This document shows positions 1-64,000 of a stretch of 64,000 nucleotides of DNA, one piece after another (the first letter of the stretch is position 1; each line of letters starts with the position of its first letter). Origin of the DNA: a virus. The stretch is from the IMG/VR virus record IMGVR_UViG_3300042988_001121, positions 62,001-126,000 of that record; one strand, written 5' to 3'. The notes under the pieces are model-generated. The model was not told where the DNA came from, ran no database searches, and saw only the letters and a list, made by a program, of their open reading frames with translations. Both the position numbers and the translations under genes were made by a program.

Positions 1-748
1 CGCAGACATTCTGTTCATCAATGCTAGTCTTGAGGGAAACATGGATACTTTGCGAACAAAGATTTCGCAGTTTGTTAGTACAGTTTCTTTCACGGACTCC
101 AAGAAGGTTGTGTTATTGGACGAGTGTGATTATCTGTCAACCTCTGGTGTGATGCCAGCTTTGCGCGGATTTCTTGATACATTTAGTGACAACGCTATTT
201 TCATCTTTACTTGTAACTATCCGAATCGTCTGATTGACCCTCTGTTGTCTCGCTTGACTCGCGTAGATTTCAAATTCAGTAAAGAAGAAACTCAACCTGC
301 CTGTGTTGGTATGTTGCGCCGTATTTGTCAGATTCTGGAAACAGAATCAGTTGAATATGACAAGAAAGCTGTTGCTTCTTTGGTAACAAGAAACTTTCCT
401 GATTTTCGCCGTACTCTTGTTGATCTTCAGCGTTATTCAGCCGGTGGTGTGATTGATAGTGGGATTCTTGCTACAATCGATGAAACCGGAATAGATACAC
501 TTGTGGATCACTTGCGTAACAAGAAATTCACTGAAGTGCGCCAGTGGATCGCAAATAACACAATGGATGCACAACACTTTTATCGGCTGTTCTATGATAA
601 GGTTTCACCATATCTGGTTCCGATGAGTGTTCCTCAGATGATTTTGTTGATCGCTGATTCTGAATTCAAGGCTTCTCATAGTGTTGACCCCGAGATTAAC
701 CAAGTTGCTTTCTGTATTCAGTTCATGCAAAGCTGTGCATTCAAATGA
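1..748 (+). CDS. 44: Sliding clamp loader large subunit, gp44-like (5' partial)
   Basis: AAA+ ATPase subunit that, with gp62, loads the ring-shaped sliding clamp onto primed DNA. The reading frame is open from base 2, so the N-terminus with Walker A lies outside the window; the first in-window ATG (41) is internal. Visible motifs are Walker B (VVLLDECD), sensor 1 (IFTCN) and the arginine-finger region (LLSRLTR), in the same spacing as T4 gp44, followed by the helical lid and collar domains. Its stop overlaps the gp62 start by 4 bases, as expected for co-translated partners. Identification is firm from motif order and the 44-62-regA-43 neighbourhood. Confidence 0.93.
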   Translation, partial: ADILFINASLEGNMDTLRTKISQFVSTVSFTDSKKVVLLDECDYLSTSGVMPALRGFLDTFSDNAIFIFTCNYPNRLIDPLLSRLTRVDFKFSKEETQPACVGMLRRICQILETESVEYDKKAVASLVTRNFPDFRRTLVDLQRYSAGGVIDSGILATIDETGIDTLVDHLRNKKFTEVRQWIANNTMDAQHFYRLFYDKVSPYLVPMSVPQMILLIADSEFKASHSVDPEINQVAFCIQFMQSCAFK

Positions 749-1158
749 GTAGCCCATTTGACTATATCAAGTCAGTGACTCAGACAAAGGAAGACCTGTT
801 CACGAATGACGAGATATTCAAGAAAGAATATAACGCATTTATTGTGAACCGAGGTCTTTCTAATTCAGAGACAACTGCTCTATTTGCTGATGCAATGAAT
901 CAACATCCTAATCTTGATCCATATCTTCAATATAAATTCTATTTGACCGGAATACCTAAAAGTAGAAATTATTCAAAATGGATTAAAAAAGAAGCGATAA
1001 ATAAAGATGAAAATGAATTACAATTTATCGCAGAACAATTAAATGTATCCATAAAAAGGGCTTTAATTCTCCATGACCTAATTGGGTCAGAAAAGATTAA
1101 AGAATTGATTGACCTGCGAGGTGGCAAGGCAATCAATAATGGAAAACAAAAAATTTGA
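745..1158 (+). CDS. 62: Clamp loader small subunit, gp62-like
   Basis: Small 137-residue protein between gp44 and RegA. It matches the phage clamp-loader A subunit family: the central stretch FYLTGIPKSRNYSKW corresponds to the conserved tryptophan-containing core of T4 gp62, although the protein is shorter than T4 gp62 (187 aa). It forms the 4:1 loader complex with gp44. The start ATG overlaps the gp44 stop (ATGA), giving translational coupling, and its 3' end overlaps the regA start by 20 nt. The call depends on both the family motif and gene order. Confidence 0.85.
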   Translation: MSSPFDYIKSVTQTKEDLFTNDEIFKKEYNAFIVNRGLSNSETTALFADAMNQHPNLDPYLQYKFYLTGIPKSRNYSKWIKKEAINKDENELQFIAEQLNVSIKRALILHDLIGSEKIKELIDLRGGKAINNGKQKI

Positions 1159-1546
1159 AGATATCGGAGTACCTGTTAAACTTGGTAAGCCAGATGATTT
1201 TAATATTCTGATCGAAACGCTGTCTCGTATCGGTATCGCATCAAAGAAGACAAAGACTCTTTATCAGAGTTGTCATCTTCTGCATAAGAGGGGTGAATAT
1301 AGAATCGTTCACTTCCTTGAAATGTTTGCTCTTGATGGAAAACCGACTTCTCTGACAGAAGATGATATTAAAAGAAGAAACACTATTGCCAAACTGATTG
1401 ATCAATGGAAATTGGCAACTGTATTGGACAAGACGCTGATTGAAACTGCGCCAGTTACTGATATCAAGATCGTTCCGTTCAAAGAGAAAAAAGAATGGAC
1501 ACTGATCAGTAAATACACATTGGGTACAAAGAAACGTACTCACTAG
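1139..1546 (+). CDS. regA: RegA translational repressor
   Basis: Translational repressor of early mRNAs that binds start-codon regions. The protein (135 aa; T4 RegA is 122) matches RegA along its whole length: KPDDFNILIETLSRIGIA, KTLYQSCHLLHKRGEYRIVHF and EKKEWTLISKYTLG align with T4. An upstream TTG at 1109 is in frame, but the ATG at 1139 puts methionine close to the conserved N-terminus and is preferred. It overlaps the end of gene 62, as in T4 where 44-62-regA are cotranscribed and coupled. Followed by a ~80-nt gap before hsp20. Confidence 0.92.
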   Translation: MENKKFEDIGVPVKLGKPDDFNILIETLSRIGIASKKTKTLYQSCHLLHKRGEYRIVHFLEMFALDGKPTSLTEDDIKRRNTIAKLIDQWKLATVLDKTLIETAPVTDIKIVPFKEKKEWTLISKYTLGTKKRTH

Positions 1547-1625
1547 AATTTGCTGCAATTGTGTAGCAAATACGATGATGCTTCGGGTCATCGGTTAATT
1601 TTAAACTTGCTTTATGGAGTTAAAA

Positions 1626-2060
1626 ATGTCAAAAATCAATTTCGCCACAGTTTTCCCTGATTATGTTGGTGGGCAACGCCTACTGGACAAGATCAATGAA
1701 TTCTATGATGATGCAAAGAAAGCCACTTCCTTTCCGCCATATAACATCATTGAATCCGATGATGGTATGAAGTACACAGTTGAATTGGCTGTTGCTGGCT
1801 ATAACAAGGATGAGTTACAGGTGAAGTATCAGGACAACAGTCTGATCATCACTGGTAACAAGGTGCAAACAACACTGTCGGTAACTGATACCGAAACTTA
1901 TTTGCATCGTGGTATCGCTTCACGCGACTTTACTCGAAAATTCTTGTTGGGCGATGATATCGTCATCGACTCGGTTAAGGTTGATAACGGGATTCTTACT
2001 GCAAAGATGACAAGAATCGTACCGGATGCTAAAAAACCACGTATAATCGATATCGCTTAA
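1626..2060 (+). CDS. hsp20: Small heat shock protein, Hsp20 family
   Basis: ATP-independent holdase chaperone of the alpha-crystallin (IbpA) family, common in cyanophage-type T4 relatives next to the replication genes. The alpha-crystallin core is visible from about residue 35: MKYTVELAVAGYNKDELQV, then NSLIITGNK, and the A-x-x-x-NGIL element (VDNGILTAKMTRI) near the C-terminus. The open frame begins at an ATG at 1614, but that ATG supplies part of the Shine-Dalgarno GGAG (1616-1619) sitting 6-7 nt before the ATG at 1626, so 1626 is chosen. Length 144 aa, normal for the family. Confidence 0.88.
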   Translation: MSKINFATVFPDYVGGQRLLDKINEFYDDAKKATSFPPYNIIESDDGMKYTVELAVAGYNKDELQVKYQDNSLIITGNKVQTTLSVTDTETYLHRGIASRDFTRKFLLGDDIVIDSVKVDNGILTAKMTRIVPDAKKPRIIDIA

Positions 2061-2094
2061 CTGAATATCCCAAATAAATAAAGATTTGGGGTTC

Positions 2095-2319
2095 ATGATG
2101 GCTAAGAAACAAGACAACCTTGCTGATTTTTTGACTTCACATCCAACTGAGTTGATTAACAACAGGTTTCTTGTGAAAGCGTCTGTACTCAATACGGGCG
2201 CTTTCAAACCGACCATAATGCTAGTGATTTATGATCTTATTGAACGTAACTTCAAACTTACGTACTATAATGATGTTGATCTTGCTAGCAACATGATCAA
2301 ACTTTTGAAACAAACCTGA
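2095..2319 (+). CDS. Small hypothetical protein
   Basis: A 74-residue protein of unknown function between hsp20 and dsbA. Two adjacent ATGs (2095, 2098) follow a G-rich segment (TTTGGGG) that could act as ribosome-binding site. The sequence has mixed alpha/beta character (VIYDLIERNFKLTYYNDVD) and no recognisable motif. Upstream at 2071-2080 is CAAATAAATA, which resembles a T4-type late promoter but may be chance. The tight position in the replication operon and coding-like composition support it as a gene. Confidence 0.6.
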   Translation: MMAKKQDNLADFLTSHPTELINNRFLVKASVLNTGAFKPTIMLVIYDLIERNFKLTYYNDVDLASNMIKLLKQT

Positions 2320-2332
2320 AAGAACCTTTATT

Positions 2333-2617
2333 ATGATGATCGAAACTTCTCAAGTAGTTATCCCTAGTGATCCAGCAACACAAAAACGCATTCGCGATGC
2401 ATGTGCCGAATTCTCTGCTTCCGCTACTCGTGTTGAGGGCGAGAAAGACTTTCAGAAAGAACTGATCAGTTCTCTGGCAGAAGACACCGATCTTCCTAAG
2501 AAATACCTTCGTAAGCTCTGTGCTGTGTATCACAAACAGAATCTGGCAGAGGTCGAGGGCGATGCAGAAACAATTTCTGAGATTTACAACAAAGTCTTTG
2601 GTGACGATGCCTCTTAA
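2333..2617 (+). CDS. dsbA: DsbA-like double-stranded DNA-binding protein
   Basis: A 94-residue acidic/helical protein whose C-terminal half aligns with T4 DsbA, the dsDNA-binding protein associated with late promoter regions: RKLCAVYHKQNLAEV followed by ISEIYNKVFGDD corresponds to the T4 segment ending in ELYDTVF. In T4 DsbA modulates late transcription; the same role here is inference. Two tandem ATGs at 2333 and 2336 are preceded by GAAAG. The stop codon opens a ~100-bp repeated module that separates this gene from gene 43. Confidence 0.75.
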   Translation: MMIETSQVVIPSDPATQKRIRDACAEFSASATRVEGEKDFQKELISSLAEDTDLPKKYLRKLCAVYHKQNLAEVEGDAETISEIYNKVFGDDAS

Positions 2618-2712
2618 ACGCATTTAAACCAGTTTTGTGCCGTTTTCTGGACAAGTTGATACCAACACATAGGTAACAGCTAAAAACGGCTCTAATCGCT
2701 TTATAATCAATT
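2615..2712 (+). repeat. Regulatory module copy D, upstream of DNA polymerase
   Basis: One of four copies of a ~100-bp non-coding module. It carries CGCATTTAAAC (2619-2629), the core GTTGATACCAAC (2655-2666), AAAAACGGCTCTAATCG and a TATAAT hexamer (2702-2707), 44 bp upstream of the gene 43 start. The other copies are at 30713-30810, 41121-41215 and 50183-50283, all in the same orientation relative to the gene they precede. A middle-type promoter or a replication/repressor site are both possible; nothing in the sequence decides. Confidence 0.6.
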
Positions 2713-2750
2713 CGCTGTGCTTCAACTATCAGCACGGAAATGCGGAATCA

Positions 2751-5219
2751 ATGACCAATCTCTGTTATACCTTCGTTGGAAGGAAATCCAACAAAATACT
2801 TTTCCGTGGCTACAAAGACGGAAAACGAATCCAATCCGGCGAAATCGCATACAAACCTTCGCTATACACGCCACTTGAATCTGGCGCTCAATCGGATTAT
2901 CAGACCATCTATGGTGAACCTCTGAAGAAGATCGAGTTTTCTTCTATTCGTGATGCCAACAACTTTATCCGTGACTATAAAGATGTTTTCCGTATTCATG
3001 GCAACACTCAATTTGAATATGATTTTCTTCATTCCAATTTTCCTGATACGATCAATGCATCAATTGAGGATATCAATGTAGTCTCTGTTGACATAGAAAC
3101 GAAGGTCACTGACGGAGAGTTTCCGAATCCAGAATTGGCAAAAGAAGAAATCACTGTCATCACCATCATTGACCGTAAGACAAAGAAAGTTACCGCCCTC
3201 GGCACACTTGCTGCTAGCCACGATGGGTACACTAGGTACGCTACTGAATCTGAAATGCTTTTGGCATTCATTGACCACATTCGTGTCTCTGACCCAGATA
3301 TCATTACTGGCTGGAACGTAGATTACTTTGACTTCGCTTATCTCTGTACTCGAATCAATAATGTTCTTGGTGAGTCTGCAATGGAAAGACTTTCCCCATT
3401 CGGTGAGGTCAGAAAAAAAATTGATGTGATCAATGAACGTGAACAGATGCGGTTTGAGATTGTTGGTCGAACTATCTTGGATATGATGGACTTGTATAAG
3501 AAGTTTCGTCTTATCACCCGCGCCTCATATAAATTGGATTACATTGCTGAGATTGAATTGGGTGAGAATAAAGTCTCGAACCCATATGGCTCTTTCCGTG
3601 AGTTCTATGAGAAAGACCCTCAATTGTTTCTTCAGTACAACATTCATGATGCAATGCTTGTTGATCGACTGGAAACAAAACTTGGGTTCGTTTATCTGTC
3701 CGTGGTTCTTGCTTACTTGACCAAATGTAATTTTGCTGATGTTTTCTCGCCGGTTAAGATGTGGGAAAACTACATCACTTCTATTCTGAAGAATGAGAAT
3801 ACATTTGTTGCACGTAAATCCATGAGCAATTCCGGGTTTACTCCAATTGAGGGCGGCTATGTTAAGCAGCCTGTTCCCGGTATATATGAGTGGTTGGTTT
3901 CTCTTGACTTTGGTAGCCTTTACCCAAGTATCATTATGGCGCTCAATATGTCGCCAGAGACATTGATTGATTATGATCCTGAATTTACGGTTGATGAATT
4001 TCTTGCCGGGAAATATGTCGCCGACTCGGATAAATGTCTTGCTGTCAATGGAACGACATATCGAAAAGATAAATTGGGTGTTGTGCCTCGCCTCACGAAA
4101 GTCGTGTTCGATCTTCGTAAGAGCGCCAAGAAAGAAATGCTTTCTAATAAAAGGATGTATGAAGAAACTCACGACATAAAATATAAAGCAGAAGCTGATC
4201 GTTTAAATGTTTTGCAGCAATCTGCAAAAGTTTTGGGCAACGCATTATATGGTTCGCTTTCCAACGAGTATTTTATGTTCTTTGATACTCGAATCGCGGA
4301 AGGTGTTACGAAGACAGGGCAATATCTGATTCGCAAATCAGGTAAAGAATTGTCTGATTATGTCAATAAACTTGTTGGAACAGATAGCGTTGACTATAAT
4401 GTTTACTCTGATACCGACTCGTGTTACATTGTCTGTAATTCTCTGGTGGAAAAATACCTTTCCAGTATTACGGATGAACAAAAGATTGTCGATGCACTAG
4501 ATAAGATCGTTAAGAATAAACTTCAGGTCTGTGTTGATGCTGCTATTGAAGATGCAGCCAAGACAATGAATGTTTATGAAAATGTTCTGACAATCAAACG
4601 AGAAGCCATTTCATCATCTGCTGTATGGGTTGCCAAGAAAAGATATGCGCAGCGTGTGCTTGACAATGAAGACGTGCGATATTCTGAGCCTGAATATAAG
4701 GTTACTGGTATTGAAACTAATCGCAGTAGTACGCCTGACTTGGTACGAGGTTGGTTGATGGATGCAATCAAGATCATGCTAGACACCAATGATGTTGAAC
4801 AGGTGAAGTCTTTTGTTGATAAATGTCGCACTGAGTTCACGAAAAAGCGAGTAGAGGAAATATCTTTCCCTCGTGGAGTCAATAATCTCGCTAAGTGGCA
4901 AGGATATCCTAGTGGAACCCCTATTGCGGTTCGTGCTGCTATGCTGCACAATGATATGGTCAAAAAGAAAAATCTTACTGGTAAGGTAAGAGAGATTTCT
5001 GAGGGCGATAAGATCAAGTACACTTATCTGATCGAACCGAATCCATTGAGGGCAAATGTTATTGGTTTTGTTGACGAGTTGCCACAGGAGTTTGGTCTGC
5101 ATCGTTATGTGGATTACGACAAGCAGTTCGACAAAGCGTTCTTTGGTCCATTGAAGAACATTACCGACGCGGCGTCTTGGAAATTGGTTGAGGAAGCTGT
5201 GTTAGAAGGATTTTTTTAA
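2751..5219 (+). CDS. 43: DNA polymerase gp43, family B
   Basis: Replicative DNA polymerase with 3'-5' proofreading exonuclease, 822 aa (T4: 898). Exonuclease motifs are Exo I VDIET (about residue 113), Exo II GWNVDYFDF and Exo III YNIHDAMLVD. Polymerase motif A is LDFGSLYPS (about 385), motif B KVLGNALYG (about 493) and motif C YSDTDS (about 551), with catalytic aspartates present. It is a single uninterrupted frame, with no intron or intein. It is preceded by regulatory module D rather than being coupled to dsbA, suggesting its own control, as for T4 gene 43. Confidence 0.97.
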   Translation: MTNLCYTFVGRKSNKILFRGYKDGKRIQSGEIAYKPSLYTPLESGAQSDYQTIYGEPLKKIEFSSIRDANNFIRDYKDVFRIHGNTQFEYDFLHSNFPDTINASIEDINVVSVDIETKVTDGEFPNPELAKEEITVITIIDRKTKKVTALGTLAASHDGYTRYATESEMLLAFIDHIRVSDPDIITGWNVDYFDFAYLCTRINNVLGESAMERLSPFGEVRKKIDVINEREQMRFEIVGRTILDMMDLYKKFRLITRASYKLDYIAEIELGENKVSNPYGSFREFYEKDPQLFLQYNIHDAMLVDRLETKLGFVYLSVVLAYLTKCNFADVFSPVKMWENYITSILKNENTFVARKSMSNSGFTPIEGGYVKQPVPGIYEWLVSLDFGSLYPSIIMALNMSPETLIDYDPEFTVDEFLAGKYVADSDKCLAVNGTTYRKDKLGVVPRLTKVVFDLRKSAKKEMLSNKRMYEETHDIKYKAEADRLNVLQQSAKVLGNALYGSLSNEYFMFFDTRIAEGVTKTGQYLIRKSGKELSDYVNKLVGTDSVDYNVYSDTDSCYIVCNSLVEKYLSSITDEQKIVDALDKIVKNKLQVCVDAAIEDAAKTMNVYENVLTIKREAISSSAVWVAKKRYAQRVLDNEDVRYSEPEYKVTGIETNRSSTPDLVRGWLMDAIKIMLDTNDVEQVKSFVDKCRTEFTKKRVEEISFPRGVNNLAKWQGYPSGTPIAVRAAMLHNDMVKKKNLTGKVREISEGDKIKYTYLIEPNPLRANVIGFVDELPQEFGLHRYVDYDKQFDKAFFGPLKNITDAASWKLVEEAVLEGFF

Positions 5220-5229
5220 AAGGAAACTT

Positions 5230-6276
5230 ATGAGTAAATTATTGGATAAAATTTTGAAGGCATCATCTGTTAAGAATACATCTATTCTATCAGAATCAAT
5301 TCTTTTCACTGATCGTGATGTAATCACAACAGAGATTCCTATTATCAATGTTGCATATTCTGGTGAGTTGAATGGTGGTATTCCGGCGGGTGTTAATTTG
5401 TGGGCAGGACCATCGAAGTCATATAAAACACTTGGTACATTGATGTGTGTAAAGGCATATCTGAACAAATATGAAGATGGTGTTTGTATTTTATATGATT
5501 CCGAAGGTGGAGTTACTCCTGACTACCTGAAGAACATTGGTATTGACCCGGCTCGTGTTGTACACATCCCAATTGAACATATCGAAATGCTGAAGTTTGA
5601 TATGGTCAAACAGCTTAAAGAATTAGACCGCGACGACAAAGTTATCATGGTCATTGATTCCATTGGTAACACAGCATCGCTCAAGGAATTGGAAGACGCA
5701 CAGAACGAAAAGACTGTTGCTGATATGCAACGAGCAAAGAGCATCAAAGCTCTGTTTCGTATGATCACCCCTTCTCTGGTCGCAAAAGATATTCCTTGTA
5801 TGGTGGTGGCTCATACTTATGCTGAAATGACCTTGTATCCTCGACAGATCATTTCTGGTGGAACCGGATTGATCTATAGTGCTAACTCGGCTTTCATTCT
5901 GTCTAAGTCACAGGAAAAGGACGGTGATGAAATCGTTGGCTGGAATTTCACCATTAACATCGAGAAATCAAGATTCGTCAAAGAGAAATCTAAACTTATC
6001 TTCACAGTGAAGTATGATGGTGGTATTGATAAGTATTCAGGTATTCTTGATCTTGCAATGGAATTTGGTTTTGTGGTTAAACCGAAAAATGGTTGGTATC
6101 AGTTAGTTGATATGGATACCGGAGAGATGGTTGGTAAGATGTATCGCGCCGCCGAAACGGGGTGCGATGAATTCTTGGGTAAAGTGCTCACACACCCCAA
6201 ATTCGCACAGGAAGTGAAGAAGAAATATTCTCTTGCTGCACCAAAACCTGTTACAATCGAAGATTCAGACGAATAA
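5230..6276 (+). CDS. uvsX: UvsX RecA-like recombinase
   Basis: Strand-exchange protein for recombination-dependent replication and repair. 348 aa. Walker A is GPSKSYKT (about residue 60; T4 has GPSKSFKS), the Walker B strand is VIMVIDSIGN, and the DNA-binding loop region includes PRQIISGGTG. C-terminal DNA-binding part is complete and ends acidic (EDSDE). Starts 11 bases after gene 43 with AGGA upstream, so it is probably in the same transcript. Confidence 0.96.
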   Translation: MSKLLDKILKASSVKNTSILSESILFTDRDVITTEIPIINVAYSGELNGGIPAGVNLWAGPSKSYKTLGTLMCVKAYLNKYEDGVCILYDSEGGVTPDYLKNIGIDPARVVHIPIEHIEMLKFDMVKQLKELDRDDKVIMVIDSIGNTASLKELEDAQNEKTVADMQRAKSIKALFRMITPSLVAKDIPCMVVAHTYAEMTLYPRQIISGGTGLIYSANSAFILSKSQEKDGDEIVGWNFTINIEKSRFVKEKSKLIFTVKYDGGIDKYSGILDLAMEFGFVVKPKNGWYQLVDMDTGEMVGKMYRAAETGCDEFLGKVLTHPKFAQEVKKKYSLAAPKPVTIEDSDE

Positions 6277-6316
6277 ACAAACTAGATCGCTAAAACGCGA
6301 CAACAACTAAAACACG

Positions 6317-7708
6317 ATGCGAACAGAATCCCTTATCTTCAGTCAACTACTCAGCAATGAAACCTATACCAGAAAAGTTACACCGCATCTGAAAGAAGAC
6401 TACTTCCAGACACAGGAAGATAAGGTTTTCTATAAAATCTTTCATCGTTTCTTTACGAAACACAATGCCATTCCTAGTAAACAGGCGATGGCAGTTGAGA
6501 TAGACAATCTTCGTAGCAACGCTGATCTTCATAAAAGTATTTTAAACGTACTGAATGAAACCAGTGAATTCACGGAGTCAATGGAATATCTCGTTGATAC
6601 AACAGAAAAGTATTGCAAAGAACGGGCGCTCTTTAATGCACTAAAAGAATCTGTGATGATCGTTGATGGTCAGAGTAAAATGACACCAGAAGCGATACCA
6701 ACAATTCTTCAACAGGCTCTCTCGGTTTGCTTTAATACAGAAATCGGTCACGATTACATTGATGATGCTGAGTCTCGGTATGATTATTATCATTCATCTG
6801 AATTTAGAATCCCGATGGGGTTGAAAACTTTTGATGATGCGACTAAGGGTGGTATACCAAGAAAGACGCTGAATGTATTGCTGGCTCCGCCTCATGGTGG
6901 TAAGTCTCTTGTTATGGTAAACATGGCAGCAGGTGCATTGGCAGCAGGATTCAATGTTCTGTATATCACGATGGAAATGGCAGAAGAAGAAATCGGCAAG
7001 CGGTTCGATGTGAATCGTTTTAATGTTGATTTTGATACCCTCGAAACTTTACCAAAACAATTGTTCATGAACAAGATCACGGGTATCATGAATTCTAGTC
7101 AAGGTAAGTTGAAGATTCAAGAATACCCAACTGGCGGGGCGCATGCAGGACATTTTAAAAGTCTTATTCAGGAATTAAAACAGAAACAAAACTGGACACC
7201 TGATCTGATTGTTGTTGATTACATGGGTATCTGTTCAAGTGAGCGTTATAAGGCTTCCTCTGGCGCAAATTCTTATACAATCATGAAATCTGTTGGAGAA
7301 GAATTAAGGTCACTTGCAATTGAAACCAATACAGCGATCATTACTGCGGTACAAACAAATCGTAGCGGTGTTGGTAACAGTGATGTTGATATGACTTCAA
7401 CAAGTGAATCTTTGGGTATCCCTGCGATTGCTGACTTGTTTTGGGCTATCATCAATACAGATGAATTGAAAGACCTTCGACAACTCATGTTTAAGCAGTT
7501 GAAGAATCGATATAAAAGTCTCGATGATCCAGAAAGATTTGTGGTTGGTGTGGATACATCAAGAATGAAGTTACATGATCTTGAAAACGCTGTTGCACAA
7601 AAGCCAGCAAAGAAAGGTTCTAAATTAAATACTAACGAAAATCTTAATGTGGATATGTTACACACAATTCCACAATCAAAGGCATCGTTTGACGAATTTA
7701 ATTTTTAA
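6317..7708 (+). CDS. 41: Replicative DNA helicase gp41, DnaB-like
   Basis: Hexameric 5'-3' helicase of the replisome, 463 aa, same length class as T4 gp41. The RecA-like core shows Walker A APPHGGKS (about residue 190), Walker B LIVVDYMGI and the H4-type segment TAVQTNRSG. The N-terminal helical domain precedes it. The Shine-Dalgarno before ATG 6317 is weak, so translation may depend on upstream readthrough from uvsX. The C-terminal tail is basic, then variable. Confidence 0.95.
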   Translation: MRTESLIFSQLLSNETYTRKVTPHLKEDYFQTQEDKVFYKIFHRFFTKHNAIPSKQAMAVEIDNLRSNADLHKSILNVLNETSEFTESMEYLVDTTEKYCKERALFNALKESVMIVDGQSKMTPEAIPTILQQALSVCFNTEIGHDYIDDAESRYDYYHSSEFRIPMGLKTFDDATKGGIPRKTLNVLLAPPHGGKSLVMVNMAAGALAAGFNVLYITMEMAEEEIGKRFDVNRFNVDFDTLETLPKQLFMNKITGIMNSSQGKLKIQEYPTGGAHAGHFKSLIQELKQKQNWTPDLIVVDYMGICSSERYKASSGANSYTIMKSVGEELRSLAIETNTAIITAVQTNRSGVGNSDVDMTSTSESLGIPAIADLFWAIINTDELKDLRQLMFKQLKNRYKSLDDPERFVVGVDTSRMKLHDLENAVAQKPAKKGSKLNTNENLNVDMLHTIPQSKASFDEFNF

Positions 7709-7710
7709 TC

Positions 7711-8130
7711 ATGCAAATTGCATTTTATAAAGCCAATCGTGGGAATCTTCTGGATAAGCTGATTGGCGTCTTCACGTTTGGAAAATATTCTCACTGTGAA
7801 TTGATACTTGACGATGGTCTATGGGCAACCAGTTCTCCGCGTGACGGTGGCGTAGTGATGCGGTATTTAGAACCATCTGATAAATGGGACATATTTGATC
7901 TATATGTACCTTATGATGTTAATACCGATCTGGTTAAAAAGTGGTTTGATGCGAATGATGGCGATGCGTATGATTATCTTGGTGCATTTGGGAGTGCATT
8001 TGGTCTTGATCTAGTTTCTACTCAGAAAAAATATTGTAGTCAGACATGCGCAATTATTCTTGGAATAGATTCGACCATATCGCCGTCATCACTTTACAGA
8101 AAACTTAAAAAGATCGGATATATCAGGTGA
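7711..8130 (+). CDS. Permuted papain-like (NlpC/P60-type) cysteine hydrolase
   Basis: 139 aa. The order of catalytic-type residues, His first (KYSHCELIL, His28) and Cys later (KKYCSQ, about residue 109), is the signature of circularly permuted papain-fold enzymes of the NlpC/P60 superclan (YiiX/LRAT type). Such proteins cleave amide or thioester bonds; the substrate here is unknown. It begins 3 bases after gene 41 and overlaps the next gene by 4 bases. I infer a role in virion or lysis chemistry from its position at the start of the structural block, but this is not shown. Confidence 0.6.
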   Translation: MQIAFYKANRGNLLDKLIGVFTFGKYSHCELILDDGLWATSSPRDGGVVMRYLEPSDKWDIFDLYVPYDVNTDLVKKWFDANDGDAYDYLGAFGSAFGLDLVSTQKKYCSQTCAIILGIDSTISPSSLYRKLKKIGYIR

Positions 8131-8939
8131 CTGGATTAAACGACTTCGCTGAACTGATTCGCAAGGCGAACGAAGAAAAAAGACTCAGAGAAGCGGCTGA
8201 GATAGAAAGAAAGAAGACAGAGGTTGCTCCACTTCTGTCAGAACTTTTCGGTGCAGTTGCGAAAGCAAAGGAAGAAAAACAAGAGATTGCTCTGACAGAG
8301 GCTCCTTTATTGGATGAACTCCGAACTGCTCTTGCTGATCCAGAGTCGATTAAGCTAAAGAAGGAAGAAACTAAACAGCAGATTGTTGCGCTGGTTCAGC
8401 AAGTCGAAGAAAAGGCTAACTCAATTTCAGAGATTGATATTGACAAAAAGCTGTCTGAACTCGATGAAAAGTTTCTTTCTCTGTATAAGAAGCTATCCAA
8501 TGAGTTTGAAGTGCTCAAGAAGGTGCTTAATAGCGTTTCTAAGCCGACTTCTACAACCCCGATGTGGGGTAGTACCTCTGGTAGCGGAGAAGTCCGTATA
8601 ACGCGAATGGATGACTTTCAGAACGAGAATCTTGTTAATGGCGCTGCATTGGTGTGGGACTCGGTTCTCAAGAAATTTAAACCTGTTGTGTTAAATACGA
8701 CAGGACAAACACAACAAATTACAGACGAAGAAATGCCATTCTCGAAACGAGTAGACTTTATTACTGATGACGTTCTTTATCGCGGAGAGGCAGTTGTTGG
8801 TGCATCGGAATCTGCGCCTTTGTGGAGAATACGACAGATCACCATTGGTGCCGACAATGACGTAACAGAACTGTGGGCATCTGGTAGTTCTGACTACAAT
8901 AAAGTGTGGGCAAATCGAGCGAATTATACTTACTCATAA
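8127..8939 (+). CDS. Virion-type protein with N-terminal coiled coil
   Basis: 270 aa starting from GTG at 8127 inside the previous stop (GTGA overlap). Residues 1-140 are highly charged heptad-like sequence rich in E, K and L, predicting a long coiled coil. A Ser/Thr/Gly-rich hinge (about 140-155) leads to a compact C-terminal domain ending WASGSSDYNKVWANR. This C-terminal type recurs in tail-fibre or baseplate-attached proteins of marine T4-like phages. Structural role inferred from layout and context only. Confidence 0.6.
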   Translation: MTGLNDFAELIRKANEEKRLREAAEIERKKTEVAPLLSELFGAVAKAKEEKQEIALTEAPLLDELRTALADPESIKLKKEETKQQIVALVQQVEEKANSISEIDIDKKLSELDEKFLSLYKKLSNEFEVLKKVLNSVSKPTSTTPMWGSTSGSGEVRITRMDDFQNENLVNGAALVWDSVLKKFKPVVLNTTGQTQQITDEEMPFSKRVDFITDDVLYRGEAVVGASESAPLWRIRQITIGADNDVTELWASGSSDYNKVWANRANYTYS

Positions 8940-8940
8940 A

Positions 8941-9231
8941 ATGATCAAATTAGATTCAAACGTCATCATTTTTCACAAGAAGGGTATTCTTTTTGAGAAA
9001 TGGGAATTGACACCACAAACTTGCATAGAACTGGAGTCTCTGTTTAAGCAAATGAACAGTCGCAAAAGACCTGCCGGAGAATATACAATTTTCAACGGTG
9101 AAACAAAAATCATCTTTAACTCGATCACAAAGGCAGTTAATGTCTATATCTCGGGTCAACCAACTATTATGTTGAACAAAGCAGACACAGCAACTATTCG
9201 ACGCCTCATGAAAGAAATTAAAAATGTCTAA
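8941..9231 (+). CDS. Hypothetical 96-aa protein in structural operon
   Basis: Begins immediately after the preceding stop and overlaps the following gene by 8 bases, so it is certainly within a translated operon. Predicted mixed alpha/beta fold; the KIIFNSITKAVNVYISGQ part suggests beta hairpins. No recognised motif. Probably a minor virion or assembly component by association. Confidence 0.6.
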   Translation: MIKLDSNVIIFHKKGILFEKWELTPQTCIELESLFKQMNSRKRPAGEYTIFNGETKIIFNSITKAVNVYISGQPTIMLNKADTATIRRLMKEIKNV

Positions 9232-9763
9232 TCTTACTTACTACGCTCTGTTTGAAAATGGTTCTCCTGTTTCGTTGACAGTCATTGTTGCGGGTCAAGC
9301 TGCTCCCATTGGTTATACCGAAATTTCATATGCTGATTACGAGAATTATCAAAATGACATGGGCAATCTTGATGCCCTTCGTCTTTCTTGTCTAGATCAG
9401 ATTGATGCGCATGCAGGCGATGTTCGTATGGATTTCATAACCTCGGTTCCGGGACAAGAGTCTACCTATCTGATGAAGGCACAGGAAGCACGAGAAGTTA
9501 AGGCAGCGGGTTATGTTGCTGATATGCTGCTATATCCGTTGATTGCAGCAGAGATTGCGGCGCAGAATAACGCTTCTATTCAAGCGGTTGTTGATGACAT
9601 TTTGACTACCGAGAATCAATGGCGTCAACTTGCGGCGATCATTGAAAAGGAACGCAGGTTGGGTAAAATTGCAGTTAAAACATCTACCACAACGGTTGAC
9701 ATTCTTTTAGCAAAAAATGCTGCTCTTGGTGCATTGGAATCTATTCGCGCTACTTACAAATAA
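9224..9763 (+). CDS. Tail-fibre-associated / assembly-type protein
   Basis: 179 aa. N-terminal beta segment (TYYALFENGSPVSLTVIV) is followed by a helical part containing the D-x-x-A-x-x-x-R...SVPGQESTYLMKAQEA pattern that is common in small proteins encoded next to phage tail-fibre genes (DUF4376-like). It lies directly before the 1372-aa virion protein. The function is inferred from pattern and position; it might be a fibre-attachment segment rather than a chaperone. Confidence 0.5.
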   Translation: MSNLTYYALFENGSPVSLTVIVAGQAAPIGYTEISYADYENYQNDMGNLDALRLSCLDQIDAHAGDVRMDFITSVPGQESTYLMKAQEAREVKAAGYVADMLLYPLIAAEIAAQNNASIQAVVDDILTTENQWRQLAAIIEKERRLGKIAVKTSTTTVDILLAKNAALGALESIRATYK

Positions 9764-9772
9764 GGCAATTAA

Positions 9773-12700
9773 ATGGCAGCAATTACCGTTGACTCAAATG
9801 CTAACTACGATCTTTGCTCTGGTCAAACGACTGGCGCAACGATGGATACTATTACAGTTAACAACGGTCAATTGTTGGTTAACACTGATACCAAATTTTG
9901 TGCTGGTCATACTACAACAGCCACAGCTTCTAATGGTTCGCTTGATAACGTCACCGTTGCGGCAACCGCAATTGGCGGAGAACTGAAACTTGACGGAACA
10001 AACGTCAAGATTATTCCCTATAATGGAGGATCAGGAACTGCTCCGACACAGATAGCTACTGCACTTGTTCCTACTGCCGCAACATGGTCAGCGGGTCTGG
10101 TGACATTAACATTCGCGGCAGCACATGGTTATCTTGCGGGTGATAGAATCGGTGTCGGTTCGATTAAAGGGCTTGATGAACTGAACGGTTACTGTGGTGT
10201 TTTCACGATCAACACAGTACCAACAACGACCACGCTTACCTATGCCGTTGCCGAGAACCCCGGCACATCAACAATTACTAACGGTAAGGTCATCAAGTAT
10301 TTTACATGTAGTCAGGTACACACATATAACGTAACTGCTGCATCTTGGTCAACTAACACCATAACCTTTACTACAACCGATACTACCTACCTCGCTGTTG
10401 GCAATAGTGTTGTGATTGCTGGTGCTGCACCTACCGGTTATAACGGTACTTATACGATTACTTCAGTTCCTACTTCGACCACATTTACTGTTGCTCAGGT
10501 AACGAATCCGGGTCCATGGACTTCTGGTGGAACAATTACTAAAACAGTTGTTGGAACTTATCTCGGCGCATGGAGTTCGTTTACCGCTGGTCCAACAACA
10601 GCGACTATTGGTGCATCCGGGTATATCAAAGTCAAGGATGTTGTCAACGGTCCATATAAACCCGGCGCATTGACTATTCAGGGCGGAACAACGCCCGTTG
10701 CAAAAGCGATCACCAAAGAAACCACTGGATGGATTGAGGTTGTTGGGGCAGAACTCTCAACGACCCCTGCTACATATAGTATCCCTCGATTGGGTAAATT
10801 TACGGTTACAGGTGAATGGTTCTATCCATTATCATTGCCATTTACTCTGACCACTGGCACAGCATGGGCAGCTAACGTCACCACATACACCACGACCGCT
10901 GCTCATGGTCTTGCTGTTGGGTCAACTGTACAGATTGATGGCGCAACACCAACAGGTTATAATGGTACTTATACCATTGTCAGCGTACCTACTACGACCA
11001 CATTTACTGTTGCTCAGACTGTCAACCCCGGTACATGGACTTCTGGTGGTGCTGGTTATGCACAGATGAAAACTAACGGTGTTGCTCAACAGACAATTCA
11101 GCTTCCTGCCTCGGGCGGTACAACTGTTGGTACAACCCCATATGCAGGGGTTTGGGTGGAAACTTCTCCGGGGTCAGGTACTTACGAATTCTATGCCAAT
11201 GCCTCGAACATGACTGCAACGGCATCACTTTTCGCAACAGATCAATATAGAGGAAAAGTGTGCTACATGGGTGCTGCTGGTCTGTTGAGATTCGGTGGCG
11301 ACGGTACTAACGCATGGGGATATTTGCCTCCTGCCGGTTGTGCAATTCGTTTTGGTAATGTCATTACTGTGCATGCAACAAAAGTTGTTACTAACGGAGT
11401 ATCAACACAAACTGTTCCGAACGCAACACTGACTAATAGACCAAAATTCGTCACAACATCGGCTGGTGTTGTGAATATCGATAAATGGATGACTGCATGG
11501 TATCCGATATTTCAACAGGCTTTCTCGGTCAACATTACCAACACTGGTATTTGTGACAACTTGACGATATCAGAGTGTGCGTCACCTTTTGTTCTTAATA
11601 ACATCGGAACAGGTATATCGGTTATCGCGTCTTCTGCGCAATCGACTGTTCTGAACATATCCGTTTGTTTTGCTGGCGGAACAATCAGTAACTGTTACTG
11701 GAATAAGTTTCATAACGGAACGTCTGGGCAATATAATCAGATTTTATCTGATATTCAGAACCTAACTGTCACAAATGATTTCGGACGTGTGATGACAATT
11801 ACAACTGGCGGTGGCGGTACAGCAAGGAACGCCACCTCTGGTGTAATTTCTCTGACTCGCGTTGCCAATTCTACATGGAATAATTCTACCTTCATTGGCG
11901 GTAGATGTATCACGTTTACTTGTTCTAATCTGACATTCACGAATACTCATTACGCAGACTCAACTGCCGTTGCAACGACTACCACAACTGGTATGTATGC
12001 ATACTCAGTTGAATCTAACTCATCCAACATCAAAATTGATGGGATTGATTTTAATGGATTGTTGAACGTACATCCATATGCCGGATTAGTTGCTGTTCTG
12101 AGTGCGTCATATAATGTTAAAATACGAAATATCGGATCAGTTCTGGCTCCACTTAACTTAGGATCAGCTAACGCATCCGGTGTCGTTATATCGGGTGCAG
12201 CGGGTGGTTCTTGCACCAATATTGAAGTGAAGCGAGTTTATTGTACTAACGCGAGAACAGGTGTTATTGCATCGGCAGATAACAGTTATTCGGGTGTTGT
12301 ACTTGAAAACGTGTGGGCAGGCGCTGCCTTAGCGAACACAAACATCACATTGAATACCTACTTCAAGAATATCGGCGGAACAAACTCGACTACCGGACAG
12401 ACTTCTGTTTATGGTCACACTTGGCAGGATTTCTTTACTCCTGTTGGTGCAACATTGACCACAGGAACTGCATGGTCAGCAGGAACCACTACATATACCA
12501 CGACAGCGGCTCATGGTTTGCTGGCAGGGGATACTGTTACTATATCAGGAGTTGTTGCAACACCGTTTAATGTCTCTGGCGGGTTTAATGGCACATATAC
12601 AGTTGCCACAGTTCCTACCTCAACGACATTCACGGTTGCAATGGCATCGACTCCCGGTACATGGACTTCTGGTGGAACTACCAATCCGTTGAATGGTAAG

Positions 12701-13891
12701 ATCGTTCTTCAGATGAACGAAAAGACTGCTGCAACTGATTCTCTGTACACACTCGGAAATAATGCCGATGGTTCTGGATTTACTTCGGTTGGCACATTAT
12801 TGTTGCTTAACGTTGGTGATAATATTACATGGTCAACCCCTTATAAGATTCTTGGTCATAAAGGATTCACAACAGGAACCGCGTCTGCGCTACCAACTTT
12901 CACGTCAACTAACCCAAACAACCATGACTTCTTCTATAAAATAGACAAAGGCGCTGGTTATGGTAGTACATGGAAGAATCTGAAATACACAAAGACTTCT
13001 GCATCAATAACTGCTGCATCAAAAAACATTACCATTACTACTACCGCTGCATCAGTCACAGGATCAATTGCAGGGGATGTTCTTACTGTCACGGGAGTTA
13101 CATCAGGTTCATTGTATGAAGGTATGGTATTATCGGGGACAGGTATTACTGCTAACACGGTAATTCTTGCTCAGACTTCTCAGACAGCCAGTTCAACTGG
13201 TCGAACCGGTACTTATACCGTTGGTATCATGAACTTCGCTGGTGGAACCTATACTATATCGGCTTCTAGTCAGACAGTTGCATCGACCGCTATCAGTGCC
13301 ATTCAATCAACTTATGGAATTAACATCGGTGACACTGTTTTTGATGTAACGACTCCTGCCAACATGACTCTTGGAACAAAGGTCGCTTCCATTACATCAG
13401 CAACAGTTTTTGTTACTGATACCAATACGGTCACAACGGCGACTGCGCAGGTATTAGCATTTTCTGCTATACACTCGGAGACAGGAATTGCTGCTGCAAC
13501 TGGATTGTCGTTACAAATAAAGGCAGTATGCGGTGTTGCTGCAACTACCAACAGGCTTACTACTATTGCGATACCAACTAAAACGGATTCGATATACCAA
13601 CAGGCGCAGTATCCTTTGGAAGTTGTTACTCTGACATTGACAGGATTACAGGCAGGATCGACTGTGTATGCATTTCAGGGAACTGACCCTACGACAGCGA
13701 TAACTTTGGGGTCAACCGACAATAGCGGTACTTCTTTTGCATTCACTCATAGTAGTGGTGGTCAGTCTGGATATATTCAGATTCTGGCGCTCGGTTATCA
13801 GGATATTACTTTACCGATTACTTATTCTTCTTCTGATCAGTCAATACCGATTCAGCAACAGAAGGATAGACAATACTACAACCCGAATTAA
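9773..13891 (+). CDS. Giant virion structural protein with Ig-like repeats
   Basis: 1372 aa, Thr/Ser/Gly-rich with almost no charged clusters, typical of extended beta-structured tail or decoration proteins. At least four copies of a ~65-residue repeat occur at about residues 100-171, 186-255, 360-426 and 895-968; each ends in a GYNGTYTI...VPT(T/S)TTF.V.....PG(T/P)WTSGG signature. The middle (about 490-520) carries the GLLRFGGDGTNAWGYLPP segment also seen in large cyanophage-type structural proteins. Residues 1060-1160 are a diverged repeat region. Likely a surface fibre or baseplate-associated adhesin. The DNA repeats invite recombination and copy-number change. Confidence 0.75.
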   Translation: MAAITVDSNANYDLCSGQTTGATMDTITVNNGQLLVNTDTKFCAGHTTTATASNGSLDNVTVAATAIGGELKLDGTNVKIIPYNGGSGTAPTQIATALVPTAATWSAGLVTLTFAAAHGYLAGDRIGVGSIKGLDELNGYCGVFTINTVPTTTTLTYAVAENPGTSTITNGKVIKYFTCSQVHTYNVTAASWSTNTITFTTTDTTYLAVGNSVVIAGAAPTGYNGTYTITSVPTSTTFTVAQVTNPGPWTSGGTITKTVVGTYLGAWSSFTAGPTTATIGASGYIKVKDVVNGPYKPGALTIQGGTTPVAKAITKETTGWIEVVGAELSTTPATYSIPRLGKFTVTGEWFYPLSLPFTLTTGTAWAANVTTYTTTAAHGLAVGSTVQIDGATPTGYNGTYTIVSVPTTTTFTVAQTVNPGTWTSGGAGYAQMKTNGVAQQTIQLPASGGTTVGTTPYAGVWVETSPGSGTYEFYANASNMTATASLFATDQYRGKVCYMGAAGLLRFGGDGTNAWGYLPPAGCAIRFGNVITVHATKVVTNGVSTQTVPNATLTNRPKFVTTSAGVVNIDKWMTAWYPIFQQAFSVNITNTGICDNLTISECASPFVLNNIGTGISVIASSAQSTVLNISVCFAGGTISNCYWNKFHNGTSGQYNQILSDIQNLTVTNDFGRVMTITTGGGGTARNATSGVISLTRVANSTWNNSTFIGGRCITFTCSNLTFTNTHYADSTAVATTTTTGMYAYSVESNSSNIKIDGIDFNGLLNVHPYAGLVAVLSASYNVKIRNIGSVLAPLNLGSANASGVVISGAAGGSCTNIEVKRVYCTNARTGVIASADNSYSGVVLENVWAGAALANTNITLNTYFKNIGGTNSTTGQTSVYGHTWQDFFTPVGATLTTGTAWSAGTTTYTTTAAHGLLAGDTVTISGVVATPFNVSGGFNGTYTVATVPTSTTFTVAMASTPGTWTSGGTTNPLNGKIVLQMNEKTAATDSLYTLGNNADGSGFTSVGTLLLLNVGDNITWSTPYKILGHKGFTTGTASALPTFTSTNPNNHDFFYKIDKGAGYGSTWKNLKYTKTSASITAASKNITITTTAASVTGSIAGDVLTVTGVTSGSLYEGMVLSGTGITANTVILAQTSQTASSTGRTGTYTVGIMNFAGGTYTISASSQTVASTAISAIQSTYGINIGDTVFDVTTPANMTLGTKVASITSATVFVTDTNTVTTATAQVLAFSAIHSETGIAAATGLSLQIKAVCGVAATTNRLTTIAIPTKTDSIYQQAQYPLEVVTLTLTGLQAGSTVYAFQGTDPTTAITLGSTDNSGTSFAFTHSSGGQSGYIQILALGYQDITLPITYSSSDQSIPIQQQKDRQYYNPN

Positions 13892-13926
13892 TTAAATAAT
13901 AATAAACCCAACATAAGGAAACACAA

Positions 13927-15552
13927 ATGGCTTTTTATGGCTCCAGTCCAATAGTCGATCCCGACTTTTTGACATATTCGGTTGATGTTGCATTCGCATC
14001 CGCAACAACCGAATTGGTCATCACCACATCAACAAAAACAATTGCACTTAAGGTTACAGGCAACCTGACAACCGATGGTGTTACAATTAAATGTGTCTAC
14101 TCAAAGCTGAAAGAAATTTGGCGTACCGATTCGACTCTGATTAAGTTCCCATTTCCTGCCACTCCACTGACAGACGAAAGTATGGAACTTTCCAACGGAT
14201 GGAATTTCGACAAAACCAATACTTCCGGTGCTTCTGCTGCCAAAACTCCTGAACTGGTTCGTACAGGCGGTTGGGCTGTTGTTAGTCCATCCACTGGTCT
14301 TCCTACAGAAATGTGGGCAAGTATTATTACGTTGGGTACTTTTGCTGCCAATACCGATCAGGCTTATTTCCAGCAAGTTGCAGGCGGCGCGGCTACTAAC
14401 GTCCTTCTGACAAACAACGTTAACCAAGCGGTTCAAATCTATTCTGATCCTAACGGTGATGGTAGTACAGTTGATGGTTACGATTATCGTTCGTACTTCA
14501 AGATTTTCGTTCGCGAGTATGGTAAACTATATTCTCAGTCTTCTCTGGCAGACATTGGTGTGTCGCAACTGACTTATCAGGCATATCGTTTCCCATTGGC
14601 AAACGCTACTGATCTGGCGATTACCAACAACGATTCAACAGTTTCTACCACAACACCTTACACCAACGTTAATATCACCTATCTGCGCGATTCGAGTGAT
14701 GTACGTTACACAGTGAAAGGTAACTTTGCATCGGCAACTACTTACGTCGCTGCTGATGTGGTTAAAGATACCGGTAACAATCGTTGGTACAAGTGTATTT
14801 TGGGTTATACTTCGACCGCAACCCTACCTTCTGCTGATGCAACCCATTGGGCTGCATATGAAGGTGAACGTCTGATTGGTTCTACCTATTATCCATTTAC
14901 GGTCATCATTGATGCCGATACAACTGTTGCGACTTATAGCAATGGGGCTGCGACTCGTTATCAGGTCTATGAAAAGGTTCAATACCTGCTGCGTCAGAAC
15001 ACCGATATTGATGCTGATGCGACCGCATCGATCATTGGTAAGACCGCTGACAGTCTGTTGTCATTCGTTGGTTCTACTCTGGTGACTGCGGCAGGCGTTT
15101 ATATCGATTCTTTTGCGGCTGCTGATACCAACGACATTGAATTCTATGATGCACAGAATACAAAGCGTACTTTCCCATATGTCGCGGCATTGACCATCAA
15201 CTTCGGCGATAACCTGAAGAACGATGCTAATGCTAAATATTGGGCATTCTTCACCACACTTCCCGGTGCCGGTAATGACTTCGGCGAAACAGGTGCTGTT
15301 ATTGTTCAGGACAACGTGGGGACCGATATCACAGGTAATGTCGGGGGCGCTTCTAGCGTTGCATGGACATTCAACTATGACGGTAACGTACAAGGTGGTC
15401 GTACTGCTTCTACTGATGCCGGTATCACGGTGGTTGCGTTGGGATTGTCAACTGGTCAGTATGTGAAGGCAACAGGCACGATTGCTAAGTCAAAGGCGAA
15501 CAGTGTTTCCTTGATTTCCAGTTTGGAACGAAACTTCGCAAATCCTGTTTAA
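13927..15552 (+). CDS. Virion structural protein with carbohydrate-binding-like segment
   Basis: 541 aa, beta-rich. Good ribosome-binding site (AAGGA) before ATG 13927. Around residues 266-315 is a short module with pattern ATTYVAADVV...NRWYKCIL...ATHWAAYEGE, resembling the W-Y-C-W arrangement of small chitin-binding type (CBM5/12-like) domains. The remainder resembles large virion proteins of T4-like marine phages. TTAAATAAT at 13892-13900 in the short gap upstream may be a late promoter. Followed by a strong terminator at 15572. Confidence 0.7.
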   Translation: MAFYGSSPIVDPDFLTYSVDVAFASATTELVITTSTKTIALKVTGNLTTDGVTIKCVYSKLKEIWRTDSTLIKFPFPATPLTDESMELSNGWNFDKTNTSGASAAKTPELVRTGGWAVVSPSTGLPTEMWASIITLGTFAANTDQAYFQQVAGGAATNVLLTNNVNQAVQIYSDPNGDGSTVDGYDYRSYFKIFVREYGKLYSQSSLADIGVSQLTYQAYRFPLANATDLAITNNDSTVSTTTPYTNVNITYLRDSSDVRYTVKGNFASATTYVAADVVKDTGNNRWYKCILGYTSTATLPSADATHWAAYEGERLIGSTYYPFTVIIDADTTVATYSNGAATRYQVYEKVQYLLRQNTDIDADATASIIGKTADSLLSFVGSTLVTAAGVYIDSFAAADTNDIEFYDAQNTKRTFPYVAALTINFGDNLKNDANAKYWAFFTTLPGAGNDFGETGAVIVQDNVGTDITGNVGGASSVAWTFNYDGNVQGGRTASTDAGITVVALGLSTGQYVKATGTIAKSKANSVSLISSLERNFANPV

Positions 15553-15571
15553 TCGATAACAGATTGATCAT

Positions 15572-15592
15572 AGCCCCTTCGGGGGCTTTTTA
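15572..15592 (+). terminator. Intrinsic terminator after structural operon
   Basis: Perfect 6-bp stem AGCCCC/GGGGCT closed by a TTCG tetraloop and followed by a T-run (TTTTTAA), 20 bp after the stop of the 541-aa virion gene. Textbook Rho-independent terminator on the plus strand. Confidence 0.92.
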
Positions 15593-15629
15593 ATGTCCTT
15601 AAATAATTGAAACTAATCCTATTCTTATA

Positions 15630-15881
15630 ATGAAACTCTCACAAATTCGTTACTCTCTGCAACGTTGCAAAAATGGCTCCACTGAAGCGGAACATACTAA
15701 TGTTCTTGCCATGTATTCCGATTTACTTGCTGAATATGAGTTGACAATCGATAGTTTTGGTGTAGAATGGGATGTTGACAAAAAAGACAACACAAAAATA
15801 GCTACCGGTAAAGTAGTTGAAAAATACAATAAAAACCTGTTAACATCCCTTTTTCACCCTGATGGCATTCTGAAAGACTAA
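15630..15881 (+). CDS. Hypothetical 83-aa protein
   Basis: First gene after the terminator. Helical N-terminal half (SQIRYSLQRCKNGSTEAEH, then NVLAMYSDLLAEYELTID) and a lysine-rich C-terminus. Ends 3 bases before the next gene. TTAAATAAT at 15599 could be a late-type promoter for this transcript. No family recognised. Confidence 0.6.
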   Translation: MKLSQIRYSLQRCKNGSTEAEHTNVLAMYSDLLAEYELTIDSFGVEWDVDKKDNTKIATGKVVEKYNKNLLTSLFHPDGILKD

Positions 15882-15884
15882 CAC

Positions 15885-17246
15885 ATGAGCTACGTACAGG
15901 TTCCTCCAGACTCAACTGGTAAAAAAGTACACACATATCAAAACACACTTGGCGCTGATATTGTTCAGACACAAGCGGTTCATGTGGTTGGGCGTGATAA
16001 TGCTGACTATCGATTGAACGTCGATGTACGTGGTAGTGCAAGTGTGCGCTTTGCTGAAGGTCAACCAATTATGTCTGGCTTCGGTCAACTGAAGACTCAG
16101 CATGATCGTGCTCTCGGTGTTTACGAGACTTCACTTGACACATATGACGATCTGTTTAGCGTTCAACTTTCCAGTGGTGGTGTATCTGAATATCAACCAA
16201 CTGCTAGTAGTAATGTTCTAAGAACAACCGGCGCATTAGGTAGTTCAGTTGTTCGAACAACAAACCGATATCACTATTATCTTCCCGGTACTGCCAATTA
16301 CGTCAAGATGACGCTTGCAACAGGAGATTCTGGTAAGACAGGTAATACTCGTAGGTGGGGCGCATTTGATGCCAATGATGGTGTATTCTTTGAATTACAA
16401 GATACTACCCTGAATGTAGTATTACGTAGCACAACCACAGGAACACTTGTTGAAACTAGAGTCCCACAATCTTCTTGGAATAAAGATAAGGCAGATGGAA
16501 CAGGCAATTCAGGGTTTCATATTGATCTAACTAAGGTCAATATTTTCTGGATTGATTATCAATGGCTCGGTGCAGGTCGTGTTCGTTTTGGTATCGTTGA
16601 ACCTTCTGGCAATCGTTTGGTGTGTCATGAATTTGAAAATGCTGGTGCCAATGCATTGCCTTATATGCGCACAGGAACATTACCACTGCGAACCGAGAAC
16701 TTCAATACATCTGCTGTTGGTAGTTCAAGTGAATTACGCGAGGTGTGTCTTGCTATCTACTGTGAAGGCACATATGAGGATTACACATTCTGGCGTGCCG
16801 CTGATGTCGATGCATCCGTGACCGTAAGCGATGCTGTTAGTACACCTATCGTAAATCTTCGCTCTGTTACAACAATAAACGGAAAACATAATTCGGTTGT
16901 AGCATATCCAGAAAAGGTTAACGTGATGGTTGAAGGCGGGTCTATTTCACTGACTCTCTTTCAGAATACATCGGTTGCAGGTGGTACTTGGACAGGGCTT
17001 GATTCTAGTCTAGAAATTAGTAGCGGCGGAACAGTGACCACAACAAATGCACGAAAATTCAACACTGTTTTCCTTGGCGCAGGTGTACATTCATTGGACT
17101 TCACAAAATTGTTTGAATTGAATGATGAAGGTATTCAAATGAATGCTGATGGTACACCTAATGTCTGGAGTTTCTTTGTTAAGCGCATTTCTTCGACCGG
17201 GACAGTCAGTGTTGTTCTGAACATGTGTTATCGGGAACTGTGGTAA
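15885..17246 (+). CDS. Virion structural protein (453 aa)
   Basis: Beta-rich protein with an N-terminal segment GKKVHTYQNTLGADIVQTQ that is recurrent in structural proteins of T4-like marine phages. The middle contains a jelly-roll-like portion (YLPGTANYVKMTLATGD...VFFELQD). It is coupled to the 507-aa protein downstream (3-base gap). Likely a tail fibre or baseplate-wedge accessory. Assignment is by context and composition. Confidence 0.65.
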   Translation: MSYVQVPPDSTGKKVHTYQNTLGADIVQTQAVHVVGRDNADYRLNVDVRGSASVRFAEGQPIMSGFGQLKTQHDRALGVYETSLDTYDDLFSVQLSSGGVSEYQPTASSNVLRTTGALGSSVVRTTNRYHYYLPGTANYVKMTLATGDSGKTGNTRRWGAFDANDGVFFELQDTTLNVVLRSTTTGTLVETRVPQSSWNKDKADGTGNSGFHIDLTKVNIFWIDYQWLGAGRVRFGIVEPSGNRLVCHEFENAGANALPYMRTGTLPLRTENFNTSAVGSSSELREVCLAIYCEGTYEDYTFWRAADVDASVTVSDAVSTPIVNLRSVTTINGKHNSVVAYPEKVNVMVEGGSISLTLFQNTSVAGGTWTGLDSSLEISSGGTVTTTNARKFNTVFLGAGVHSLDFTKLFELNDEGIQMNADGTPNVWSFFVKRISSTGTVSVVLNMCYRELW

Positions 17247-17249
17247 GAA

Positions 17250-18773
17250 ATGTTACTGAGTCTCTGGACAGGATGGGGCGAAGATTGGAGCCTTCAGCAT
17301 AAAGTGACTTTTGATGGTGAGAATAAACTCATCATCATTGCTGATAGTGCGACTTCGCTCAATGTGAAAGCGGATATCTATTCTTCCTGGAAAGAATGGG
17401 TTCTTCTGCGTGATAACGGTAAATTCCTTCCTGCATTACGGGTCACGGGTGGCGATCCAATTGGGGTCGGGGCATATACCGGGGATGTTTACTTCTTGAT
17501 CAATGGCTGGCGAATCAAAATAAGTCATTCATGTGCAATTGATGGTGTGGTATACTCGGATGATTACCAAACGCCATTTGTTCAGACAGAAGGTACACAG
17601 ATCGTTACTAATAAAGTTTCTTCTCTGGTTTCGGTTGTTGCTCCTGTTGTGTCAGTAGATGGCTTGGTTGTTCCGACTGCTGCCGAGAATGCCGCTGCCG
17701 CTGCTTCAATGGTATGGAATTCTCCTGATAGAACTCTTACTGCCTATAATGGACCAACGGCGGCGCAGATTCGTTCTGAGATTGATGCATCATCGGTTAA
17801 ACTACAACAGATAAAATCTCTGATCGATTCGCTGGTTGTTCCTAGTGCAGTTGATATTAGAAACGAGATTGACACTAATTCAACTAAACTGAATACCGTT
17901 GTTGCGAACCAGACAACTATTTTGAATGCAATTCAAAACGTATCGGTGTCATCGGCTTCTATCAATACTCCTGCAATTTCATTTGAATTGATTCATGGTG
18001 TCGTAACCTCGGGTACAATTGATTCAACGAGAAACATCAACGGTAGTTCACATGTGATCACTGACTCGGCGCTTGCGTTCGATATCAATTACACATTTGA
18101 TATTGGATTGAATTCGATACCATCTGAGGTTGTTTTTGTTGGGCAGGTTCAAGATAAACATGAAGTCATTCAAGTTGCAGCATGGAACTATCAAACTAAC
18201 GCATGGAATCAGATCGGGACTATTTCTGGCTCCAACACAGTAACTACAAACAAATTTATTCTGTATCAACAATACACAGGAACTCAGGCAGGTCAGATCG
18301 GCGATGTTAGAATTCGTTTCTATTCTACCGCAATATCAGATATCATTCTATCGGTAGATCAGCTTTATGTTTCTTACGCGACCGTAGAAAGACCGACCGG
18401 ATATTCTGGTCACGCAGTCACCGCAACAGCGACCTCGATTCAATTGGGAGCAGATGCAGTTACTCTTGATAACTACTACGTACCCGCATTGTTATACGTT
18501 AATCATGGTACTGGCGCTCAACAATATGCCAAGGTTATCGGATATAACGGGGCAACACGAACACTGCAACTAGAATTACCGATGGTGGTTACGTTGGACA
18601 CAACAAGTCATATCACATTGTCACCTTGGGCAAATGGTGCCACTGTTGATACCAATGCGATTGCTAATGCTGTCTGGACTGCTCCTGTATCTTCAATGAC
18701 AGATAAGACAACAATTGGCGGCTGGATCACCAAAATGATTTTGACCATTCCTAAGTATATAGGGTTAAAGTAA
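17250..18773 (+). CDS. Virion structural protein (507 aa)
   Basis: N-terminal 100 residues (KVTFDGENKLIIIADSATSL, then WVLLRDNGKFLPALRVTGGDP) are a domain found in tail-associated proteins of T4-like and other large phages. It is followed by an alanine-rich hinge, short heptad segments with two IRxEID repeats (about 175 and 205), and a C-terminal beta domain. This trimeric-fibre-like layout suggests a fibre or baseplate protein. The stop shares bases with the next start (1-base overlap). Confidence 0.65.
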   Translation: MLLSLWTGWGEDWSLQHKVTFDGENKLIIIADSATSLNVKADIYSSWKEWVLLRDNGKFLPALRVTGGDPIGVGAYTGDVYFLINGWRIKISHSCAIDGVVYSDDYQTPFVQTEGTQIVTNKVSSLVSVVAPVVSVDGLVVPTAAENAAAAASMVWNSPDRTLTAYNGPTAAQIRSEIDASSVKLQQIKSLIDSLVVPSAVDIRNEIDTNSTKLNTVVANQTTILNAIQNVSVSSASINTPAISFELIHGVVTSGTIDSTRNINGSSHVITDSALAFDINYTFDIGLNSIPSEVVFVGQVQDKHEVIQVAAWNYQTNAWNQIGTISGSNTVTTNKFILYQQYTGTQAGQIGDVRIRFYSTAISDIILSVDQLYVSYATVERPTGYSGHAVTATATSIQLGADAVTLDNYYVPALLYVNHGTGAQQYAKVIGYNGATRTLQLELPMVVTLDTTSHITLSPWANGATVDTNAIANAVWTAPVSSMTDKTTIGGWITKMILTIPKYIGLK

Positions 18774-19498
18774 TGAGTCTCCCCGACCTTTCTGGAATAA
18801 AATCTATCATCAATAGCGGCAACGCATTTAGTAACCCCATTTCTGGTAAGGTTAATTCTGCCTTACAGGGGTTTACTCCACCATCTGTTGCTGAGTTGAT
18901 GGGGATTGCTGAAGTTCAATTCGCTGCAAAAAATCTTCCTGTTCCCGATTACAACGAAATTGCTGCGGCTCAGAACAGTGTTGTTAATGCGTATAACAAG
19001 ATTCAGGATATGTTGCACCACACCAATAAACTATCTGGTGTAAACATGTCGGGCAATGGAACACTCGCAACAATCGCAAAAACCATGTCTAGCGCCAGAA
19101 ATGCATCTGGAGCAAAATCTTGTGATAAAGTATTGGCAGCATTCGGATCAATCAGGGATGCAGCTAATACAATAAATGATTGTGTGACAACAATTGACCT
19201 AGCAAAAAGAATGCTAAAAGATTTACCGGGTCACATCAAGACAATTCCAAAGCAACTGGACTCTCAGGCAGATAAAATTGTTAAGAAGATTCTTCATGAA
19301 ACCGCTGCTATTGCCAATGCTCAAATAGAAAACGCAAAACATGCACTGAGCATGCAAATGGCAGAAATGTTTCAGGATGAATGTGTTGGGCAGGTTCTTG
19401 GTGCCGTGATGACAAAGGACATGAATCTTCAGGTCAAAAAAGTTACCGATGAAATCGCAAAGAAACGTGTTAGTATGTTTCAGAAAATCATGAAATGA
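18773..19498 (+). CDS. Helical virion-associated protein, DUF7217-like
   Basis: 241 aa, almost entirely helical, with alternating polar/apolar segments and pairs of cysteines (GAKSCDKVLAAF, INDCVTT, DECVGQVL). The layout resembles the DUF7217 family seen in structural operons of T4-like marine phages, though this is from memory of the pattern. Overlaps the preceding gene by one base and the holin-like gene by four. Confidence 0.55.
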   Translation: MSLPDLSGIKSIINSGNAFSNPISGKVNSALQGFTPPSVAELMGIAEVQFAAKNLPVPDYNEIAAAQNSVVNAYNKIQDMLHHTNKLSGVNMSGNGTLATIAKTMSSARNASGAKSCDKVLAAFGSIRDAANTINDCVTTIDLAKRMLKDLPGHIKTIPKQLDSQADKIVKKILHETAAIANAQIENAKHALSMQMAEMFQDECVGQVLGAVMTKDMNLQVKKVTDEIAKKRVSMFQKIMK

Positions 19499-19674
19499 CA
19501 GACAAATTTAAATCAAGAAAATTCATCGTTGCTCTGTTGTCAATCATGTCTTGCACCGGATTGATGTACATGAGTAAAATTTCGGACGGAGTTTATTCTA
19601 CCATCATGGTAGCAACAATTGGCGCTTATTTGGCAGCAAACGTTTTACAGAAAGAGAAACAAAATGCAAATTGA
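19495..19674 (+). CDS. Holin-like small membrane protein
   Basis: 59-aa ORF starting at an ATG inside the previous stop (ATGA). A basic N-terminus (KFKSRK) precedes two hydrophobic segments, FIVALLSIMSCTGLMYM and VYSTIMVATIGAYLAANVL, separated by a short KISDG turn, and a basic tail. This is the layout of small two-TM phage holins. No endolysin lies beside it; the candidate endolysin is in the minus-strand region at 30.8 kb. Function is inferred from topology; an inner-membrane accessory role is the alternative. Confidence 0.6.
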   Translation: MTDKFKSRKFIVALLSIMSCTGLMYMSKISDGVYSTIMVATIGAYLAANVLQKEKQNAN

Positions 19675-20515
19675 TAGCATTGCTCAGGCTTACATCAACA
19701 TCATTACAGAAGAATTGCATCCTGAATTACAGAATGTGATTGATACTCATGATAACCCAAAGACTAAACTATTGGCAGTCACTGCACACATTCGCGGAAT
19801 GATCAAAGCCGGTCGCGATACCGGTCTTGAGGATTCTAAGCCAAAGAAAGGTTCTAGTCGCGCCGTATTCTTTCCAAAGGAAAAGAAACAATTCACCTTA
19901 GATGGTAAGCCTGCTGAAAGCCATACCGCTGTTAAGATTGCTTTCCCCGGTAAACTTGACAAGTATCACGGAGAAGACACTTTACTTGGTGAAGATCAGA
20001 ATCGTAAAGAAGCTGATTGGTTTGTTAATGGGCATCATGGTGTTATTCATCACACCGATCAAGGAATGAAAACGAACCATGAAGGCGTTCTTGCGCCTGT
20101 GTTTGATTCGCATCCCGAGCACCATCATCTTGAAATGGGTAGGGTCGAAAAATTCAATGCAAAAGACTTGGCAAACCACACCAAGAACAGAGATTTCCCG
20201 AAGGGTCTGAATCTAGATCAGATTAAGAACGCAATGCTGCATGAACATGCTCTTGCTCATGGTGGTCGTTCTTATCAGTCTTCTACTGACGAAAATCAAC
20301 ATCAAAAATTGGTAGAGCACCCATATGTCAGTAACATGATTGATATGATGCACAATTCTGACATGCACCCCGGCGACATTAGCCCTCGTAACATGGGGAT
20401 TTATGTTCACCCACACTCAGGACACCGTTATCCTGTTATGACTGATTGGGGGTTTGGTAATGATATTGCGAAAAAATACGCCAAAGCAAGAAAGAAAATG
20501 AATATTGGTTACTAA
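19664..20515 (+). CDS. Putative protein-kinase-like fold protein
   Basis: 283 aa from the ATG at 19664, which overlaps the holin-like gene. An upstream TTG (19619) is in frame but unnecessary. The C-terminal third contains HPGDISPRNMGIYV followed by PVMTDWGF, which matches the H-x-D-x-x-x-x-N catalytic loop and D-(F/W)-G motif of kinase folds (Asp and Asn both present). Candidate Lys is in HTAVKIAF and candidate Glu in EDQNRKEADWF. Histidine-rich middle. It may phosphorylate something or only keep the fold; it sits with virion genes, so virion association is possible. Confidence 0.45.
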   Translation: MQIDSIAQAYINIITEELHPELQNVIDTHDNPKTKLLAVTAHIRGMIKAGRDTGLEDSKPKKGSSRAVFFPKEKKQFTLDGKPAESHTAVKIAFPGKLDKYHGEDTLLGEDQNRKEADWFVNGHHGVIHHTDQGMKTNHEGVLAPVFDSHPEHHHLEMGRVEKFNAKDLANHTKNRDFPKGLNLDQIKNAMLHEHALAHGGRSYQSSTDENQHQKLVEHPYVSNMIDMMHNSDMHPGDISPRNMGIYVHPHSGHRYPVMTDWGFGNDIAKKYAKARKKMNIGY

Positions 20516-20518
20516 AAT

Positions 20519-20539
20519 GGGCGCTTCGGCGCTCTTTTT
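20519..20539 (+). terminator. Intrinsic terminator
   Basis: GCGC/GCGC stem with TTCG loop, extendable by one G-T and one G-C pair, followed by TTTTTATTTT. It lies directly after the kinase-like gene and closes this structural transcript. Confidence 0.88.
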
Positions 20540-20553
20540 ATTTTGTTTGCTGA

Positions 20554-20829
20554 ATGAATAATTTATCAAAACCTTTATTAGACCTGAGAAGTCTTGATTA
20601 TCTGATTCCACCAAAAAATGTAGCCCCATTCATAGAAGCATATGAGAATACGGTAACAGACGATCCTTTGTTTTGTGGAACAGTGAAACACAAAAACATA
20701 GTTTTGTTTTACTTTTTTAATGAGCCTCACGAGGCTTTCATGTTAAAAGGAAATAAAATTGTTGATGGTTACACGTACCTATCCAGAGGTGTTATGTATG
20801 ACGGAAAATGGCTCCATGAATTGTTATGA
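20554..20829 (+). CDS. Hypothetical 91-aa protein
   Basis: Starts 15 bases after a terminator and overlaps the nuclease gene by 4 bases (ATGA), so it is the first gene of a two-gene unit. Contains a hydrophobic beta-like stretch (HKNIVLFYFF). The coupling suggests a functional link with the secreted nuclease, for instance as a cytoplasmic inhibitor, but there is no direct evidence for this. Confidence 0.6.
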   Translation: MNNLSKPLLDLRSLDYLIPPKNVAPFIEAYENTVTDDPLFCGTVKHKNIVLFYFFNEPHEAFMLKGNKIVDGYTYLSRGVMYDGKWLHELL

Positions 20830-21443
20830 AAAAACTTTTAATAATTACACTATTCTTATTTTGCCTCAATTTGCATGCTGCCTGCAATAACCTATATCCA
20901 AACAATAAAAAGATTGTTTTGAAAAATACGATTGAACTATGCAACACACATTATGTTGCATTACATTCTTCAATCGACAAAAGAGTTATACTGGTTTCAG
21001 AAAGAATTGAACCCAATTCAAAATTCGATATTGTTAGGGATAATAATTTCAGACCAGACACAAGAATACCCAATCGTATTCGATCAACGCTGAAAGATTA
21101 TACAAACAGTGGGTATGATCGAGGTCACATGGCTCCTGCTGATGATGCGGTGACAATTGAGCAGATGAATGATACATTTTTACTCAGTAACATGACACCA
21201 CAGGAACCGACATTGAATAGAGGCGCATGGAAGGCTCTAGAAGGCTCTATACGCGATCAAATCAATGTAAGCAATACCCTGACATGGGTAGTGACGAAAG
21301 CGGCTTATAAAGGCTCTAAAACGATTGGTGACGGTTTGATGGTTCCGACCGTCTACTACAAGATGATGTACATCAAAGGTAAGCCAGTTGAATCTTGGCA
21401 AGCAGAAAATATTGTCAACGGAAAAGTAGTTAAAATTAAATAA
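20826..21443 (+). CDS. Secreted DNA/RNA non-specific endonuclease (DRGH family)
   Basis: 205 aa with a clear Sec signal peptide (MKKLLIITLFLFCLNLHA, cleavage after the A before ACN). The mature part carries YDRGHMAPADD, the DRGH catalytic signature of NucA/EndA-type beta-beta-alpha-metal nucleases, followed by FLLSNMTPQEPTLNRGAW with the metal-ligand Asn. Such enzymes hydrolyse DNA and RNA without sequence specificity, here presumably in the periplasm or medium. Position among late plus-strand genes suggests expression late in infection. Possible roles are superinfection exclusion or degradation of extracellular DNA. Confidence 0.85.
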   Translation: MKKLLIITLFLFCLNLHAACNNLYPNNKKIVLKNTIELCNTHYVALHSSIDKRVILVSERIEPNSKFDIVRDNNFRPDTRIPNRIRSTLKDYTNSGYDRGHMAPADDAVTIEQMNDTFLLSNMTPQEPTLNRGAWKALEGSIRDQINVSNTLTWVVTKAAYKGSKTIGDGLMVPTVYYKMMYIKGKPVESWQAENIVNGKVVKIK

Positions 21444-21463
21444 AAAAAACCAAGGAATCCACC

Positions 21464-22231
21464 ATGCACTTTTTAATTGAAACTCAAATCGCTTATGTAA
21501 TGATGAATGAATCTATTCTTCTTGAAGATCGGATTCAATATCTGAAAGACAACATAGGTAAAATCACAACCGATCACGATCCTGATGCAGAGCACAAATC
21601 TACACCAGAAATTGTTGATCATTTTGCTAACAATGCTGATCCAACCAAGAATAAGGCGCATACACAGTATCTGCTTAATTTGTATAAATCCGGTAAGATT
21701 CAACAGAAAGATGCTGAAAAGATCAAATCAACTTTGTCTGATTTTGAAAAATACAAGGGAAAACTTTCTCCTGAAGACAAGCAACTGACAAAGAAAGTAT
21801 ATCCAGATATTGAGTCTATCTCCAAGAAGATTGAACCACATTTGGGTACAATGACTTCAAAGAAGCAAGCAGAAAAAACTTTGGATCAGCCGGGGCACAA
21901 AAAAGTTTTTGAGGATGATAATATCGCTGTCTATCATCTGACAGACAAAGATGCGTCACAACATCTTTATGGTGGTGGATCAGAAAGAGGCGGCACAGGA
22001 ACTAACTGGTGTACAGCGGCACGGTCAAATCAAAATCAGTTTGATCACTATCATGGCGAGGGTAATATCCATGTTGTTCATCGTAAAAAAGATGGTAAAG
22101 TCTTTCAGATGCATCCTGCATCCGGTCAGTTTATGAATAGCAAGAACGAGCAAATTGAACCGGAAGAATTTGAATCTATTAAATCTTCTGTTCATAAAGC
22201 AATGGACGCTGTTCCGAAAATTCTCGACTAA
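21464..22231 (+). CDS. Phage protein with TNWCTA motif
   Basis: 255 aa. N-terminal 130 residues are helical and lysine-rich. The C-terminal part has a compact domain with TGTNWCTAARS, a His-rich loop (FDHYHGEG), then IHVVHRKKDGKVFQMHPASG. This W-C-T-A type domain occurs in many large-phage proteins, including fusions to capsid and tail genes; its activity is not known to me. AAGGA lies before the start. A terminator follows. Confidence 0.55.
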   Translation: MHFLIETQIAYVMMNESILLEDRIQYLKDNIGKITTDHDPDAEHKSTPEIVDHFANNADPTKNKAHTQYLLNLYKSGKIQQKDAEKIKSTLSDFEKYKGKLSPEDKQLTKKVYPDIESISKKIEPHLGTMTSKKQAEKTLDQPGHKKVFEDDNIAVYHLTDKDASQHLYGGGSERGGTGTNWCTAARSNQNQFDHYHGEGNIHVVHRKKDGKVFQMHPASGQFMNSKNEQIEPEEFESIKSSVHKAMDAVPKILD

Positions 22232-22252
22232 ACTAAATAGAAATTGAAATAT

Positions 22253-22289
22253 TGTCAGTAGAATAAAGGTTCCACTGACATTTTTATTT
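22253..22289 (+). terminator. Intrinsic terminator
   Basis: TGTCAGT (22253-22259) pairs perfectly with ACTGACA (22274-22280). Inside it GAA/TTC can extend the stem past a mismatch. TTTTTATTT follows directly. It ends the transcript of the TNWCTA gene. Confidence 0.8.
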
Positions 22290-22300
22290 GAAAGAACAAA

Positions 22301-22852
22301 ATGAGTAAATTAGATTTTATAACAAAATATGGTAGCCCGAATGCAGTTAAATCTATCCCATCCAGAATAGATAAGATATTGGATTCTGGTAGTTCGGATG
22401 AAAAAAGGGACGTTATTCGTCATCCAAATGCATCGTCGGAAAATATTTCGAAGGCATTGAATGATGAAGACTATTGGGTTAGACATTTCGCTATCAAACA
22501 TCCAAACGCAACCAAAGAACATATTTCGAAGGCTTTGGGTGATGAAGAATATCGATTTAGAAGGGCTGCTATTGAAAATCCAAATGCAACCAAAGAACAC
22601 ATTACAAAAGCATTGAATGACAAAGACTGGCATGTTAGACAATCTGCTATTCAACACCGAAATGCAACACCAGAGCACATATCGAAGGCTTTGGGTGATG
22701 AAGAATGGTTTGTTAGAAGGGATGCTATCCGGCATCCAAATGCAACCAAAGAACACATATCGAAGGCTCTAGATGACAAAGACAGTACGGTTAGACGTGC
22801 TGCTATCAACCATATATCAGACGAGGATCTTTTAAATGCGTTGAATAGTTGA
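22301..22852 (+). CDS. HEAT/LRV-like tandem repeat protein
   Basis: 183 aa built mainly of five 26-residue repeats with consensus HPNATKEHISKALGDEE.VRRAAI (starting near residue 46), plus an N-terminal cap and a truncated final repeat (HISDEDLLNALNS). The pattern is that of leucine-rich-variant/HEAT-type helical solenoids, usually protein- or nucleic-acid-binding scaffolds. The near-identical DNA repeats could change number by recombination. Flanked by terminators on both sides, so it is a single-gene transcript. Confidence 0.7.
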   Translation: MSKLDFITKYGSPNAVKSIPSRIDKILDSGSSDEKRDVIRHPNASSENISKALNDEDYWVRHFAIKHPNATKEHISKALGDEEYRFRRAAIENPNATKEHITKALNDKDWHVRQSAIQHRNATPEHISKALGDEEWFVRRDAIRHPNATKEHISKALDDKDSTVRRAAINHISDEDLLNALNS

Positions 22853-22886
22853 ATGCTATTCGACTAAAACTTTTCTAACTTAAAAT

Positions 22887-22906
22887 AAGACGCTTCGGCG
22901 TCTTTA
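22887..22906 (+). terminator. Intrinsic terminator
   Basis: Seven-bp stem AAGACGC/GCGTCTT around TTCG, ending in TTTAACTTT. It separates the repeat-protein gene from the homing endonuclease gene. Confidence 0.8.
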
Positions 22907-22921
22907 ACTTTACCTATTATT

Positions 22922-24157
22922 ATGTTTAAATTTGAATTTGAAAACGATTATCTTTTGAGTTATCTACGGCTATGCGATTCCTGTTTATCAAGGGATGAAG
23001 TAGAAATTGGTGAATGTCATCATGTGTTCCCTCGCGCTATCTTCGGCAATAACGACTACACCGTTAAAATGACTTATCAGGAGCATTTTAAGGCGCACTG
23101 GTATCTCTGCAAGGCTTATGAAGAAGCGGGGCTTAAAAGACCATTTATGCAGATGGCAAAGGCATTATTCAGCTTCGTTGGTATTGCTGATTATCGGCGT
23201 TCAATCATTGACAATTTTACCGAAGAAGAAATTGATGAACTGGCTCCGCTGATTGCAGAGGCTCGCGAATACAACAGAATCAGTTCTATCGGTGAATTGA
23301 ATGGATTCTATGGAAAGACTCATAGTCCAGAGAGTGCTGCTAAGATGAGTTCGGCTCGCAAAGGAAAAGTTTTGTCGGAGGAAACGAGGGGTAAAATTTC
23401 TCGATATATGAGTACAAGAGATAAGAATTTTGTCAGATATTACCCGCATCACGATATAACAACAAAAGAGAATTTCTATTTTTCGATGAATGATATAAAA
23501 ATGGGGTTGGTCCCGGAAAATTTCGTTCGAGGTAGATACATTACTGAAAAAGAGAGACTCAAAAGAAGTCTTGCTATGAAACAGGCGTCCGATAATTTCG
23601 ATTATCATTGGGTTAAACGAGGTAAGGATAGTGAACTATACGAAAGTAAACACGCCTACAATCCAATGACAGGAGATCGTATTAGAATTCTTTTGGGACA
23701 AGAAATTCCAGAAGGTTGGGTATACGGAATGGTACAGGACGATGAGTGGAAACAAAAAAGAATTGCCGCATCAAGGGCTAAAATAAAGGGAGTGAAAAAT
23801 GATTATACTGCCAATGTTATAAACAAAGACCCGGAAAAGATCAGAAAAACTGCCGAGAAACATCGAGGGATGAAAAGAAGTGATGCCGCACGCAAAAACA
23901 TAAGCGAAGCTATTAAAAAGGCTTACCAAGAAAAAGGAAGCAAAAGAAACGGAGCTAAAAAGTATTTTGATTTAATTAACAGAAAGGTAATTTTTCTTCA
24001 TCCCGAACAATATGAAATGCGACCAGACAAAGAAAATCTAACAGATGAACAAATGATTCGCATAAGAAACATAGAAACAGGTAGCATAACTTATAAAACA
24101 ATGAAAGAAGAAATGCCGGTTGGGTATGAAATAGTTAATAAAAATAAATACTGTTAA
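22922..24157 (+). CDS. Free-standing HNH homing endonuclease with NUMOD3 modules
   Basis: 411 aa. N-terminal HNH-type core: GECHHVFPRAIFGNND, then TYQEHFKAHW (about residues 31-60). It is followed by NUMOD3 DNA-binding motifs, GELNGFYGKTHSPESAAKMS with RKGKVLSEETRGKIS (about 122-160), and a related basic repeat KHRGMKRSDAARKNISEA (about 313-330). Composition is K/R/E-rich and the DNA more AT-rich toward the end than the neighbours. Inserted just upstream of gp17, where T4-like genomes often carry the small terminase gene. Selfish element that would cut the allele lacking it. Confidence 0.85.
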   Translation: MFKFEFENDYLLSYLRLCDSCLSRDEVEIGECHHVFPRAIFGNNDYTVKMTYQEHFKAHWYLCKAYEEAGLKRPFMQMAKALFSFVGIADYRRSIIDNFTEEEIDELAPLIAEAREYNRISSIGELNGFYGKTHSPESAAKMSSARKGKVLSEETRGKISRYMSTRDKNFVRYYPHHDITTKENFYFSMNDIKMGLVPENFVRGRYITEKERLKRSLAMKQASDNFDYHWVKRGKDSELYESKHAYNPMTGDRIRILLGQEIPEGWVYGMVQDDEWKQKRIAASRAKIKGVKNDYTANVINKDPEKIRKTAEKHRGMKRSDAARKNISEAIKKAYQEKGSKRNGAKKYFDLINRKVIFLHPEQYEMRPDKENLTDEQMIRIRNIETGSITYKTMKEEMPVGYEIVNKNKYC

Positions 24158-24178
24158 TTTTAAAACTATTTCGTATCA

Positions 24179-25795
24179 ATGAATAAAAAATATTATCAGA
24201 ACAACGAATCTCTAAAGGCGGCTGGCGCACCTGTAAACTTTACTTTACAACAGGTTGAAGAATATAGGAAATGCGCAGCCGACCCGATTTATTTTCTTCG
24301 TAATTATGCCAAGATCGTTTCTCTTGATAAAGGTATAATCAATTTTGATCTGTTTTCTTATCAGGAAAGAATGATCAATGCGATGCATGAGAATAGATAT
24401 ATCATTTCCATGCTGCCGAGACAGATGGGGAAATCTACTGTCGTTGCTGGTTATGTCGCGTGGTACGTCACATTCAATGACAATAAAAATGCGGTTATTC
24501 TTGCAAATAAACAATTGATTGCGCAAGAGATTTTTGGGCGCGTAAAGATGATCATTGAGAATCTACCATATTGGATGCAATCTGGTATTTCCAAATGGGA
24601 CGAATTATCATTTAAGCTCGAAAACGGGTCTAAATGCTCATGCGCAGCAACAAGTCCCGCGTCCGTGCGTGGAAATTCGATAAATATGCTAATTTTGGAT
24701 GAATTTTCCCATCTAAAACCAAAATTAGCTGACGAATTTATCGCTTCTGTGTTTCCTACTATTTCTTCGGCGAAAAGCTCTAAAATGATTATTGTTTCTA
24801 CCCCAAAGGGAATGAACCATTTTCATAAATTGTGGAGCGATGCACAGGAAGGAAAAAATGATTTTGTTGCAATTGAAGCTAAATGGAACGAGAACCCGAA
24901 TAGGGATCAGGAGTGGGCTGATAAAGAATTGAAGACGTTGGGACCAGTAAGATTCGCACAGGAAGTTGAGTGCTCGTTTGCTGGCTCCAGTCGTACATTG
25001 GTTGACGGAACATTTCTATCAAACCTCGCGTCAATAGCCCCTGTATTCGAACAAAATAATCTAAAAATATATAAGCACCCTGAAAAAGAACATCGATACA
25101 CAACGATTGTTGACACATCTAGAGGTCAGCATCTAGATTACTCTGCGTTCGCCATCATTGATATTACGAAGATGCCATATGAGGTTGTTGCTACGTACAA
25201 AGACAACACCATATCAACATCAGCATATCCGTTTTTAATTACACAGACAGCGAAGAAATATAACGACGCATATATTCTGATTGAAGTCAATGATGCTGGC
25301 GGAGAAATTGCCAATACAATCTGGTATGAGTTTGAATACGAGAATCTTTATTTCACTCACAAAGATACCATTGCAGAGGGGCTAGGATACCCCGGTATCA
25401 GGACAACGAAAAAAGTTAAGGCAGTTGGTTGCTCTACGCTCAAAGAATTGATCGAAACCGATCAATTGATCTTGAACAGCTATGACATGATTCAAGAACT
25501 CTCTGTGTTCACTCAGAAGGGCGCTTCCTATGCAGCAGAGGATACCATGATCAACGACGACCTAACAACGTGCCTCTGGTTATTTGCATATCTTACTAAA
25601 CAGCAGATATTCTCTGATCTGACTTCAACAAATATTCGTGCCATTCTTGCGAAACAGCAAGAGGAATACATGCAGGATAACATGATTCCATTTGGTATCA
25701 TTGATGATGGTACAGAGACAGAGGAAGTTCCTCTGGCAAGTTATGTCATCGACAATGGAAGAAGCCCTCTTGAGAACTGGATGCTAGGTGTCTAG
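24179..25795 (+). CDS. 17: Terminase large subunit gp17
   Basis: Packaging motor ATPase and nuclease, 538 aa (T4: 610; the shorter cyanophage-type N-terminus). Walker A is LPRQMGKST (about residue 80), Walker B NMLILDEF (about 170), coupling motif IVSTPKG. The RuvC-like nuclease domain shows acidic residues in TIVDTSRGQHLDYS, LIEVNDAGGE and MINDDLTT. The start ATG lacks an obvious Shine-Dalgarno, but residues from YYQNNESLKAAG onward fit the usual beginning, so no N-terminal loss is evident. Its stop overlaps tail to tail with a small minus-strand gene. Confidence 0.96.
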   Translation: MNKKYYQNNESLKAAGAPVNFTLQQVEEYRKCAADPIYFLRNYAKIVSLDKGIINFDLFSYQERMINAMHENRYIISMLPRQMGKSTVVAGYVAWYVTFNDNKNAVILANKQLIAQEIFGRVKMIIENLPYWMQSGISKWDELSFKLENGSKCSCAATSPASVRGNSINMLILDEFSHLKPKLADEFIASVFPTISSAKSSKMIIVSTPKGMNHFHKLWSDAQEGKNDFVAIEAKWNENPNRDQEWADKELKTLGPVRFAQEVECSFAGSSRTLVDGTFLSNLASIAPVFEQNNLKIYKHPEKEHRYTTIVDTSRGQHLDYSAFAIIDITKMPYEVVATYKDNTISTSAYPFLITQTAKKYNDAYILIEVNDAGGEIANTIWYEFEYENLYFTHKDTIAEGLGYPGIRTTKKVKAVGCSTLKELIETDQLILNSYDMIQELSVFTQKGASYAAEDTMINDDLTTCLWLFAYLTKQQIFSDLTSTNIRAILAKQQEEYMQDNMIPFGIIDDGTETEEVPLASYVIDNGRSPLENWMLGV

Positions 25796-25953
25796 AAACA
25801 TCTTCCGTTAATGATGTTAAAACAAGGCTCTGTCCTGTAATCTCTCTTATAAGCAGGTTTCGGTATCGGAATGTGATTCTGTTTTACCGGAACCTTTGTT
25901 GGCGTCAAAGCAAATGAGTTTGATGCCAGAAGAATGATTAGAAAGAATCTCAT
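25792..25953 (-). CDS. Small secreted or periplasmic peptide (53 aa)
   Basis: ORF starting at an ATG within the stop of the upstream minus-strand gene (ATGA) and ending inside the terminase stop on the opposite strand. Encodes a Sec-type signal (MRFFLIILLASNSFA), a proline-rich mature part and two cysteines near the end (EPCFNIINGRCF). No family recognised. Coupled last gene of the unit starting at 26279. It could be a cell-envelope effector such as a superinfection-exclusion peptide, but this is speculation. Confidence 0.6.
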   Translation of the reverse strand: MRFFLIILLASNSFALTPTKVPVKQNHIPIPKPAYKRDYRTEPCFNIINGRCF

Positions 25954-26279
25954 TCGTAGACAATGATAGTTTTCTCTTTTGGAGACACTTCAAACATTCC
26001 TGTGAATGTCTCTCCGTCATAAGAGGCGTAATAGCCATCGAATTTGATGTAAGTCACTTCATAACCGAAAGTGAATTTGAAGACTGTCCAGTTCTCTGAA
26101 ACGTCTTCGCTACCTTCGCACCGCGTAACGTACTCACACTTGATTTCACCCAACTTATTGAATTTTTCTACTGCTACGTCTAAATTATAAAAGAAACCAA
26201 GGGTAAGATCGGTTTCTTTGATCAGTTTTGTTACATCATTAAAAAGTGGTGTCATAATAACCTCAGAGGTAGTAAACAT
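25950..26279 (-). CDS. Paralogous early protein, IKFDG-YDG family, member 1
   Basis: 109 aa. C-terminal half contains W..FKF....TYIKFDGYYASYDG..F...FEV.P and ends IVYE, shared with proteins at 40782-41120, 42016-42360 and, more weakly, 41218-41553. Start ATG 26279 has GGAG 6-7 nt upstream and an early promoter immediately before. Function unknown. The conserved tyrosine/aspartate-rich beta segment suggests a small single-domain fold. Confidence 0.7.
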   Translation of the reverse strand: MFTTSEVIMTPLFNDVTKLIKETDLTLGFFYNLDVAVEKFNKLGEIKCEYVTRCEGSEDVSENWTVFKFTFGYEVTYIKFDGYYASYDGETFTGMFEVSPKEKTIIVYE

Positions 26280-26301
26280 TTTAGCTCCTGTTGATGTATT
26301 T

Positions 26302-26330
26302 ATTATAACACAACAGAAGCAATGTGTAGA
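26302..26330 (-). promoter_or_regulatory. Early promoter copy
   Basis: On the minus strand TCTACA, 17-nt spacer, TATAAT. It drives the 26279 gene and the coupled signal-peptide gene. The TAA stop of the upstream gene abuts the -35 hexamer. Confidence 0.8.
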
Positions 26331-26927
26331 TTATTTGATTTGTTTACCTGTTGTTCCAAGAAGAACTTTTGTGTGCCACTCGTCACCAATTTTACGAGAA
26401 TAGAGATTATTGTGTAACTCCGGGTGAGCCAACATTTCAGGATCAGTTGGATGTGGTCTACGAATTTCTTCGCCCTTGCTGGTATGATAATCATGTGCTT
26501 CATCGTAGGTCTTGGCAAACTCTCCGACGTTCATGTGTCTCTTACTGAAAGCAAGAGATTTTCCTGAAATTTCGACATGAGAACGATTTCTCTTAAGATC
26601 GTCCTTCATTATCGATGATAGAGCGTTCTTTCCTTCAGGTGAGCCATCTGTTGCAACGGCGACTCGTTTTCTTCCGTTCGAATCCTTGTACATCGCAACG
26701 GCATTGATTTTACCGTCCTTGCGACTTATTTTCCACATGGGAATCTTATTCACCATTTCCTCTGGTGAAGCGAATCCGCTGCCTTTTAATCCGCCCTGTG
26801 ATTCATAGGCTCGATGCAGCATCCCGTGGATTTCTTCGGCATGCCTTCTTTTTTCTTCCTCATGTTTAGGCAAGAAGTTTTTGAATGATTCGACTAAATG
26901 TAGGTACTGTGAAAATGTTTTCATCAT
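26331..26927 (-). CDS. Hypothetical protein, basic, GNAT-like segment possible
   Basis: 198 aa, starting with two ATGs and overlapping the upstream hydrolase gene by 4 bases. The middle (PMWKISRKDGKINAVAMYKD then RKRVAVATDGS and a KxxLSSIMKDDLKR helix) resembles the beta-strand/helix order of acetyltransferase-like domains found in some phage proteins, but the resemblance is weak. Histidine- and lysine-rich elsewhere. Function unknown. Confidence 0.6.
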   Translation of the reverse strand: MMKTFSQYLHLVESFKNFLPKHEEEKRRHAEEIHGMLHRAYESQGGLKGSGFASPEEMVNKIPMWKISRKDGKINAVAMYKDSNGRKRVAVATDGSPEGKNALSSIMKDDLKRNRSHVEISGKSLAFSKRHMNVGEFAKTYDEAHDYHTSKGEEIRRPHPTDPEMLAHPELHNNLYSRKIGDEWHTKVLLGTTGKQIK

Positions 26928-27460
26928 GACAACTGGTTATTGTCGTATTTAATTACATTAACAAGAATGTCAGCATTTTCTTCTGTCATCCTGTGACCAC
27001 CAGTTGAATAGACGATCTTACCAAGCCCGTTATAAATCTTGGCAGCGAATTGGCATGGAACTACATTGTCATCTGTGTTCAGGACAATAACTCTTGGTGT
27101 TGTTAGATTGATCCCTTTGATGCAGCACTTTTTGTATTGTTCAAGCACTTCATCTGTTACGCCGTATTTTTTTAATGATGTTGCTGGTAGCAGACTAGGA
27201 TTGCATAGATACAATGAAGAAGGAATGATGTTGGCTATCTGTTCTGCATACCATCCACCAAGAGAAGACGCAACGATCATCGGATACTGACCATTAGCGT
27301 TGATCTGTTCGACCATTCTTGCAACAGATTCTTTTGGGTTATTTGAATCGTACTCCAATGCAATGAATTCAATTTCTCTGCCAAGTTTCTCTTTGATCAT
27401 TGCACCGGTTGATGACTTCTTATTGGAACCAAAGCCATGAATGTAATAAACTGTGTTCAT
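26924..27460 (-). CDS. YqiA-like alpha/beta hydrolase
   Basis: 178 aa esterase-type fold of the YqiA/UPF0227 family: N-terminal YYIHGFGSNKKS, nucleophile elbow ASSLGGWYAEQ (Ser of G/S-x-S-x-G-G), acidic LNTDDNVVP and the catalytic His in GGHRM. Triad appears complete, so it is probably active on short acyl esters. GGAG lies before the start. A -10-like ATTGTA (27481-27486, plus strand) is upstream but without the usual -35. Confidence 0.8.
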   Translation of the reverse strand: MNTVYYIHGFGSNKKSSTGAMIKEKLGREIEFIALEYDSNNPKESVARMVEQINANGQYPMIVASSLGGWYAEQIANIIPSSLYLCNPSLLPATSLKKYGVTDEVLEQYKKCCIKGINLTTPRVIVLNTDDNVVPCQFAAKIYNGLGKIVYSTGGHRMTEENADILVNVIKYDNNQLS

Positions 27461-27492
27461 TTAATTCTCCTGTTGGTTCTATTGTAACACAC

Positions 27493-27675
27493 TTATTTTG
27501 ATTTGAATGCATCAGCTAACTGAACATCCGTAAGAGAGTCAAAGAAGGCGATTGTTTTCTCTTGGCTGTTGTGATTAGCCAGAAAATAATTCACCTTCTT
27601 CCCTGTCTTGGTGTCCGTGAACGAGAATGTGTTTCCTTGGTGGCTGAATTGATAACGATCAGAATAGTTTTTCAT
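27493..27675 (-). CDS. Hypothetical 60-aa protein
   Basis: ATG at 27675 with GAGG 9 nt upstream is preferred to an in-frame TTG at 27690. It overlaps the end of the nucleotidyltransferase gene by 17 bases. Beta-rich N-terminus (SFTDTKTGKKVNYFLANH), short helical end. No family recognised. Confidence 0.6.
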   Translation of the reverse strand: MKNYSDRYQFSHQGNTFSFTDTKTGKKVNYFLANHNSQEKTIAFFDSLTDVQLADAFKSK

Positions 27676-28651
27676 TATAAAAATCCTCAATAAGTTCTTC
27701 TAGTTCCTCTTGTGGCATGAGAATTATAACAGCCGGATCGAACCTAGAATCCCTTTTTATCATGCTCATAAAGATTCCTAATTCCTTGCCATCAAGACCA
27801 GTAATGATTCGGACTAGCTCTCCGTTCAGTTTGATTCGATATTCTTGTTTGAATAACATTTCCTTGATGACAGTCTCATATCGATCTTTAAGCCCCGGAA
27901 ACTTATCAAAGACAGCATTGAGTCGAGTCATATCTTTTTTCTTGGGAACACCAATCGCCTCGGGATGGTCGTCCAAGTATTTCAAGAACGCAATGTACTG
28001 TGGTCGTTTCTTGTCACGAGTTCTTGCGACTGCATTAAGATTCTCGAATGAATAAGATTCGCGACGGAATACAGGGCTGGTGGTGACATAGTGATACATG
28101 TCTTCTAATGTATCAAACCCTTTATTGAAGGTATCGGTATCAAGCCCCACCAATTCAAGAAACTCGTCATGATCCAATGTTACCAATAGTTCGGTATAAA
28201 GGTGATCCTTATCGCGAACCGGTAGAAGAAGTCCAGTATGACCGTGTTTCAGCCCATAATGCTTCGCCAGATTTCCTAGTAGGTTTCCGAGGTCGCCATT
28301 ATTGAAATACGCCTTAGCATAGTCGAAAGACGAAGAAGGAACAGTAATAAAATCTATTTGCAACTCACGATAATCGAAACTTGCAACGCTTCCGTTAATG
28401 AAAATGTCTTTAGGAGCGAATCCGATACCGTTGAGAACATTCTCGTTAATCGGGAAACTTACCAAAACATCCATGTCGCCGAAGGATTCTTTTTCGCCGA
28501 CATTCTCAAGGACATGGTAACGTAGATTGAATGAAGGATGAAATTTTGAAATGTAAGAATCAAGAAGTTTACTTACTTCCGAGACACGCTCAAGATAATC
28601 GTCTTTACTCATTCTACGGGTCGTAGTATTCTTTAATGCATTGCCGCCCAT
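27659..28651 (-). CDS. Pol beta-type nucleotidyltransferase
   Basis: 330 aa. The nucleotidyltransferase signature GEKESFGDMDVLVSF (about residues 52-66, with D-x-D) and the third acidic position in LQIDFITVP (about residue 100) are those of DNA polymerase beta superfamily enzymes. The C-terminal half is helical. Similar proteins occur in early regions of large T4-like phages with unproven roles (nucleotide transfer to tRNA, DNA or protein). Downstream overlap with a 60-aa gene. Confidence 0.72.
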   Translation of the reverse strand: MGGNALKNTTTRRMSKDDYLERVSEVSKLLDSYISKFHPSFNLRYHVLENVGEKESFGDMDVLVSFPINENVLNGIGFAPKDIFINGSVASFDYRELQIDFITVPSSSFDYAKAYFNNGDLGNLLGNLAKHYGLKHGHTGLLLPVRDKDHLYTELLVTLDHDEFLELVGLDTDTFNKGFDTLEDMYHYVTTSPVFRRESYSFENLNAVARTRDKKRPQYIAFLKYLDDHPEAIGVPKKKDMTRLNAVFDKFPGLKDRYETVIKEMLFKQEYRIKLNGELVRIITGLDGKELGIFMSMIKRDSRFDPAVIILMPQEELEELIEDFYNEKLF

Positions 28652-28660
28652 GATTACCCC

Positions 28661-28945
28661 TTACTGAACTTGTGCGTCAATGAAACGGATCAGGTCTTCA
28701 GCAAAGACGCCCTCAGAAGAAGCATCTTTTTTGATGACACCCGCACGAATGCGAATGAACTCAATGTCATAGAGGTCAGTTGCTTCGTTATAACGAATCA
28801 CAACATTGCCTTTCCACTTTGCCATTCCGCTTGAACGAAACTGCAACCCATTTCCAATATTAACCAAGTCCTTTGCTCCCCAAGCAAACAGAGCCATTGG
28901 GTCAAGAGTTTTGATCTGTGTCAGGATTGTTTTTGCGATTGTCAT
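28661..28945 (-). CDS. Conserved small phage protein (DPxALFAWGAK type)
   Basis: 94 aa. The N-terminus MTIAKTILTQIKTLDPMALF followed by AWGAKDLVNIGNGLQF is a pattern found in very many phages and plasmids. A beta domain follows (GNVVIRYNEATDLYDIEFIR). Function unknown. The ATG at 28945 is used rather than longer in-frame alternatives because the early promoter (28980-29009) would lie inside the longer version. Confidence 0.75.
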   Translation of the reverse strand: MTIAKTILTQIKTLDPMALFAWGAKDLVNIGNGLQFRSSGMAKWKGNVVIRYNEATDLYDIEFIRIRAGVIKKDASSEGVFAEDLIRFIDAQVQ

Positions 28946-28979
28946 TTTGGACTTTCTGTGTTTCGTTGTTGATGTAGTT

Positions 28980-29009
28980 ATTGTATCACATAAAACTTTT
29001 ATGTGTAGA
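28980..29009 (-). promoter_or_regulatory. Early promoter copy with perfect dyad
   Basis: TCTACA, 18-nt spacer, TACAAT on the minus strand. The spacer holds the perfect inverted repeat CACATAAA-AGT-TTTATGTG in approximate form. The TAA of the upstream gene is fused to TCTACA. Confidence 0.85.
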
Positions 29010-29351
29010 TTATTGAATCGATCCTTTTCTGAATGTTGGAGTTTCTTTACCAACACACGAACCACGAACGCCGCTACCATTGACCAGCATTTCAACTAAA
29101 CATTCTTCTTCATCTGACACAAATCTCCAGACAGACCATCCAATCTGTCTGACTCCATCTGGTTTCAATGAAGCAACTACCAGATGGTAATCTTTGACTC
29201 CAATGCTTTTCATTGCATCAGCAGCTTGTCCAGAGTGAATGCTCAGAAAAATCTCGTTCCTGACTTTTGGTCGGTTGGTCAGAGTTTTAACCACCTTATC
29301 GTAGAGCGACATTGAATGTGTTCCCATTGAAGTTGACATAGTGGGTTTCAT
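29010..29351 (-). CDS. Hypothetical 113-aa protein
   Basis: Start ATG 29351 overlaps the stop of the ADP-ribosylglycohydrolase gene (ATGA) with AAGGA upstream, so the two are co-translated. The protein has a Ser/Met-rich N-terminus, a helical middle (LYDKVVKTLTNRPKVRNEI) and a beta-rich end (GVRQIGWSVWRFVSDEEECL). No family recognised. Co-translation suggests a role linked to de-ADP-ribosylation. Confidence 0.65.
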   Translation of the reverse strand: MKPTMSTSMGTHSMSLYDKVVKTLTNRPKVRNEIFLSIHSGQAADAMKSIGVKDYHLVVASLKPDGVRQIGWSVWRFVSDEEECLVEMLVNGSGVRGSCVGKETPTFRKGSIQ

Positions 29352-30142
29352 TTGATGAATTCCTTGCATTTACTCAGTGCAGCCTGACAGTTTAATCTTG
29401 TAATGTACTCAGGTGGATTATAACATAATCCGTATATCATTCCTGCAACTGCGGCAACTGAATCTGAATCACCGGAATGATGGATAGACAATTCTAGGAG
29501 TCTATCAAAATCAGCGCCAGCGTTGATAAAAGAATAGATTGCCATGTCAACACATTCTGTTGCTACCCACCCTTGCCCGAGTTCACTGATATTCAATGCT
29601 GACTCGATCCGATAAGGAAGTTTATTATAGTAGAGATAATCCACCAACGTATCGATTGCAACTCGATTATTTTGGTGATGGTGCGTAATCTCGGCTGATT
29701 CGTACATGGATTTTCTGACAATCTCGGGATCATCAGAAACTGTAAGAAAAGGAAGCAACCGCATCACAGAACCGCAACCGTAACTATTATTGCGGTTGAC
29801 CATTCCGTTATGCAGTCTATAGAGAGAACTCAGACAAGTGTTTCCCGGCGCAGCAACTCTTGCCATCGCTGGATCAGAAGAAAACACGGAATCGGATTCT
29901 ATTCCTACCTGACCTTTCCACCAATTGATGTATGCATGTTTTACATCGCCGTTATGCAAGCCCTCGAATCCAAAAACTGTCATCTGAGTATCGTCTGTCT
30001 CTGATAGAACAGAATATTTTGCGTAATCAAGAATTTGCTTCTTAGTGAAGTCTTCTTTGTCCTTGAATTCAAATGGCTCCCCTACTGCATCAGCAACAGC
30101 AAGACACAGCAGGGAATCGTGAATTTTACTTGGTGAGAACAT
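29348..30142 (-). CDS. ADP-ribosylglycohydrolase (DraG/ARH family)
   Basis: 264 aa. Binuclear-metal ARH signatures: LAVADAVGEPFEF at the N-terminus, SETDDTQMT (about residue 50) and SGDSDSVAAVAGMIYG near the C-terminus, all with their metal-binding Asp residues. Family members remove ADP-ribose from Arg, Ser or other targets. In a phage this could reset host ADP-ribosylation or reverse defence toxins that ADP-ribosylate DNA or protein; that role is inference. Overlaps neighbours on both sides, so it is one unit with 29010-29351 and 30126-30473. Confidence 0.88.
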   Translation of the reverse strand: MFSPSKIHDSLLCLAVADAVGEPFEFKDKEDFTKKQILDYAKYSVLSETDDTQMTVFGFEGLHNGDVKHAYINWWKGQVGIESDSVFSSDPAMARVAAPGNTCLSSLYRLHNGMVNRNNSYGCGSVMRLLPFLTVSDDPEIVRKSMYESAEITHHHQNNRVAIDTLVDYLYYNKLPYRIESALNISELGQGWVATECVDMAIYSFINAGADFDRLLELSIHHSGDSDSVAAVAGMIYGLCYNPPEYITRLNCQAALSKCKEFIK

Positions 30143-30473
30143 AATTTTTGTCGTAGGAACCGATTACGATTCGATTGTACCACGAAACATCAAAATAATC
30201 TGTCATCACATCAGAATTATCGTGATAACCTTCTTTCATGATAGACAGTGCTGCATTCAGATAATCCTTAGCAGCACCGCTGAAGTTTTTGTCGATCCAA
30301 TAATGGTTTACATCGCAATAGTCGTGACCGAAGTCAATTGAGCCTTGCGTGATTCTCAGTGTCAACTCAGAACTGTTTGAGCCTGAGAAACGTGCCTTGA
30401 CTCCAAATTTTTTATTCAACTCTTTCAGAGCAACAGATTTAGTAGCAACTTCGGTTTTAGTGATGTAAGCCAT
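30126..30473 (-). CDS. Hypothetical 115-aa protein
   Basis: Start ATG 30473 has GGAGTT at optimal distance; that GGAG is part of an upstream in-frame ATG at 30485, and the leader can fold so that AACTCCAT pairs with ATGGAGTT and covers the ribosome-binding site. The protein has a charged N-terminal helix (VALKELNKKFGVKARFSG) and a C-terminal domain with a HYWIDKNFSGAAKDYLNAAL helix. No family recognised. Overlaps the start of the ADP-ribosylglycohydrolase gene. Confidence 0.65.
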   Translation of the reverse strand: MAYITKTEVATKSVALKELNKKFGVKARFSGSNSSELTLRITQGSIDFGHDYCDVNHYWIDKNFSGAAKDYLNAALSIMKEGYHDNSDVMTDYFDVSWYNRIVIGSYDKNYVLTK

Positions 30474-30506
30474 TTTGAACTCCATTTACGTTTCGTTGAT
30501 GGAGTT

Positions 30507-30536
30507 ATTGTATCACAACTAAATTTTATGTGTAGA
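30507..30536 (-). promoter_or_regulatory. Early promoter copy
   Basis: TCTACA, 18-nt spacer, TACAAT on the minus strand, with the class II leader (AATAACTCCATC...). The TAA of the 30707 gene abuts the -35. Confidence 0.85.
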
Positions 30537-30707
30537 TTATTTTGATGATTTAATTTGATTATTCGGATGCAACAGCCATTTTTCGCCTAACTTCTGTTTT
30601 GCTTCCTCAAGCCGAATCTCATTACGCTGGCGCAGAGCAATCAAATCTGCCTCTGATACAAATACGGATGGTTTCTTGACTTCAAAGAATTTTTTAAAGA
30701 TGTTCAT
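30537..30707 (-). CDS. Small charged protein (56 aa)
   Basis: ATG at 30707, open to TAA at 30537-30539, which touches the next promoter. Sequence starts MNIFKKFFEVKKPS and contains a strongly charged helix (LIALRQRNEIRLEEAKQKL). It sits just downstream of regulatory module B, which would then control it. Real gene supported by exact fit between the module and the promoter. Confidence 0.6.
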   Translation of the reverse strand: MNIFKKFFEVKKPSVFVSEADLIALRQRNEIRLEEAKQKLGEKWLLHPNNQIKSSK

Positions 30708-30712
30708 GATCA

Positions 30713-30810
30713 ATTTAAACGAGTTTTGAGAGGTTTAAAGGGGTTGTGGCTATGTTGGTATCAACTTTGGTTTAAAACGGCTGTAATCGTGTTTAAATGC
30801 GTTCTAGAGG
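30713..30810 (-). repeat. Regulatory module copy B
   Basis: About 100 bp that read on the minus strand as CTAGAACGCATTTAAAC (revcomp of 30791-30807), CGTTTTAAACC, GTTGATACCAACATAGCC (core at 30754-30765) and CGTTTAAATTGATC just before the 30707 start. It aligns with copy D upstream of gene 43 in the same orientation. Confidence 0.6.
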
Positions 30811-30816
30811 GGTTCC

Positions 30817-31377
30817 TTATTTTGCTGCTACGTAAAAGATGTGTTGACCGACCTTTTCGACCTTCTTATTGGGGTCTACCCATTTGGGAGTCTTGATGTA
30901 GTCGGTGTGATAGAACTTTGCATCCTTCAATTCAGGGATTCTTCCGCCTTGTTTGAATTCAGCAACAGCCTTCTTGCTTTCTACCCATAACTTTCCTTTT
31001 GGTGTCACGGTTTTCTTTTTCTTTTCGAGTGTCCAGCTAAATTGAGACTTAGCAAAAACAACTTTACAAATGTCGGACCCCCATCGACCTGTCTTCAATC
31101 TGTTGTAAGTTACCTGAGCAACAGCAATCTTACCTTCAAATGGTTCTACTCCTGCTTCGTGCATTACATTTTTTGTAAGACACTCTGTTTCCTTATTTGA
31201 CAGGTTCACGACTTCAGAAGTCTTGATAACCTGTATCTCTTTTCTTAGACTCGCTACCTCTGACTTGATTTCACGAATCTCTGTTCCGATTGATGATACC
31301 GTTTGCTGAGTTGTATAAGAAGAATACAGAACAGCAGAGGTGATGATGATGGATAACCCGGTTACAATTTTAGGCAT
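30817..31377 (-). CDS. SleB-type cell wall hydrolase, candidate endolysin
   Basis: 186 aa. N-terminal hydrophobic segment (IVTGLSIIITSAVLYSSY) acts as signal anchor, followed by a short coiled coil and a hydrolase_2/SleB domain: ECLTKNVMHEAGVEPFEGK with the catalytic-type Glu, AVAQVTYNRLKTGRWGSDIC, SQFSWT, and the closing HIFY. These enzymes cleave the glycan strand of peptidoglycan (lytic transglycosylase-like). A signal-anchor-release endolysin is likely. Located in the early region, far from the holin-like gene at 19.5 kb. Confidence 0.82.
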   Translation of the reverse strand: MPKIVTGLSIIITSAVLYSSYTTQQTVSSIGTEIREIKSEVASLRKEIQVIKTSEVVNLSNKETECLTKNVMHEAGVEPFEGKIAVAQVTYNRLKTGRWGSDICKVVFAKSQFSWTLEKKKKTVTPKGKLWVESKKAVAEFKQGGRIPELKDAKFYHTDYIKTPKWVDPNKKVEKVGQHIFYVAAK

Positions 31378-31396
31378 TTCGTTTTCTCCTGCCTCT

Positions 31397-31425
31397 ATTG
31401 TACCGGGTTTCTTTTTATGTGTAGT
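31397..31425 (-). promoter_or_regulatory. Early promoter copy
   Basis: ACTACA, 17-nt spacer, TACAAT; GGAG 10 nt further precedes the endolysin ATG. The spacer lacks the usual TGTG half of the dyad. The TAA of the binding-protein gene abuts the -35. Confidence 0.75.
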
Positions 31426-32334
31426 TTATTTCTTACTGGTCAGATCGTAATAAGACCACTTGCCTGTATCACCGACCTTGACAGCTTGCCACTTAGGATG
31501 CTTACCAGTTGTCTCGGACAAAACATCTACGTTCTTATTGATACATGCACGAAGGTTTGTCAGCCCTTTTACAAAAGTATCGGTCTTATATTGACGAGTT
31601 ACGAACAGTGCATTGGTCGCAACAGTGGAAACCCCGGTCGAACTCATCTTCGAGTAATTCAGTTTAGCGGGTACATACACGTTCTTCAGTTTCGCAACAG
31701 TTGCCTCAGGAATCTCTAACAGCTTATATGTATTTGTCAGGGGCGCAAGAATAGGCAATGGGCTACCACCAACCAATACCGCTGCATGAGCCTGACCTGT
31801 TGTGATCATCTTAATTGCGTCATCGTTAGTCTTTGCTTCAACGATATTAAAGTTAATCTCGGTTTGAAGACGAATGACCTGTGCTGTGATGTAGCTGCCA
31901 CCACTTGCAACAACTGTTCGACCAACTAGATCATTGATGGAGTTGAATTGTACTTGTTTAGCACCGAACCCCATTGTTCCACCTTCTTTGATGTTAGGTG
32001 TCGTGAGTGTAACGAAGTGTACTTCTTCTGGATGCAAAGTCACCAGAGTTTTAACATTAGATAAATCTTCGGTTCGACTCCGATAGAAAAGAACATCAGT
32101 CTGAACAAATGCACCGTTAACAGTGTTACCCGTGAGCATATCAATATTATCCATTGAGCCGTTGCTATTCTGCTCGGACAGCATAATGGTGTCTTTACAA
32201 GTCTCCTGAAGTTCTTTGAACATCTTGCTATAGGTTCCGCTACTACTTCCTGTTGCGACCTTAAGATTTTGACTGAATGTCACTGATGTGAACATCATCA
32301 GAGCGAAGACGAAAATTGTTTTGAGTTTAGTCAT
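31426..32334 (-). CDS. TAXI-family periplasmic solute-binding protein
   Basis: 302 aa with a Sec signal peptide (MTKLKTIFVFALMMFTSVTFS) and the TAXI/TRAP receptor start LKVATGSSSGTYSKMF. Other family features are GAFVQTDVLFY, DLVGRTVVASGGSYITA and ITTGQAHAAVLVGGSP. Bacterial homologues capture organic acids or amino acids for TRAP transporters; no transporter subunits are encoded here. Likely an auxiliary metabolic gene captured from a host and acting in the periplasm to bias uptake, or a decoy. Followed by two small membrane-associated genes. Confidence 0.85.
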   Translation of the reverse strand: MTKLKTIFVFALMMFTSVTFSQNLKVATGSSSGTYSKMFKELQETCKDTIMLSEQNSNGSMDNIDMLTGNTVNGAFVQTDVLFYRSRTEDLSNVKTLVTLHPEEVHFVTLTTPNIKEGGTMGFGAKQVQFNSINDLVGRTVVASGGSYITAQVIRLQTEINFNIVEAKTNDDAIKMITTGQAHAAVLVGGSPLPILAPLTNTYKLLEIPEATVAKLKNVYVPAKLNYSKMSSTGVSTVATNALFVTRQYKTDTFVKGLTNLRACINKNVDVLSETTGKHPKWQAVKVGDTGKWSYYDLTSKK

Positions 32335-32342
32335 GATTTTCC

Positions 32343-32483
32343 TTAGTTAATAGAAAGACTTTTCAGGGCATTATTGCCGGTTGGCGCTGTTGGTGTTGGA
32401 GTCTGATCATTTGGTTGCGTGATAACCAGAAGAACAAAGACCACCAGAAGAACAAGAAGGGTTCCGATTAGTCGGGCAAACAT
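32343..32483 (-). CDS. Small single-TM protein (46 aa)
   Basis: Start ATG 32483 overlaps the TAA of the 245-aa membrane protein (TAATG). One strongly hydrophobic helix (LIGTLLVLLVVFVLLVI) then a Pro/Thr-rich tail (PNDQTPTPTAPTGNN). Resembles spanin- or anchor-like peptides. Function unknown. Confidence 0.6.
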   Translation of the reverse strand: MFARLIGTLLVLLVVFVLLVITQPNDQTPTPTAPTGNNALKSLSIN

Positions 32484-33220
32484 TATGCAGTCACCTTTAC
32501 TTTCGAGTTAATAGTAGTTGCAGGAATAATAGTGTAACCGGGATTGTTTTCAATAGCAAGGGTTGAGGCAGGTTCCAATGATGCAGCAACCTCAATCTCA
32601 GCAAATGCAGTGCTCATGCTATTGATAACCGAATCAAGCGCAGTGTCTGCTTTCAGCTTCTCATAAAGATCGCCTGTATCCATCTTCGCTGCCTTATTTG
32701 CTTCCTGTGCGGCTTGGCTCATTTCCCAGTATGCTCGCGCCTCTACTAGCTTATCTTCCCCGGCTTCAATTGCACGTCTTGCTTGTTCTAGCGCTGCCTT
32801 TTTCTGCTCAACCAACTTAGTCATTGCTGCTAGTTGATTCTCGAACTCAGCGGCACGGGCAGGGTATTTTGTCGAGAACTCTCGACACTTGACCGCAAAA
32901 TTATTCCTTGCCGCAACAGCTTCAGTAACATTTGTGACAAAGGTATCGTAGGCGTTGCGTTTCTCGATCAAAAGATTCTGTAGAGTCTCAATCGGATTCT
33001 TTGCTGCCTCGGCAGTAATTGCTCCGACTTTCCAGTTTGCTAGTTTCATTGAAACCACCGGCGCAGCGTTCACGACAACCAATCCAATTGATGCCGCAAT
33101 AACTGCGCCAACGATTCCTTGAACTACCATGAAAATGATAGGGCTAATGATCAATGCCCCAAGAGCGATTAGCCCTACTTTAAAAATCTTATTCCACTTT
33201 TCAAATTTTTGATTCATCAT
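32483..33220 (-). CDS. Membrane-anchored coiled-coil protein
   Basis: 245 aa. Two hydrophobic segments at about residues 14-34 and 36-50 (VGLIALGALIISPIIFMVVQ, then GAVIAASIGLVVVNAAP), then about 120 residues of Ala/Glu/Lys-rich coiled coil (LVEQKKAALEQARRAIEAGE). The layout resembles PspA/LemA-type envelope proteins but without clear family identity. Overlaps the phosphatase-like gene, so the two are probably co-translated. Confidence 0.65.
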   Translation of the reverse strand: MMNQKFEKWNKIFKVGLIALGALIISPIIFMVVQGIVGAVIAASIGLVVVNAAPVVSMKLANWKVGAITAEAAKNPIETLQNLLIEKRNAYDTFVTNVTEAVAARNNFAVKCREFSTKYPARAAEFENQLAAMTKLVEQKKAALEQARRAIEAGEDKLVEARAYWEMSQAAQEANKAAKMDTGDLYEKLKADTALDSVINSMSTAFAEIEVAASLEPASTLAIENNPGYTIIPATTINSKVKVTA

Positions 33221-33642
33221 TTCACCTCATTGTAAGTTAAACCTAAAACATCCATCAACATTGTTTTGACCATCAAATTCGGAATTCGGTTTCTTTTTCC
33301 GGCTACTTCGAATCCCATCATTGTAGCAACCTCAACGATAGCTCCACTTCGACAAATTCCTGCATGGCAGTGAACAATGACGTTCATTTCTTCTGTCAGA
33401 GCAAATTCTAACAGAGATTTGATCATTTTTGCTTGCAAGTATGTGAATTTGGATTCCTCGGGAAACCCGCTATCCTTTTCACAGTCCAAAAATTCAAATT
33501 GATGAACTGATGAAAAGTTATAAGCAGGCACAGGGAACCCATACGCAGGATCAGCGATCTGAATTAACATTGACCGAGGACCGGGGTCAGTGTGATGCCC
33601 GTGTATCACATCGATCCTCGGGCAATTTTCAATAAAACTCAT
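33217..33642 (-). CDS. Tyrosine/dual-specificity phosphatase-like protein
   Basis: 141 aa. Carries the P-loop VIVHCHAGICRSGAIVEV (C-x5-R, with HC before and S after), the signature of cysteine-based phosphatases, and a plausible upstream general-acid loop. Probably dephosphorylates a phosphoprotein or small phosphate ester. ATGA overlap with the 33977 gene upstream and 4-base overlap downstream. Activity and substrate are inferred from the motif only. Confidence 0.75.
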   Translation of the reverse strand: MSFIENCPRIDVIHGHHTDPGPRSMLIQIADPAYGFPVPAYNFSSVHQFEFLDCEKDSGFPEESKFTYLQAKMIKSLLEFALTEEMNVIVHCHAGICRSGAIVEVATMMGFEVAGKRNRIPNLMVKTMLMDVLGLTYNEVK

Positions 33643-33977
33643 AGTGTCACCTCTGCGTAACCCGGTGCTTCACGGTATCCGATTTTCTCGAAAACGAAAA
33701 CCTCGAACCAATCCTTTACTTCTTGAGGAAGTGATGCGTAACTTACATCTTCTGGATTTTCATAATCCGTGTCAGATGAAGCAAACTTTACCCAACAATC
33801 TTCGTGTCCCTGAAGACGAAGATCATCCACATCATCAGCATCGAGCAACCATTCTGGCATCTTCACTGTGCAATCAAATGTATATTCAAACCCATTGAAT
33901 TCAATAACACCCCAAAATGTATTGGATACCATTGTTTCTTCTACATCATCGAAGCAGAGGGAGAATTTTGAAGCCAT
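33639..33977 (-). CDS. Hypothetical acidic 112-aa protein
   Basis: Start taken at ATG 33977 (an in-frame ATG at 33992 is also possible). Highly acidic (WLLDADDVDDLRL, SSDTDYENPEDVS), no Cys/His cluster. The class II leader (AACTCCATCGACAACG) precedes it. Overlaps the phosphatase-like gene by 4 bases. No family recognised. Confidence 0.6.
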   Translation of the reverse strand: MASKFSLCFDDVEETMVSNTFWGVIEFNGFEYTFDCTVKMPEWLLDADDVDDLRLQGHEDCWVKFASSDTDYENPEDVSYASLPQEVKDWFEVFVFEKIGYREAPGYAEVTL

Positions 33978-34010
33978 TTTTAACTTTCGCATTTCGTTGT
34001 CGATGGAGTT

Positions 34011-34040
34011 ATTGTATCACAGAGAAACTTTATGTGTAGT
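34011..34040 (-). promoter_or_regulatory. Early promoter copy
   Basis: ACTACA, 18-nt spacer, TACAAT on the minus strand, with CACATAAA and TGTG dyad halves in the spacer. The TAA of the PAAR gene abuts the -35. Confidence 0.82.
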
Positions 34041-34328
34041 TTATCCTGAAACAGAATCAGGTGAGCCACCAACGATGTGTCCAGAATAGTAACCATCGAA
34101 ATTATCTCCAATTCTGGCTAACTGAACCCCATCAACTATATCAGTGCCACTTCCAGAAACAATGACGCCTGTATGACCACATGCAGCACGTACAGTATCA
34201 CCGACTCTTGCGACACCAATACCATTATCAATAACATCAGGACTACAGCTTACAATGGCTCCTGTCTGTGCCTTATGTTTCTTACAGTATCCTACTGTCG
34301 AATCGCCTAACCTTGCAACTGGAATCAT
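34041..34328 (-). CDS. PAAR-repeat spike tip protein
   Basis: 95 aa with three evenly spaced PAAR elements, ARLGDS, ARVGDT and ARIGDN, and His/Cys positions (CKKHK, CGHTG) suitable for the zinc-binding vertex. Such proteins cap the membrane-puncturing spike of contractile tails (T4 gp5.4). A virion component encoded inside the minus-strand accessory region is slightly unusual. ATGA overlap with the MazG-like gene. Confidence 0.85.
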   Translation of the reverse strand: MIPVARLGDSTVGYCKKHKAQTGAIVSCSPDVIDNGIGVARVGDTVRAACGHTGVIVSGSGTDIVDGVQLARIGDNFDGYYSGHIVGGSPDSVSG

Positions 34329-34600
34329 TGCGGAATCCTCGAAAATTTAAGTAACTTTTCTTTTTTCTTCTGTGCAGCCATTTCAACCGCATCAGCCGAC
34401 ACGATCCCATGCTTTGTTAGAAGATGAATCATGTGCATCAGATCACCGATTTCTTCGGTCAGATTATCTCGATTCGTGAGATTTGGGTTATCTGGATGAC
34501 ATGAATCATAACCGAACCGAACGATCTTGGTGATTTCTTTGATTACTTCTGAGCATTCTTCGGCAGTAATAACCAAAATTTCCATTTCAATGTTATTCAT
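34325..34600 (-). CDS. MazG-like nucleotide pyrophosphohydrolase
   Basis: 91 aa all-alpha NTP-PPase. The metal-binding pattern E-E-x-x-E (AEECSEVIKEITKI) and E-x-x-D (NLTEEIGDLMHMIH) is present. Family members hydrolyse (d)NTPs or (p)ppGpp-related nucleotides to monophosphates, and phages use them to tune nucleotide pools. Single-domain size suits the dimeric/tetrameric phage type. Confidence 0.8.
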   Translation of the reverse strand: MNNIEMEILVITAEECSEVIKEITKIVRFGYDSCHPDNPNLTNRDNLTEEIGDLMHMIHLLTKHGIVSADAVEMAAQKKKEKLLKFSRIPQ

Positions 34601-34772
34601 ATATTGCTTCGCTATCTGTCTTTAGAACAAAATTTATGCAATTCCAGTGGCTATCTGGAAGTTCGCGCACCCAATATTTGGTTTCGCTTTCTCGTATCAC
34701 ATCTATCGTTGCCCCGACATAAGAAGAATACCAAAACATCTGATCAGCACAAGATATGATTTTGATCTTCAT
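34593..34772 (-). CDS. Hypothetical 59-aa protein
   Basis: ATG at 34772 overlaps the stop of the upstream DUF2693-like gene (ATGA), and its end overlaps the MazG-like start by 8 bases. Beta-strand-rich with several aromatic residues (MFWYSSYVG, TKYWVRELPDSHWN). A small SH3-like barrel is plausible. No family recognised. Confidence 0.6.
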   Translation of the reverse strand: MKIKIISCADQMFWYSSYVGATIDVIRESETKYWVRELPDSHWNCINFVLKTDSEAIYE

Positions 34773-35011
34773 TTGTATGACGTGATCTTGTCTTTACGAA
34801 AGCAGCGCCATTCATTTTGATCAAGATCAAATGCAGCCACGATGTTGTCACCAATCAAAGTAGGAGAATTAGCTCCGCTATGTTTCTCTACCGGGATATG
34901 GTGATAATTCTTTGTACAGCGCATTGAATACGGCTTGTTTTTCTTTGTCATGAAGTTGACAATAATGATACCATCATTCAGACTGTTTTTAAGTGCATTG
35001 ATATCGATCAT
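34769..35011 (-). CDS. DUF2693 / WYL_2-like SH3-fold protein
   Basis: 80 aa. Pattern ALKNSLNDGIIIVNFMTKKN...PYSMRCTK....NIVAAFDLDQNEWRCFR matches the small phage Sm-like barrel family DUF2693 (also called WYL_2). These may bind nucleic acid; role unknown. Coupled at both ends with its neighbours. Confidence 0.72.
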   Translation of the reverse strand: MIDINALKNSLNDGIIIVNFMTKKNKPYSMRCTKNYHHIPVEKHSGANSPTLIGDNIVAAFDLDQNEWRCFRKDKITSYK

Positions 35012-35241
35012 CGGACAATTTTTCCTATAGTGTTGTTAATATATTCCTGAATCCATTGTTCCACGGTCTTGCTACGATTGACTCCAATAACAATTTTATG
35101 TAACTCTTTTGCGGCTTCGTAAATGTCATCTCTGCCTATGTATCTGCGATCAACTTCATCTAACAATTCTTCATCAGAGAAATATTCTATATGCGTGGCT
35201 GTGTTGTTACGAATCCAATCAATAACATCATCTTGTGTCAT
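35008..35241 (-). CDS. Hypothetical 77-aa protein
   Basis: Helical acidic protein (VIDWIRNNTATHIEYFSDEE, then a C-terminal EQWIQEYINNTIGKIV amphipathic helix). Overlaps the ligase stop and the next gene by 4 bases each, so it is translated as part of the ligase operon. No family recognised. Confidence 0.65.
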   Translation of the reverse strand: MTQDDVIDWIRNNTATHIEYFSDEELLDEVDRRYIGRDDIYEAAKELHKIVIGVNRSKTVEQWIQEYINNTIGKIVR

Positions 35242-36623
35242 TTCAGTGTCTCCAGTGTGTCAGTAGAATCTTTATCTTCGCGCAGGCAGACGAAACGTGG
35301 TAAGAAAAGAGAATAATTCTTATCTACATCACAGATCAATTCGTTATATCGAACCGTAACGACACTACCGACACCGATATCACAATCACCGGGGTTGGCG
35401 ATAAGTGTTTCAAATGAATCTGTTTCTTTGTTCATCATCTGATATTCAACAGGAGCGCCTGTTAAATTCGCATAGATTTCTGAACGTAGTTTAAGAGAAA
35501 ATCCTGATACAGAAACTTTTACCTTATTGTCATCTGTTTCGAGATTAAGTGATCCGAGGTTTCCTAACAGTTCGCCCTTGCCTTCATTGAAGGAAACGAC
35601 TCGGAATTCACCTTCTTTTTCTGACTTGAGTTTCAACGTGTCCTTGACCCGTTTGTTCTCCCAAATCCCATCAATTCGCTTTAGCATAGCCCCTTCTTCT
35701 CCATCAGACAATTTCTTCTGGAAGAATTCATTGACTTCGCGCTGAGAATACACAACCTTCGATTCGATCAGACTGATTAGATTCTTATATGGGTTCTTTT
35801 CAACAAATGAACTCAACATCGCCAATCGGTCGCAATATGGCAAATCATATTTTTCTGAAAAATATGAATCCAGCGGAATCATGTCCCATGCAACCAGATG
35901 CAGGTACTTGATTTCATCTTGTGAAATAGTTCCCTTCACTGCCTTGTTGATGATCCCGTTACCAATTTTACGTGGAAGAAATTTTCCTGTATTCGGATCA
36001 ATTGCCAGTAACTCGCAGTCTACCACAAAATCTGATGGAAATGTAGAGAGCAGAGAATCGAAATGATTATTCACCTCGATTTCTCGACCACTTCGAGTAT
36101 TGAGTGTCACGGTTCCATTTGTCAGTGTAACAAAGGTGCGTGTACCATCTGACTTAAGTTGAACAATATAAGACTTTTGATTACCATAATACTTATCGAA
36201 AGCCTTCTGCGTAAATGGACTAGCAAGCATCTGAGGAAACTCCGGCGCGATTCCGTCCCAAATATCATTTGCCTGTGTATCAACCCCGCACCCCGGTTTC
36301 TTCTTTAGAATACGACAAATAAGATCGGCATATTCAGGTGAAACAGAATCAATCAACTCCTGAATATATTCAATCGCAGCATTGCCTGTAATCTGACGAC
36401 CAGCAATGTCTTTCTCTAGTTTCCGCATTGCAACAACAATTGGAACATCGCCGGTTGCTCGTTGAACGAAATCCTTTTTTTGATAGAAGTTAATGTGAGG
36501 GTGCAGTGCAAGCCGAAAGAAGTCACGAAGAATTGGATTATCAGCATGTTCTTTCAGAATAGCTAGTTTGTCGTTCTTCTTCGTGGTTGATTCGAGCAAC
36601 TTAATAACACCATGTACAGTCAT
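35238..36623 (-). CDS. 30: ATP-dependent DNA ligase gp30
   Basis: 461 aa (T4: 487). Adenylation motif I is VQLKSDGTRTF (Lys about residue 157), motif Ia/III VDCELL, motif IV EEGAMLKR, motif V LKLKSEKEGEFRVV, with an OB-fold C-terminus. Seals nicks in Okazaki fragments and recombination intermediates using ATP. First gene of a coupled series running to the PAAR gene; an 18-base gap separates it from the vWA gene. Confidence 0.94.
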   Translation of the reverse strand: MTVHGVIKLLESTTKKNDKLAILKEHADNPILRDFFRLALHPHINFYQKKDFVQRATGDVPIVVAMRKLEKDIAGRQITGNAAIEYIQELIDSVSPEYADLICRILKKKPGCGVDTQANDIWDGIAPEFPQMLASPFTQKAFDKYYGNQKSYIVQLKSDGTRTFVTLTNGTVTLNTRSGREIEVNNHFDSLLSTFPSDFVVDCELLAIDPNTGKFLPRKIGNGIINKAVKGTISQDEIKYLHLVAWDMIPLDSYFSEKYDLPYCDRLAMLSSFVEKNPYKNLISLIESKVVYSQREVNEFFQKKLSDGEEGAMLKRIDGIWENKRVKDTLKLKSEKEGEFRVVSFNEGKGELLGNLGSLNLETDDNKVKVSVSGFSLKLRSEIYANLTGAPVEYQMMNKETDSFETLIANPGDCDIGVGSVVTVRYNELICDVDKNYSLFLPRFVCLREDKDSTDTLETLK

Positions 36624-36640
36624 TTTGAACTTTCAAATAA

Positions 36641-38674
36641 TTAAACAGGAACCTCAACGAGTTTCGCTTGACATTTAATCTGCTTAGTGATACCGGGGAA
36701 ATTCATCATCACGATATCATCATAGTCAAACACATCAGTGAACCATTTCTTTCCAAGAATTATACCAAACTTTTTCATCACAATTCCATTGAGCAGAGAA
36801 GAAATTTCTTGTTGTACTTCTTTGACGTCGCGAGTTGTGTTGATGACAGTTGACATTGCCTGTTGACTAGGAGTCAGATTTTTCCCGGCAGCAATTGCGT
36901 CACGCACATCAGATACTTTTGGAATAGAAGAAAAACCGGCAAGGCTGATACGCAATTCCTTTGCCATGTACGGATCAACTTTCTCATCGGCATCAGTTAA
37001 TGGAGAGAAACCACCTTCGCTGATACCATACTTTTTCAGGAACAGGGTTGCTTCTTCTCCATAGAGAGCAGAAAACTTCTGACCGGGAGCTGACCTATCT
37101 TTTCCTTCATTGATTACTTTTTGTTCGCACCGAAGTGTATACAACTTAAAGTAGTCAGTAAACATTTCCTTGGCAGTGGTTGGAGTTACCATTGAACGGT
37201 TAATTACTGGCATCGAAGAAATATCAATGACATATGTCTTACCAACCATAAAAGGTTCAAGTGGAATACCATTCATTACCAGAAGATCATGAGTAGCCTT
37301 CGTAAGAATGACCGGCAGTTTCTTCAGATTAACGATCCCATCGGTAACAATAGAGTAGTTACGGAAAATGAATGTATCAAACTCAGTGAACCCATAAGAA
37401 TTATCTGGCAACTGAACTTTACCATTACGGCGAACGAGCAGACCGATGTTTGGTCGATCTTCATTGAATTTCAGAGTCGTGATATCAGCCAGAATTACAG
37501 TATCTGTGTCAACGAACTTTGGTGTGAACCCATCGATTTCTCGCGGTTTGCGTGAATTTCCGATTGACCGATATTCAAATTCAGGATGACTAATGTTCAG
37601 TAAATTGCCCTCAAACGAAACAATATCCATCAACAAAGTCAACACATTATATGCATTTGGGTCAACCGCAAGATTAGTGTTGCGTGGTTTAATTGCATAG
37701 AATGGATTATCTGGCGTTCCAAGCGTTTTTGCGACTTCAACAACCTGATTGTAGTCTTGCTTAGTAAAAGCGTTCTGAAGACGATTAAAGAGGTTTACGT
37801 CACCGATTGCAGCAGCAACATCAACAGCAACATCTGTTAAGCCGCGTTGAACCAATGCAGCGACCAACATAGACATGTCACGATTGGATTCAGCTAGTTC
37901 CGGCGCTATTTCGAGATTGCCGCTGCCCGTGAAATATGCGATTGTATTAACATTCGCAGGAACAGTAACTTCCTTTGCTCCATTGGGAACAGAGATTACA
38001 TAACTGTCATCCGTGAACCCAACAACAAATCCGATGGAGTTGATTTCAGAGACTTTGATAGTAACACGTTTGCCACCAGAAACATTACCACCCAATGTTT
38101 TTTCAAGCAAAGTTGAATAAGAAGAAAATTCACTTGCCCCAATGACTTCACCTCCAACAGCCTCTGCCATCATGGTAAGTGTATCGTGATCAGCATAGTA
38201 ACCATATTCAATGAAGATCGAAGAATCAATGACTTCACTGAGTTGTTCACACATTTCATATACAGCGGTCTTTGGTGACTGATTTTCACCACCATCTGTC
38301 ATGAAATACATTGCGTTAGCATCCGTATCGCTGTTGCTGATAATTCGTTTCACTTCTTCTAGCGGAGAAACGAAACCTGTTGCACCAATAGGTTTCAGGA
38401 AACGGTCGATTGCAGCATTGATGGTAGACAGGTCAGTTGCTGTTGCGATTTTGATATTTTCAAAGATCGTTCCGCATTCATTGCGACCACTAAACCAAAC
38501 AAGACTCAGAGAATCCTTTGGTGATACCAGTGAAGGTAACTTGTTCTTCAGGTGTTGGCGCAGCTTAGGAAGATCATTTGACATTGAACCAGAAACATCA
38601 ACCACAACAATGCGATTGACGCTCTGATCTTTTTTGACTTCTGGTTTGTCGATTTTATGAAATACGATTTTCAT
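36641..38674 (-). CDS. von Willebrand factor A domain protein
   Basis: 677 aa. N-terminal vWA domain (residues about 15-200) with MIDAS D-x-S-x-S (VVVDVSGSMSN), the conserved Thr (GATGFVSPL) and Asp (MYFMTDGGENQS). The remaining 450 residues have beta-rich and helical parts of unknown kind. vWA proteins mediate metal-dependent protein contacts and often work with AAA+ ATPases. No partner ATPase is adjacent. Large expenditure for an early accessory gene suggests an important host-interaction role. Confidence 0.8.
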   Translation of the reverse strand: MKIVFHKIDKPEVKKDQSVNRIVVVDVSGSMSNDLPKLRQHLKNKLPSLVSPKDSLSLVWFSGRNECGTIFENIKIATATDLSTINAAIDRFLKPIGATGFVSPLEEVKRIISNSDTDANAMYFMTDGGENQSPKTAVYEMCEQLSEVIDSSIFIEYGYYADHDTLTMMAEAVGGEVIGASEFSSYSTLLEKTLGGNVSGGKRVTIKVSEINSIGFVVGFTDDSYVISVPNGAKEVTVPANVNTIAYFTGSGNLEIAPELAESNRDMSMLVAALVQRGLTDVAVDVAAAIGDVNLFNRLQNAFTKQDYNQVVEVAKTLGTPDNPFYAIKPRNTNLAVDPNAYNVLTLLMDIVSFEGNLLNISHPEFEYRSIGNSRKPREIDGFTPKFVDTDTVILADITTLKFNEDRPNIGLLVRRNGKVQLPDNSYGFTEFDTFIFRNYSIVTDGIVNLKKLPVILTKATHDLLVMNGIPLEPFMVGKTYVIDISSMPVINRSMVTPTTAKEMFTDYFKLYTLRCEQKVINEGKDRSAPGQKFSALYGEEATLFLKKYGISEGGFSPLTDADEKVDPYMAKELRISLAGFSSIPKVSDVRDAIAAGKNLTPSQQAMSTVINTTRDVKEVQQEISSLLNGIVMKKFGIILGKKWFTDVFDYDDIVMMNFPGITKQIKCQAKLVEVPV

Positions 38675-38722
38675 TTCTGTTTGTCCAATAAAGTTTGATA
38701 ATGATACCCGAAAATGTGAAGG

Positions 38723-38866
38723 TCACATCGGGTGATTTGGTTTTCCCTCGTCCAGTTGATGACGAGGTGTGTTGTCCAATTCTTCTTTTGCTTCTCGGAA
38801 AGCAATCTTAGCAATCCGTTTTGCTTCTGGGGCGTCGAAAACGGATTGTGGTACAGTGCGTTTCAT
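38723..38866 (-). CDS. Small charged protein (47 aa)
   Basis: ATG 38866 preceded by AAGGAAA at good spacing. MKRTVPQSVFDAPEAKRIAK then a charged helix. Lies between the vWA gene and the DUF932 gene. A diverged promoter-like ATTGTA (38892-38897) precedes it without a -35. Function unknown. Confidence 0.55.
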   Translation of the reverse strand: MKRTVPQSVFDAPEAKRIAKIAFREAKEELDNTPRHQLDEGKPNHPM

Positions 38867-38922
38867 ATCGTTTCCTTGGTTGGTTTCCGTTATTGTATTA
38901 CAGAAACCAACCGAATTTTAAT

Positions 38923-39888
38923 TTACGCTGCCAGCGCAATCAAATCATTGAAGATTTCTGTCTTCAGAGATTCGCCTGTACCGAAGTAAGAGTTATGAAA
39001 CTGCCATGAAGGATCACGGCGACCTGTTCCGTGAGTTCCAACTTCAGTGAATGCATTCAGAACACCGTAAGCACTGCCGTGATGATATTCTGCTCCCATG
39101 CCGTTACGGAATTTGTCCATCAAGTTGCTGACCATTTTCTGTGCAGCGCGGGTCTGTTCACTTTCCAGAACATCCTTGTTGAATACTTTCTGTTTAAAGA
39201 AAGCCAGCGCATCGGCATCAGAGGCTTCGATCTGAGTCAGTTTGGTGATCTTGTTACGGAAGTTATCCCAAGATTCATCGACCAGACCAAGATCAAATTT
39301 GAAACGCTTTGCATCCCATTCTTTTGCATGTGTCTGCCGAACTGTACGGCTCTTGTCGCTCAGAGCGATTGACAGTGTATTGTTACATACTGTTCGCGTG
39401 CTAGTGAATTTTGCGCTTGTGGCAAGTGAACCATCGATCGATGTTGTTACTAACAAGTAACCGCCGATATCGTCACCATTGATCGGTGAGAAAGACTTAC
39501 CGATATCGGCTGTTGCCCAAAAACGGCGACCACCAAACAATGTACCGGCAGCAGACATTTTGAAACCATTCAGATCAATCAGTTCACGGAAGAATTCCAT
39601 GATTTCCGCTGGCTGAACTACTTTATAGTCTTTTGATACAACGGACATTGCTTCGTTTGTATCAGACCGAAACAGAACATTTCGATCATTGAAAAGCTGT
39701 TTTCCTGATGCAGTCTGATATTCAACCACTGAACGGAATGCTTCCCACTCCATTCCTGCGGCTTGTTTCCATTGTTCAAGAGTAGCTGTTTCCTCGATTT
39801 GTTGACCCAACCCGTGCCAAATCTTGTTGCGATCACCTGTGAAAGCGAATTCGAACTTGCCATTGGTTTCAGTGATTTGATGTGCCAT
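38923..39888 (-). CDS. DUF932 / phage-plasmid-like protein
   Basis: 321 aa, full-length member of the DUF932 family: start region FAFTGDRNKIWHGLGQQIEE, middle AMSVVSKDYKVVQPAEIMEF, later TVCNNTLSIALSD. The family is widespread in phages and plasmids, often highly expressed early, with unknown function (association with recombination has been suggested). Strong early promoter with long leader upstream. Confidence 0.82.
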   Translation of the reverse strand: MAHQITETNGKFEFAFTGDRNKIWHGLGQQIEETATLEQWKQAAGMEWEAFRSVVEYQTASGKQLFNDRNVLFRSDTNEAMSVVSKDYKVVQPAEIMEFFRELIDLNGFKMSAAGTLFGGRRFWATADIGKSFSPINGDDIGGYLLVTTSIDGSLATSAKFTSTRTVCNNTLSIALSDKSRTVRQTHAKEWDAKRFKFDLGLVDESWDNFRNKITKLTQIEASDADALAFFKQKVFNKDVLESEQTRAAQKMVSNLMDKFRNGMGAEYHHGSAYGVLNAFTEVGTHGTGRRDPSWQFHNSYFGTGESLKTEIFNDLIALAA

Positions 39889-39924
39889 TTTAGGTTTCCT
39901 TCCAAGTTTTGTTGCGATGGAGTT

Positions 39925-39953
39925 ATTGTATCACATAGAAAAATATGTGTAGA
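39925..39953 (-). promoter_or_regulatory. Early promoter copy
   Basis: TCTACA, 17-nt spacer, TACAAT, with CACATA/TATGTG dyad halves. TAA of the phosphoesterase gene abuts the -35. Confidence 0.85.
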
Positions 39954-40514
39954 TTATTTTGTCTTACCGTGGTGTTGAATAAGAGGTTTATCTTTCAGAA
40001 GACGTATTACATCATCGAGCAACCAAGGCTGCATGTCGCCATTTGGTCGGGTATCAATACCAACATCCATACAGCGACCTTCTTGCTCAAACCCACCATG
40101 CTCATGTCCAAAAAGATGAATTGCACCATAATGACACCCTTCCCATCGAGCAATAGGAAAGTGAAACAGGACAAACTGTTGCTTCTGGTAACTAAACCGT
40201 TTATAGTCCTGCACCGAAGCAAAACACGATTGAAGTACCGCATTACCACGTATCACTTTATCGTGATTACCGTATATCAGGTGCTTCGTACCATTCAGTC
40301 GATCAGCGAAGTTCTTAATCTTATCTGGTCTGCCACCAAATGCAAAGTCACCAAGGAAATAAACGGTATCCTCTGGGCTAACGACACGGTTATGCGCCTG
40401 CACAAGATTTTCGGTCATTTCCTCGGTCGAAGAACCTTTTCTTGTCTTGGGACAGAATTCGATGATACGCTCATGGAAAGCGTGTGTGTCACTGGTAACA
40501 AAAATTTTGCTCAT
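39954..40514 (-). CDS. Calcineurin-like metallophosphoesterase
   Basis: 186 aa. Complete metal-binding signature: D-x-H (TSDTHAFH), GD (YFLGDFAFGG), GNHD (LIYGNHDKV), H (LFHFPIARW) and GHEH (HLFGHEHGG). Likely a single-domain phosphodiesterase acting on nucleic acid or cyclic/nucleotide substrates. Similar enzymes are frequent in large T4-like phages. A large 262-aa frame on the opposite strand is a shadow. Confidence 0.88.
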   Translation of the reverse strand: MSKIFVTSDTHAFHERIIEFCPKTRKGSSTEEMTENLVQAHNRVVSPEDTVYFLGDFAFGGRPDKIKNFADRLNGTKHLIYGNHDKVIRGNAVLQSCFASVQDYKRFSYQKQQFVLFHFPIARWEGCHYGAIHLFGHEHGGFEQEGRCMDVGIDTRPNGDMQPWLLDDVIRLLKDKPLIQHHGKTK

Positions 40515-40559
40515 TTTGTTTTATCGTTTCTAAAGAACATCAAGAATTTTCTTCATGCG

Positions 40560-40610
40560 ATGTGTGTAATGACATACATTAACCGGATCAATGTATGTCA
40601 TTACACACAT
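40560..40610. repeat. Perfect 21-bp inverted repeat
   Basis: Arms 40560-40580 and 40590-40610 are perfectly complementary, with a 9-nt loop (AACCGGATC). The right arm encodes the last residues of the 65-aa gene at 40588-40785, so the hairpin spans its stop and the gap to the phosphoesterase gene. No T-run follows on either strand, which argues against a simple terminator. It could be an RNA processing/stability structure or a protein-binding palindrome. Confidence 0.85.
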
Positions 40611-40785
40611 TGTCAAACTTTTCCATTAACAACGCATGAATGGCTTTTGCGAGTTCTTGTGTGGGCGCTTCGGCAATGGTGTTACCGTTTGCGTCATCAA
40701 CGTAAAAGCCATTTACTCGCAGAGGAAGAATAAATGTTCTTCCACCGAGAATAATTGTTCGTTTCGTTACTTGCAGTCTACTCAA
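40588..40785 (-). CDS. Hypothetical 65-aa protein
   Basis: Starts from TTG at 40785 overlapping the upstream stop (TTGA), apparently by translational coupling; no suitable ATG exists before residue 54. Beta N-terminus (TIILGGRTFILPLRVNG) and a helical end (TQELAKAIHALLMEKFDN). Its final codons lie in the right arm of a 21-bp hairpin. Confidence 0.6.
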   Translation of the reverse strand: MSRLQVTKRTIILGGRTFILPLRVNGFYVDDANGNTIAEAPTQELAKAIHALLMEKFDNVCNDIH

Positions 40786-41120
40786 CTCGAAATCGATTCG
40801 TACACAGTTACTTTGACTTCTCTTGGCTCTACTTCATAGAATCGATCAAATGTAGAACCATCATAAGAGACGTAACTGCCATCAAATTTGATATAGCAGG
40901 TTTCTTGATCGCGAGTAAATTTATATACTTTCCAATACTCGATCCCCTGATCTTCTCCGCCATATGAGTCAACTATTTTAAAACTAGCATTGATCAGTTC
41001 TTCTAATTCTGGAATTTCTTTCGCCCTATAAAGGTACGCCCCCCAGAAAAATTTATTGATAACATCTTTTTTGTTGTCAGAATCAAGGATGTTTTTAATT
41101 TCGAGGTAAAGTTTAGTCAT
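40782..41120 (-). CDS. Paralogous early protein, IKFDG-YDG family, member 2
   Basis: 112 aa. Shares YWKVYKFTRDQETCYIKFDG followed by SYVSYDG..F...YEVEPREV and a terminal VYE-like segment with the proteins at 25950 and 42016. The N-terminal 60 residues are helical and not conserved. Start ATG lies directly at the end of regulatory module C. Function unknown. Confidence 0.72.
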   Translation of the reverse strand: MTKLYLEIKNILDSDNKKDVINKFFWGAYLYRAKEIPELEELINASFKIVDSYGGEDQGIEYWKVYKFTRDQETCYIKFDGSYVSYDGSTFDRFYEVEPREVKVTVYESISS

Positions 41121-41215
41121 GATTTAAACGGGTTATAAACGATTTAAATTGAAATTGAGAGGTTGATATCAAATCAGCAAGAAACCCGCTTAAAACGGGT
41201 TCTAATGCGTTCTTG
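41121..41215 (-). repeat. Regulatory module copy C
   Basis: Most diverged copy: on the minus strand AAGAACGCATTAGAACCCG, core TTGATATCAACC (41162-41172 region), then ATTTAAATCGTTTATAACCCGTTTAAATC adjacent to the ATG of member 2. Aligns with copies A, B and D. Confidence 0.55.
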
Positions 41216-41217
41216 GG

Positions 41218-41553
41218 CTATTCGTAGATGGTTTTCATTACTTGCTTAGGAAAAACCTGTTTCACAGATACTACGTTATAACCATCATATGAGCTTCCGC
41301 TGGACACAATCCTAATGAAGAAGCCTTCAATTTGCCAAACCGAAGAAGTTTCATTCAGATAATCGTCTTTTTCTGACTCAATGAAACCAACTACAAGACC
41401 GAATTTATCGGAAAAAATAGCATCTGCTGCATCGGCATATGATGTGTCTTCTTCGTCGTCATAGAAATCGACACACCCAAACGAGTCGGTTGTTCCTAAG
41501 ATATCAACCATCAATTTGTTTTTCGGATGATGGTAAAATTCTGCGTAGTTCAT
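41218..41553 (-). CDS. Paralogous early protein, IKFDG-YDG family, member 4 (diverged)
   Basis: 111 aa. Acidic N-terminal half (DFYDDEEDTSYADAADAIF). The C-terminal half keeps W (SSVWQIEGFF), SSYDGYNVV and the ending TIYE at positions matching members 1-3, but the IKFDG strand is not conserved. Probably a distant paralogue. AAGGA-type ribosome-binding site and early promoter upstream. Confidence 0.6.
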   Translation of the reverse strand: MNYAEFYHHPKNKLMVDILGTTDSFGCVDFYDDEEDTSYADAADAIFSDKFGLVVGFIESEKDDYLNETSSVWQIEGFFIRIVSSGSSYDGYNVVSVKQVFPKQVMKTIYE

Positions 41554-41576
41554 GTTAATCCTTGTTTTGTGAATCT

Positions 41577-41605
41577 ATTGTAACACAGGAAAACTTATGT
41601 GTAGA
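41577..41605 (-). promoter_or_regulatory. Early promoter copy
   Basis: TCTACA, 17-nt spacer, TACAAT, leader of class I (GATTCACAAAAC). The upstream gene ends 12 bp before the -35. Confidence 0.85.
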
Positions 41606-41617
41606 TTATTAAAAGTG

Positions 41618-41962
41618 TCACTGCATAAGTTCGTCAAGCACTTCGACTTCATCGCCCAGTTTAGAAGCAACATATGCTCGCATTGCAGCCACAAGTGGTG
41701 TTGGTCCTTCTGCACGCCAATCACTGATTCCGTAATCTGACCATGCATGCCATACATCTTTGTCATCAACGATGACTGGGCACAGGTGCATCTTCTCCCG
41801 TTCAATGATATACCCGCCTTGCGCCCAATCTGTGGAGTATAGGCAATCGTCATCATCGTGGAGAACATGGATGTACGTGTCGTCTTCGAACCACAACCCT
41901 TCACACTTAGCCACAACCAAATCGAGCGCAGCGCCTGCCAGTTCACGTGTTTTAACTTTCAT
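41618..41962 (-). CDS. DUF2591 (NinX-like) protein
   Basis: 114 aa. Begins MKVKTRELAGAALDLVVAKC, the hallmark of the DUF2591/NinX family common in phages and prophages of Proteobacteria, and contains W-rich segments (STDWAQGGYIIERE) and the typical AMRAYVASKLGDEVEV end. Function unknown. GGAG before the start and a canonical class I leader. Confidence 0.85.
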   Translation of the reverse strand: MKVKTRELAGAALDLVVAKCEGLWFEDDTYIHVLHDDDDCLYSTDWAQGGYIIEREKMHLCPVIVDDKDVWHAWSDYGISDWRAEGPTPLVAAMRAYVASKLGDEVEVLDELMQ

Positions 41963-41986
41963 AACAACTCCTGTTTTGTTGCATCT

Positions 41987-42015
41987 ATTGTATCACATAA
42001 AGTTTTATGTGTAGA
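41987..42015 (-). promoter_or_regulatory. Early promoter copy with perfect dyad
   Basis: TCTACA, 17-nt spacer, TACAAT. The spacer contains a perfect inverted repeat CACATAAA-AC-TTTATGTG. The TAA of member 3 is fused to the -35. Confidence 0.9.
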
Positions 42016-42360
42016 TTATTTTTTCTTGTACTGGATAACAGTAACTTCTTGAGGCTCTACTTCAAAATACTCATGCAAATGAGCACCATCATAAGATGCA
42101 TAGCTACCATCAAATTTGATATAACAGGTTTCTTCCTCGCGAGTGAATTTGTAGGTAGACCAGAAAGAATCACCTTTTCCTTCGCCACCATAATTGTCAA
42201 CTAATTTAAATTTGATGCCGATCTTCTTCAATTCATTTACGATTACGTCCGATACATCGATGTGGAATAACTCGTCTTCAATAGAATTCTGAAATTTTAA
42301 CTCATCGCCCTCAATAGATTTGCCATCGATGAATTCTTTAATAGTTTCAAATAATGTCAT
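42016..42360 (-). CDS. Paralogous early protein, IKFDG-YDG family, member 3
   Basis: 114 aa. Contains FWSTYKFTREEETCYIKFDG followed by SYASYDG, HEYFEVEPQEV, nearly identical to member 2 over 50 residues. N-terminal half acidic and helical. Overlaps the upstream nucleotidyltransferase-like gene by 14 bases. Confidence 0.72.
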   Translation of the reverse strand: MTLFETIKEFIDGKSIEGDELKFQNSIEDELFHIDVSDVIVNELKKIGIKFKLVDNYGGEGKGDSFWSTYKFTREEETCYIKFDGSYASYDGAHLHEYFEVEPQEVTVIQYKKK

Positions 42361-43189
42361 TTTCTTCCTTTAGCTTGTTTACAACAGAATCTACTTTACT
42401 AACGCTGGATGATAACATCATTTTATAGATATCATCATAGTAATCGATAGCAAAGTCACGAAACCAGCCCGAGCAAAGCGTAGTACAAATCTTATCTACC
42501 GAGCGCAGGATAGCCAATTTTGTGAGTAATGGTTTCTCGATCTTCGGTGACACAATAAACCTCTCAATGGCAATAACCATCGCTTCTTCTAATACACACT
42601 CACACTTTTCTTGATGACTAAGTTTCTGCCAGTATTCCTTTTTGCACCATGCTATTGTTGGATCATCTTGAAGTCGCGTATAGAGTGGTTTATCGTAGTA
42701 CGCTACTTGCTCATGTAACCAATCATGATTATAGACTTTAGTCACATAGTCATCAAAGAATTCTTCGTTCTTCTGCATCAAATTTGGATTACCTTGAGGG
42801 TATTCCTTCTTGGTCAACTCAATTCTTTTCACCAGAAACTCGATGGTAGATTCCTTGGCACTTCGCATTGCCTCAACCAAGCCATGCTTATGATAGTGCG
42901 TGATATGTTTCTGGAAGGACAGCGAACGATGTAAGTGGCTACGTTTGATGGCAGCAAGCCCTTCCATTGTCACCACGTTAACCGGAGTGTTGCCGACATG
43001 AATGATCATATCCGAGGCAAACTGACCGATCTCGCTGTTATTAAGAACACTGGTCTTGTGGTGCTCGAAATTTCGTAGATGATCAAACATCATCGGAAAG
43101 TCAGTAACAATGTCCCAATCTGCGTTGTCGTTAATCCTTGCGCTAGGATTCCAGAAATTAAGTGCTCGACTTCCAATGAGGTAATGCAT
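42347..43189 (-). CDS. Nucleotidyltransferase-fold protein
   Basis: 280 aa from ATG 43189 (AGGA upstream). Start MHYLIGSRALNFW followed by ADWDIVTDF gives the GS...D-x-D arrangement of minimal nucleotidyltransferases, seen in a family common in T4-like and other phages. The rest is helical. A third acidic residue is not obvious, so activity is uncertain. A distinct protein from the nucleotidyltransferase at 27659. Confidence 0.65.
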   Translation of the reverse strand: MHYLIGSRALNFWNPSARINDNADWDIVTDFPMMFDHLRNFEHHKTSVLNNSEIGQFASDMIIHVGNTPVNVVTMEGLAAIKRSHLHRSLSFQKHITHYHKHGLVEAMRSAKESTIEFLVKRIELTKKEYPQGNPNLMQKNEEFFDDYVTKVYNHDWLHEQVAYYDKPLYTRLQDDPTIAWCKKEYWQKLSHQEKCECVLEEAMVIAIERFIVSPKIEKPLLTKLAILRSVDKICTTLCSGWFRDFAIDYYDDIYKMMLSSSVSKVDSVVNKLKEENDII

Positions 43190-43213
43190 GATCAAATCCT
43201 ATTATTCAAAATT

Positions 43214-43657
43214 TCATTTAGCCGCGCCATGTTGCTCTAGTAGTTCGATCAATTGTTTTTTGGTCATTTTTTCGTATTTCGACACTTCAACAGAAGGAAC
43301 TGTAATTTCTGCCAGATCACCGTCAAGAAATTGAAACCTATTAAGGTATTTTTCCTTTTCTTCAATTTGGTTTTCGGCTTCGTACCTTGCCAGAGTTTTC
43401 ATAATGTCTTGCTTCGTTATGACACCCCAACAACTGATTTTTTCTTTAATAGGAAGTTCTGTTGGCACGATGGCAATTCCCCTTGTTATGGAAACAACTT
43501 TTGCGCGAATCCCAAATGATCCTTTGTCATATCCAATAAAATAATTCAAATAATAATTATAACCACCCGTAAACCAAACAATGTCGCCTATTTTGCATTT
43601 ATCGAATTTTTTCTGTGCAGCCGCTGTTTTAGGATAAGTTGTGTAATCTATTTTCAT
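43214..43657 (-). CDS. Hypothetical protein with SAP-like C-terminus
   Basis: 147 aa from ATG 43657. N-terminal half is beta-rich (KIGDIVWFTGGYNYYLNYFI), reminiscent of small barrel domains. The end, MTKKQLIELLEQHG, resembles a SAP/Rho-N-like helix-extended-loop-helix DNA-binding motif. Overlaps are tight with the preceding gene (3 bp gap). Function unknown. Confidence 0.6.
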   Translation of the reverse strand: MKIDYTTYPKTAAAQKKFDKCKIGDIVWFTGGYNYYLNYFIGYDKGSFGIRAKVVSITRGIAIVPTELPIKEKISCWGVITKQDIMKTLARYEAENQIEEKEKYLNRFQFLDGDLAEITVPSVEVSKYEKMTKKQLIELLEQHGAAK

Positions 43658-43659
43658 GA

Positions 43660-43884
43660 TCAAGCTAAATTTTGAAGTGAATTAACAGTTACTTCTGATG
43701 GGATCGCTTTATCGAATTTTACCACAAAATTCTCAAACTCGTAAAGTGTCGATAAATCTTCTATTGTTCCAATGTAGTTTTTCAGCGTACTGTTAGGCTT
43801 ATACTGCTTCATCATGATTACATGCTCTTGTAGGTAAGCGCGTGTCACTCGCAAAGCGGTTACATTATCAATATCAACTTTCAT
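43660..43884 (-). CDS. Hypothetical 74-aa protein
   Basis: ATG 43884 has GGAG at 7 nt, the GGAG lying inside the end of the preceding gene. Helical middle (TRAYLQEHVIMMKQYK). No family recognised. Part of a coupled series 44056-43214. Confidence 0.6.
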   Translation of the reverse strand: MKVDIDNVTALRVTRAYLQEHVIMMKQYKPNSTLKNYIGTIEDLSTLYEFENFVVKFDKAIPSEVTVNSLQNLA

Positions 43885-44056
43885 CTTCAACTCCGTCACA
43901 CCATGCACCAACATGAAGATCGACATTGGTTTTGTTTGAGTAAAAGTTTATCCCCTCGATATCAAATGAACCCGGAGATAGCTCTACTATCATTTTTACA
44001 TCATACTCGCGCAAGAGGGCGAAAAGTTTTTCTTTGAATTCTTCTGTCTTTTCCAT
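43874..44056 (-). CDS. Hypothetical 60-aa protein
   Basis: ATG 44056 is the first good start (MEKTEEFKEKLFALLREYD); no clear Shine-Dalgarno. Beta-type C-terminus with W and C (LHVGAWCDGVEDES). Overlaps the next gene by 11 bases. Confidence 0.55.
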   Translation of the reverse strand: MEKTEEFKEKLFALLREYDVKMIVELSPGSFDIEGINFYSNKTNVDLHVGAWCDGVEDES

Positions 44057-44072
44057 TTGTTTTTTCTTGTTA

Positions 44073-44369
44073 TTATTGACGATGGAAGATGTGCAATGCC
44101 TTTGCGAAGAAGGTAGGTTTACCGCCTTCTTGTGAGCGTTGTCCGTTTTCGAACACACCAACTGAATAGGCACCATTCAGCCGCAATGCGGCAGCAGGAT
44201 GAACGACTACCACTCCTGCAAATTCGCCTTTACTGGCAACATCAGATGGTGTTACGCTGAATGCGTCCATGTCGCCAACTACTACCAACTCGATCCCTTT
44301 TTCGGCAGCTAGTTCTGCCTGTTCTGTGGTTGGAACATGACGAGAAATGAATGCATAGGTAGTAGACAT
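44073..44369 (-). CDS. Conserved small protein with SRHxPT start
   Basis: 98 aa, AFISRHVPTTEQAELAAEKG then LVVVGDMDAF and a C-terminal EGGKPTFFAKALHIFH. It has a Rossmann-like strand/helix alternation. Similar small proteins occur in other phages; I cannot name the family with confidence. GGAG before the start; a strong early promoter precedes it. Confidence 0.62.
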   Translation of the reverse strand: MSTTYAFISRHVPTTEQAELAAEKGIELVVVGDMDAFSVTPSDVASKGEFAGVVVVHPAAALRLNGAYSVGVFENGQRSQEGGKPTFFAKALHIFHRQ

Positions 44370-44399
44370 TTTGGACTCCGTTTCATTGTTGATGGTGTT

Positions 44400-44427
44400 A
44401 TTGTATCACATAAATTTTATGTGTAGA
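44400..44427 (-). promoter_or_regulatory. Early promoter copy with perfect dyad
   Basis: TCTACA, 16-nt spacer, TACAAT. CACATAAA and TTTATGTG overlap to form a near-perfect palindrome. TAA of the upstream gene abuts the -35. Confidence 0.85.
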
Positions 44428-44856
44428 TTATTTTGATGAGCATTCCAAGCAAGCCACGGAATCAATTATGAAAATAAAATGACCGCCTCGGTTTTCTTGA
44501 TAGAAAACTTCATCCCAAATGTAGTATGAGTTGTTACGTAGAGCACGGATTAAAGCCTCGTTGCCACTCCATCCAACTGTTGACATTGATATAAAGTTTT
44601 TGCCATCTTTTTTGTAGCGAGCCATCGTGCCATAAGCCTTTACGCCCCACCAACATTTTTCCAGCATGTCGAATAGCTCGGGAATCATGAACGAAGACCA
44701 ATTCTCGATTGCATCGTACAATTCTTCTGTCGGATAGCCATCTGAATCGAGATACCCATTCACCTCAAGGCTAGCGATGTGGTCGCGAGTGATCTTCATC
44801 TGATCATCAATTCGCGCTTGGATTTCTTCGTCAGTCAGTCGTTTAATTTGACTCAT
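44428..44856 (-). CDS. Hypothetical 142-aa protein with VACLEC tail
   Basis: ATG 44856 with GGAA 7 nt upstream. N-terminal helical part (DEEIQARIDDQMKITRDHI), acidic, tryptophan-rich middle (EKCWWGVKAYG), end IIDSVACLECSSK. The last codons VACLECS share a 22-bp identical DNA stretch with the neighbouring gene fragment (44891-44912), whose product continues further, suggesting that this tail arose by recombination or truncation at the repeat. Confidence 0.65.
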   Translation of the reverse strand: MSQIKRLTDEEIQARIDDQMKITRDHIASLEVNGYLDSDGYPTEELYDAIENWSSFMIPELFDMLEKCWWGVKAYGTMARYKKDGKNFISMSTVGWSGNEALIRALRNNSYYIWDEVFYQENRGGHFIFIIDSVACLECSSK

Positions 44857-44969
44857 GTTGATTCCAATAAGTTGTACTTGAACCCTTCCCATGAGCATTC
44901 CAAGCAAGCCACAGGTGCATCACCATCGCCTAGTTTAACGGAATGACAGAAGAATTCTTCATTCTTGTT
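44853..44969 (-). pseudogene. 3' fragment of a gene split by the TnpB element
   Basis: Open minus-strand frame with no start codon. It encodes KNEEFFCHSVKLGDGDAPVA followed by CLECSWEGFKYNLLEST and ends TGA overlapping the next gene's ATG. It runs into the left end of the TnpB element and stops being open at 44970-44972. The gene at 46321-46776 on the far side ends abruptly in the element's right end. Joining ...DVYCQ to NKNEEFFCH gives one continuous frame with paired cysteines, so I infer one ~190-aa gene cut in two. Confidence 0.65.
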
Positions 44970-44981
44970 TTAGTAAGGAAA

Positions 44982-45004
44982 CCTAACGACTAAAGATCGT
45001 TAGG
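44982..45004. repeat. Left-end hairpin of TnpB element
   Basis: 8-bp perfect stem, 7-nt loop, shares CCTAAC/GTTAGG with the right-end hairpin. Expected position for an IS200/IS605 left-end palindrome. It is followed by AGGAGG, but too far from the tnpB ATG to be its ribosome-binding site. Confidence 0.8.
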
Positions 45005-45059
45005 AGGAATTGCGTTAAAAATCTTATCTTAAATACGATTATACAACAAACATCCCATT

Positions 45060-46331
45060 ATGTCAACCCAACTTCGCGCCTACAAATACAGACTGTATCC
45101 AGATGTTGCTCAAACAGCAACGCTGGCACAGTTCTTTGGTGCGAAGCGTTGGATTTTCAATCATTTTCTCAATGAACAAAAAACTCGGTTTGATAATAAA
45201 GAAACCCACTTGAGTAACTTTGATTGTAACAAGTTGATTACAGAATTGAAGAAACAAGAAGATACCGATTGGCTTCGTGGGATTGATGATTGGGTCTTAA
45301 AAAGTTCATCAGAAGATTTAAGTGTAGCATACAAAAATTTCTTTGCTTCTATTACAGGAAAACGAAAAGGTCCGAATGTTAAGCCCCCTACCTTCAAGTC
45401 AAAAAATTCCAGACAGAGTTACAGAACTCGTGGCATCAAAATTGATTTTGAGAATAATTTAATTACCGTTCCAAAGATCAAGAGCATCAAGTGTATTATT
45501 CATCGTCAATTCGTAGGAACAATTAAACAAGCAACTGTTTCTAAGAATACTGATGGTCGTTATTATATTTCCATTCTGGTCGATGAAACTATCCAGTTGA
45601 AGCAAATGACTCATCGGGAAGTTGGTATTGACTTTGGGCTTAGAGATTTAGCTATTTTATCAACAGGAGTCAAATTCAATCATCCAGAACAAATGCTTTC
45701 AAGAACCAAGAAAGCATTGAAAAGAGCACAAAGAATCCTTGCTCGTAAAACAAAAGGGTCTAATTCTTATCATAAACAGCGTTTAGTTGTAGCAAAATTG
45801 TATTCAAGACTAACTCGAATGAGGAATGAATATTATCATCTGATTTCTCGTTACTTGGTTAATAATTTTGACGCAATATACCTTGAAGATTTAAACGTCA
45901 ATGGAATGTTGAAGAATCGTAGGTTATCAAGAAAGATACACGAAACCGCTTGGTCTACTTTGAAGAATATGATCAAGTATAAAGCAAATTATGCTGGAAA
46001 GACTGTTCATGAAATCAACCGTTGGCTCCCATCATCCAAGACTTGTTCTTGCTGTGGTTACAAACTTGACAAACTGAATCTCGATGTTCGTGAATGGACT
46101 TGTCCAGTTTGTAACGAGCACCATGACCGTGACCTAAACGCTGCTATAAACATTCTGAATCAAGGTCAAATTGATCTTTATGATTCTAAACAAAATTCCA
46201 GCGCAACACTGGAATTGGAGGCTTCGCCTCCAATGGCTTTGCAGAAACATTCTATGAAAATCGAGAGGTCCAGTTCTAAACGAACTGGTTGGAATGGGGA
46301 GCAAGCAAGCCTAACAGTATTTAGCTGTTAG
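45060..46331 (+). CDS. tnpB: TnpB RNA-guided nuclease (IS605 OrfB type)
   Basis: 423 aa. RuvC-I D in GIDFGL (about residue 190), RuvC-II E in YLEDLN (about 276), zinc ribbon CSCCG....CPVC and RuvC-III D in HDRDLNAA (D358), all intact; N-terminal helical TnpB domain starts LRAYKYRLYPD. TnpB proteins use an RNA from the element's end to cut the empty donor site. C-terminal 60 residues are encoded in DNA full of hairpins, consistent with overlap with the omegaRNA. No good Shine-Dalgarno. Opposite orientation to surrounding phage genes. Less similar to the other two TnpBs here than they are to each other. Confidence 0.93.
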   Translation: MSTQLRAYKYRLYPDVAQTATLAQFFGAKRWIFNHFLNEQKTRFDNKETHLSNFDCNKLITELKKQEDTDWLRGIDDWVLKSSSEDLSVAYKNFFASITGKRKGPNVKPPTFKSKNSRQSYRTRGIKIDFENNLITVPKIKSIKCIIHRQFVGTIKQATVSKNTDGRYYISILVDETIQLKQMTHREVGIDFGLRDLAILSTGVKFNHPEQMLSRTKKALKRAQRILARKTKGSNSYHKQRLVVAKLYSRLTRMRNEYYHLISRYLVNNFDAIYLEDLNVNGMLKNRRLSRKIHETAWSTLKNMIKYKANYAGKTVHEINRWLPSSKTCSCCGYKLDKLNLDVREWTCPVCNEHHDRDLNAAINILNQGQIDLYDSKQNSSATLELEASPPMALQKHSMKIERSSSKRTGWNGEQASLTVFSC

Positions 46332-46340
46332 GTGGTTGAC
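46190..46340 (+). ncRNA. Candidate omegaRNA (reRNA) of the TnpB element
   Basis: Four consecutive perfect stem-loops in the tnpB 3' end and right end: AATTCCAG/CTGGAATT (46194-46216), GGAGGC/GCCTCC (46217-46231), CCAGTTC/GAACTGG (46270-46288) and CCTAACAG/CTGTTAGG (46310-46332). This dense structure is what is known for omegaRNA scaffolds of TnpB. The guide would be the ~16-20 nt after the right end, i.e. host gene sequence from about 46341. Boundaries are approximate. Confidence 0.55.
46310..46332. repeat. Right-end hairpin of TnpB element
   Basis: 8-bp perfect stem with loop TATTTAG; mate of the left-end hairpin. It contains the tnpB stop on the plus strand and the artificial stop of the interrupted gene on the minus strand. 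Confidence 0.8.
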
Positions 46341-46776
46341 AATAAACGTCCCATGAGTCTTTGTGTTGTCGGTAGATCGCGATATCGCGAACACCTTCTT
46401 TATGCCGCATTCGTTCCAGAACTTTTGATGTGTTCTTGCGAGTCTTCAAACTGATTTTAACACAATCTCTGCCAACAGTAAAGTAGATGTAAATACAATA
46501 ACGGATTTTAGGTTTCCTTGCTTTACGTTTCCTTGCAATTTGTTTTCGTGTTAACCGATCATCGGGATCATGGCTCACCGCAATCACGGCAGGATGTGCA
46601 TGCAGCAGAATTTTAGTCATCTGTTCGTCATAGTAAAGATACCCTAGCTTGCATTCGTATCTTTCGCTGTTCCATTCAACAATCGCGTATTTGTTGTCAT
46701 CATAAGCAAGTAACGTGACTTCCTTGATCGAGTGGTCATCTTCCTCGAATGGATAGTCGGTAAAGAATTTACGCAT
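46321..46776 (-). pseudogene. 5' part of gene interrupted by TnpB element
   Basis: Encodes 151 residues from ATG 46776: N-terminal acidic part (FEEDDHSIKEVTLLAYDDN), a basic linker (RLTRKQIARKRKARKPKIR) and a beta domain ending SWDVYC. The last codons (QPPNS) and stop lie in the element's right end, so the true C-terminus is missing; the matching tail with a CLEC motif is at 44853-44969. It may still make a truncated protein. Overlaps the upstream gene by 8 bases. Confidence 0.6.
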
Positions 46777-47035
46777 TTCGGTTTAACCTTTCTCTTGCAG
46801 ACATTGCAAAATAAGACCAGTTACCACACTTATCCTCGGTTCGCAAAAGATCACGTGCGGTATAGGAAATGTCTGTCTTACTAAAGCACCGAGCCTCTTG
46901 GTTCAAGATTCCGTTAGTGAAACATCTAACGTGATAAGCACCGTTGATTTTTCTGACCTGAATTTCGTGTTCTACTTCGTCCAACATAACTCGCGAAATT
47001 TGTAATACTGTTTCGTAACGTGGTTTCGTTTTCAT
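46769..47035 (-). CDS. Hypothetical 88-aa protein
   Basis: ATG 47035 overlaps a preceding stop (ATGA) belonging to a gene fragment cut by the IS607 element. Beta-rich (EHEIQVRKINGAYHVRCFTN) with a basic C-terminus (MSARERLNRNA). No family recognised. Because of the IS607 insertion, its natural promoter and coupling are lost or altered. Confidence 0.6.
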   Translation of the reverse strand: MKTKPRYETVLQISRVMLDEVEHEIQVRKINGAYHVRCFTNGILNQEARCFSKTDISYTARDLLRTEDKCGNWSYFAMSARERLNRNA

Positions 47036-47101
47036 AATTTACTCACAATGTCATTTACAGTTTCACGGTTAGAAAAGATTCTACCACTAACATGCCAATA
47101 A
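47032..47101 (-). pseudogene. 3' fragment of a gene split by IS607
   Basis: Minus-strand open frame ending TGA in ATGA overlap with the 47035 start. It encodes HDYWHVSGRIFSNRETVNDI then VSKL, without a start codon. The frame runs into the 3' end of the IS607 tnpB. The truncated gene on the other side (49001-49168) breaks off in GYHWKRGVYSNG, so the two are probably the halves of one gene of about 80-100 codons. The authentic-looking ATGA coupling supports a former functional gene. Confidence 0.55.
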
Positions 47102-48337
47102 TCATGCCGTTTTATAAAAATCTATAAAACTGACTAGACATTTCAACGAGGTTGCTTTTGGTAACTCCAAAAGACTTACATCCTCTCTATGTCTGTAATC
47201 GGCTGATTCGTCCGATGTGAATCCATAAAGGTCATTCATACCTTTATTGTAAATGTTAACAGCAGCATTCAAGTCTCTATTATGATGGGAACCACAAGAA
47301 GGACAATCCCACTCTCTTATCGATAGCTCCATCTTTTCAATTCTATGACCACAAGAAGAACATGTCTTACTAGAAGGGTAGAAACGATCTATTTTATGGA
47401 AAGTTCTACCTCGCCAATTAGATTTATATGAAATCATTGACACCAATGATGACCATGATGCATCAGATATAGATTTTGATAATTTTCTATTCTTCAGCAT
47501 TCCTTTTATGTTCAAGTCTTCCATTACAATCGTATCATAATTTTTTACAAGCCAAGAACTGATATTGTGGTGAATAAAAGATCGCTGGTTACTAACTTCT
47601 CTGTGAATTCTAGCAACTTTTGTTCTTTGTATTTCCCTTCTATTGGAACCTTCTTGTTTTCTACTAAAGTGCTGCTGTGCGGTTTTTAGCTTCGCTTGGT
47701 TTTTACGAAACCATTTTGGATTAGAGATTTTCATTCCGTTACTAAGAATGCACAAATCTGTTAATCCAAGATCAACACCAATAGTTTTACCTGTTTGTTC
47801 GTAAAGAACTACGTCTTCTTCAACTAGAACAGATACAAAATATTGGTTTGTTTTATTTTTAGAGACAGTAACCGACTTGACCTGCCCATAAAACTTTCTA
47901 TCAATGACCACCTTCAATGGAGACATTTTAGGCAGTTTAATTTTACTGGTATCGAAATTTATGAATTTATTGAAGCCTATAGCCTGCCCCGGTATTCTGA
48001 AAGAATCTGTTGACACGCCCTTTTTCTTAAATTTCATCCTACCAAGTTTTGTTTTCCTTGAAGGGTTAAAATATTGCTTCTTTGTTTCAATGAAATCCAT
48101 GCGTTTTTGCTGAAGCGCATAACTTATTGTATCATTGAGCCAAGAAAACTCAGGCATATCTTTCAATATCTTTTCATCCATCGGTCGGTTCGGACCGTCC
48201 TTGCTATATGAATTGAAATTTGCCACCAGTTGATTCCAAACAAAACGCACGCAACCAAAAGTAGAATCCAAAAATTTAGACTGCTCTTTTGTTGGGTATA
48301 CCCTATATTTGTAGGCTCGAATTTGTTTTGGCATCAT
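47102..48337 (-). CDS. tnpB: TnpB RNA-guided nuclease of IS607 element
   Basis: 411 aa starting at tandem ATGs (48337/48334). TnpB start QIRAYKYRVYPTKEQ, RuvC-I GVDLGL, RuvC-II VMEDLN, zinc ribbon CSSCGHR....CPSCG and RuvC-III NRDLNAA are intact. Closely related to the third TnpB at 59159 (shared FGCVRF.WNQ, NPKWFRKNQAKLK, GRTFHKIDRF). A 7-bp hairpin CTTTTGG/CCAAAAG near its 3' end (47154-47172) may belong to its guide RNA, which would end in the flanking gene fragment. Confidence 0.92.
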   Translation of the reverse strand: MMPKQIRAYKYRVYPTKEQSKFLDSTFGCVRFVWNQLVANFNSYSKDGPNRPMDEKILKDMPEFSWLNDTISYALQQKRMDFIETKKQYFNPSRKTKLGRMKFKKKGVSTDSFRIPGQAIGFNKFINFDTSKIKLPKMSPLKVVIDRKFYGQVKSVTVSKNKTNQYFVSVLVEEDVVLYEQTGKTIGVDLGLTDLCILSNGMKISNPKWFRKNQAKLKTAQQHFSRKQEGSNRREIQRTKVARIHREVSNQRSFIHHNISSWLVKNYDTIVMEDLNIKGMLKNRKLSKSISDASWSSLVSMISYKSNWRGRTFHKIDRFYPSSKTCSSCGHRIEKMELSIREWDCPSCGSHHNRDLNAAVNIYNKGMNDLYGFTSDESADYRHREDVSLLELPKATSLKCLVSFIDFYKTA

Positions 48338-48362
48338 AAAACTATAAAAATTATATAGTTAT

Positions 48363-48956
48363 TTATTGTTTGTCTACTTTCAATGTCTCTATTAGTTCAA
48401 TTGTTTTTCTCTTACTGCGCCGTTTACCATAAATTCTGGCGCAGAAAGATGTTATCTCTGACACGAAATCTTGTACGATATCTTCATTCCCGACAGAAAC
48501 TTGGTTCACGACTTCTATTTCTTTTTTATTCGCACGAAGCATAGTTTCTATGTAATTAAAACCAAACCGAGTCAGTCGGTCTTTGTGTTCAACGACAATC
48601 TTGGTAAAATCTTGTTCGGATAATAACTTTTGTAATTTTGGGCGCGAATCGTTAAGACCAGAACCAAATTCTGTTATTACATCATGAATTTTATATCCGC
48701 GAGCAGTGCAATATGAAATCATCCTATCTTTTTGAGATTCTAGATTAGTTTTATTGACTGTGCTACTAACACGACAGTATATAACGATTTTTTCTTCGCT
48801 TTTCTCTTTGACGCCGATAAATTTATTATATGTTTCTGTGTCAACAAAATTCATACCGCCGATTTTATGGAACTTTAGTTTACCGGCAGATTTCCAGTTC
48901 CATAAAGTCATTTTGGTAACACCTAGGTCTTTAGCAAATTTACTCAACTTAATCAT
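48363..48956 (-). CDS. tnpA: IS607-type serine recombinase TnpA
   Basis: 197 aa. N-terminal MerR-like helix-turn-helix (LSKFAKDLGVTKMTLWNWKS) followed by the short serine recombinase catalytic domain: IYCRVSS (nucleophile Ser64/65), NLESQKDRM, GSGLNDSRPKL, and the arginine motif EHKDRLTRFGF. This HTH-first order is specific to IS607. It excises and inserts the element via a circular intermediate. All catalytic positions are present. Confidence 0.93.
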   Translation of the reverse strand: MIKLSKFAKDLGVTKMTLWNWKSAGKLKFHKIGGMNFVDTETYNKFIGVKEKSEEKIVIYCRVSSTVNKTNLESQKDRMISYCTARGYKIHDVITEFGSGLNDSRPKLQKLLSEQDFTKIVVEHKDRLTRFGFNYIETMLRANKKEIEVVNQVSVGNEDIVQDFVSEITSFCARIYGKRRSKRKTIELIETLKVDKQ

Positions 48957-49000
48957 AAACTTTTGGTAAATATTATATAGTTTTTGGTTGGATTATTTAT

Positions 49001-49168
49001 TTATATATTATATTCAGGCAATCCGTTGGAATAAACGCCGCGCTTCCAATGATATCCAGAAGTATCGGTGACTTCAACAACTTCCCCGCATCGAGTCACA
49101 TAATTTCCTGCGCCATCAATGATTCGAGGAAAAGAAATGAAAAACGCTTCATACGGTATGTTTGCCAC
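49001..49168 (-). pseudogene. Small phage gene, probably 3'-truncated by IS607
   Basis: GTG start at 49168 with AGGAG 6 nt upstream and an early promoter. Encodes 55 residues (ANIPYEAFFISFPRIIDGAG ... GYHWKRGVYSNGLPEYNI) and stops at the AT-rich right end of the IS607 element. The ending resembles the fragment at 47032-47101 (W..SG.I.SN), fitting one gene with two W-type beta hairpins cut by the insertion. It could alternatively be complete as it stands. Confidence 0.5.
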
Positions 49169-49193
49169 GATAAACTCCTGTTTTGTTGAATCT

Positions 49194-49222
49194 ATTGTAT
49201 CACATGAAACAGTTTATGTAGA
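49194..49222 (-). promoter_or_regulatory. Early promoter copy
   Basis: TCTACA, 17-nt spacer, TACAAT with class I leader GATTCAACAAAACAGGAG. The -35 lies in the last codons of the gene at 49214-49447. Confidence 0.85.
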
Positions 49223-49447
49223 TTTGTCGCCAAACTTCTTAAAAATAACTTTTGGGGTCGGGTTTGCCATGAAATTAATAAAAGCAATAATGACGACAAG
49301 CACATTGATCATTGGCAAGAATGAAACGAGCGCGAATCCCACAAGATCGGGTGCAGTCACATCATCTGTTTTTCTTTGTGTGTAAATGAATCCCATGAAC
49401 AAGAGGCTACTGAAAATAAAGTAACCGACTACTGTGTAATTGAACAT
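49214..49447 (-). CDS. Small two-TM membrane protein
   Basis: 77 aa. Hydrophobic segments VGYFIFSSLLFMGFIY and LVGFALVSFLPMINVLVVIIAFI with a short charged loop (TQRKTDDV) between and a basic tail. The second TM resembles that of the 62-aa protein at 60536. Inner-membrane location inferred; function unknown. GGAG and early promoter precede. Confidence 0.7.
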   Translation of the reverse strand: MFNYTVVGYFIFSSLLFMGFIYTQRKTDDVTAPDLVGFALVSFLPMINVLVVIIAFINFMANPTPKVIFKKFGDKST

Positions 49448-49472
49448 GATTAACTCCTGTTTTGTTGAATCT

Positions 49473-49501
49473 ATTGTATCACAGGCAAACTTATGTGTAG
49501 A
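49473..49501 (-). promoter_or_regulatory. Early promoter copy
   Basis: TCTACA, 17-nt spacer, TACAAT, class I leader with AACAGGAGTTAATC before ATG. TAA of the next gene is fused to the -35. Confidence 0.88.
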
Positions 49502-49744
49502 TTATCTTTTCTTGAAACGTAGCATCTCAGATTCGTGAAAAGGTAGACCCGGTTCCCCTTCCAGTACCCTTAATTCACGCGCAAAGACACAAATTTCACG
49601 AAAAATTTCGCGCCACGTTGCATGGGGAAACGTGTCAACCAGAAACTCCCAATAACCTAACAATGCGCGTGCATCGTCTAGCCGCATCCCATGCAGAACT
49701 TCACTGAACTTCGATGCAGTCAGAAAACTAATTTTTTGTTTCAT
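49502..49744 (-). CDS. Hypothetical 80-aa protein
   Basis: ATG 49744 with GAGGTG upstream. Helical throughout (KFSEVLHGMRLDDARALLGYWEFL), tryptophan-containing, basic end. No family recognised. Ten bases after the 115-aa gene, probably cotranscribed. Confidence 0.62.
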   Translation of the reverse strand: MKQKISFLTASKFSEVLHGMRLDDARALLGYWEFLVDTFPHATWREIFREICVFARELRVLEGEPGLPFHESEMLRFKKR

Positions 49745-49754
49745 TGGTTTCACC

Positions 49755-50102
49755 TCAGATTTTAGCGAAACCAACAGGAGCAACCATGTAGAGGTCGCCT
49801 TGTGGCGTCAAGATAACATCACCTACACTGACTGAGCACATTGTTACGTTAGGGCGCGCTACCAGTTTGCTCTTATCACCAACACCATTTCCAATACCGA
49901 ACACCTCATCAAGAGATTTTGCGTTAATGTCAGCAACAGTTTCATAAAATTTAAAAGCTGCCTTTGCGTTTGTAACATTTTCTCTCTTTTTCAGAAACGC
50001 GGCGACACGTTCACTTTTGTTTGCTGCATCATCCCAACCGAGCGCGTTGACCATGTTGGATTCGGCGATTGTCAGATTGAATTGGAAAACTGTGTAAGTC
50101 AT
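49755..50102 (-). CDS. Hypothetical 115-aa protein
   Basis: ATG 50102; the leader can form AACTCC...GGAGTT over the ribosome-binding site. N-terminal beta strand then helices (VNALGWDDAANKSERVAAFLKK), C-terminal barrel-like GDVILTPQGDLYMVAPVGF, a pattern seen in several early phage proteins. Function unknown. Confidence 0.65.
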   Translation of the reverse strand: MTYTVFQFNLTIAESNMVNALGWDDAANKSERVAAFLKKRENVTNAKAAFKFYETVADINAKSLDEVFGIGNGVGDKSKLVARPNVTMCSVSVGDVILTPQGDLYMVAPVGFAKI

Positions 50103-50133
50103 TTTGAACTCCGGTTTCGTTGTCGATGGAGTT

Positions 50134-50163
50134 ATTGTATCACAGAGAAACTTTATGTGTAGA
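50134..50163 (-). promoter_or_regulatory. Early promoter copy
   Basis: TCTACA, 18-nt spacer, TACAAT with class II leader. Regulatory module A lies immediately upstream (50183-50283), so both may act on the 50102 gene. Confidence 0.88.
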
Positions 50164-50182
50164 TTATTTTTCACAAAAAGTA

Positions 50183-50283
50183 AAACCGATTTAAACGGCG
50201 TATAATCGTTTTAAATCGGTTTGGCTACATTGGTACTACTTAACAGAAATGATTGCTCAAACACCGTTTAAATGCGTTCTAGC
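50183..50283 (-). repeat. Regulatory module copy A with 13-bp inverted repeat
   Basis: Contains AAACCGATTTAAA (50183-50195) and its exact complement TTTAAATCGGTTT (50210-50222) around a TATAAT-like centre, a degenerate core (50228-50239) and GTTTAAATGCGTTCTAG (50266-50282) shared exactly with copy B. The remaining ~120 bases up to 50405 show no ORF or other signal that I can identify. Confidence 0.6.
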
Positions 50284-50405
50284 GGTATTTGGTCGGGATT
50301 TACCACAGTATTCTGCCGAAGCGAGTCATGTGGTCTTTTGATTACGTCGTTTTTCCCGAGTGGTTTCCACTTCCGACAATAAGGTGAGCGCGACTACACC
50401 ATGCA

Positions 50406-50690
50406 TTAGATCAATCTATAGATTACTGAATCCTGTAAATCTTCTTCTTTATAAGAAAATTTGCGAACTTCGTAGTAACTACTTACGATTCCGCCCCAAT
50501 TTCTTTTGTACTGAGTAAATGTTTTACTCAACATTGTCTGGTGCGCCTGTTCGTAGCAGTTGTCATCAAGGAAATAAACAGCAGTCAGGTCACCAAGATG
50601 CTCCATTGTTGATGAAGTCGAATAAACAATCTTCGTCACTCCGAGCGACAACAACTGTTTAATTGATTTTCCGTCCAGATAACCGATCAT
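50406..50690 (-). CDS. Hypothetical 94-aa protein
   Basis: ATG 50690 overlaps the upstream stop (ATGA). Alternating alpha/beta (KIVYSTSSTMEHLGDLTAVY then FTQYKRNWGG). Acidic C-terminus. No family recognised. Confidence 0.6.
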   Translation of the reverse strand: MIGYLDGKSIKQLLSLGVTKIVYSTSSTMEHLGDLTAVYFLDDNCYEQAHQTMLSKTFTQYKRNWGGIVSSYYEVRKFSYKEEDLQDSVIYRLI

Positions 50691-50854
50691 AGTTTCACCT
50701 CACGCTGAAGATTATAAATTGCTTTTTGTTTCGTTGCGCCATACTGACAATCGCCTACTTGGTCGCCGTTACTATTTTGGTAAAAGGCAACATAGCAATC
50801 ATAATCTCTGTAGTAATAGGTGATGATCTTTGGTGGTAGTTTAGATAAGAACAT
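50687..50854 (-). CDS. Small Tyr-rich protein (55 aa)
   Basis: ATG 50854 with GGAG upstream and an early promoter. Encodes MFLSKLPPKIITYYYRDYDC then a beta hairpin with two Cys. Ends in ATGA overlap with the next gene. Function unknown. Confidence 0.6.
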   Translation of the reverse strand: MFLSKLPPKIITYYYRDYDCYVAFYQNSNGDQVGDCQYGATKQKAIYNLQREVKL

Positions 50855-50880
50855 TTTAGTTTCTCCGTGTCATTGAATCT

Positions 50881-50909
50881 ATTGTAACACAGAGAAACTT
50901 ATGTGTAGA
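50881..50909 (-). promoter_or_regulatory. Early promoter copy
   Basis: TCTACA, 17-nt spacer, TACAAT. TAA of the 51233 gene is fused to the -35. Confidence 0.88.
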
Positions 50910-51233
50910 TTATTTCATTTCTTGCCGATTTTGTAGGCGCATTTCAATGTCAGCCACTGTATCTAATGCATCCGACACCGAGATTGTGTGACCAGATGCC
51001 GCAATCAGATGCACCACTGCCCGTAACCGTTCGCTTTGTAAAGTTGTCTCGGTATGCTTATTCAGATAATGTCGATATGCTTCTCGCATCTCTTTTGAAT
51101 TTGTAGCAACACTGGCGTCCAGTTCATTACATCGATTCATGAACTGATTTACTTGCCGTTCGAAATCGTTATTAACTAAAGCAACAAAATTATTGAGCTT
51201 TTCGTTCAGTTCACTCATTGTGATTGGTTCCAT
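50910..51233 (-). CDS. Helical coiled-coil protein (107 aa)
   Basis: ATG 51233 with AAGGA 7 nt upstream, starting 12 bases after the NadV gene stop. Long amphipathic helices (SELNEKLNNFVALVNNDFER, RHYLNKHTETTLQSERLRAV) suggest an antiparallel coil. No family recognised. Confidence 0.62.
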   Translation of the reverse strand: MEPITMSELNEKLNNFVALVNNDFERQVNQFMNRCNELDASVATNSKEMREAYRHYLNKHTETTLQSERLRAVVHLIAASGHTISVSDALDTVADIEMRLQNRQEMK

Positions 51234-51244
51234 TTTATTTCCTT

Positions 51245-52552
51245 TCAAAATTTATTTGCGCGTTCAACGATAGTTGAGAACGATTCATTGACCAATAAAT
51301 CGCCGTTATCGTAGACCTTACGCATCAATGAAGTGATCTGACGACCACCAACAGATTTTTTACCTGAGTCTGTGATAGGGTCTTTAACAGTATCGATCCA
51401 CGTATCACCAACACGAATAGCAGAAGTCTTCTGAGCAAAAGAATAAGTATCTCGATTGACGTTCTGAAGCAACCCACCGCCTGAGCCATAAATCACATTC
51501 TCGGGAGCATAATTGTATGCAGAGATTGCTCTCAACAGCATAGGCATCGTGGTTCGATTGATTCCATCACCCTGAAGAACCCCGACATTGTTGATAACAA
51601 TTTTACCTTTGCTATTAACAGTAAATCCGAATGCCAGTTTCAGTTTCTCCAGAATCCTTGGCAGCACAACAAATGGATCGCCACTATCAGGACGAACCAC
51701 AAACTTACCACCAGAGTTCTTGATAGCTTCAACAAATTCTGGCTCACACAACACGTCTACCTCACGATAAATGTCATATCCATCCATGACCGCCGAAACA
51801 ATGTTTCCGGGACGAAGTAAACTAATCATTCGCTTCAGATACTCTCGCTGACCTTCTTTGCCATAAGAACACTGGACACTGTGTTCACTAGCAAGAACGC
51901 TATAACCCGGCATATCGGCATTGTAGTTATCACGAAGGTACTTCAACGCAACCACATCGTCAGTTCCTTTGAAATAGATCAAGTGAGCAGCGCCACCTAC
52001 TTCGGCGGTTTGACGACTACTGACCCCGCGACTACCGAAGCTGTGCAAAGAGAAAGGAATCATGTCTGTCGCATCTGAATCTCGCTTATAAACAGCTTGA
52101 ATCTGATTGTAGCTGTATAGGTCTTGACTAGCAATAGTGGTTGGATACCAGATAGCCCGTTGCATCGATGTTTCAATGAATGAAGCAATCGAGAAACAAT
52201 CGGCATCATAGCATTCAACTGTTACCAATGGGTTCGATGAATCAACTACCTTGCCTTCAGGAACAGCAAAAATAGTGACAGGAAGATAACCACCATAGAC
52301 AGTAAGAACTTTCTCCCACATTGCGCGATTGAATGACAGTCCATGAGAAACAAGAATAGTCTCTGCCTCGTCAATGTCTTGTTTCGTAATAGGCTTCAGT
52401 AAGTTTTCTTTAATCCATCCCTGTAACCCAAATGGCACAATCTGTTCGTTCTTTTTACGCGCCTGTACGTAAGAAGACATTGCATTGGTTCCCTCGGGAT
52501 ACATCGCGAAGTGACTATTTTTATAACTGTCGGCATCAAGAATAATGTTCAT
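51245..52552 (-). CDS. nadV: Nicotinamide phosphoribosyltransferase NadV
   Basis: 435 aa. Converts nicotinamide plus PRPP to NMN. Type II PRTase features of the Nampt family: start DADSYKNSHFAMYPEG, the SLHSFGSRGVSS segment, MDGYDIYREVD, and FVVRPDSGDP, plus GSGGGLLQNVNRDT near the PRPP/phosphate site. Ends before a 12-base gap to the coiled-coil gene. With NadM immediately upstream it forms a two-step NAD salvage pathway from nicotinamide. Confidence 0.95.
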   Translation of the reverse strand: MNIILDADSYKNSHFAMYPEGTNAMSSYVQARKKNEQIVPFGLQGWIKENLLKPITKQDIDEAETILVSHGLSFNRAMWEKVLTVYGGYLPVTIFAVPEGKVVDSSNPLVTVECYDADCFSIASFIETSMQRAIWYPTTIASQDLYSYNQIQAVYKRDSDATDMIPFSLHSFGSRGVSSRQTAEVGGAAHLIYFKGTDDVVALKYLRDNYNADMPGYSVLASEHSVQCSYGKEGQREYLKRMISLLRPGNIVSAVMDGYDIYREVDVLCEPEFVEAIKNSGGKFVVRPDSGDPFVVLPRILEKLKLAFGFTVNSKGKIVINNVGVLQGDGINRTTMPMLLRAISAYNYAPENVIYGSGGGLLQNVNRDTYSFAQKTSAIRVGDTWIDTVKDPITDSGKKSVGGRQITSLMRKVYDNGDLLVNESFSTIVERANKF

Positions 52553-52568
52553 TTTTAACTCCTAAAAA

Positions 52569-53561
52569 TTACGCCATTGAAACGTATGCAGGAACTGGCG
52601 TGACGTTCAGCATCATACTTAAAATGTGTTTGTGATCATCGAACAATGGATAGTTGTTGATTGCATCTTTTACTGATACCCAACGTGTCTCGGCAGCGTC
52701 ATCACATCCATTTGCGCGAGGCAATGACCCATCTTTATCCAATTCAATTTTAAACATAACTACCAATGAATTGCGAGGGATACCAATCGATCGTTTCGGA
52801 TTATCGAACATTTTAGTTGAAACGACTGACCCACGAATAACTTTTTCAGGAACTCGGAGATTAGTTTCCTCGAATAGTTCGCGTACCGCACAATCAAAGA
52901 ATGTCTCGTTACGGTTCTTGAATCCTCCGGGAAGCGCCCATGTACCTGCACCGGGAGCAAATTTACGTTTAATCAGAAGAACATGACCTGCACACAGAAC
53001 CAATGCATCGGAGCAATTGAAATTCAATGTCTCGGGAAAAGGATAATCAGCAAAAAGTTCTTTTTCCTTCTGATAGAATTTCCAGTCGTCCATTACCGAT
53101 GAAGGCATATTATGGTCATTACTCATGAACATGGCAGTTCGTATATCGGTCGCCGAGCGACCATTCATTTGCTGATGAAGACCCTGAAACTTATAACCGG
53201 GGAACCAGTTCAGGTAGTCATTACCTTCTTTCATGTGCCCAAGAATAACAACTTCATCGCCTTCTTGATTATATTCATCGATTGTACGCTGAACATCTGC
53301 GATCCACTGTGTATCCGAATAGAGATAATCATTCAATGGCGCGATTTCTACTTCAATGTCGATTGAATGTGCGAAGTTTCGTATAGTGTTCTTACGTTCC
53401 GAGTAAGTCCAAGGATTTTTGACAGTTCGGGCGCTATTAGCAGAACCGACCAGAATAAGGATGCGATCAACCAAGGTTGATACTTGTTGAATCATTTTCC
53501 GATGACCATCGTGCAATGGCTGGAAACGACCGATAATAATACCAAGTTTTGCTTTTGACAT
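52569..53561 (-). CDS. nadM: Bifunctional NMN adenylyltransferase / Nudix hydrolase
   Basis: 330 aa. N-terminal nucleotidyltransferase domain with GRFQPLHDGH (residues 11-20) and a C-terminal ISxxxR-like ATP motif region (NGRSATDIR); C-terminal Nudix domain with GGFKNRNETFFDCAVRELFE then ETNL (Nudix box complete). Makes NAD from NMN and ATP; the Nudix part may hydrolyse ADP-ribose, recycling NAD breakdown products. 16-base gap to NadV, same transcript. Possible counter-measure to host NAD-depleting defence. Confidence 0.94.
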   Translation of the reverse strand: MSKAKLGIIIGRFQPLHDGHRKMIQQVSTLVDRILILVGSANSARTVKNPWTYSERKNTIRNFAHSIDIEVEIAPLNDYLYSDTQWIADVQRTIDEYNQEGDEVVILGHMKEGNDYLNWFPGYKFQGLHQQMNGRSATDIRTAMFMSNDHNMPSSVMDDWKFYQKEKELFADYPFPETLNFNCSDALVLCAGHVLLIKRKFAPGAGTWALPGGFKNRNETFFDCAVRELFEETNLRVPEKVIRGSVVSTKMFDNPKRSIGIPRNSLVVMFKIELDKDGSLPRANGCDDAAETRWVSVKDAINNYPLFDDHKHILSMMLNVTPVPAYVSMA

Positions 53562-53596
53562 TTTAACTCCTAATTTGTCTTGATTTATTTATTGTA

Positions 53597-54142
53597 TCAC
53601 AGAAACTGATTCGGAATTTCACGAGAACCAAATTTTCCTGCCCATGATGCGATGTGTTGCTTTTCTTTTCGATAATAGTTCCAGTAAGACTCGACCGAAC
53701 TGTTTTTCACAACACAGTGCCCCGGCATTGCAGGAGTAGGTTCAGTAAATTTAGCCAGACTAATTTTAGTTGGTGCATTTTTCAGAACATCGTATAGTTC
53801 ACGACACTTGTGAATTCTACCATAACGATAAGTGTATTCTTCATTCAGGGCAACGAAAAGTGAGTAAAGCCAATCGTAATTTTCTTTTGATTGTCTTACC
53901 CACACGGTGCTAGGATGATTAACATGAGTTGACTTGTAGACCCTAGAATTACGATGATCAAATAAAACCCATTGCTTTGTTCTTCGACCAGAATCACTCA
54001 TGACAATTCTTTCCTCTCCATCAATGACACGATGGGCAGTGGAAAGTAATTGTGCGTACTCTGTGATCATTTTTATGCAATGCTTAGAAACGTGATACCG
54101 AGCCGCTTTGACTGGATCATTGTCAAGGTAGAAGATGTTCAT
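53597..54142 (-). CDS. Conserved phage protein, DDPxKAARYHxxKHxxKM family
   Basis: 181 aa from ATG 54142. Begins MNIFYLDNDPVKAARYHVSK, continues IKMITEYAQLLSTAHRV, and has NHPSTVWVRQSKENYDWLYS and MPGHCVVKNSSVESYWNYYR. This family is frequent in T4-like phages of aquatic bacteria. Conserved His and Trp suggest an enzyme, function unknown to me. Overlaps the preceding gene by 20 bases. Confidence 0.72.
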   Translation of the reverse strand: MNIFYLDNDPVKAARYHVSKHCIKMITEYAQLLSTAHRVIDGEERIVMSDSGRRTKQWVLFDHRNSRVYKSTHVNHPSTVWVRQSKENYDWLYSLFVALNEEYTYRYGRIHKCRELYDVLKNAPTKISLAKFTEPTPAMPGHCVVKNSSVESYWNYYRKEKQHIASWAGKFGSREIPNQFL

Positions 54143-54362
54143 GATGCTGTTTTGCAACGGTTTTGTATTTCCGAATTGTTTCCACTAAATCAAATGCTGA
54201 TTCTAACAAAGATTCTTTGATGTAGATTGTTGCTTGACCACCACGAACATCATCTGCCTCGTTAATTATTCGTTTGAGCAGGTGATATAGATTGTCGCGT
54301 TGATGCAGGATGGTTTCGTAGTCAACCATGCCACTATCACGGGTATCAACATTTGAATTCAT
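54123..54362 (-). CDS. Hypothetical 79-aa protein
   Basis: ATG 54362 with GAAAGG upstream. Helical (DYETILHQRDNLYHLLKRII, then ESLLESAFDLVETIRKY). Begins just after the 66-aa gene. No family recognised. Confidence 0.6.
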   Translation of the reverse strand: MNSNVDTRDSGMVDYETILHQRDNLYHLLKRIINEADDVRGGQATIYIKESLLESAFDLVETIRKYKTVAKQHHEHLLP

Positions 54363-54363
54363 G

Positions 54364-54564
54364 TTAAACCTTTCCTGCGTAGTCGGCACGCATGTACCAA
54401 TCAGGTGCAACATCTTGGTTGTTTCTTGAATTGTATTGCCGACAGAATTGCCGGGCAGATTCTTCGCTATCGAAGTATTTTACTTCGTCAACTTTCTGAC
54501 CCCAACCACGCTCTGACTCAATTATTTCTACTTTGTAGATGTTTCCGATTTTGATTTCTGCCAT
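54364..54564 (-). CDS. Hypothetical 66-aa protein
   Basis: ATG 54564 with AGGAGTTAATC ribosome-binding leader and class I early promoter. Contains W and Y residues (GWGQKVDEVKYFDSEESA, DWYMRADYAGKV). Small alpha/beta fold. No family recognised. Confidence 0.65.
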   Translation of the reverse strand: MAEIKIGNIYKVEIIESERGWGQKVDEVKYFDSEESARQFCRQYNSRNNQDVAPDWYMRADYAGKV

Positions 54565-54589
54565 GATTAACTCCTGTTTTGTTGAATCA

Positions 54590-54618
54590 ATTATAACACA
54601 GGAAAAATTACGTGTAGA
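54590..54618 (-). promoter_or_regulatory. Early promoter copy
   Basis: TCTACA, 17-nt spacer, TATAAT, class I leader. Confidence 0.88.
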
Positions 54619-54623
54619 TTATT

Positions 54624-54815
54624 TTATTCAAACTTCTCACTTGGGTTGTATCTTCGCTTCATTCTCCAAAAAGTTCTCATCATGCAGCATGCAGGCGTTC
54701 TGTGCTGGCTTTGTGTGCCAATATGCAACCGTCCGTTATAAAACTTGCAAAATGGCTTTGGTTTTGGCAGCTTTTGCAGTAGATTGCTGGCGTATCGTTC
54801 ATAAGCTGGCGTCAT
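54624..54815 (-). CDS. Small basic protein (63 aa), end of foreign cassette
   Basis: ATG 54815 overlaps the HTH gene stop (ATGA). Basic and Cys/His-containing (KPFCKFYNGRLH, TPACCMMRTFWRMKRR). Last member of the coupled cassette that runs from 57258. Possibly nucleic-acid binding. Confidence 0.6.
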   Translation of the reverse strand: MTPAYERYASNLLQKLPKPKPFCKFYNGRLHIGTQSQHRTPACCMMRTFWRMKRRYNPSEKFE

Positions 54816-55069
54816 TTACTTTCCTTCAAAACCTCGTTGATTTCCTCGATACCTTTGTCGCCCATGCACTGAAAAAGGCACATTGCAGGGACTCCGTACT
54901 CAAAGCATTTGCTGGCTTGCGATAAGGTCAACCCTCTTTTGCCGTGTACAAATTCGCTGTAATGGCTCTGTGATATTCCAATGACCTTTGCCCATTGCCG
55001 CTGTGTAAGCATGTATTGGTCACGTCTGAATTCCACTGCGTCGATGATTGATGGTAGCCCCACATTCAT
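54812..55069 (-). CDS. XRE-type helix-turn-helix protein
   Basis: 85 aa. LTQRQWAKVIGISQSHYSEF is a lambda-Cro/XRE helix-turn-helix, followed by VHGKRGLTLSQASKCFEYG. Probably a DNA-binding regulator of the cassette or of host genes. GGAGG is close to the start, coupled to the gene upstream. Confidence 0.78.
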   Translation of the reverse strand: MNVGLPSIIDAVEFRRDQYMLTQRQWAKVIGISQSHYSEFVHGKRGLTLSQASKCFEYGVPAMCLFQCMGDKGIEEINEVLKESK

Positions 55070-55377
55070 CCTCCAGTCGCTTTTGCAATTACCACTGCTA
55101 GACCTTTACCTTGAATGAGCCAAGTAAATTCTTCGATAGGTATCACTGCGTCTGTGCTGTTTGCCCACCTATCAAAGTCAGCACTCGGACAAGACACATC
55201 AACATCCCATGTAGTCCCAAAATGAAACCGAAAAAGCCTGCTACCTTTTTTGGCGATGCAGCACCCTTTCCCATAAAAGTCTCTTGATACTTTAAATCCA
55301 TGTCTTTTTAGGAATGTCTTAAACGCTGCTCGCTTTTTAAATTTAGGGTGAGAGAACGTCCACTTGATTCTTCTCAT
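55066..55377 (-). CDS. Hypothetical basic protein (103 aa)
   Basis: ATG 55377 overlaps the preceding stop (TGATG). Basic N-terminus (RRIKWTFSHPKFKKRAAFKT), a beta middle (RLFRFHFGTTWDVDVSC) and an end AVVIAKATGG that mirrors the AIAKATGE endings of the two MSHT proteins, which suggests shared ancestry or recombination at the gene ends. Confidence 0.62.
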   Translation of the reverse strand: MRRIKWTFSHPKFKKRAAFKTFLKRHGFKVSRDFYGKGCCIAKKGSRLFRFHFGTTWDVDVSCPSADFDRWANSTDAVIPIEEFTWLIQGKGLAVVIAKATGG

Positions 55378-55670
55378 CAAGACTCTCCAGTCGCTTTTGC
55401 GATTGCTGCACGAGCCATAAACGCAAAATGGTTTATTGTTGTGGTGCTGTACGTAACTGCACCATCAGTCGAAGACTGTTCGACATGAACGTAGTCAGAA
55501 AAAGATTTAAGCGCCTCCAGTAAATCAGGTGCTGCTGCAATTAGTCGTGCATTGGCTGGTGATGGGTCTGTCACAAAGTCGCAGATAAACTTCTCGTCTG
55601 CACCAAAAAGGTATCCGACCTCATACTCGCAATCAGGCACAAATTTCCAAGGTGCTGGTGTGTGGCTCAT
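55377..55670 (-). CDS. MSHTPxPW family protein, copy A
   Basis: 97 aa. Begins MSHTPAPWKF, has PSPANARLIAAAPDLLEALK and ends ARAAIAKATGES. This family is common in phages and prophages of Proteobacteria, function unknown. ATGA overlap with the 46-aa gene upstream. Paralogue of copy B at 56288-56695. Confidence 0.8.
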   Translation of the reverse strand: MSHTPAPWKFVPDCEYEVGYLFGADEKFICDFVTDPSPANARLIAAAPDLLEALKSFSDYVHVEQSSTDGAVTYSTTTINHFAFMARAAIAKATGES

Positions 55671-55807
55671 TTCATTTCTCCACGTATCTTGTTGTAAATC
55701 TCGTCGGCAGTCGAGCCTCTTTCCTCGCAATGACTTATAAATTCAGTCCAATTTGCACCAAGAAAATCCAGTAGTACATTTATCTCAAATTCATCCAATT
55801 CAGTCAT
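55667..55807 (-). CDS. Small acidic protein (46 aa)
   Basis: ATG 55807 preceded by GGAGAAATGA. Sequence MTELDEFEINVLLDFLGANW then an acidic helix. Ends in ATGA overlap with MSHT copy A. It has no recognised family but fits the cassette coupling perfectly. Confidence 0.58.
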   Translation of the reverse strand: MTELDEFEINVLLDFLGANWTEFISHCEERGSTADEIYNKIRGEMK

Positions 55808-55819
55808 TTCATTTCTCCG

Positions 55820-55837
55820 TCAGAATGTGTGGCTCAT
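55820..55837 (-). pseudogene. Remnant start of a third MSHT gene
   Basis: Five-codon frame MSHTF followed by TGA, overlapping the stop of the copy A MTAETKHDC gene by ATGA exactly as MSHT copy B overlaps the copy B gene. Best read as the deleted remains of an MSHT family gene. Confidence 0.5.
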
Positions 55838-56040
55838 AATTCCACCCCGCACATAGGGCAGTATGTGGCGAAGACTTGCACTGCATTTGACCTTGCTTTT
55901 GGATGCACCTTGCACGTAGCCAGCAATATGCGCTCTTTGTCATCGCTACCTAGACTAATTGTGTCCATCAATCTAGTGTTATATGGTTTTAAAAGCTCAT
56001 TGAGCTTTGCTACACAGTCGTGTTTTGTTTCTGCTGTCAT
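55834..56040 (-). CDS. MTAETKHDC family protein, copy A
   Basis: 68 aa. Start MTAETKHDCVAKLNELLKPY and end ATYCPMCGVEL with a C-x-x-C zinc knuckle; a single C-x-x-C suggests dimer or incomplete zinc site. Paralogue of copy B. ATGA overlap with the gene upstream. Confidence 0.75.
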   Translation of the reverse strand: MTAETKHDCVAKLNELLKPYNTRLMDTISLGSDDKERILLATCKVHPKARSNAVQVFATYCPMCGVEL

Positions 56041-56291
56041 TTCATGTCTCTTTCAGACTCTTTGATAACGGCTTCCATTTGCACGAAGGCTCTCAAATAC
56101 CCTTCAGCCTCAATCATTCCGGCTGAAAGACCTTGCTGCTTATAGTCATCATATAAAGCGCGAGCATTTTCAACGCCACTTAAAATGTCATGTTTAATCC
56201 ACTCATAGGACTCAATCGTTTTCTTTGCTTTTTCCAGCAAAGGAGGCTCTTTGTAATACGTGATGCCGTTAACTGTTATTGAGTTACTCAT
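56037..56291 (-). CDS. Hypothetical 84-aa protein
   Basis: MSNSITVNGITYYKEPPLLE then long helices (AKKTIESYEWIKHDIL, AEGYLRAFVQMEAVIKE). Coupled at both ends. No family recognised. Confidence 0.62.
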   Translation of the reverse strand: MSNSITVNGITYYKEPPLLEKAKKTIESYEWIKHDILSGVENARALYDDYKQQGLSAGMIEAEGYLRAFVQMEAVIKESERDMK

Positions 56292-56695
56292 TTCATTTCT
56301 CCAGTCGCTTTTGTGATTGCTGCGCGTAATGTTTTAATGGCGTCTAAATCTTGTTCGTCTGCTCCGAAAAACTCGCCATATGAGTTCAATCTAGATAGAG
56401 CAAGCATTGCCGCCTCTAGCAACTCAGGTGCTGCTGCAATTAAGCGTGCATTGGCAAGAGCTGTCTCTTTGTGCTTTTCTTCGTCATCATCGAAGTCATA
56501 GCAATCCGTATCAATGTCGCATATATGTGCTGTATGTCCTTTGAGATGGCTTCGTGTGCATTCGCGCGGATTTCCGGCATAAACGCCATGCTGACTTTCA
56601 TATAGCAGCTTATTGGTTATTTCATCTGATGAGAGAAGTTCTCGCTGCATCGCTAATTCCTTCCAGATATACCAAGGCCCAGGTGTGTGGCTCAT
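56288..56695 (-). CDS. MSHTPxPW family protein, copy B
   Basis: 135 aa. MSHTPGPWYIW start, internal acidic insert (CDIDTDCYDFDDDEEK), then LANARLIAAAPELLEAAMLA and end AAITKATGEM. Longer than copy A because of the central insert with His/Cys. ATGA overlap with MTAETKHDC copy B. Confidence 0.8.
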   Translation of the reverse strand: MSHTPGPWYIWKELAMQRELLSSDEITNKLLYESQHGVYAGNPRECTRSHLKGHTAHICDIDTDCYDFDDDEEKHKETALANARLIAAAPELLEAAMLALSRLNSYGEFFGADEQDLDAIKTLRAAITKATGEMK

Positions 56696-56892
56696 AATTT
56701 CACCCCGCACATAGGGCAGTAAGTGGCGAAGAATATTACGGGCTTTTTCTTAATGGCTGAATCCGCTTTTTCCGTAGTAACCGCAATTCGATCTCTGCCA
56801 TCCATAGTGATGAAAGATGTCAATCGCGTGTTGTGCTTTTTAAGTAATTCATTGATGCGCTCTACGCAGTCGTGTTTTGTTTCTGCTGTCAT
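56692..56892 (-). CDS. MTAETKHDC family protein, copy B
   Basis: 66 aa from ATG 56892 (GGAGAAATGA upstream). MTAETKHDCVERINELLKKH and FFATYCPMCGVKL. About half identical to copy A, including the gene junctions. Confidence 0.75.
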   Translation of the reverse strand: MTAETKHDCVERINELLKKHNTRLTSFITMDGRDRIAVTTEKADSAIKKKPVIFFATYCPMCGVKL

Positions 56893-57092
56893 TTCATTTC
56901 TCCTTTGGGTACGCAAACCATCTTCAACCCTTTTGCCAATTTTTTGGCTTCAATTGACGCAAATTGGCATGCTTTGAGCGAGTCGAATTCCTGCGTAGTA
57001 ATGGCGTATGACCTGTATGTGCTTGGGTATGCTGCGGCGTCCGTCTGTCCTGCGGATACCGCCCAAGACATAATGAGAATCCATGCTGTCAT
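56889..57092 (-). CDS. Small protein with signal peptide (67 aa)
   Basis: ATG 57092. Short hydrophobic N-terminus (MTAWILIMSWAVSAGQTDA) fits a Sec signal. Mature part has a YPSTYRSYAITTQEFDSLKA segment and two Cys. ATGA overlap with copy B. Function unknown. Confidence 0.6.
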   Translation of the reverse strand: MTAWILIMSWAVSAGQTDAAAYPSTYRSYAITTQEFDSLKACQFASIEAKKLAKGLKMVCVPKGEMK

Positions 57093-57093
57093 T

Positions 57094-57258
57094 TCATTTC
57101 TCCTTATTAATAGTTGATGGTGGCAGGCGCTGATCTCCTGCATGACCTTTTAGCCGTTTATGACCGCTTACAAAAAGGACGGTATTACGCAAGACAAGGT
57201 AGCTACTCCCTGCGTAGTCAAACTTTTGTCCCTGTGCATCAGCCTGCACATTCACCAT
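57094..57258 (-). CDS. Small basic protein (54 aa)
   Basis: ATG 57258. MVNVQADAQGQKFDYAGSSY then LVLRNTVLFVSGHKRLKGHA. Ends in front of the next gene's GGAG. No good Shine-Dalgarno. Upstream, 57259-57377 holds no convincing gene, but has a GC-rich hairpin CCTCGC/GCGAGG (57353-57368) without a T-run. Confidence 0.5.
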   Translation of the reverse strand: MVNVQADAQGQKFDYAGSSYLVLRNTVLFVSGHKRLKGHAGDQRLPPSTINKEK

Positions 57259-57377
57259 CAGGTGTGATGACTGCTTACTTTCTCCGCGTTTTTGTGTGAT
57301 TCGAGTACGACCACCGCATCACAGATTTCGACCAGTCATCACGCCTGATAGCCCTCGCCGGAGCGAGGACGTATTAC

Positions 57378-57764
57378 TTATTCCTGCTTAATCGGACACA
57401 TGGCTTTGCCCCATGCAATGGCGTCTTCTTTGGTGAGGAAAAAAAGTCCGCGCTTCTGGTGTTGTTTGTCACAGCAGTCATCTATCCAATGGGTCATATC
57501 GTAGAAACTAGGTAAACCCGTTGATGGGTAGTAATATGTTTGAGCCATCTCTAGCTTCCCCATATAAGGCGCTGGCAATTCAAAGCCGTTGAAGGTGATG
57601 GTTTCTGGCTTGACTCGATAGTGTTCTTTTCTGTACATCACGTTAGATACCTGATATAGCACTGTGGGCCAGTCTTCATTTATCCAATCACCTTCGCCGT
57701 CTTGCCACTGAATCTGTTTTCCATCTGCAATAGCTTGCAGGATTTCTGCGTATTGGTGTTTCAT
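57378..57764 (-). CDS. Conserved phage protein (128 aa)
   Basis: MKHQYAEILQAIADGKQIQW start, then EHYRVKPETITFNGFELPAP and WIDDCCDKQHQKRGLFFLTK. The pattern (pagination of W-Q.. IKP..I.ING...P.P) is common in small phage proteins of unknown function. Good leader and early promoter upstream. Confidence 0.68.
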   Translation of the reverse strand: MKHQYAEILQAIADGKQIQWQDGEGDWINEDWPTVLYQVSNVMYRKEHYRVKPETITFNGFELPAPYMGKLEMAQTYYYPSTGLPSFYDMTHWIDDCCDKQHQKRGLFFLTKEDAIAWGKAMCPIKQE

Positions 57765-57788
57765 ACCATCTCCTGTTTTGTTGAATCA

Positions 57789-57818
57789 ATTATAACACAA
57801 GTAAAGGTTATGTGTAGA
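57789..57818 (-). promoter_or_regulatory. Early promoter copy
   Basis: TCTACA, 18-nt spacer, TATAAT; transcribes the 57764 gene and the cassette below it. Confidence 0.85.
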
Positions 57819-57878
57819 TTATTTTACGACAAATCTTCTAAAGTAAATTTCTTGTCGTTCACAAATTTCCTTCACGGT

Positions 57879-58460
57879 TCACTTATCGATGCCGAGTGCA
57901 ATCAATTCTTCTTTTGTCAACTTTGCTTTAGCAGAAGCGATGAGAGATGTACGATCCGCTTCTTCGATGGCTGCTTTAAGAATGTGAACAATCTTTTTAA
58001 GGTCAACATCATGAATAGTCGCCTTCTTTTCCTCAACTTCCTTCATCAATTCTTTACAGTAATCATAATTACATTCGTTTGAAGGAACATCAACTACTTT
58101 CTTTCTTTTCTTCGAGGCTTTCTTTATTTCAGTCACAATTTCCACCAAGGGGTGCATAGAGACTTCAAAATTTTCAAAATCGGAACTTGATGACGTTGAA
58201 CTGTCATAAGTGTAGTGGCAAGGTGTTCCTTGGTGATACTGATAATTGCCGCCTTTATATCCAGTAAATGTATCGATCAATGCACACTCAACGTGCTTAA
58301 TGGATTCATCGATAGTCACTTCATCAAAATTAAATGCGACTTCATAATAATACCCTCGGTGGCTGTGAGGGTTAACAGGCAGATCACTCACCCAACTTCC
58401 ACCATAACCGGGAGCAGATTTGATGGTTTTGAGAATTCGAAGAACTTCACCTAATTTCAC
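57879..58460 (-). CDS. Hypothetical 193-aa protein
   Basis: GTG start at 58460 with AGGAGTTGTT upstream. Beta/Gly-rich N-terminal domain (APGYGGSWVSDLPVNPHSHR, GYYYEVAFNF), then a Ser-rich linker and a basic helical C-terminus (EIKKASKKRKKVV, then KAAIEEADRTSLIASAKAKL). Function unknown. Confidence 0.62.
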   Translation of the reverse strand: MKLGEVLRILKTIKSAPGYGGSWVSDLPVNPHSHRGYYYEVAFNFDEVTIDESIKHVECALIDTFTGYKGGNYQYHQGTPCHYTYDSSTSSSSDFENFEVSMHPLVEIVTEIKKASKKRKKVVDVPSNECNYDYCKELMKEVEEKKATIHDVDLKKIVHILKAAIEEADRTSLIASAKAKLTKEELIALGIDK

Positions 58461-58484
58461 AACAACTCCTGTTTTGTTGAATCT

Positions 58485-58513
58485 ATTGTAACACAGACAA
58501 ACTTATGTGTAGA
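58485..58513 (-). promoter_or_regulatory. Early promoter copy
   Basis: TCTACA, 17-nt spacer, TACAAT with class I leader GATTCAACAAAACAGGAG. Confidence 0.88.
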
Positions 58514-58525
58514 TTATTCGGGTTC

Positions 58526-59101
58526 TTATTTCGTCAACTCAGTTATGTCCGTGAATCTACGCGAAACATAACCACAGTTCTTTGTGTAATGTTTATCATT
58601 AGCAATTCGCTTAAACACATCAATTGCCTTTTCATCACGACTGCATGGAAACGATTCTCCGCACGTTCCGCCTTTCCATGAACCTTTATCCTCCCCTATC
58701 TCGTGATTATAAAGCACCTCTAGGTTGATATAGATTTTCTTTTTCAAGAACAAACGAAGGAATTTGAACAGTCCTGTTCCTCGTCTGTATTCGGCATAAG
58801 TCTTGTGGCACTGCGCCTCGATGATGGTTCCATCAAAGTCACGGAACTGGATGACAGTTTTCTTTACTGCGTTCCTTGCAGCTTCCAGCGACTTAAAATC
58901 AATTCTACCGTTCGGAAGATCACTCACATTCGCAAACTGGCTACCATCTTCATTCAGAATCAGACACTTAGTACGATCTTCTTCGACCCACGGAAACTGT
59001 TTACACCAAGATTTCGATCCTTCCTTGCCGCCCCAACTACCATTTTGAATTCCGTAACGTATGTGGATGTAGTTGTCATAAAGGGTCAACGAGTATCGCA
59101 T
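58526..59101 (-). CDS. Hypothetical 191-aa protein
   Basis: ATG 59101 lies at the left boundary of the third TnpB element and has no good Shine-Dalgarno; a stop codon immediately precedes it. Contains GSWGGKEGSKSWCKQFPW and later GSWKGGTCGESFPCSR, an apparent internal repeat of a Gly/Trp/Cys motif, and a basic segment (FKFLRLFLKKKIY). Its native promoter has probably been displaced by the insertion. Confidence 0.62.
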   Translation of the reverse strand: MRYSLTLYDNYIHIRYGIQNGSWGGKEGSKSWCKQFPWVEEDRTKCLILNEDGSQFANVSDLPNGRIDFKSLEAARNAVKKTVIQFRDFDGTIIEAQCHKTYAEYRRGTGLFKFLRLFLKKKIYINLEVLYNHEIGEDKGSWKGGTCGESFPCSRDEKAIDVFKRIANDKHYTKNCGYVSRRFTDITELTK

Positions 59102-59116
59102 CTAAATATGTCTTTC

Positions 59117-59124
59117 TATAAATA
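59117..59124 (+). promoter_or_regulatory. Late-promoter-like TATAAATA before tnpB
   Basis: Exact T4 late consensus octamer 34 bp upstream of the tnpB ATG. In an AT-rich leader this may be chance. Confidence 0.35.
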
Positions 59125-59158
59125 ACAAAAACAATTTAACAAAAATTATACACAATAA

Positions 59159-60361
59159 ATGCAACACAAGGCATATAAGTTTAGACTGTACCCAACGAAA
59201 GTTCAAGAAGCTCTCTTGAACCAAACTTTTGGGTGCGTTCGTTTCTTATGGAACCAACATGTTGCTGCTTTCAATAGTTTTTCTTCCTTCGGTCCAAACA
59301 AAATTGTAACATCAAAACTATTGAAGGACACAGAAGAATTTTCTTGGTTGAATTCTGTTTCTGCGGCTGCTCTGCAACAAAAAGATAACGATTTTTCTGA
59401 ATTTAAGAAGCAGTTTTTCTCCAAAACACGTAAAAAGAAAATTGAGCGCCCTAAATTCAAAAAGAAAGGACAGAAAGACTCTTATCGTCTTCCTAATCAA
59501 AAGTTTACTTTGGACCAAGAAACAAAAAGAATTCGACTCGAAAAAATTGGTAAAGTGAAAATAGTTTTAGACAAAACAATACCAGAAGGCGCTAAGTTTT
59601 TATCGGTAACAATAACAAAAAATCAAACCGGTGAGTATTACGCATCTGTTTTGGTTGAACAAGAAATAAGATGTAAGGAAACAACAGGAAATAGTATTGG
59701 TATAGACCTCGGGTTTATTGATTTGATGACTCTATCAAATGGAATGGTTATACGCAACCCAAGGTGGTTTCGTAAAAATCAAGCGAAGCTAAAAAGAAAA
59801 CAAAAATCATTAAGTAGAAAAAAGATAGGCTCTCGTAGGAGAGAAAAACAAAGAATTGTTGTTGCAAAACAGCATCTAAAAGTTGCTCGACAGCGAGAAT
59901 GGTATCATCATCAAATTTCATCGTGGTTGGTTAATAATTTTGACACTATTTGTATGGAAGACTTGAATTTGAATGGAATGAAAAAATTTCTAGGAAAATC
60001 TGTCAATGATGCCGGTCTTTCTAATCTAATGAATAAAATTGAGTATAAATCTAAGTGGTACGGAAGAACCTTCCATAAAGTGGATAGATTCTTTGCATCC
60101 TCAAAAACATGTTCTTCTTGTGGCAATAAAACAGCGTTTGGTATGGATGTGCGAGAATGGACATGTCAGGCGTGTGGTACATTCCACGACAGAGATTTGA
60201 ATGCATCAATAAACATTTTGAAAAAAGGTCTTAGTGACCTTTATCAATATACTTCGGCTGAGTTAACCGAAGTCATTGAACGTGGAGAAGTCGTAAGACC
60301 TAGATTGGGTGAAATTCATCCAATGGTGGCTACTTCTATGAAGCGTTTAGCGAAACTGTAA
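59159..60361 (+). CDS. tnpB: TnpB RNA-guided nuclease, third copy
   Basis: 400 aa. AYKFRLYPTKVQ start, RuvC-I GIDLGF, RuvC-II CMEDLN, zinc ribbon CSSCGNK....CQACG and RuvC-III DRDLNAS are intact. Nearest relative in the window is the IS607 tnpB. Its 3' end has stem-loops TTCGG/CCGAA (60254-60272 region), ATTGG...CCAAT (60304-60324 region) and the 60350-60376 palindrome, again suggesting an overlapping guide RNA. No transposase is nearby. Confidence 0.92.
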   Translation: MQHKAYKFRLYPTKVQEALLNQTFGCVRFLWNQHVAAFNSFSSFGPNKIVTSKLLKDTEEFSWLNSVSAAALQQKDNDFSEFKKQFFSKTRKKKIERPKFKKKGQKDSYRLPNQKFTLDQETKRIRLEKIGKVKIVLDKTIPEGAKFLSVTITKNQTGEYYASVLVEQEIRCKETTGNSIGIDLGFIDLMTLSNGMVIRNPRWFRKNQAKLKRKQKSLSRKKIGSRRREKQRIVVAKQHLKVARQREWYHHQISSWLVNNFDTICMEDLNLNGMKKFLGKSVNDAGLSNLMNKIEYKSKWYGRTFHKVDRFFASSKTCSSCGNKTAFGMDVREWTCQACGTFHDRDLNASINILKKGLSDLYQYTSAELTEVIERGEVVRPRLGEIHPMVATSMKRLAKL

Positions 60362-60380
60362 AATTTACGGTTTTGCGTAA

Positions 60381-60536
60381 CTACTTCGATTTCTTGGGCT
60401 GAATGAACGCAGGCAGCTTGAATGTTCGATAACCGAATTTTCCGAGATAAAAGGTTAGATCGTTGTGGTCATACCGTTTGACTCGATCTTCCATTTCTCG
60501 ACCAACACGAAACGTGATACCGTAATAGTGTGCCAT
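60381..60536 (-). CDS. Small basic protein (51 aa)
   Basis: ATG 60536 (or 60539) with GGAG upstream, overlapping the stop of the membrane protein gene. MAHYYGITFRVGREMEDRVK then YDHNDLTFYLGKFGYRTFKL and a PKKSK tail. Its stop marks the right limit of the TnpB insertion. Confidence 0.6.
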   Translation of the reverse strand: MAHYYGITFRVGREMEDRVKRYDHNDLTFYLGKFGYRTFKLPAFIQPKKSK

Positions 60537-60724
60537 CATTCGCTCCGTAGTTGATCAATGTGCATCAAAATAAATGCACTGGCAATAACAATGTTCAATA
60601 CGGGCGCAATCGCGAACAGCAACCCAATGAGCAATGTGTTATCACTATAGTCAATGTAATCATGATATATTGCACGAATTACGTAGGCAAAACAGATTGC
60701 CATCGGGATAAAGTAGTAAATCAT
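60536..60724 (-). CDS. Small two-TM membrane protein (62 aa)
   Basis: Hydrophobic segments YYFIPMAICFAYVIRAIY and LLIGLLFAIAPVLNIVIASA joined by HDYIDYSDN. Start overlaps the RNA ligase stop (ATGA). Similar in topology to 49214-49447. Function unknown. Confidence 0.68.
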   Translation of the reverse strand: MIYYFIPMAICFAYVIRAIYHDYIDYSDNTLLIGLLFAIAPVLNIVIASAFILMHIDQLRSE

Positions 60725-61728
60725 TTTTGTTTCAACAGATATTCGTTACTGATTGACTTGAATGAAACCCGGTCATCCGAGTACAAGGTAAAAACCAGCC
60801 CTTCACGAAGAACACCGGATTTATTCAGAACTGTCTTACCATTCGCCATATCCAGAATGTCATCCAGAGACTTACCCGTAAGCGACAACTTATCAAAGAT
60901 GACAGGAACCATGTCAAGACACAGATCACGGCACACCTTCTGTTTTTCTTCTACTGACAAGTAACGCTGTGCATCAATGTCGAATACATCGAATACTCGA
61001 AGAACATAAGAATCCAGTTTATAGATGTTGCCCGAGATACCGGGACCGCACTGTTCGCCTTGGATCGCAAGATTACGACCATATGCACGAAGTTTTTCTT
61101 CTAGTGCATACTTACGTGCAGTGTTCCAGAAAGTATTATCATCCGAATATTTCAGATCAAGATTTCGTGAAGCAACTCCAAATTCATTGTTATTGAGATA
61201 TGCCGTGAAAGACTGACCCTCAAGTTTCTCGGTAACTTGCCATTCACCTGTCTGAATCAAAACAAGAACATCTTGATAAACCGTCTGGATACGCGCCTGA
61301 TCTGTTTTCTGAATGAAGGATGGGAACGACCCTTTGGTATCTGCCGAAGTGAATTCTTGTGGAGGCTCCCATTTCTGGATACCTAACACGTCTGTCAAAT
61401 CTTGACCGATGGTCGATCCTTCTGCTAAGGTAATTGGCAGCAACAGACCCTGACTCAATGCACCACGCAATTTAACGGTACGAAGTCGCTCTCCTGATAC
61501 TTCATTATAGACTCGGGGAGTTTTTCCTTTTGTTAGGAATGGAGCAAGTGCTGTTGGAATCCAGCTATCAATCTGACAATAGATAACGGTATCGCCTACT
61601 TTATAAACACCTTTTTTGTCAACTACCCACCAACCTTGTACACGGTATTGACAAATTGCATCAGCATCGGGAATGTCCCGGATTTCTTCGATACGAACTA
61701 CTTCTGCTAGTTTACGTTTCATTTCCAT
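60721..61728 (-). CDS. RNA ligase (DraRnl/Rnl5-like)
   Basis: 335 aa. N-terminal OB-like domain (LAEVVRIEEIRDIPDADAIC, GVYKVGDTVIYCQIDSW), then the nucleotidyltransferase domain: motif I EKLEGQSFT (catalytic Lys about 165), GVASRNLDL, motif III IQGEQCGPGI, motif IV REGLVFTLY, motif V SFKSISNEYLLK. This N-OB plus ligase order is that of the Deinococcus Rnl-type family, also present in large phages. Likely repairs nicked or cleaved RNA such as tRNA cut by host defence. Confidence 0.85.
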   Translation of the reverse strand: MEMKRKLAEVVRIEEIRDIPDADAICQYRVQGWWVVDKKGVYKVGDTVIYCQIDSWIPTALAPFLTKGKTPRVYNEVSGERLRTVKLRGALSQGLLLPITLAEGSTIGQDLTDVLGIQKWEPPQEFTSADTKGSFPSFIQKTDQARIQTVYQDVLVLIQTGEWQVTEKLEGQSFTAYLNNNEFGVASRNLDLKYSDDNTFWNTARKYALEEKLRAYGRNLAIQGEQCGPGISGNIYKLDSYVLRVFDVFDIDAQRYLSVEEKQKVCRDLCLDMVPVIFDKLSLTGKSLDDILDMANGKTVLNKSGVLREGLVFTLYSDDRVSFKSISNEYLLKQK

Positions 61729-61730
61729 GA

Positions 61731-61985
61731 TTACCTCACAAAGACATTATGTTTTTCGATGTTCCACTTTTCTGTGATAGGACTACCATCAGCAGCTTCA
61801 TCAACACAAATGTAGGCAACTGTCTTCTTTACAATCGCATAACGAACGCCATCAAGTACATCGATTTCATGAGTGAATCCATTCTGGATCGCCCAAGAAT
61901 CCTTAGTCACTGTGTAAGTGAACCAGTTGCGAACATCTGATTCACGAAATTCACCTACTGTGTTCTGTGTTGGTTTGTAAGCCAT
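61731..61985 (-). CDS. Hypothetical 84-aa protein
   Basis: MAYKPTQNTVGEFRESDVRN then WFTYTVTKDSWAIQNGF and DGVRYAIVKKTVAYICVDEA. Beta-rich. It is 2 bases upstream of the RNA ligase gene, so the two are cotranscribed. Class II leader and strong promoter. Confidence 0.65.
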   Translation of the reverse strand: MAYKPTQNTVGEFRESDVRNWFTYTVTKDSWAIQNGFTHEIDVLDGVRYAIVKKTVAYICVDEAADGSPITEKWNIEKHNVFVR

Positions 61986-62016
61986 TTTGGACTCCTAAGT
62001 TTGCTGCGATGGAGTT

Positions 62017-62045
62017 ATTGTATCACAGAGAAAAATATGTGTAGA
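62017..62045 (-). promoter_or_regulatory. Early promoter copy
   Basis: TCTACA, 17-nt spacer, TACAAT with CACATA/TGTG dyad halves. TAA of the PfkB gene is fused to the -35. Confidence 0.88.
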
Positions 62046-62816
62046 TTATTTTGGATACCACTTACCGAATACTTGTACCGCTTTCAGGGCTTCCTTGTCA
62101 GCATACTCAATTCTATATTGTTGAACCATTCCCATTTCATTTACCCAATTGTTCACATATGCAGCAAGGAAAACATCGCCTGCGCCAATAACATCTACCA
62201 CATCAACTTCTGAATCTCGCTTCATCATTGATGTACAGAAGTTTCCGTCAATCCACATAGGAGGATTTTCCCCACGAGTAACAATCAATCTATTCGGTGT
62301 ATTGCCGTTCAAACGCTCAAATTCAATCTGATTGATTTTAAACACAATTCTCTTATATTGTGATATGTCAGATTTTTTCGTGTCACAAAATACGATGGTA
62401 TATGATGTGTTATCTAGATACTCCAGAAGTTCGTGTGTCACTGAACCTTTATTGTAATCGCATATAACAATAGCCTCTGGATGAAACGATTGAATGGTAC
62501 GTTCAACTTCTTCTATCGTAAAAGGCAGAACCGAATTTTCTGAATCTAGCCGCATCAACAGTTTAGTACCGTCCCAAAATCTAGTTTTTGATCCTGTCTG
62601 TCGTAGCAACGATTTAACTGTATTTCCGTAACTCTCTAGTAATTTTGCTACATAACCGCCCATTCCATCAGACACCCCGGAATCTTCTATTGAATCTCCG
62701 TCTATCCACAGCTTTGGGATTTCATTGCCATGACTCTCGGTCGTATATGTTGTTGTCTTATCTGATTTGATATCAATATCAAAACAAGAATCGCCGATAA
62801 CTAAAACTCTACTCAT
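62046..62816 (-). CDS. PfkB-family carbohydrate kinase (HldE-kinase-like)
   Basis: 256 aa. Substrate-side start LVIGDSCFDIDI, GMGGYVAKLLESYGN, central CDYNKGSVT and VFCDTKKSD, and the catalytic DVIGAGDVFLAAYV (GAGD Asp base present). Order and spacing resemble ribokinase-fold sugar kinases, especially the heptose kinase part of HldE. Substrate unknown; LPS heptose or a nucleoside are options. Shorter than the usual 300 aa. Confidence 0.8.
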   Translation of the reverse strand: MSRVLVIGDSCFDIDIKSDKTTTYTTESHGNEIPKLWIDGDSIEDSGVSDGMGGYVAKLLESYGNTVKSLLRQTGSKTRFWDGTKLLMRLDSENSVLPFTIEEVERTIQSFHPEAIVICDYNKGSVTHELLEYLDNTSYTIVFCDTKKSDISQYKRIVFKINQIEFERLNGNTPNRLIVTRGENPPMWIDGNFCTSMMKRDSEVDVVDVIGAGDVFLAAYVNNWVNEMGMVQQYRIEYADKEALKAVQVFGKWYPK

Positions 62817-62825
62817 GTCAATTCC

Positions 62826-63293
62826 TTATGAACAAGACTTGGCAATGCAATATTTTTGAACATAGTTCTCTTTATTGCGATAAACAGTGATTCTATCATG
62901 AAAAGTGGAACCGGGCGCGATTTTCACTGTTATTCTTTGCTGGCTTCCGTCTTCGATTTTGTAGACCACGTACATATCATGGTGATGAACTGTTCTTTTT
63001 CGTCCCTTACTCGCATTTTCGGTTGTCTGGTAGTATTTCCCCTCTAGCCCGTCATAAATCGCCGTTGTCACTTCGTTCTCGGGCGTCATCTTGACACCGG
63101 TAGTAAATGATTTGTATGAAACAAACGATGTTAAAGCGACAATTACTCCCATCAAAAAGGAAACAATTGTTTCACCTTCCCATAAAGAAAAAAGAAACCA
63201 CAATGCACCCGCTGCTATTAAACAGCACACAACTAGACCAGAATGCATGTCAACGGTGTTAATTTCTGGCAATGGAGAAATGGAGTAGAACAT
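62826..63293 (-). CDS. Membrane protein (155 aa)
   Basis: Two TM segments, SGLVVCCLIAAGALWFLFSL and IVSFLMGVIVALTSFVSY, then a soluble beta-rich C-terminal domain (MYVVYKIEDGSQQRITVKIA) ending with CIAKSCS. DUF3592-like two-TM plus beta layout. Inner membrane. Start ATG 63293 overlaps the upstream TAA (TAATG). Confidence 0.65.
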   Translation of the reverse strand: MFYSISPLPEINTVDMHSGLVVCCLIAAGALWFLFSLWEGETIVSFLMGVIVALTSFVSYKSFTTGVKMTPENEVTTAIYDGLEGKYYQTTENASKGRKRTVHHHDMYVVYKIEDGSQQRITVKIAPGSTFHDRITVYRNKENYVQKYCIAKSCS

Positions 63294-63454
63294 TATAACA
63301 ACTCAAGAAATTTAGGTGGAATAGCAAAAGGGTTTGCTCGATTTTTGAATTTGACTAGTACCATGTTATTCTTCGAAAGACCAACAATGGTGCCGATTGT
63401 GCAAATGTGTTTCTTGAACTTCACGCGCCCGTAATAACGCTCGATCCATTTCAT
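63293..63454 (-). CDS. Small basic protein (53 aa)
   Basis: ATG 63454. MKWIERYYGRVKFKKHICTI then SH3-like beta hairpin VGLSKNNMVLVKFKNRANPF. Coupled to the membrane protein gene (TAATG). Function unknown. Confidence 0.6.
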   Translation of the reverse strand: MKWIERYYGRVKFKKHICTIGTIVGLSKNNMVLVKFKNRANPFAIPPKFLELL

Positions 63455-63519
63455 GTTAATAGCACAAAAAGCACCGACCTACCTTTGCAGAAGTCGATCA
63501 TGTAGAGTTCTGGTTTCAT
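63451..63519 (-). CDS. Possible 22-codon gene
   Basis: ATG 63519 in ATGA overlap with the upstream stop, ending TGA in ATGA overlap with the next gene. MKPELYMIDFCKGRSVLFVL plus LT. Perfect coupling at both ends argues for translation, but length makes it uncertain. Confidence 0.35.
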   Translation of the reverse strand: MKPELYMIDFCKGRSVLFVLLT

Positions 63520-63965
63520 CGTTGCACCTTGAATTTATAAAATGATTCCAGTGTCTTGATTTCTTCCGCTGTCAGTTTATCAAGAACTCTTTTCACGTTT
63601 TTATAGTCTTCCGAGATAGCAATGTCCAGTTTCTCATAAGAAAGAGCAGGAGCAAAATCTTTCAGGAAATTGATGGTCGATAACCTAGACAGATGTGAAT
63701 TTGCTCCGTACTTTGAATACTGAACAAGTTTTACTTGCAGCGCAGCAAGCCGCTTCTTATACAATTGAAAGTAGGTCACTTTCCGGCGATCATTGCGTTG
63801 CTGTTCTACTCGCTTCCATGCCCTGAACAACGGCACAACATCATACAGAAACTTATTGAGATTTCTTGTATTCACACCATCGCGTAACAGATGATGGTGA
63901 CCGTTGACCCAATAACGAGCATTGGTAATCATTTTTTCAAGAGCAAGCAATTGTTCGCTGTACAT
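63516..63965 (-). CDS. Hypothetical helical protein (149 aa)
   Basis: MYSEQLLALEKMITNARYWV then NGHHHLLRDGVN, and basic helices (FRAWKRVEQQRNDRRKVTYF; YKKRLAALQVKLVQYSKYG). Conserved-looking but no family recognised. AGGAA before the start. Confidence 0.65.
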   Translation of the reverse strand: MYSEQLLALEKMITNARYWVNGHHHLLRDGVNTRNLNKFLYDVVPLFRAWKRVEQQRNDRRKVTYFQLYKKRLAALQVKLVQYSKYGANSHLSRLSTINFLKDFAPALSYEKLDIAISEDYKNVKRVLDKLTAEEIKTLESFYKFKVQR

Positions 63966-63989
63966 AATAATTTCCTTTTCGATGATGCT

Positions 63990-63995
63990 ATTGTA
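63990..63995 (-). promoter_or_regulatory. -10 element of a further early promoter (cut by window end)
   Basis: TACAAT on the minus strand before the 63965 gene; the -35 would be at about 64013, outside the window. Confidence 0.5.
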
Positions 63996-64000
63996 ACATC

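What the first reader, a model, noticed from the sequence alone, without database searches (positions are those of the whole stretch)
44853..46776. IS605-type tnpB element splits a phage gene that can be rejoined in frame
A start-less fragment (44853-44969) ends at the left side of the element, and a truncated gene (46321-46776) ends inside its right hairpin. Removing about 44970-46340 joins ...DVYCQ to NKNEEFFCH without frameshift, restoring a protein with four cysteines. Precise excision would therefore repair the gene.
Basis: inference. Interest (0 to 1): 0.7.

Follow-up and report, generated by a model that had tools for sequence, protein, structure and literature searches.

The report
TnpB element interrupting a phage operon
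A small mobile element, carrying only an RNA-guided DNA-cutting gene (tnpB), sits in a short gene cluster of an uncultured T4-like phage; cutting it out at its true ends would leave an open reading frame, but whether that frame was ever one gene is unproven, and the element itself is of a known kind.

Summary
The element is real. Comparison with related phage elements corrects its ends: it lies 3' of TTCAT (44958-44962), spans 44963-46340 and ends in TTGAC. At these ends the flanks rejoin in frame without a stop, giving 181 codons (...SWDVY-Y-EEFFCHSV...LLEST*, overlapping the next start as ATGA).

"One split gene" is not established. The right part has no homologue. The left fragment's only homologue found is the C-terminal half of a separate 72-aa zinc-ribbon protein, whose first Cys pair has no counterpart in the right part. 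One 181-aa gene (about 55%) and two genes joined by a deletion (about 40%) both remain open.

The phage record (178,209 bp, 127-bp terminal repeat) has no detectable TnpA, so self-excision is not expected. TnpB keeps its catalytic residues and is under purifying selection (dN/dS about 0.12). Its predicted guide matches the empty allele behind TTCAT, so it should destroy excised copies, not favour repair. This is a new tnpB-only IS200/IS605 member with an ISDra2-like pentanucleotide target. Relatives include 49-50 bp hairpin-only copies.

The parts
44958..44962 (+). Left target / predicted TAM, TTCAT
   Evidence: TTCAT 18-19 nt before the left hairpin here, in L025, L026, L027 and in two hairpin-only copies (L020, L036); TTCAA in L024
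44963..46340 (+). tnpB-only IS200/IS605-type element, 1378 bp
   Evidence: Left end from the shared TTCAT position, right end from loss of conservation after GTT(G/T)A(C/T)
44982..45004 (+). Left-end hairpin CCTAACGA-CTAAAGA-TCGTTAGG
   Evidence: Sequence and fold
45060..46331 (+). tnpB, 423 aa, RuvC D191/E276/D358 and zinc finger kept
   Evidence: Pfam PF12323, PF01385, PF07282; closest named solved structures are ISDra2-type TnpB 8bf8/8h1j; dN/dS 0.12 against L024
46310..46332 (+). Right-end hairpin, also predicted 3' stem of the omegaRNA
   Evidence: 7 of 8 pairs have changes on both sides, 93.8% of cells paired, 0/500 shuffles as high
46341..46360 (+). Predicted omegaRNA guide (aataaacgtcccatgagtct), outside the element
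   Evidence: Inference from position directly after the right end (PMC8612924, PMC10278001); no other TTCAT-preceded match in the phage
46341..46776 (-). Right part: ORF of 145 codons up to the element, which in the inserted state ends 6 codons inside the right end (46321)
   Evidence: no homologue in phages, viral contigs, genomes, Pfam or PHROGs
44853..44962 (-). Left part: 36-codon tail EEFFCHSVKLGDGDAPVACLECSWEGFKYNLLEST*, stop overlapping the next start (ATGA); homologous to the C-terminal half of a 72-aa zinc-ribbon protein
   Evidence: coding score top 5% of off-frame windows, 20th percentile of true ones
44428..44856 (-). Next gene of the cluster, 142 aa
   Evidence: 33% relative in L022
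46769..47035 (-). Previous gene of the cluster, 88 aa, overlaps the start of 46776
   Evidence: phrog_12201, E 8e-15; relatives in CBB/GAP32-type jumbo phages

Best explanation
A tnpB-only element of the IS200/IS605 superfamily (ISDra2-like ends, pentanucleotide target TTCAT) inserted 3' of TTCAT in a minus-strand gene cluster of a T4-like phage and cut an open reading frame. Shown: the ends, the target, the hairpin covariation, the intact TnpB, the absence of a detectable TnpA in the phage, and the in-frame empty-site reading. Inferred: TnpB processes its own 3' mRNA into an omegaRNA whose guide is the right flank (46341 onwards); in co-infecting phages that lack the element the RNP cuts at TTCAT plus guide, and recombination copies the element in, so the element behaves like a homing element and tends to be kept, not excised. 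Mobility to new sites or precise excision needs a TnpA supplied in trans. Most likely (about 55%) the interrupted frame was one gene of 181 codons that lost its 36-codon zinc-ribbon-like tail.
For: Ends and target in seven insertion sites; right-hairpin covariation; TnpB domains, catalytic residues and selection; no Y1 TnpA in the 178,209-bp record with 127-bp terminal repeat; in-frame, stop-free join only at 44963 or 44969; tail ends in an ATGA overlap with the next gene; local-codon score of the tail fits coding. Published: insertion 3' of a pentanucleotide without duplication, excision strictly TnpA-dependent, TnpB cuts the donor joint (PMC2806898, PMC8612924), and TnpB-driven spread in plasmids (PMC11870625).
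Against: No homologue spans the junction. The tail's only homologue found is a separate 72-aa protein with a CPTC knuckle that the right part lacks. The alignment's extension across the junction is weak (p about 0.03-0.05). A single in-frame join has a chance of about 1 in 3. No empty allele was found. TnpB activity and omegaRNA expression are untested.
Confidence: 0.7

Rival explanations
1. Two different genes flank the element. The right ORF (46776) and a separate zinc-ribbon gene (left fragment) were brought together by a deletion linked to the element, for example recombination between two copies. Removing the element would then give an accidental fusion, not a repaired gene.
For: The left fragment is 60% identical over 25 aa (E about 6e-12) to the second half of a stand-alone 72-aa zinc-ribbon protein with CPTC in its first half. 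The right part has no CxxC and no similarity to that first half (semi-global upstream score below the null mean). Copies of the element family occur elsewhere in the same genome.
Against: It needs an extra deletion event. The join at independently defined ends is in frame and open, and the alignment extends weakly across the junction.
Confidence: 0.4
2. The inserted state is functional: the right ORF uses the stop in the element's right end (CQPPNS*) as its C-terminus, and the left fragment is dead sequence, so nothing needs repair.
For: The ORF of 151 codons is intact in the only two records seen, which are 100% identical. The solo right end in the RNA ligase gene likewise supplies the stop near a natural C-terminus.
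Against: No selection test is possible without a diverged homologue.
Confidence: 0.3
3. The element is an IStron or other self-splicing intron, so the host protein is made by splicing.
For: tnpB-carrying IStrons exist (PMC4227781, listed).
Against: No group I or II intron by Rfam at the gathering score, or at E up to 5 for the region; the ends are IS200/IS605 hairpins.
Confidence: 0.02

Closest known systems
ISDra2 (Deinococcus radiodurans), IS200/IS605 family
   Same: Pentanucleotide target on the left with no target duplication, subterminal hairpins, TnpB of the 8bf8/8h1j type, scaffold ending at the right end
   Different: Target TTCAT instead of TTGAT; no tnpA in the element or in the phage genome; phage host
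ISCaje1-4 in Campylobacter T4-like phages CP220 and CPt10 (PMC2853527)
   Same: tnpB-only IS200/IS605 elements in T4-like phage genomes, at different sites in different phages
   Different: Sequence and target not compared here; host and lineage differ
Phage TnpB genes of Microcystis phage Mic1, Enterococcus phages iF6 and EFP01, Bacillus SPG24-type phages, Prevotella Lak phages
   Same: Homologous TnpB, 35-40% identity
   Different: The phage collection has no DNA match to the hairpin ends; not the same element
TnpB-driven spread of insertion sequences in plasmids (PMC11870625)
   Same: Expected logic: the guide records the insertion site and cuts copies that lack the element
   Different: Shown there for plasmids; here it is inferred for a phage without tnpA

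Membership tests
IS200/IS605 superfamily | Y1 (HUH) transposase TnpA | tested here: not met
   PF01797 finds nothing in the 178-kb phage record; tnpB-only members are a known subgroup (PMC2853527)
IS200/IS605 superfamily | Subterminal hairpins at both ends | tested here: met
   Hairpins at 44982-45004 and 46310-46332; right stem covaries, 7 of 8 pairs changed on both sides
IS200/IS605 superfamily | Insertion 3' of a fixed 4-5 nt target, no target duplication | tested here: met
   TTCAT in 6 of 7 sites, TTCAA in the seventh; no duplicated flank
IS200/IS605 superfamily | Precise excision restoring the donor site | not testable with these tools
   No empty allele in the collections searched
TnpB RNA-guided nuclease | RuvC catalytic triad and zinc finger | tested here: met
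   D191, E276, D358 invariant among three relatives; CSCC...CPVC; Pfam and PDB matches
TnpB RNA-guided nuclease | omegaRNA ending at the right end, 3' stem-loop within 10 nt of the guide | tested here: met
   Stem ends 8 nt before the end in all six full copies; expression not testable
TnpB RNA-guided nuclease | TAM-dependent cleavage of the empty site | not testable with these tools
   Prediction only: TTCAT + AATAAACGTCCCATGAGTCT
IStron | Group I intron in the element | tested here: not met
One split phage gene | Full-length homologue crossing the junction | tested here: inconclusive
   None found; left-part homologue is a separate 72-aa protein, cross-junction extension p about 0.03-0.05

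The most novel reading that the evidence does not exclude
In these uncultured phages the tnpB element persists and spreads without any transposase, only by TnpB-guided copying into co-infecting phages at the same site. The 49-50 bp hairpin-only copies (TTCAT ... GTTTAC) seen in other phages are mobile or relic non-autonomous forms of the same family, and they tend to land exactly in front of start codons, because TTCAT is the reverse complement of ATGAA.
Probability: 0.25. Interest if true: 0.5.

Novelty: new member of a known kind. Interest (0 to 1): 0.3.

Why it matters
It corrects the ends of a phage-borne tnpB element and gives a concrete, cheaply testable TAM and guide (TTCAT + AATAAACGTCCCATGAGTCT). 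If TnpB cuts the empty allele, the 'repaired gene' is the element's own target, which makes phage tnpB elements comparable to the homing endonucleases of T4-like phages. It also shows why an in-frame join across an insertion is weak evidence for one gene.

Tried and rejected
First guesses for the target (TTGTT, TTTAG, TTGT), made from the bases next to the left hairpin: rejected once relatives shared TTCAT 18-19 nt out. Homologues of the right part: none in phages, viral contigs (only an identical contig), genome contigs, Pfam or PHROGs. Related elements in bacterial genomes: none found (pattern-based, limited reach). Intron: none. RNA ligase homologues as a test of the solo right end: they end near the junction, so they do not decide. 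AlphaFold model of the right part: mean pLDDT 43, not usable. Codon model trained on large genes: ambiguous for the left fragment; a model from local small genes was used instead. One search used a wrong spacer length in the pattern for hairpin-only copies, so it says nothing about how common they are.

Full report
WHAT THE WINDOW IS. The window is bases 62001-126000 of a 178,209-bp virus record with a 127-bp direct terminal repeat, so probably complete. It has T4-like genes (terminase, portal and capsid judged from the translations; RNA ligase by PHROGs). A second IMG/VR contig (3300047552_001348) carries the same insertion and is 100% identical over 20,438 bp.

THE ELEMENT. tnpB at 45060-46331 (+) encodes a 423-aa protein with the OrfB_IS605, Cas12f1-like TNB and HTH_OrfB domains. 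Its closest named solved relatives are the TnpB structures 8bf8 and 8h1j. The RuvC residues (D191, E276, D358) and the zinc finger are present. Against its 82%-identical relative in L024, dN is 0.12 and dS 0.97, omega about 0.12, so the gene has been kept under purifying selection. No Y1 transposase is detectable in the phage; among the relatives' contigs only L028's has a partial one.

THE ENDS. I compared full copies from five other insertion sites: L024/L015/L020 at 82% TnpB identity, L025/L018 at 62%, L026 and L027 at 61% (the same contig, two copies), and L028 at 59%. At the right, similarity runs through the hairpin and GTTGAC, GTTTAC or GTTTAT, then stops. The window's copy and a solo right end elsewhere in the same genome (G000:C1 49243-49295, inside the 3' end of an RNA ligase gene) end identically in GTTGAC and then differ. 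The right end is therefore 46340. At the left, TTCAT lies 18-19 nt before the hairpin foot in the window, L025, L026, L027 and two hairpin-only copies, and TTCAA lies there in L024. The chance per site of TTCAT at one of two positions is about 0.005. L028 has a different foot sequence and could not be placed. The element is thus 44963-46340, inserted 3' of TTCAT. The right stem is supported by covariation: 7 of 8 pairs change on both sides, 93.8% of cells pair, and none of 500 shuffles reaches that.

THE JOIN. With 46340 fixed, I tested 26 left boundaries. Only 44963 (TTCAT|) and 44969 give a stop-free frame into the left fragment. The correct join is ...RQHKDSWDVY-Y-EEFFCHSVKLGDGDAPVACLECSWEGFKYNLLEST*, 181 codons, whose stop overlaps the next start as ATGA. 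The right ORF has no stop of its own before the element, so either its natural end lies beyond the element or it has been lost.

ONE GENE OR TWO. Coding score with a model of local small genes: the left tail scores in the top 5% of off-frame windows and at the 20th percentile of true ones, so it is probably coding. Homologues: none for the right part in any collection. For the joined protein one match appeared, in contig 3300046096_000179. It is a complete 72-aa zinc-ribbon protein (L050 1471-1689, minus). The tail alone accounts for nearly all of the match (92 of 102 raw points; 60% identity over 25 aa, E about 6e-12). The extension into the right part is marginal (p 0.03-0.05), and the region holding the homologue's first CPTC knuckle has no counterpart (semi-global score below the null mean). 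So the left fragment is the second half of a zinc ribbon. Either this phage had a fusion that lacks the first knuckle, or a separate zinc-ribbon gene lost its first half in a deletion next to the element. I give about 55% to one gene and 40% to two; the rest is for neither.

HOW IT PROBABLY WORKS. Published work on ISDra2 shows insertion 3' of a pentanucleotide without duplication, excision that absolutely needs TnpA, and TnpB cutting of the donor joint next to the same pentanucleotide as TAM (PMC2806898, PMC8612924). The right end demarcates the scaffold and the guide lies outside (PMC10278001). By analogy the guide here is 46341-46360 and the TAM is TTCAT; no second TTCAT-preceded match to the guide exists in the phage. 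TnpB should then cut phage genomes without the element and favour its copying in, as shown for plasmids (PMC11870625). This is the opposite of a repair switch: the 'repaired' allele is the target. The step from sequence to activity is inference.

NOVELTY. tnpB-only IS200/IS605 elements in T4-like phages are known (PMC2853527), and TnpB is common in phages (400 phage records match). The TTCAT target and the phage family are, as far as searched, a new member of a known kind.

Noticed in passing
L036 (minus strand, about 721-774) and L020 (about 9892-9941): 49- and 50-bp hairpin-only copies, TTCAT | left-end-like half + hairpin + GTTTAC, with no tnpB, in two different phage contigs; they look like non-autonomous forms or deletion relics.
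   Followed up: partly
L018/L025, L026, L036: Three of the TTCAT sites lie exactly at the ATGAA start of a long ORF (TTCAT is its reverse complement). With G000's base rate of 4.7% of TTCAT sites at starts, the chance of 3 or more of 6-7 is 0.002-0.003. Survival of non-disruptive insertions is a likely cause.
   Followed up: partly
G000:C1 49243-49295 (outside the window): Solo right end of the family inside the 3' end of a T4-type RNA ligase gene, supplying its stop codon.
   Followed up: partly
window 47102-48956: A second TnpB (411 aa) next to a serine resolvase (197 aa), an IS607-type pair, immediately upstream of the same gene cluster.
   Followed up: partly
window 59159-60361: A third TnpB gene (400 aa, plus strand); three tnpB genes in one phage genome.
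   Followed up: partly
window 44436-44457 and 44891-44912: An identical 22-bp repeat encodes VACLECS at the ends of two neighbouring reading frames, suggesting past recombination between their C-termini.
   Followed up: no
right ends of window, L024, L025, L026, L027, L028: The guide-like bases before the right hairpin co-vary with the right end: ...GCAAG(C) with TTGAC, ...GGAAA with TTTAC or TTTAT.
   Followed up: no
many sites in the window, e.g. 44399-44434: A dispersed 40-80 bp promoter-like repeat (AAAATAATCTACACATAAAATTT...GTGATACAATAAC) stands before many genes.
   Followed up: no
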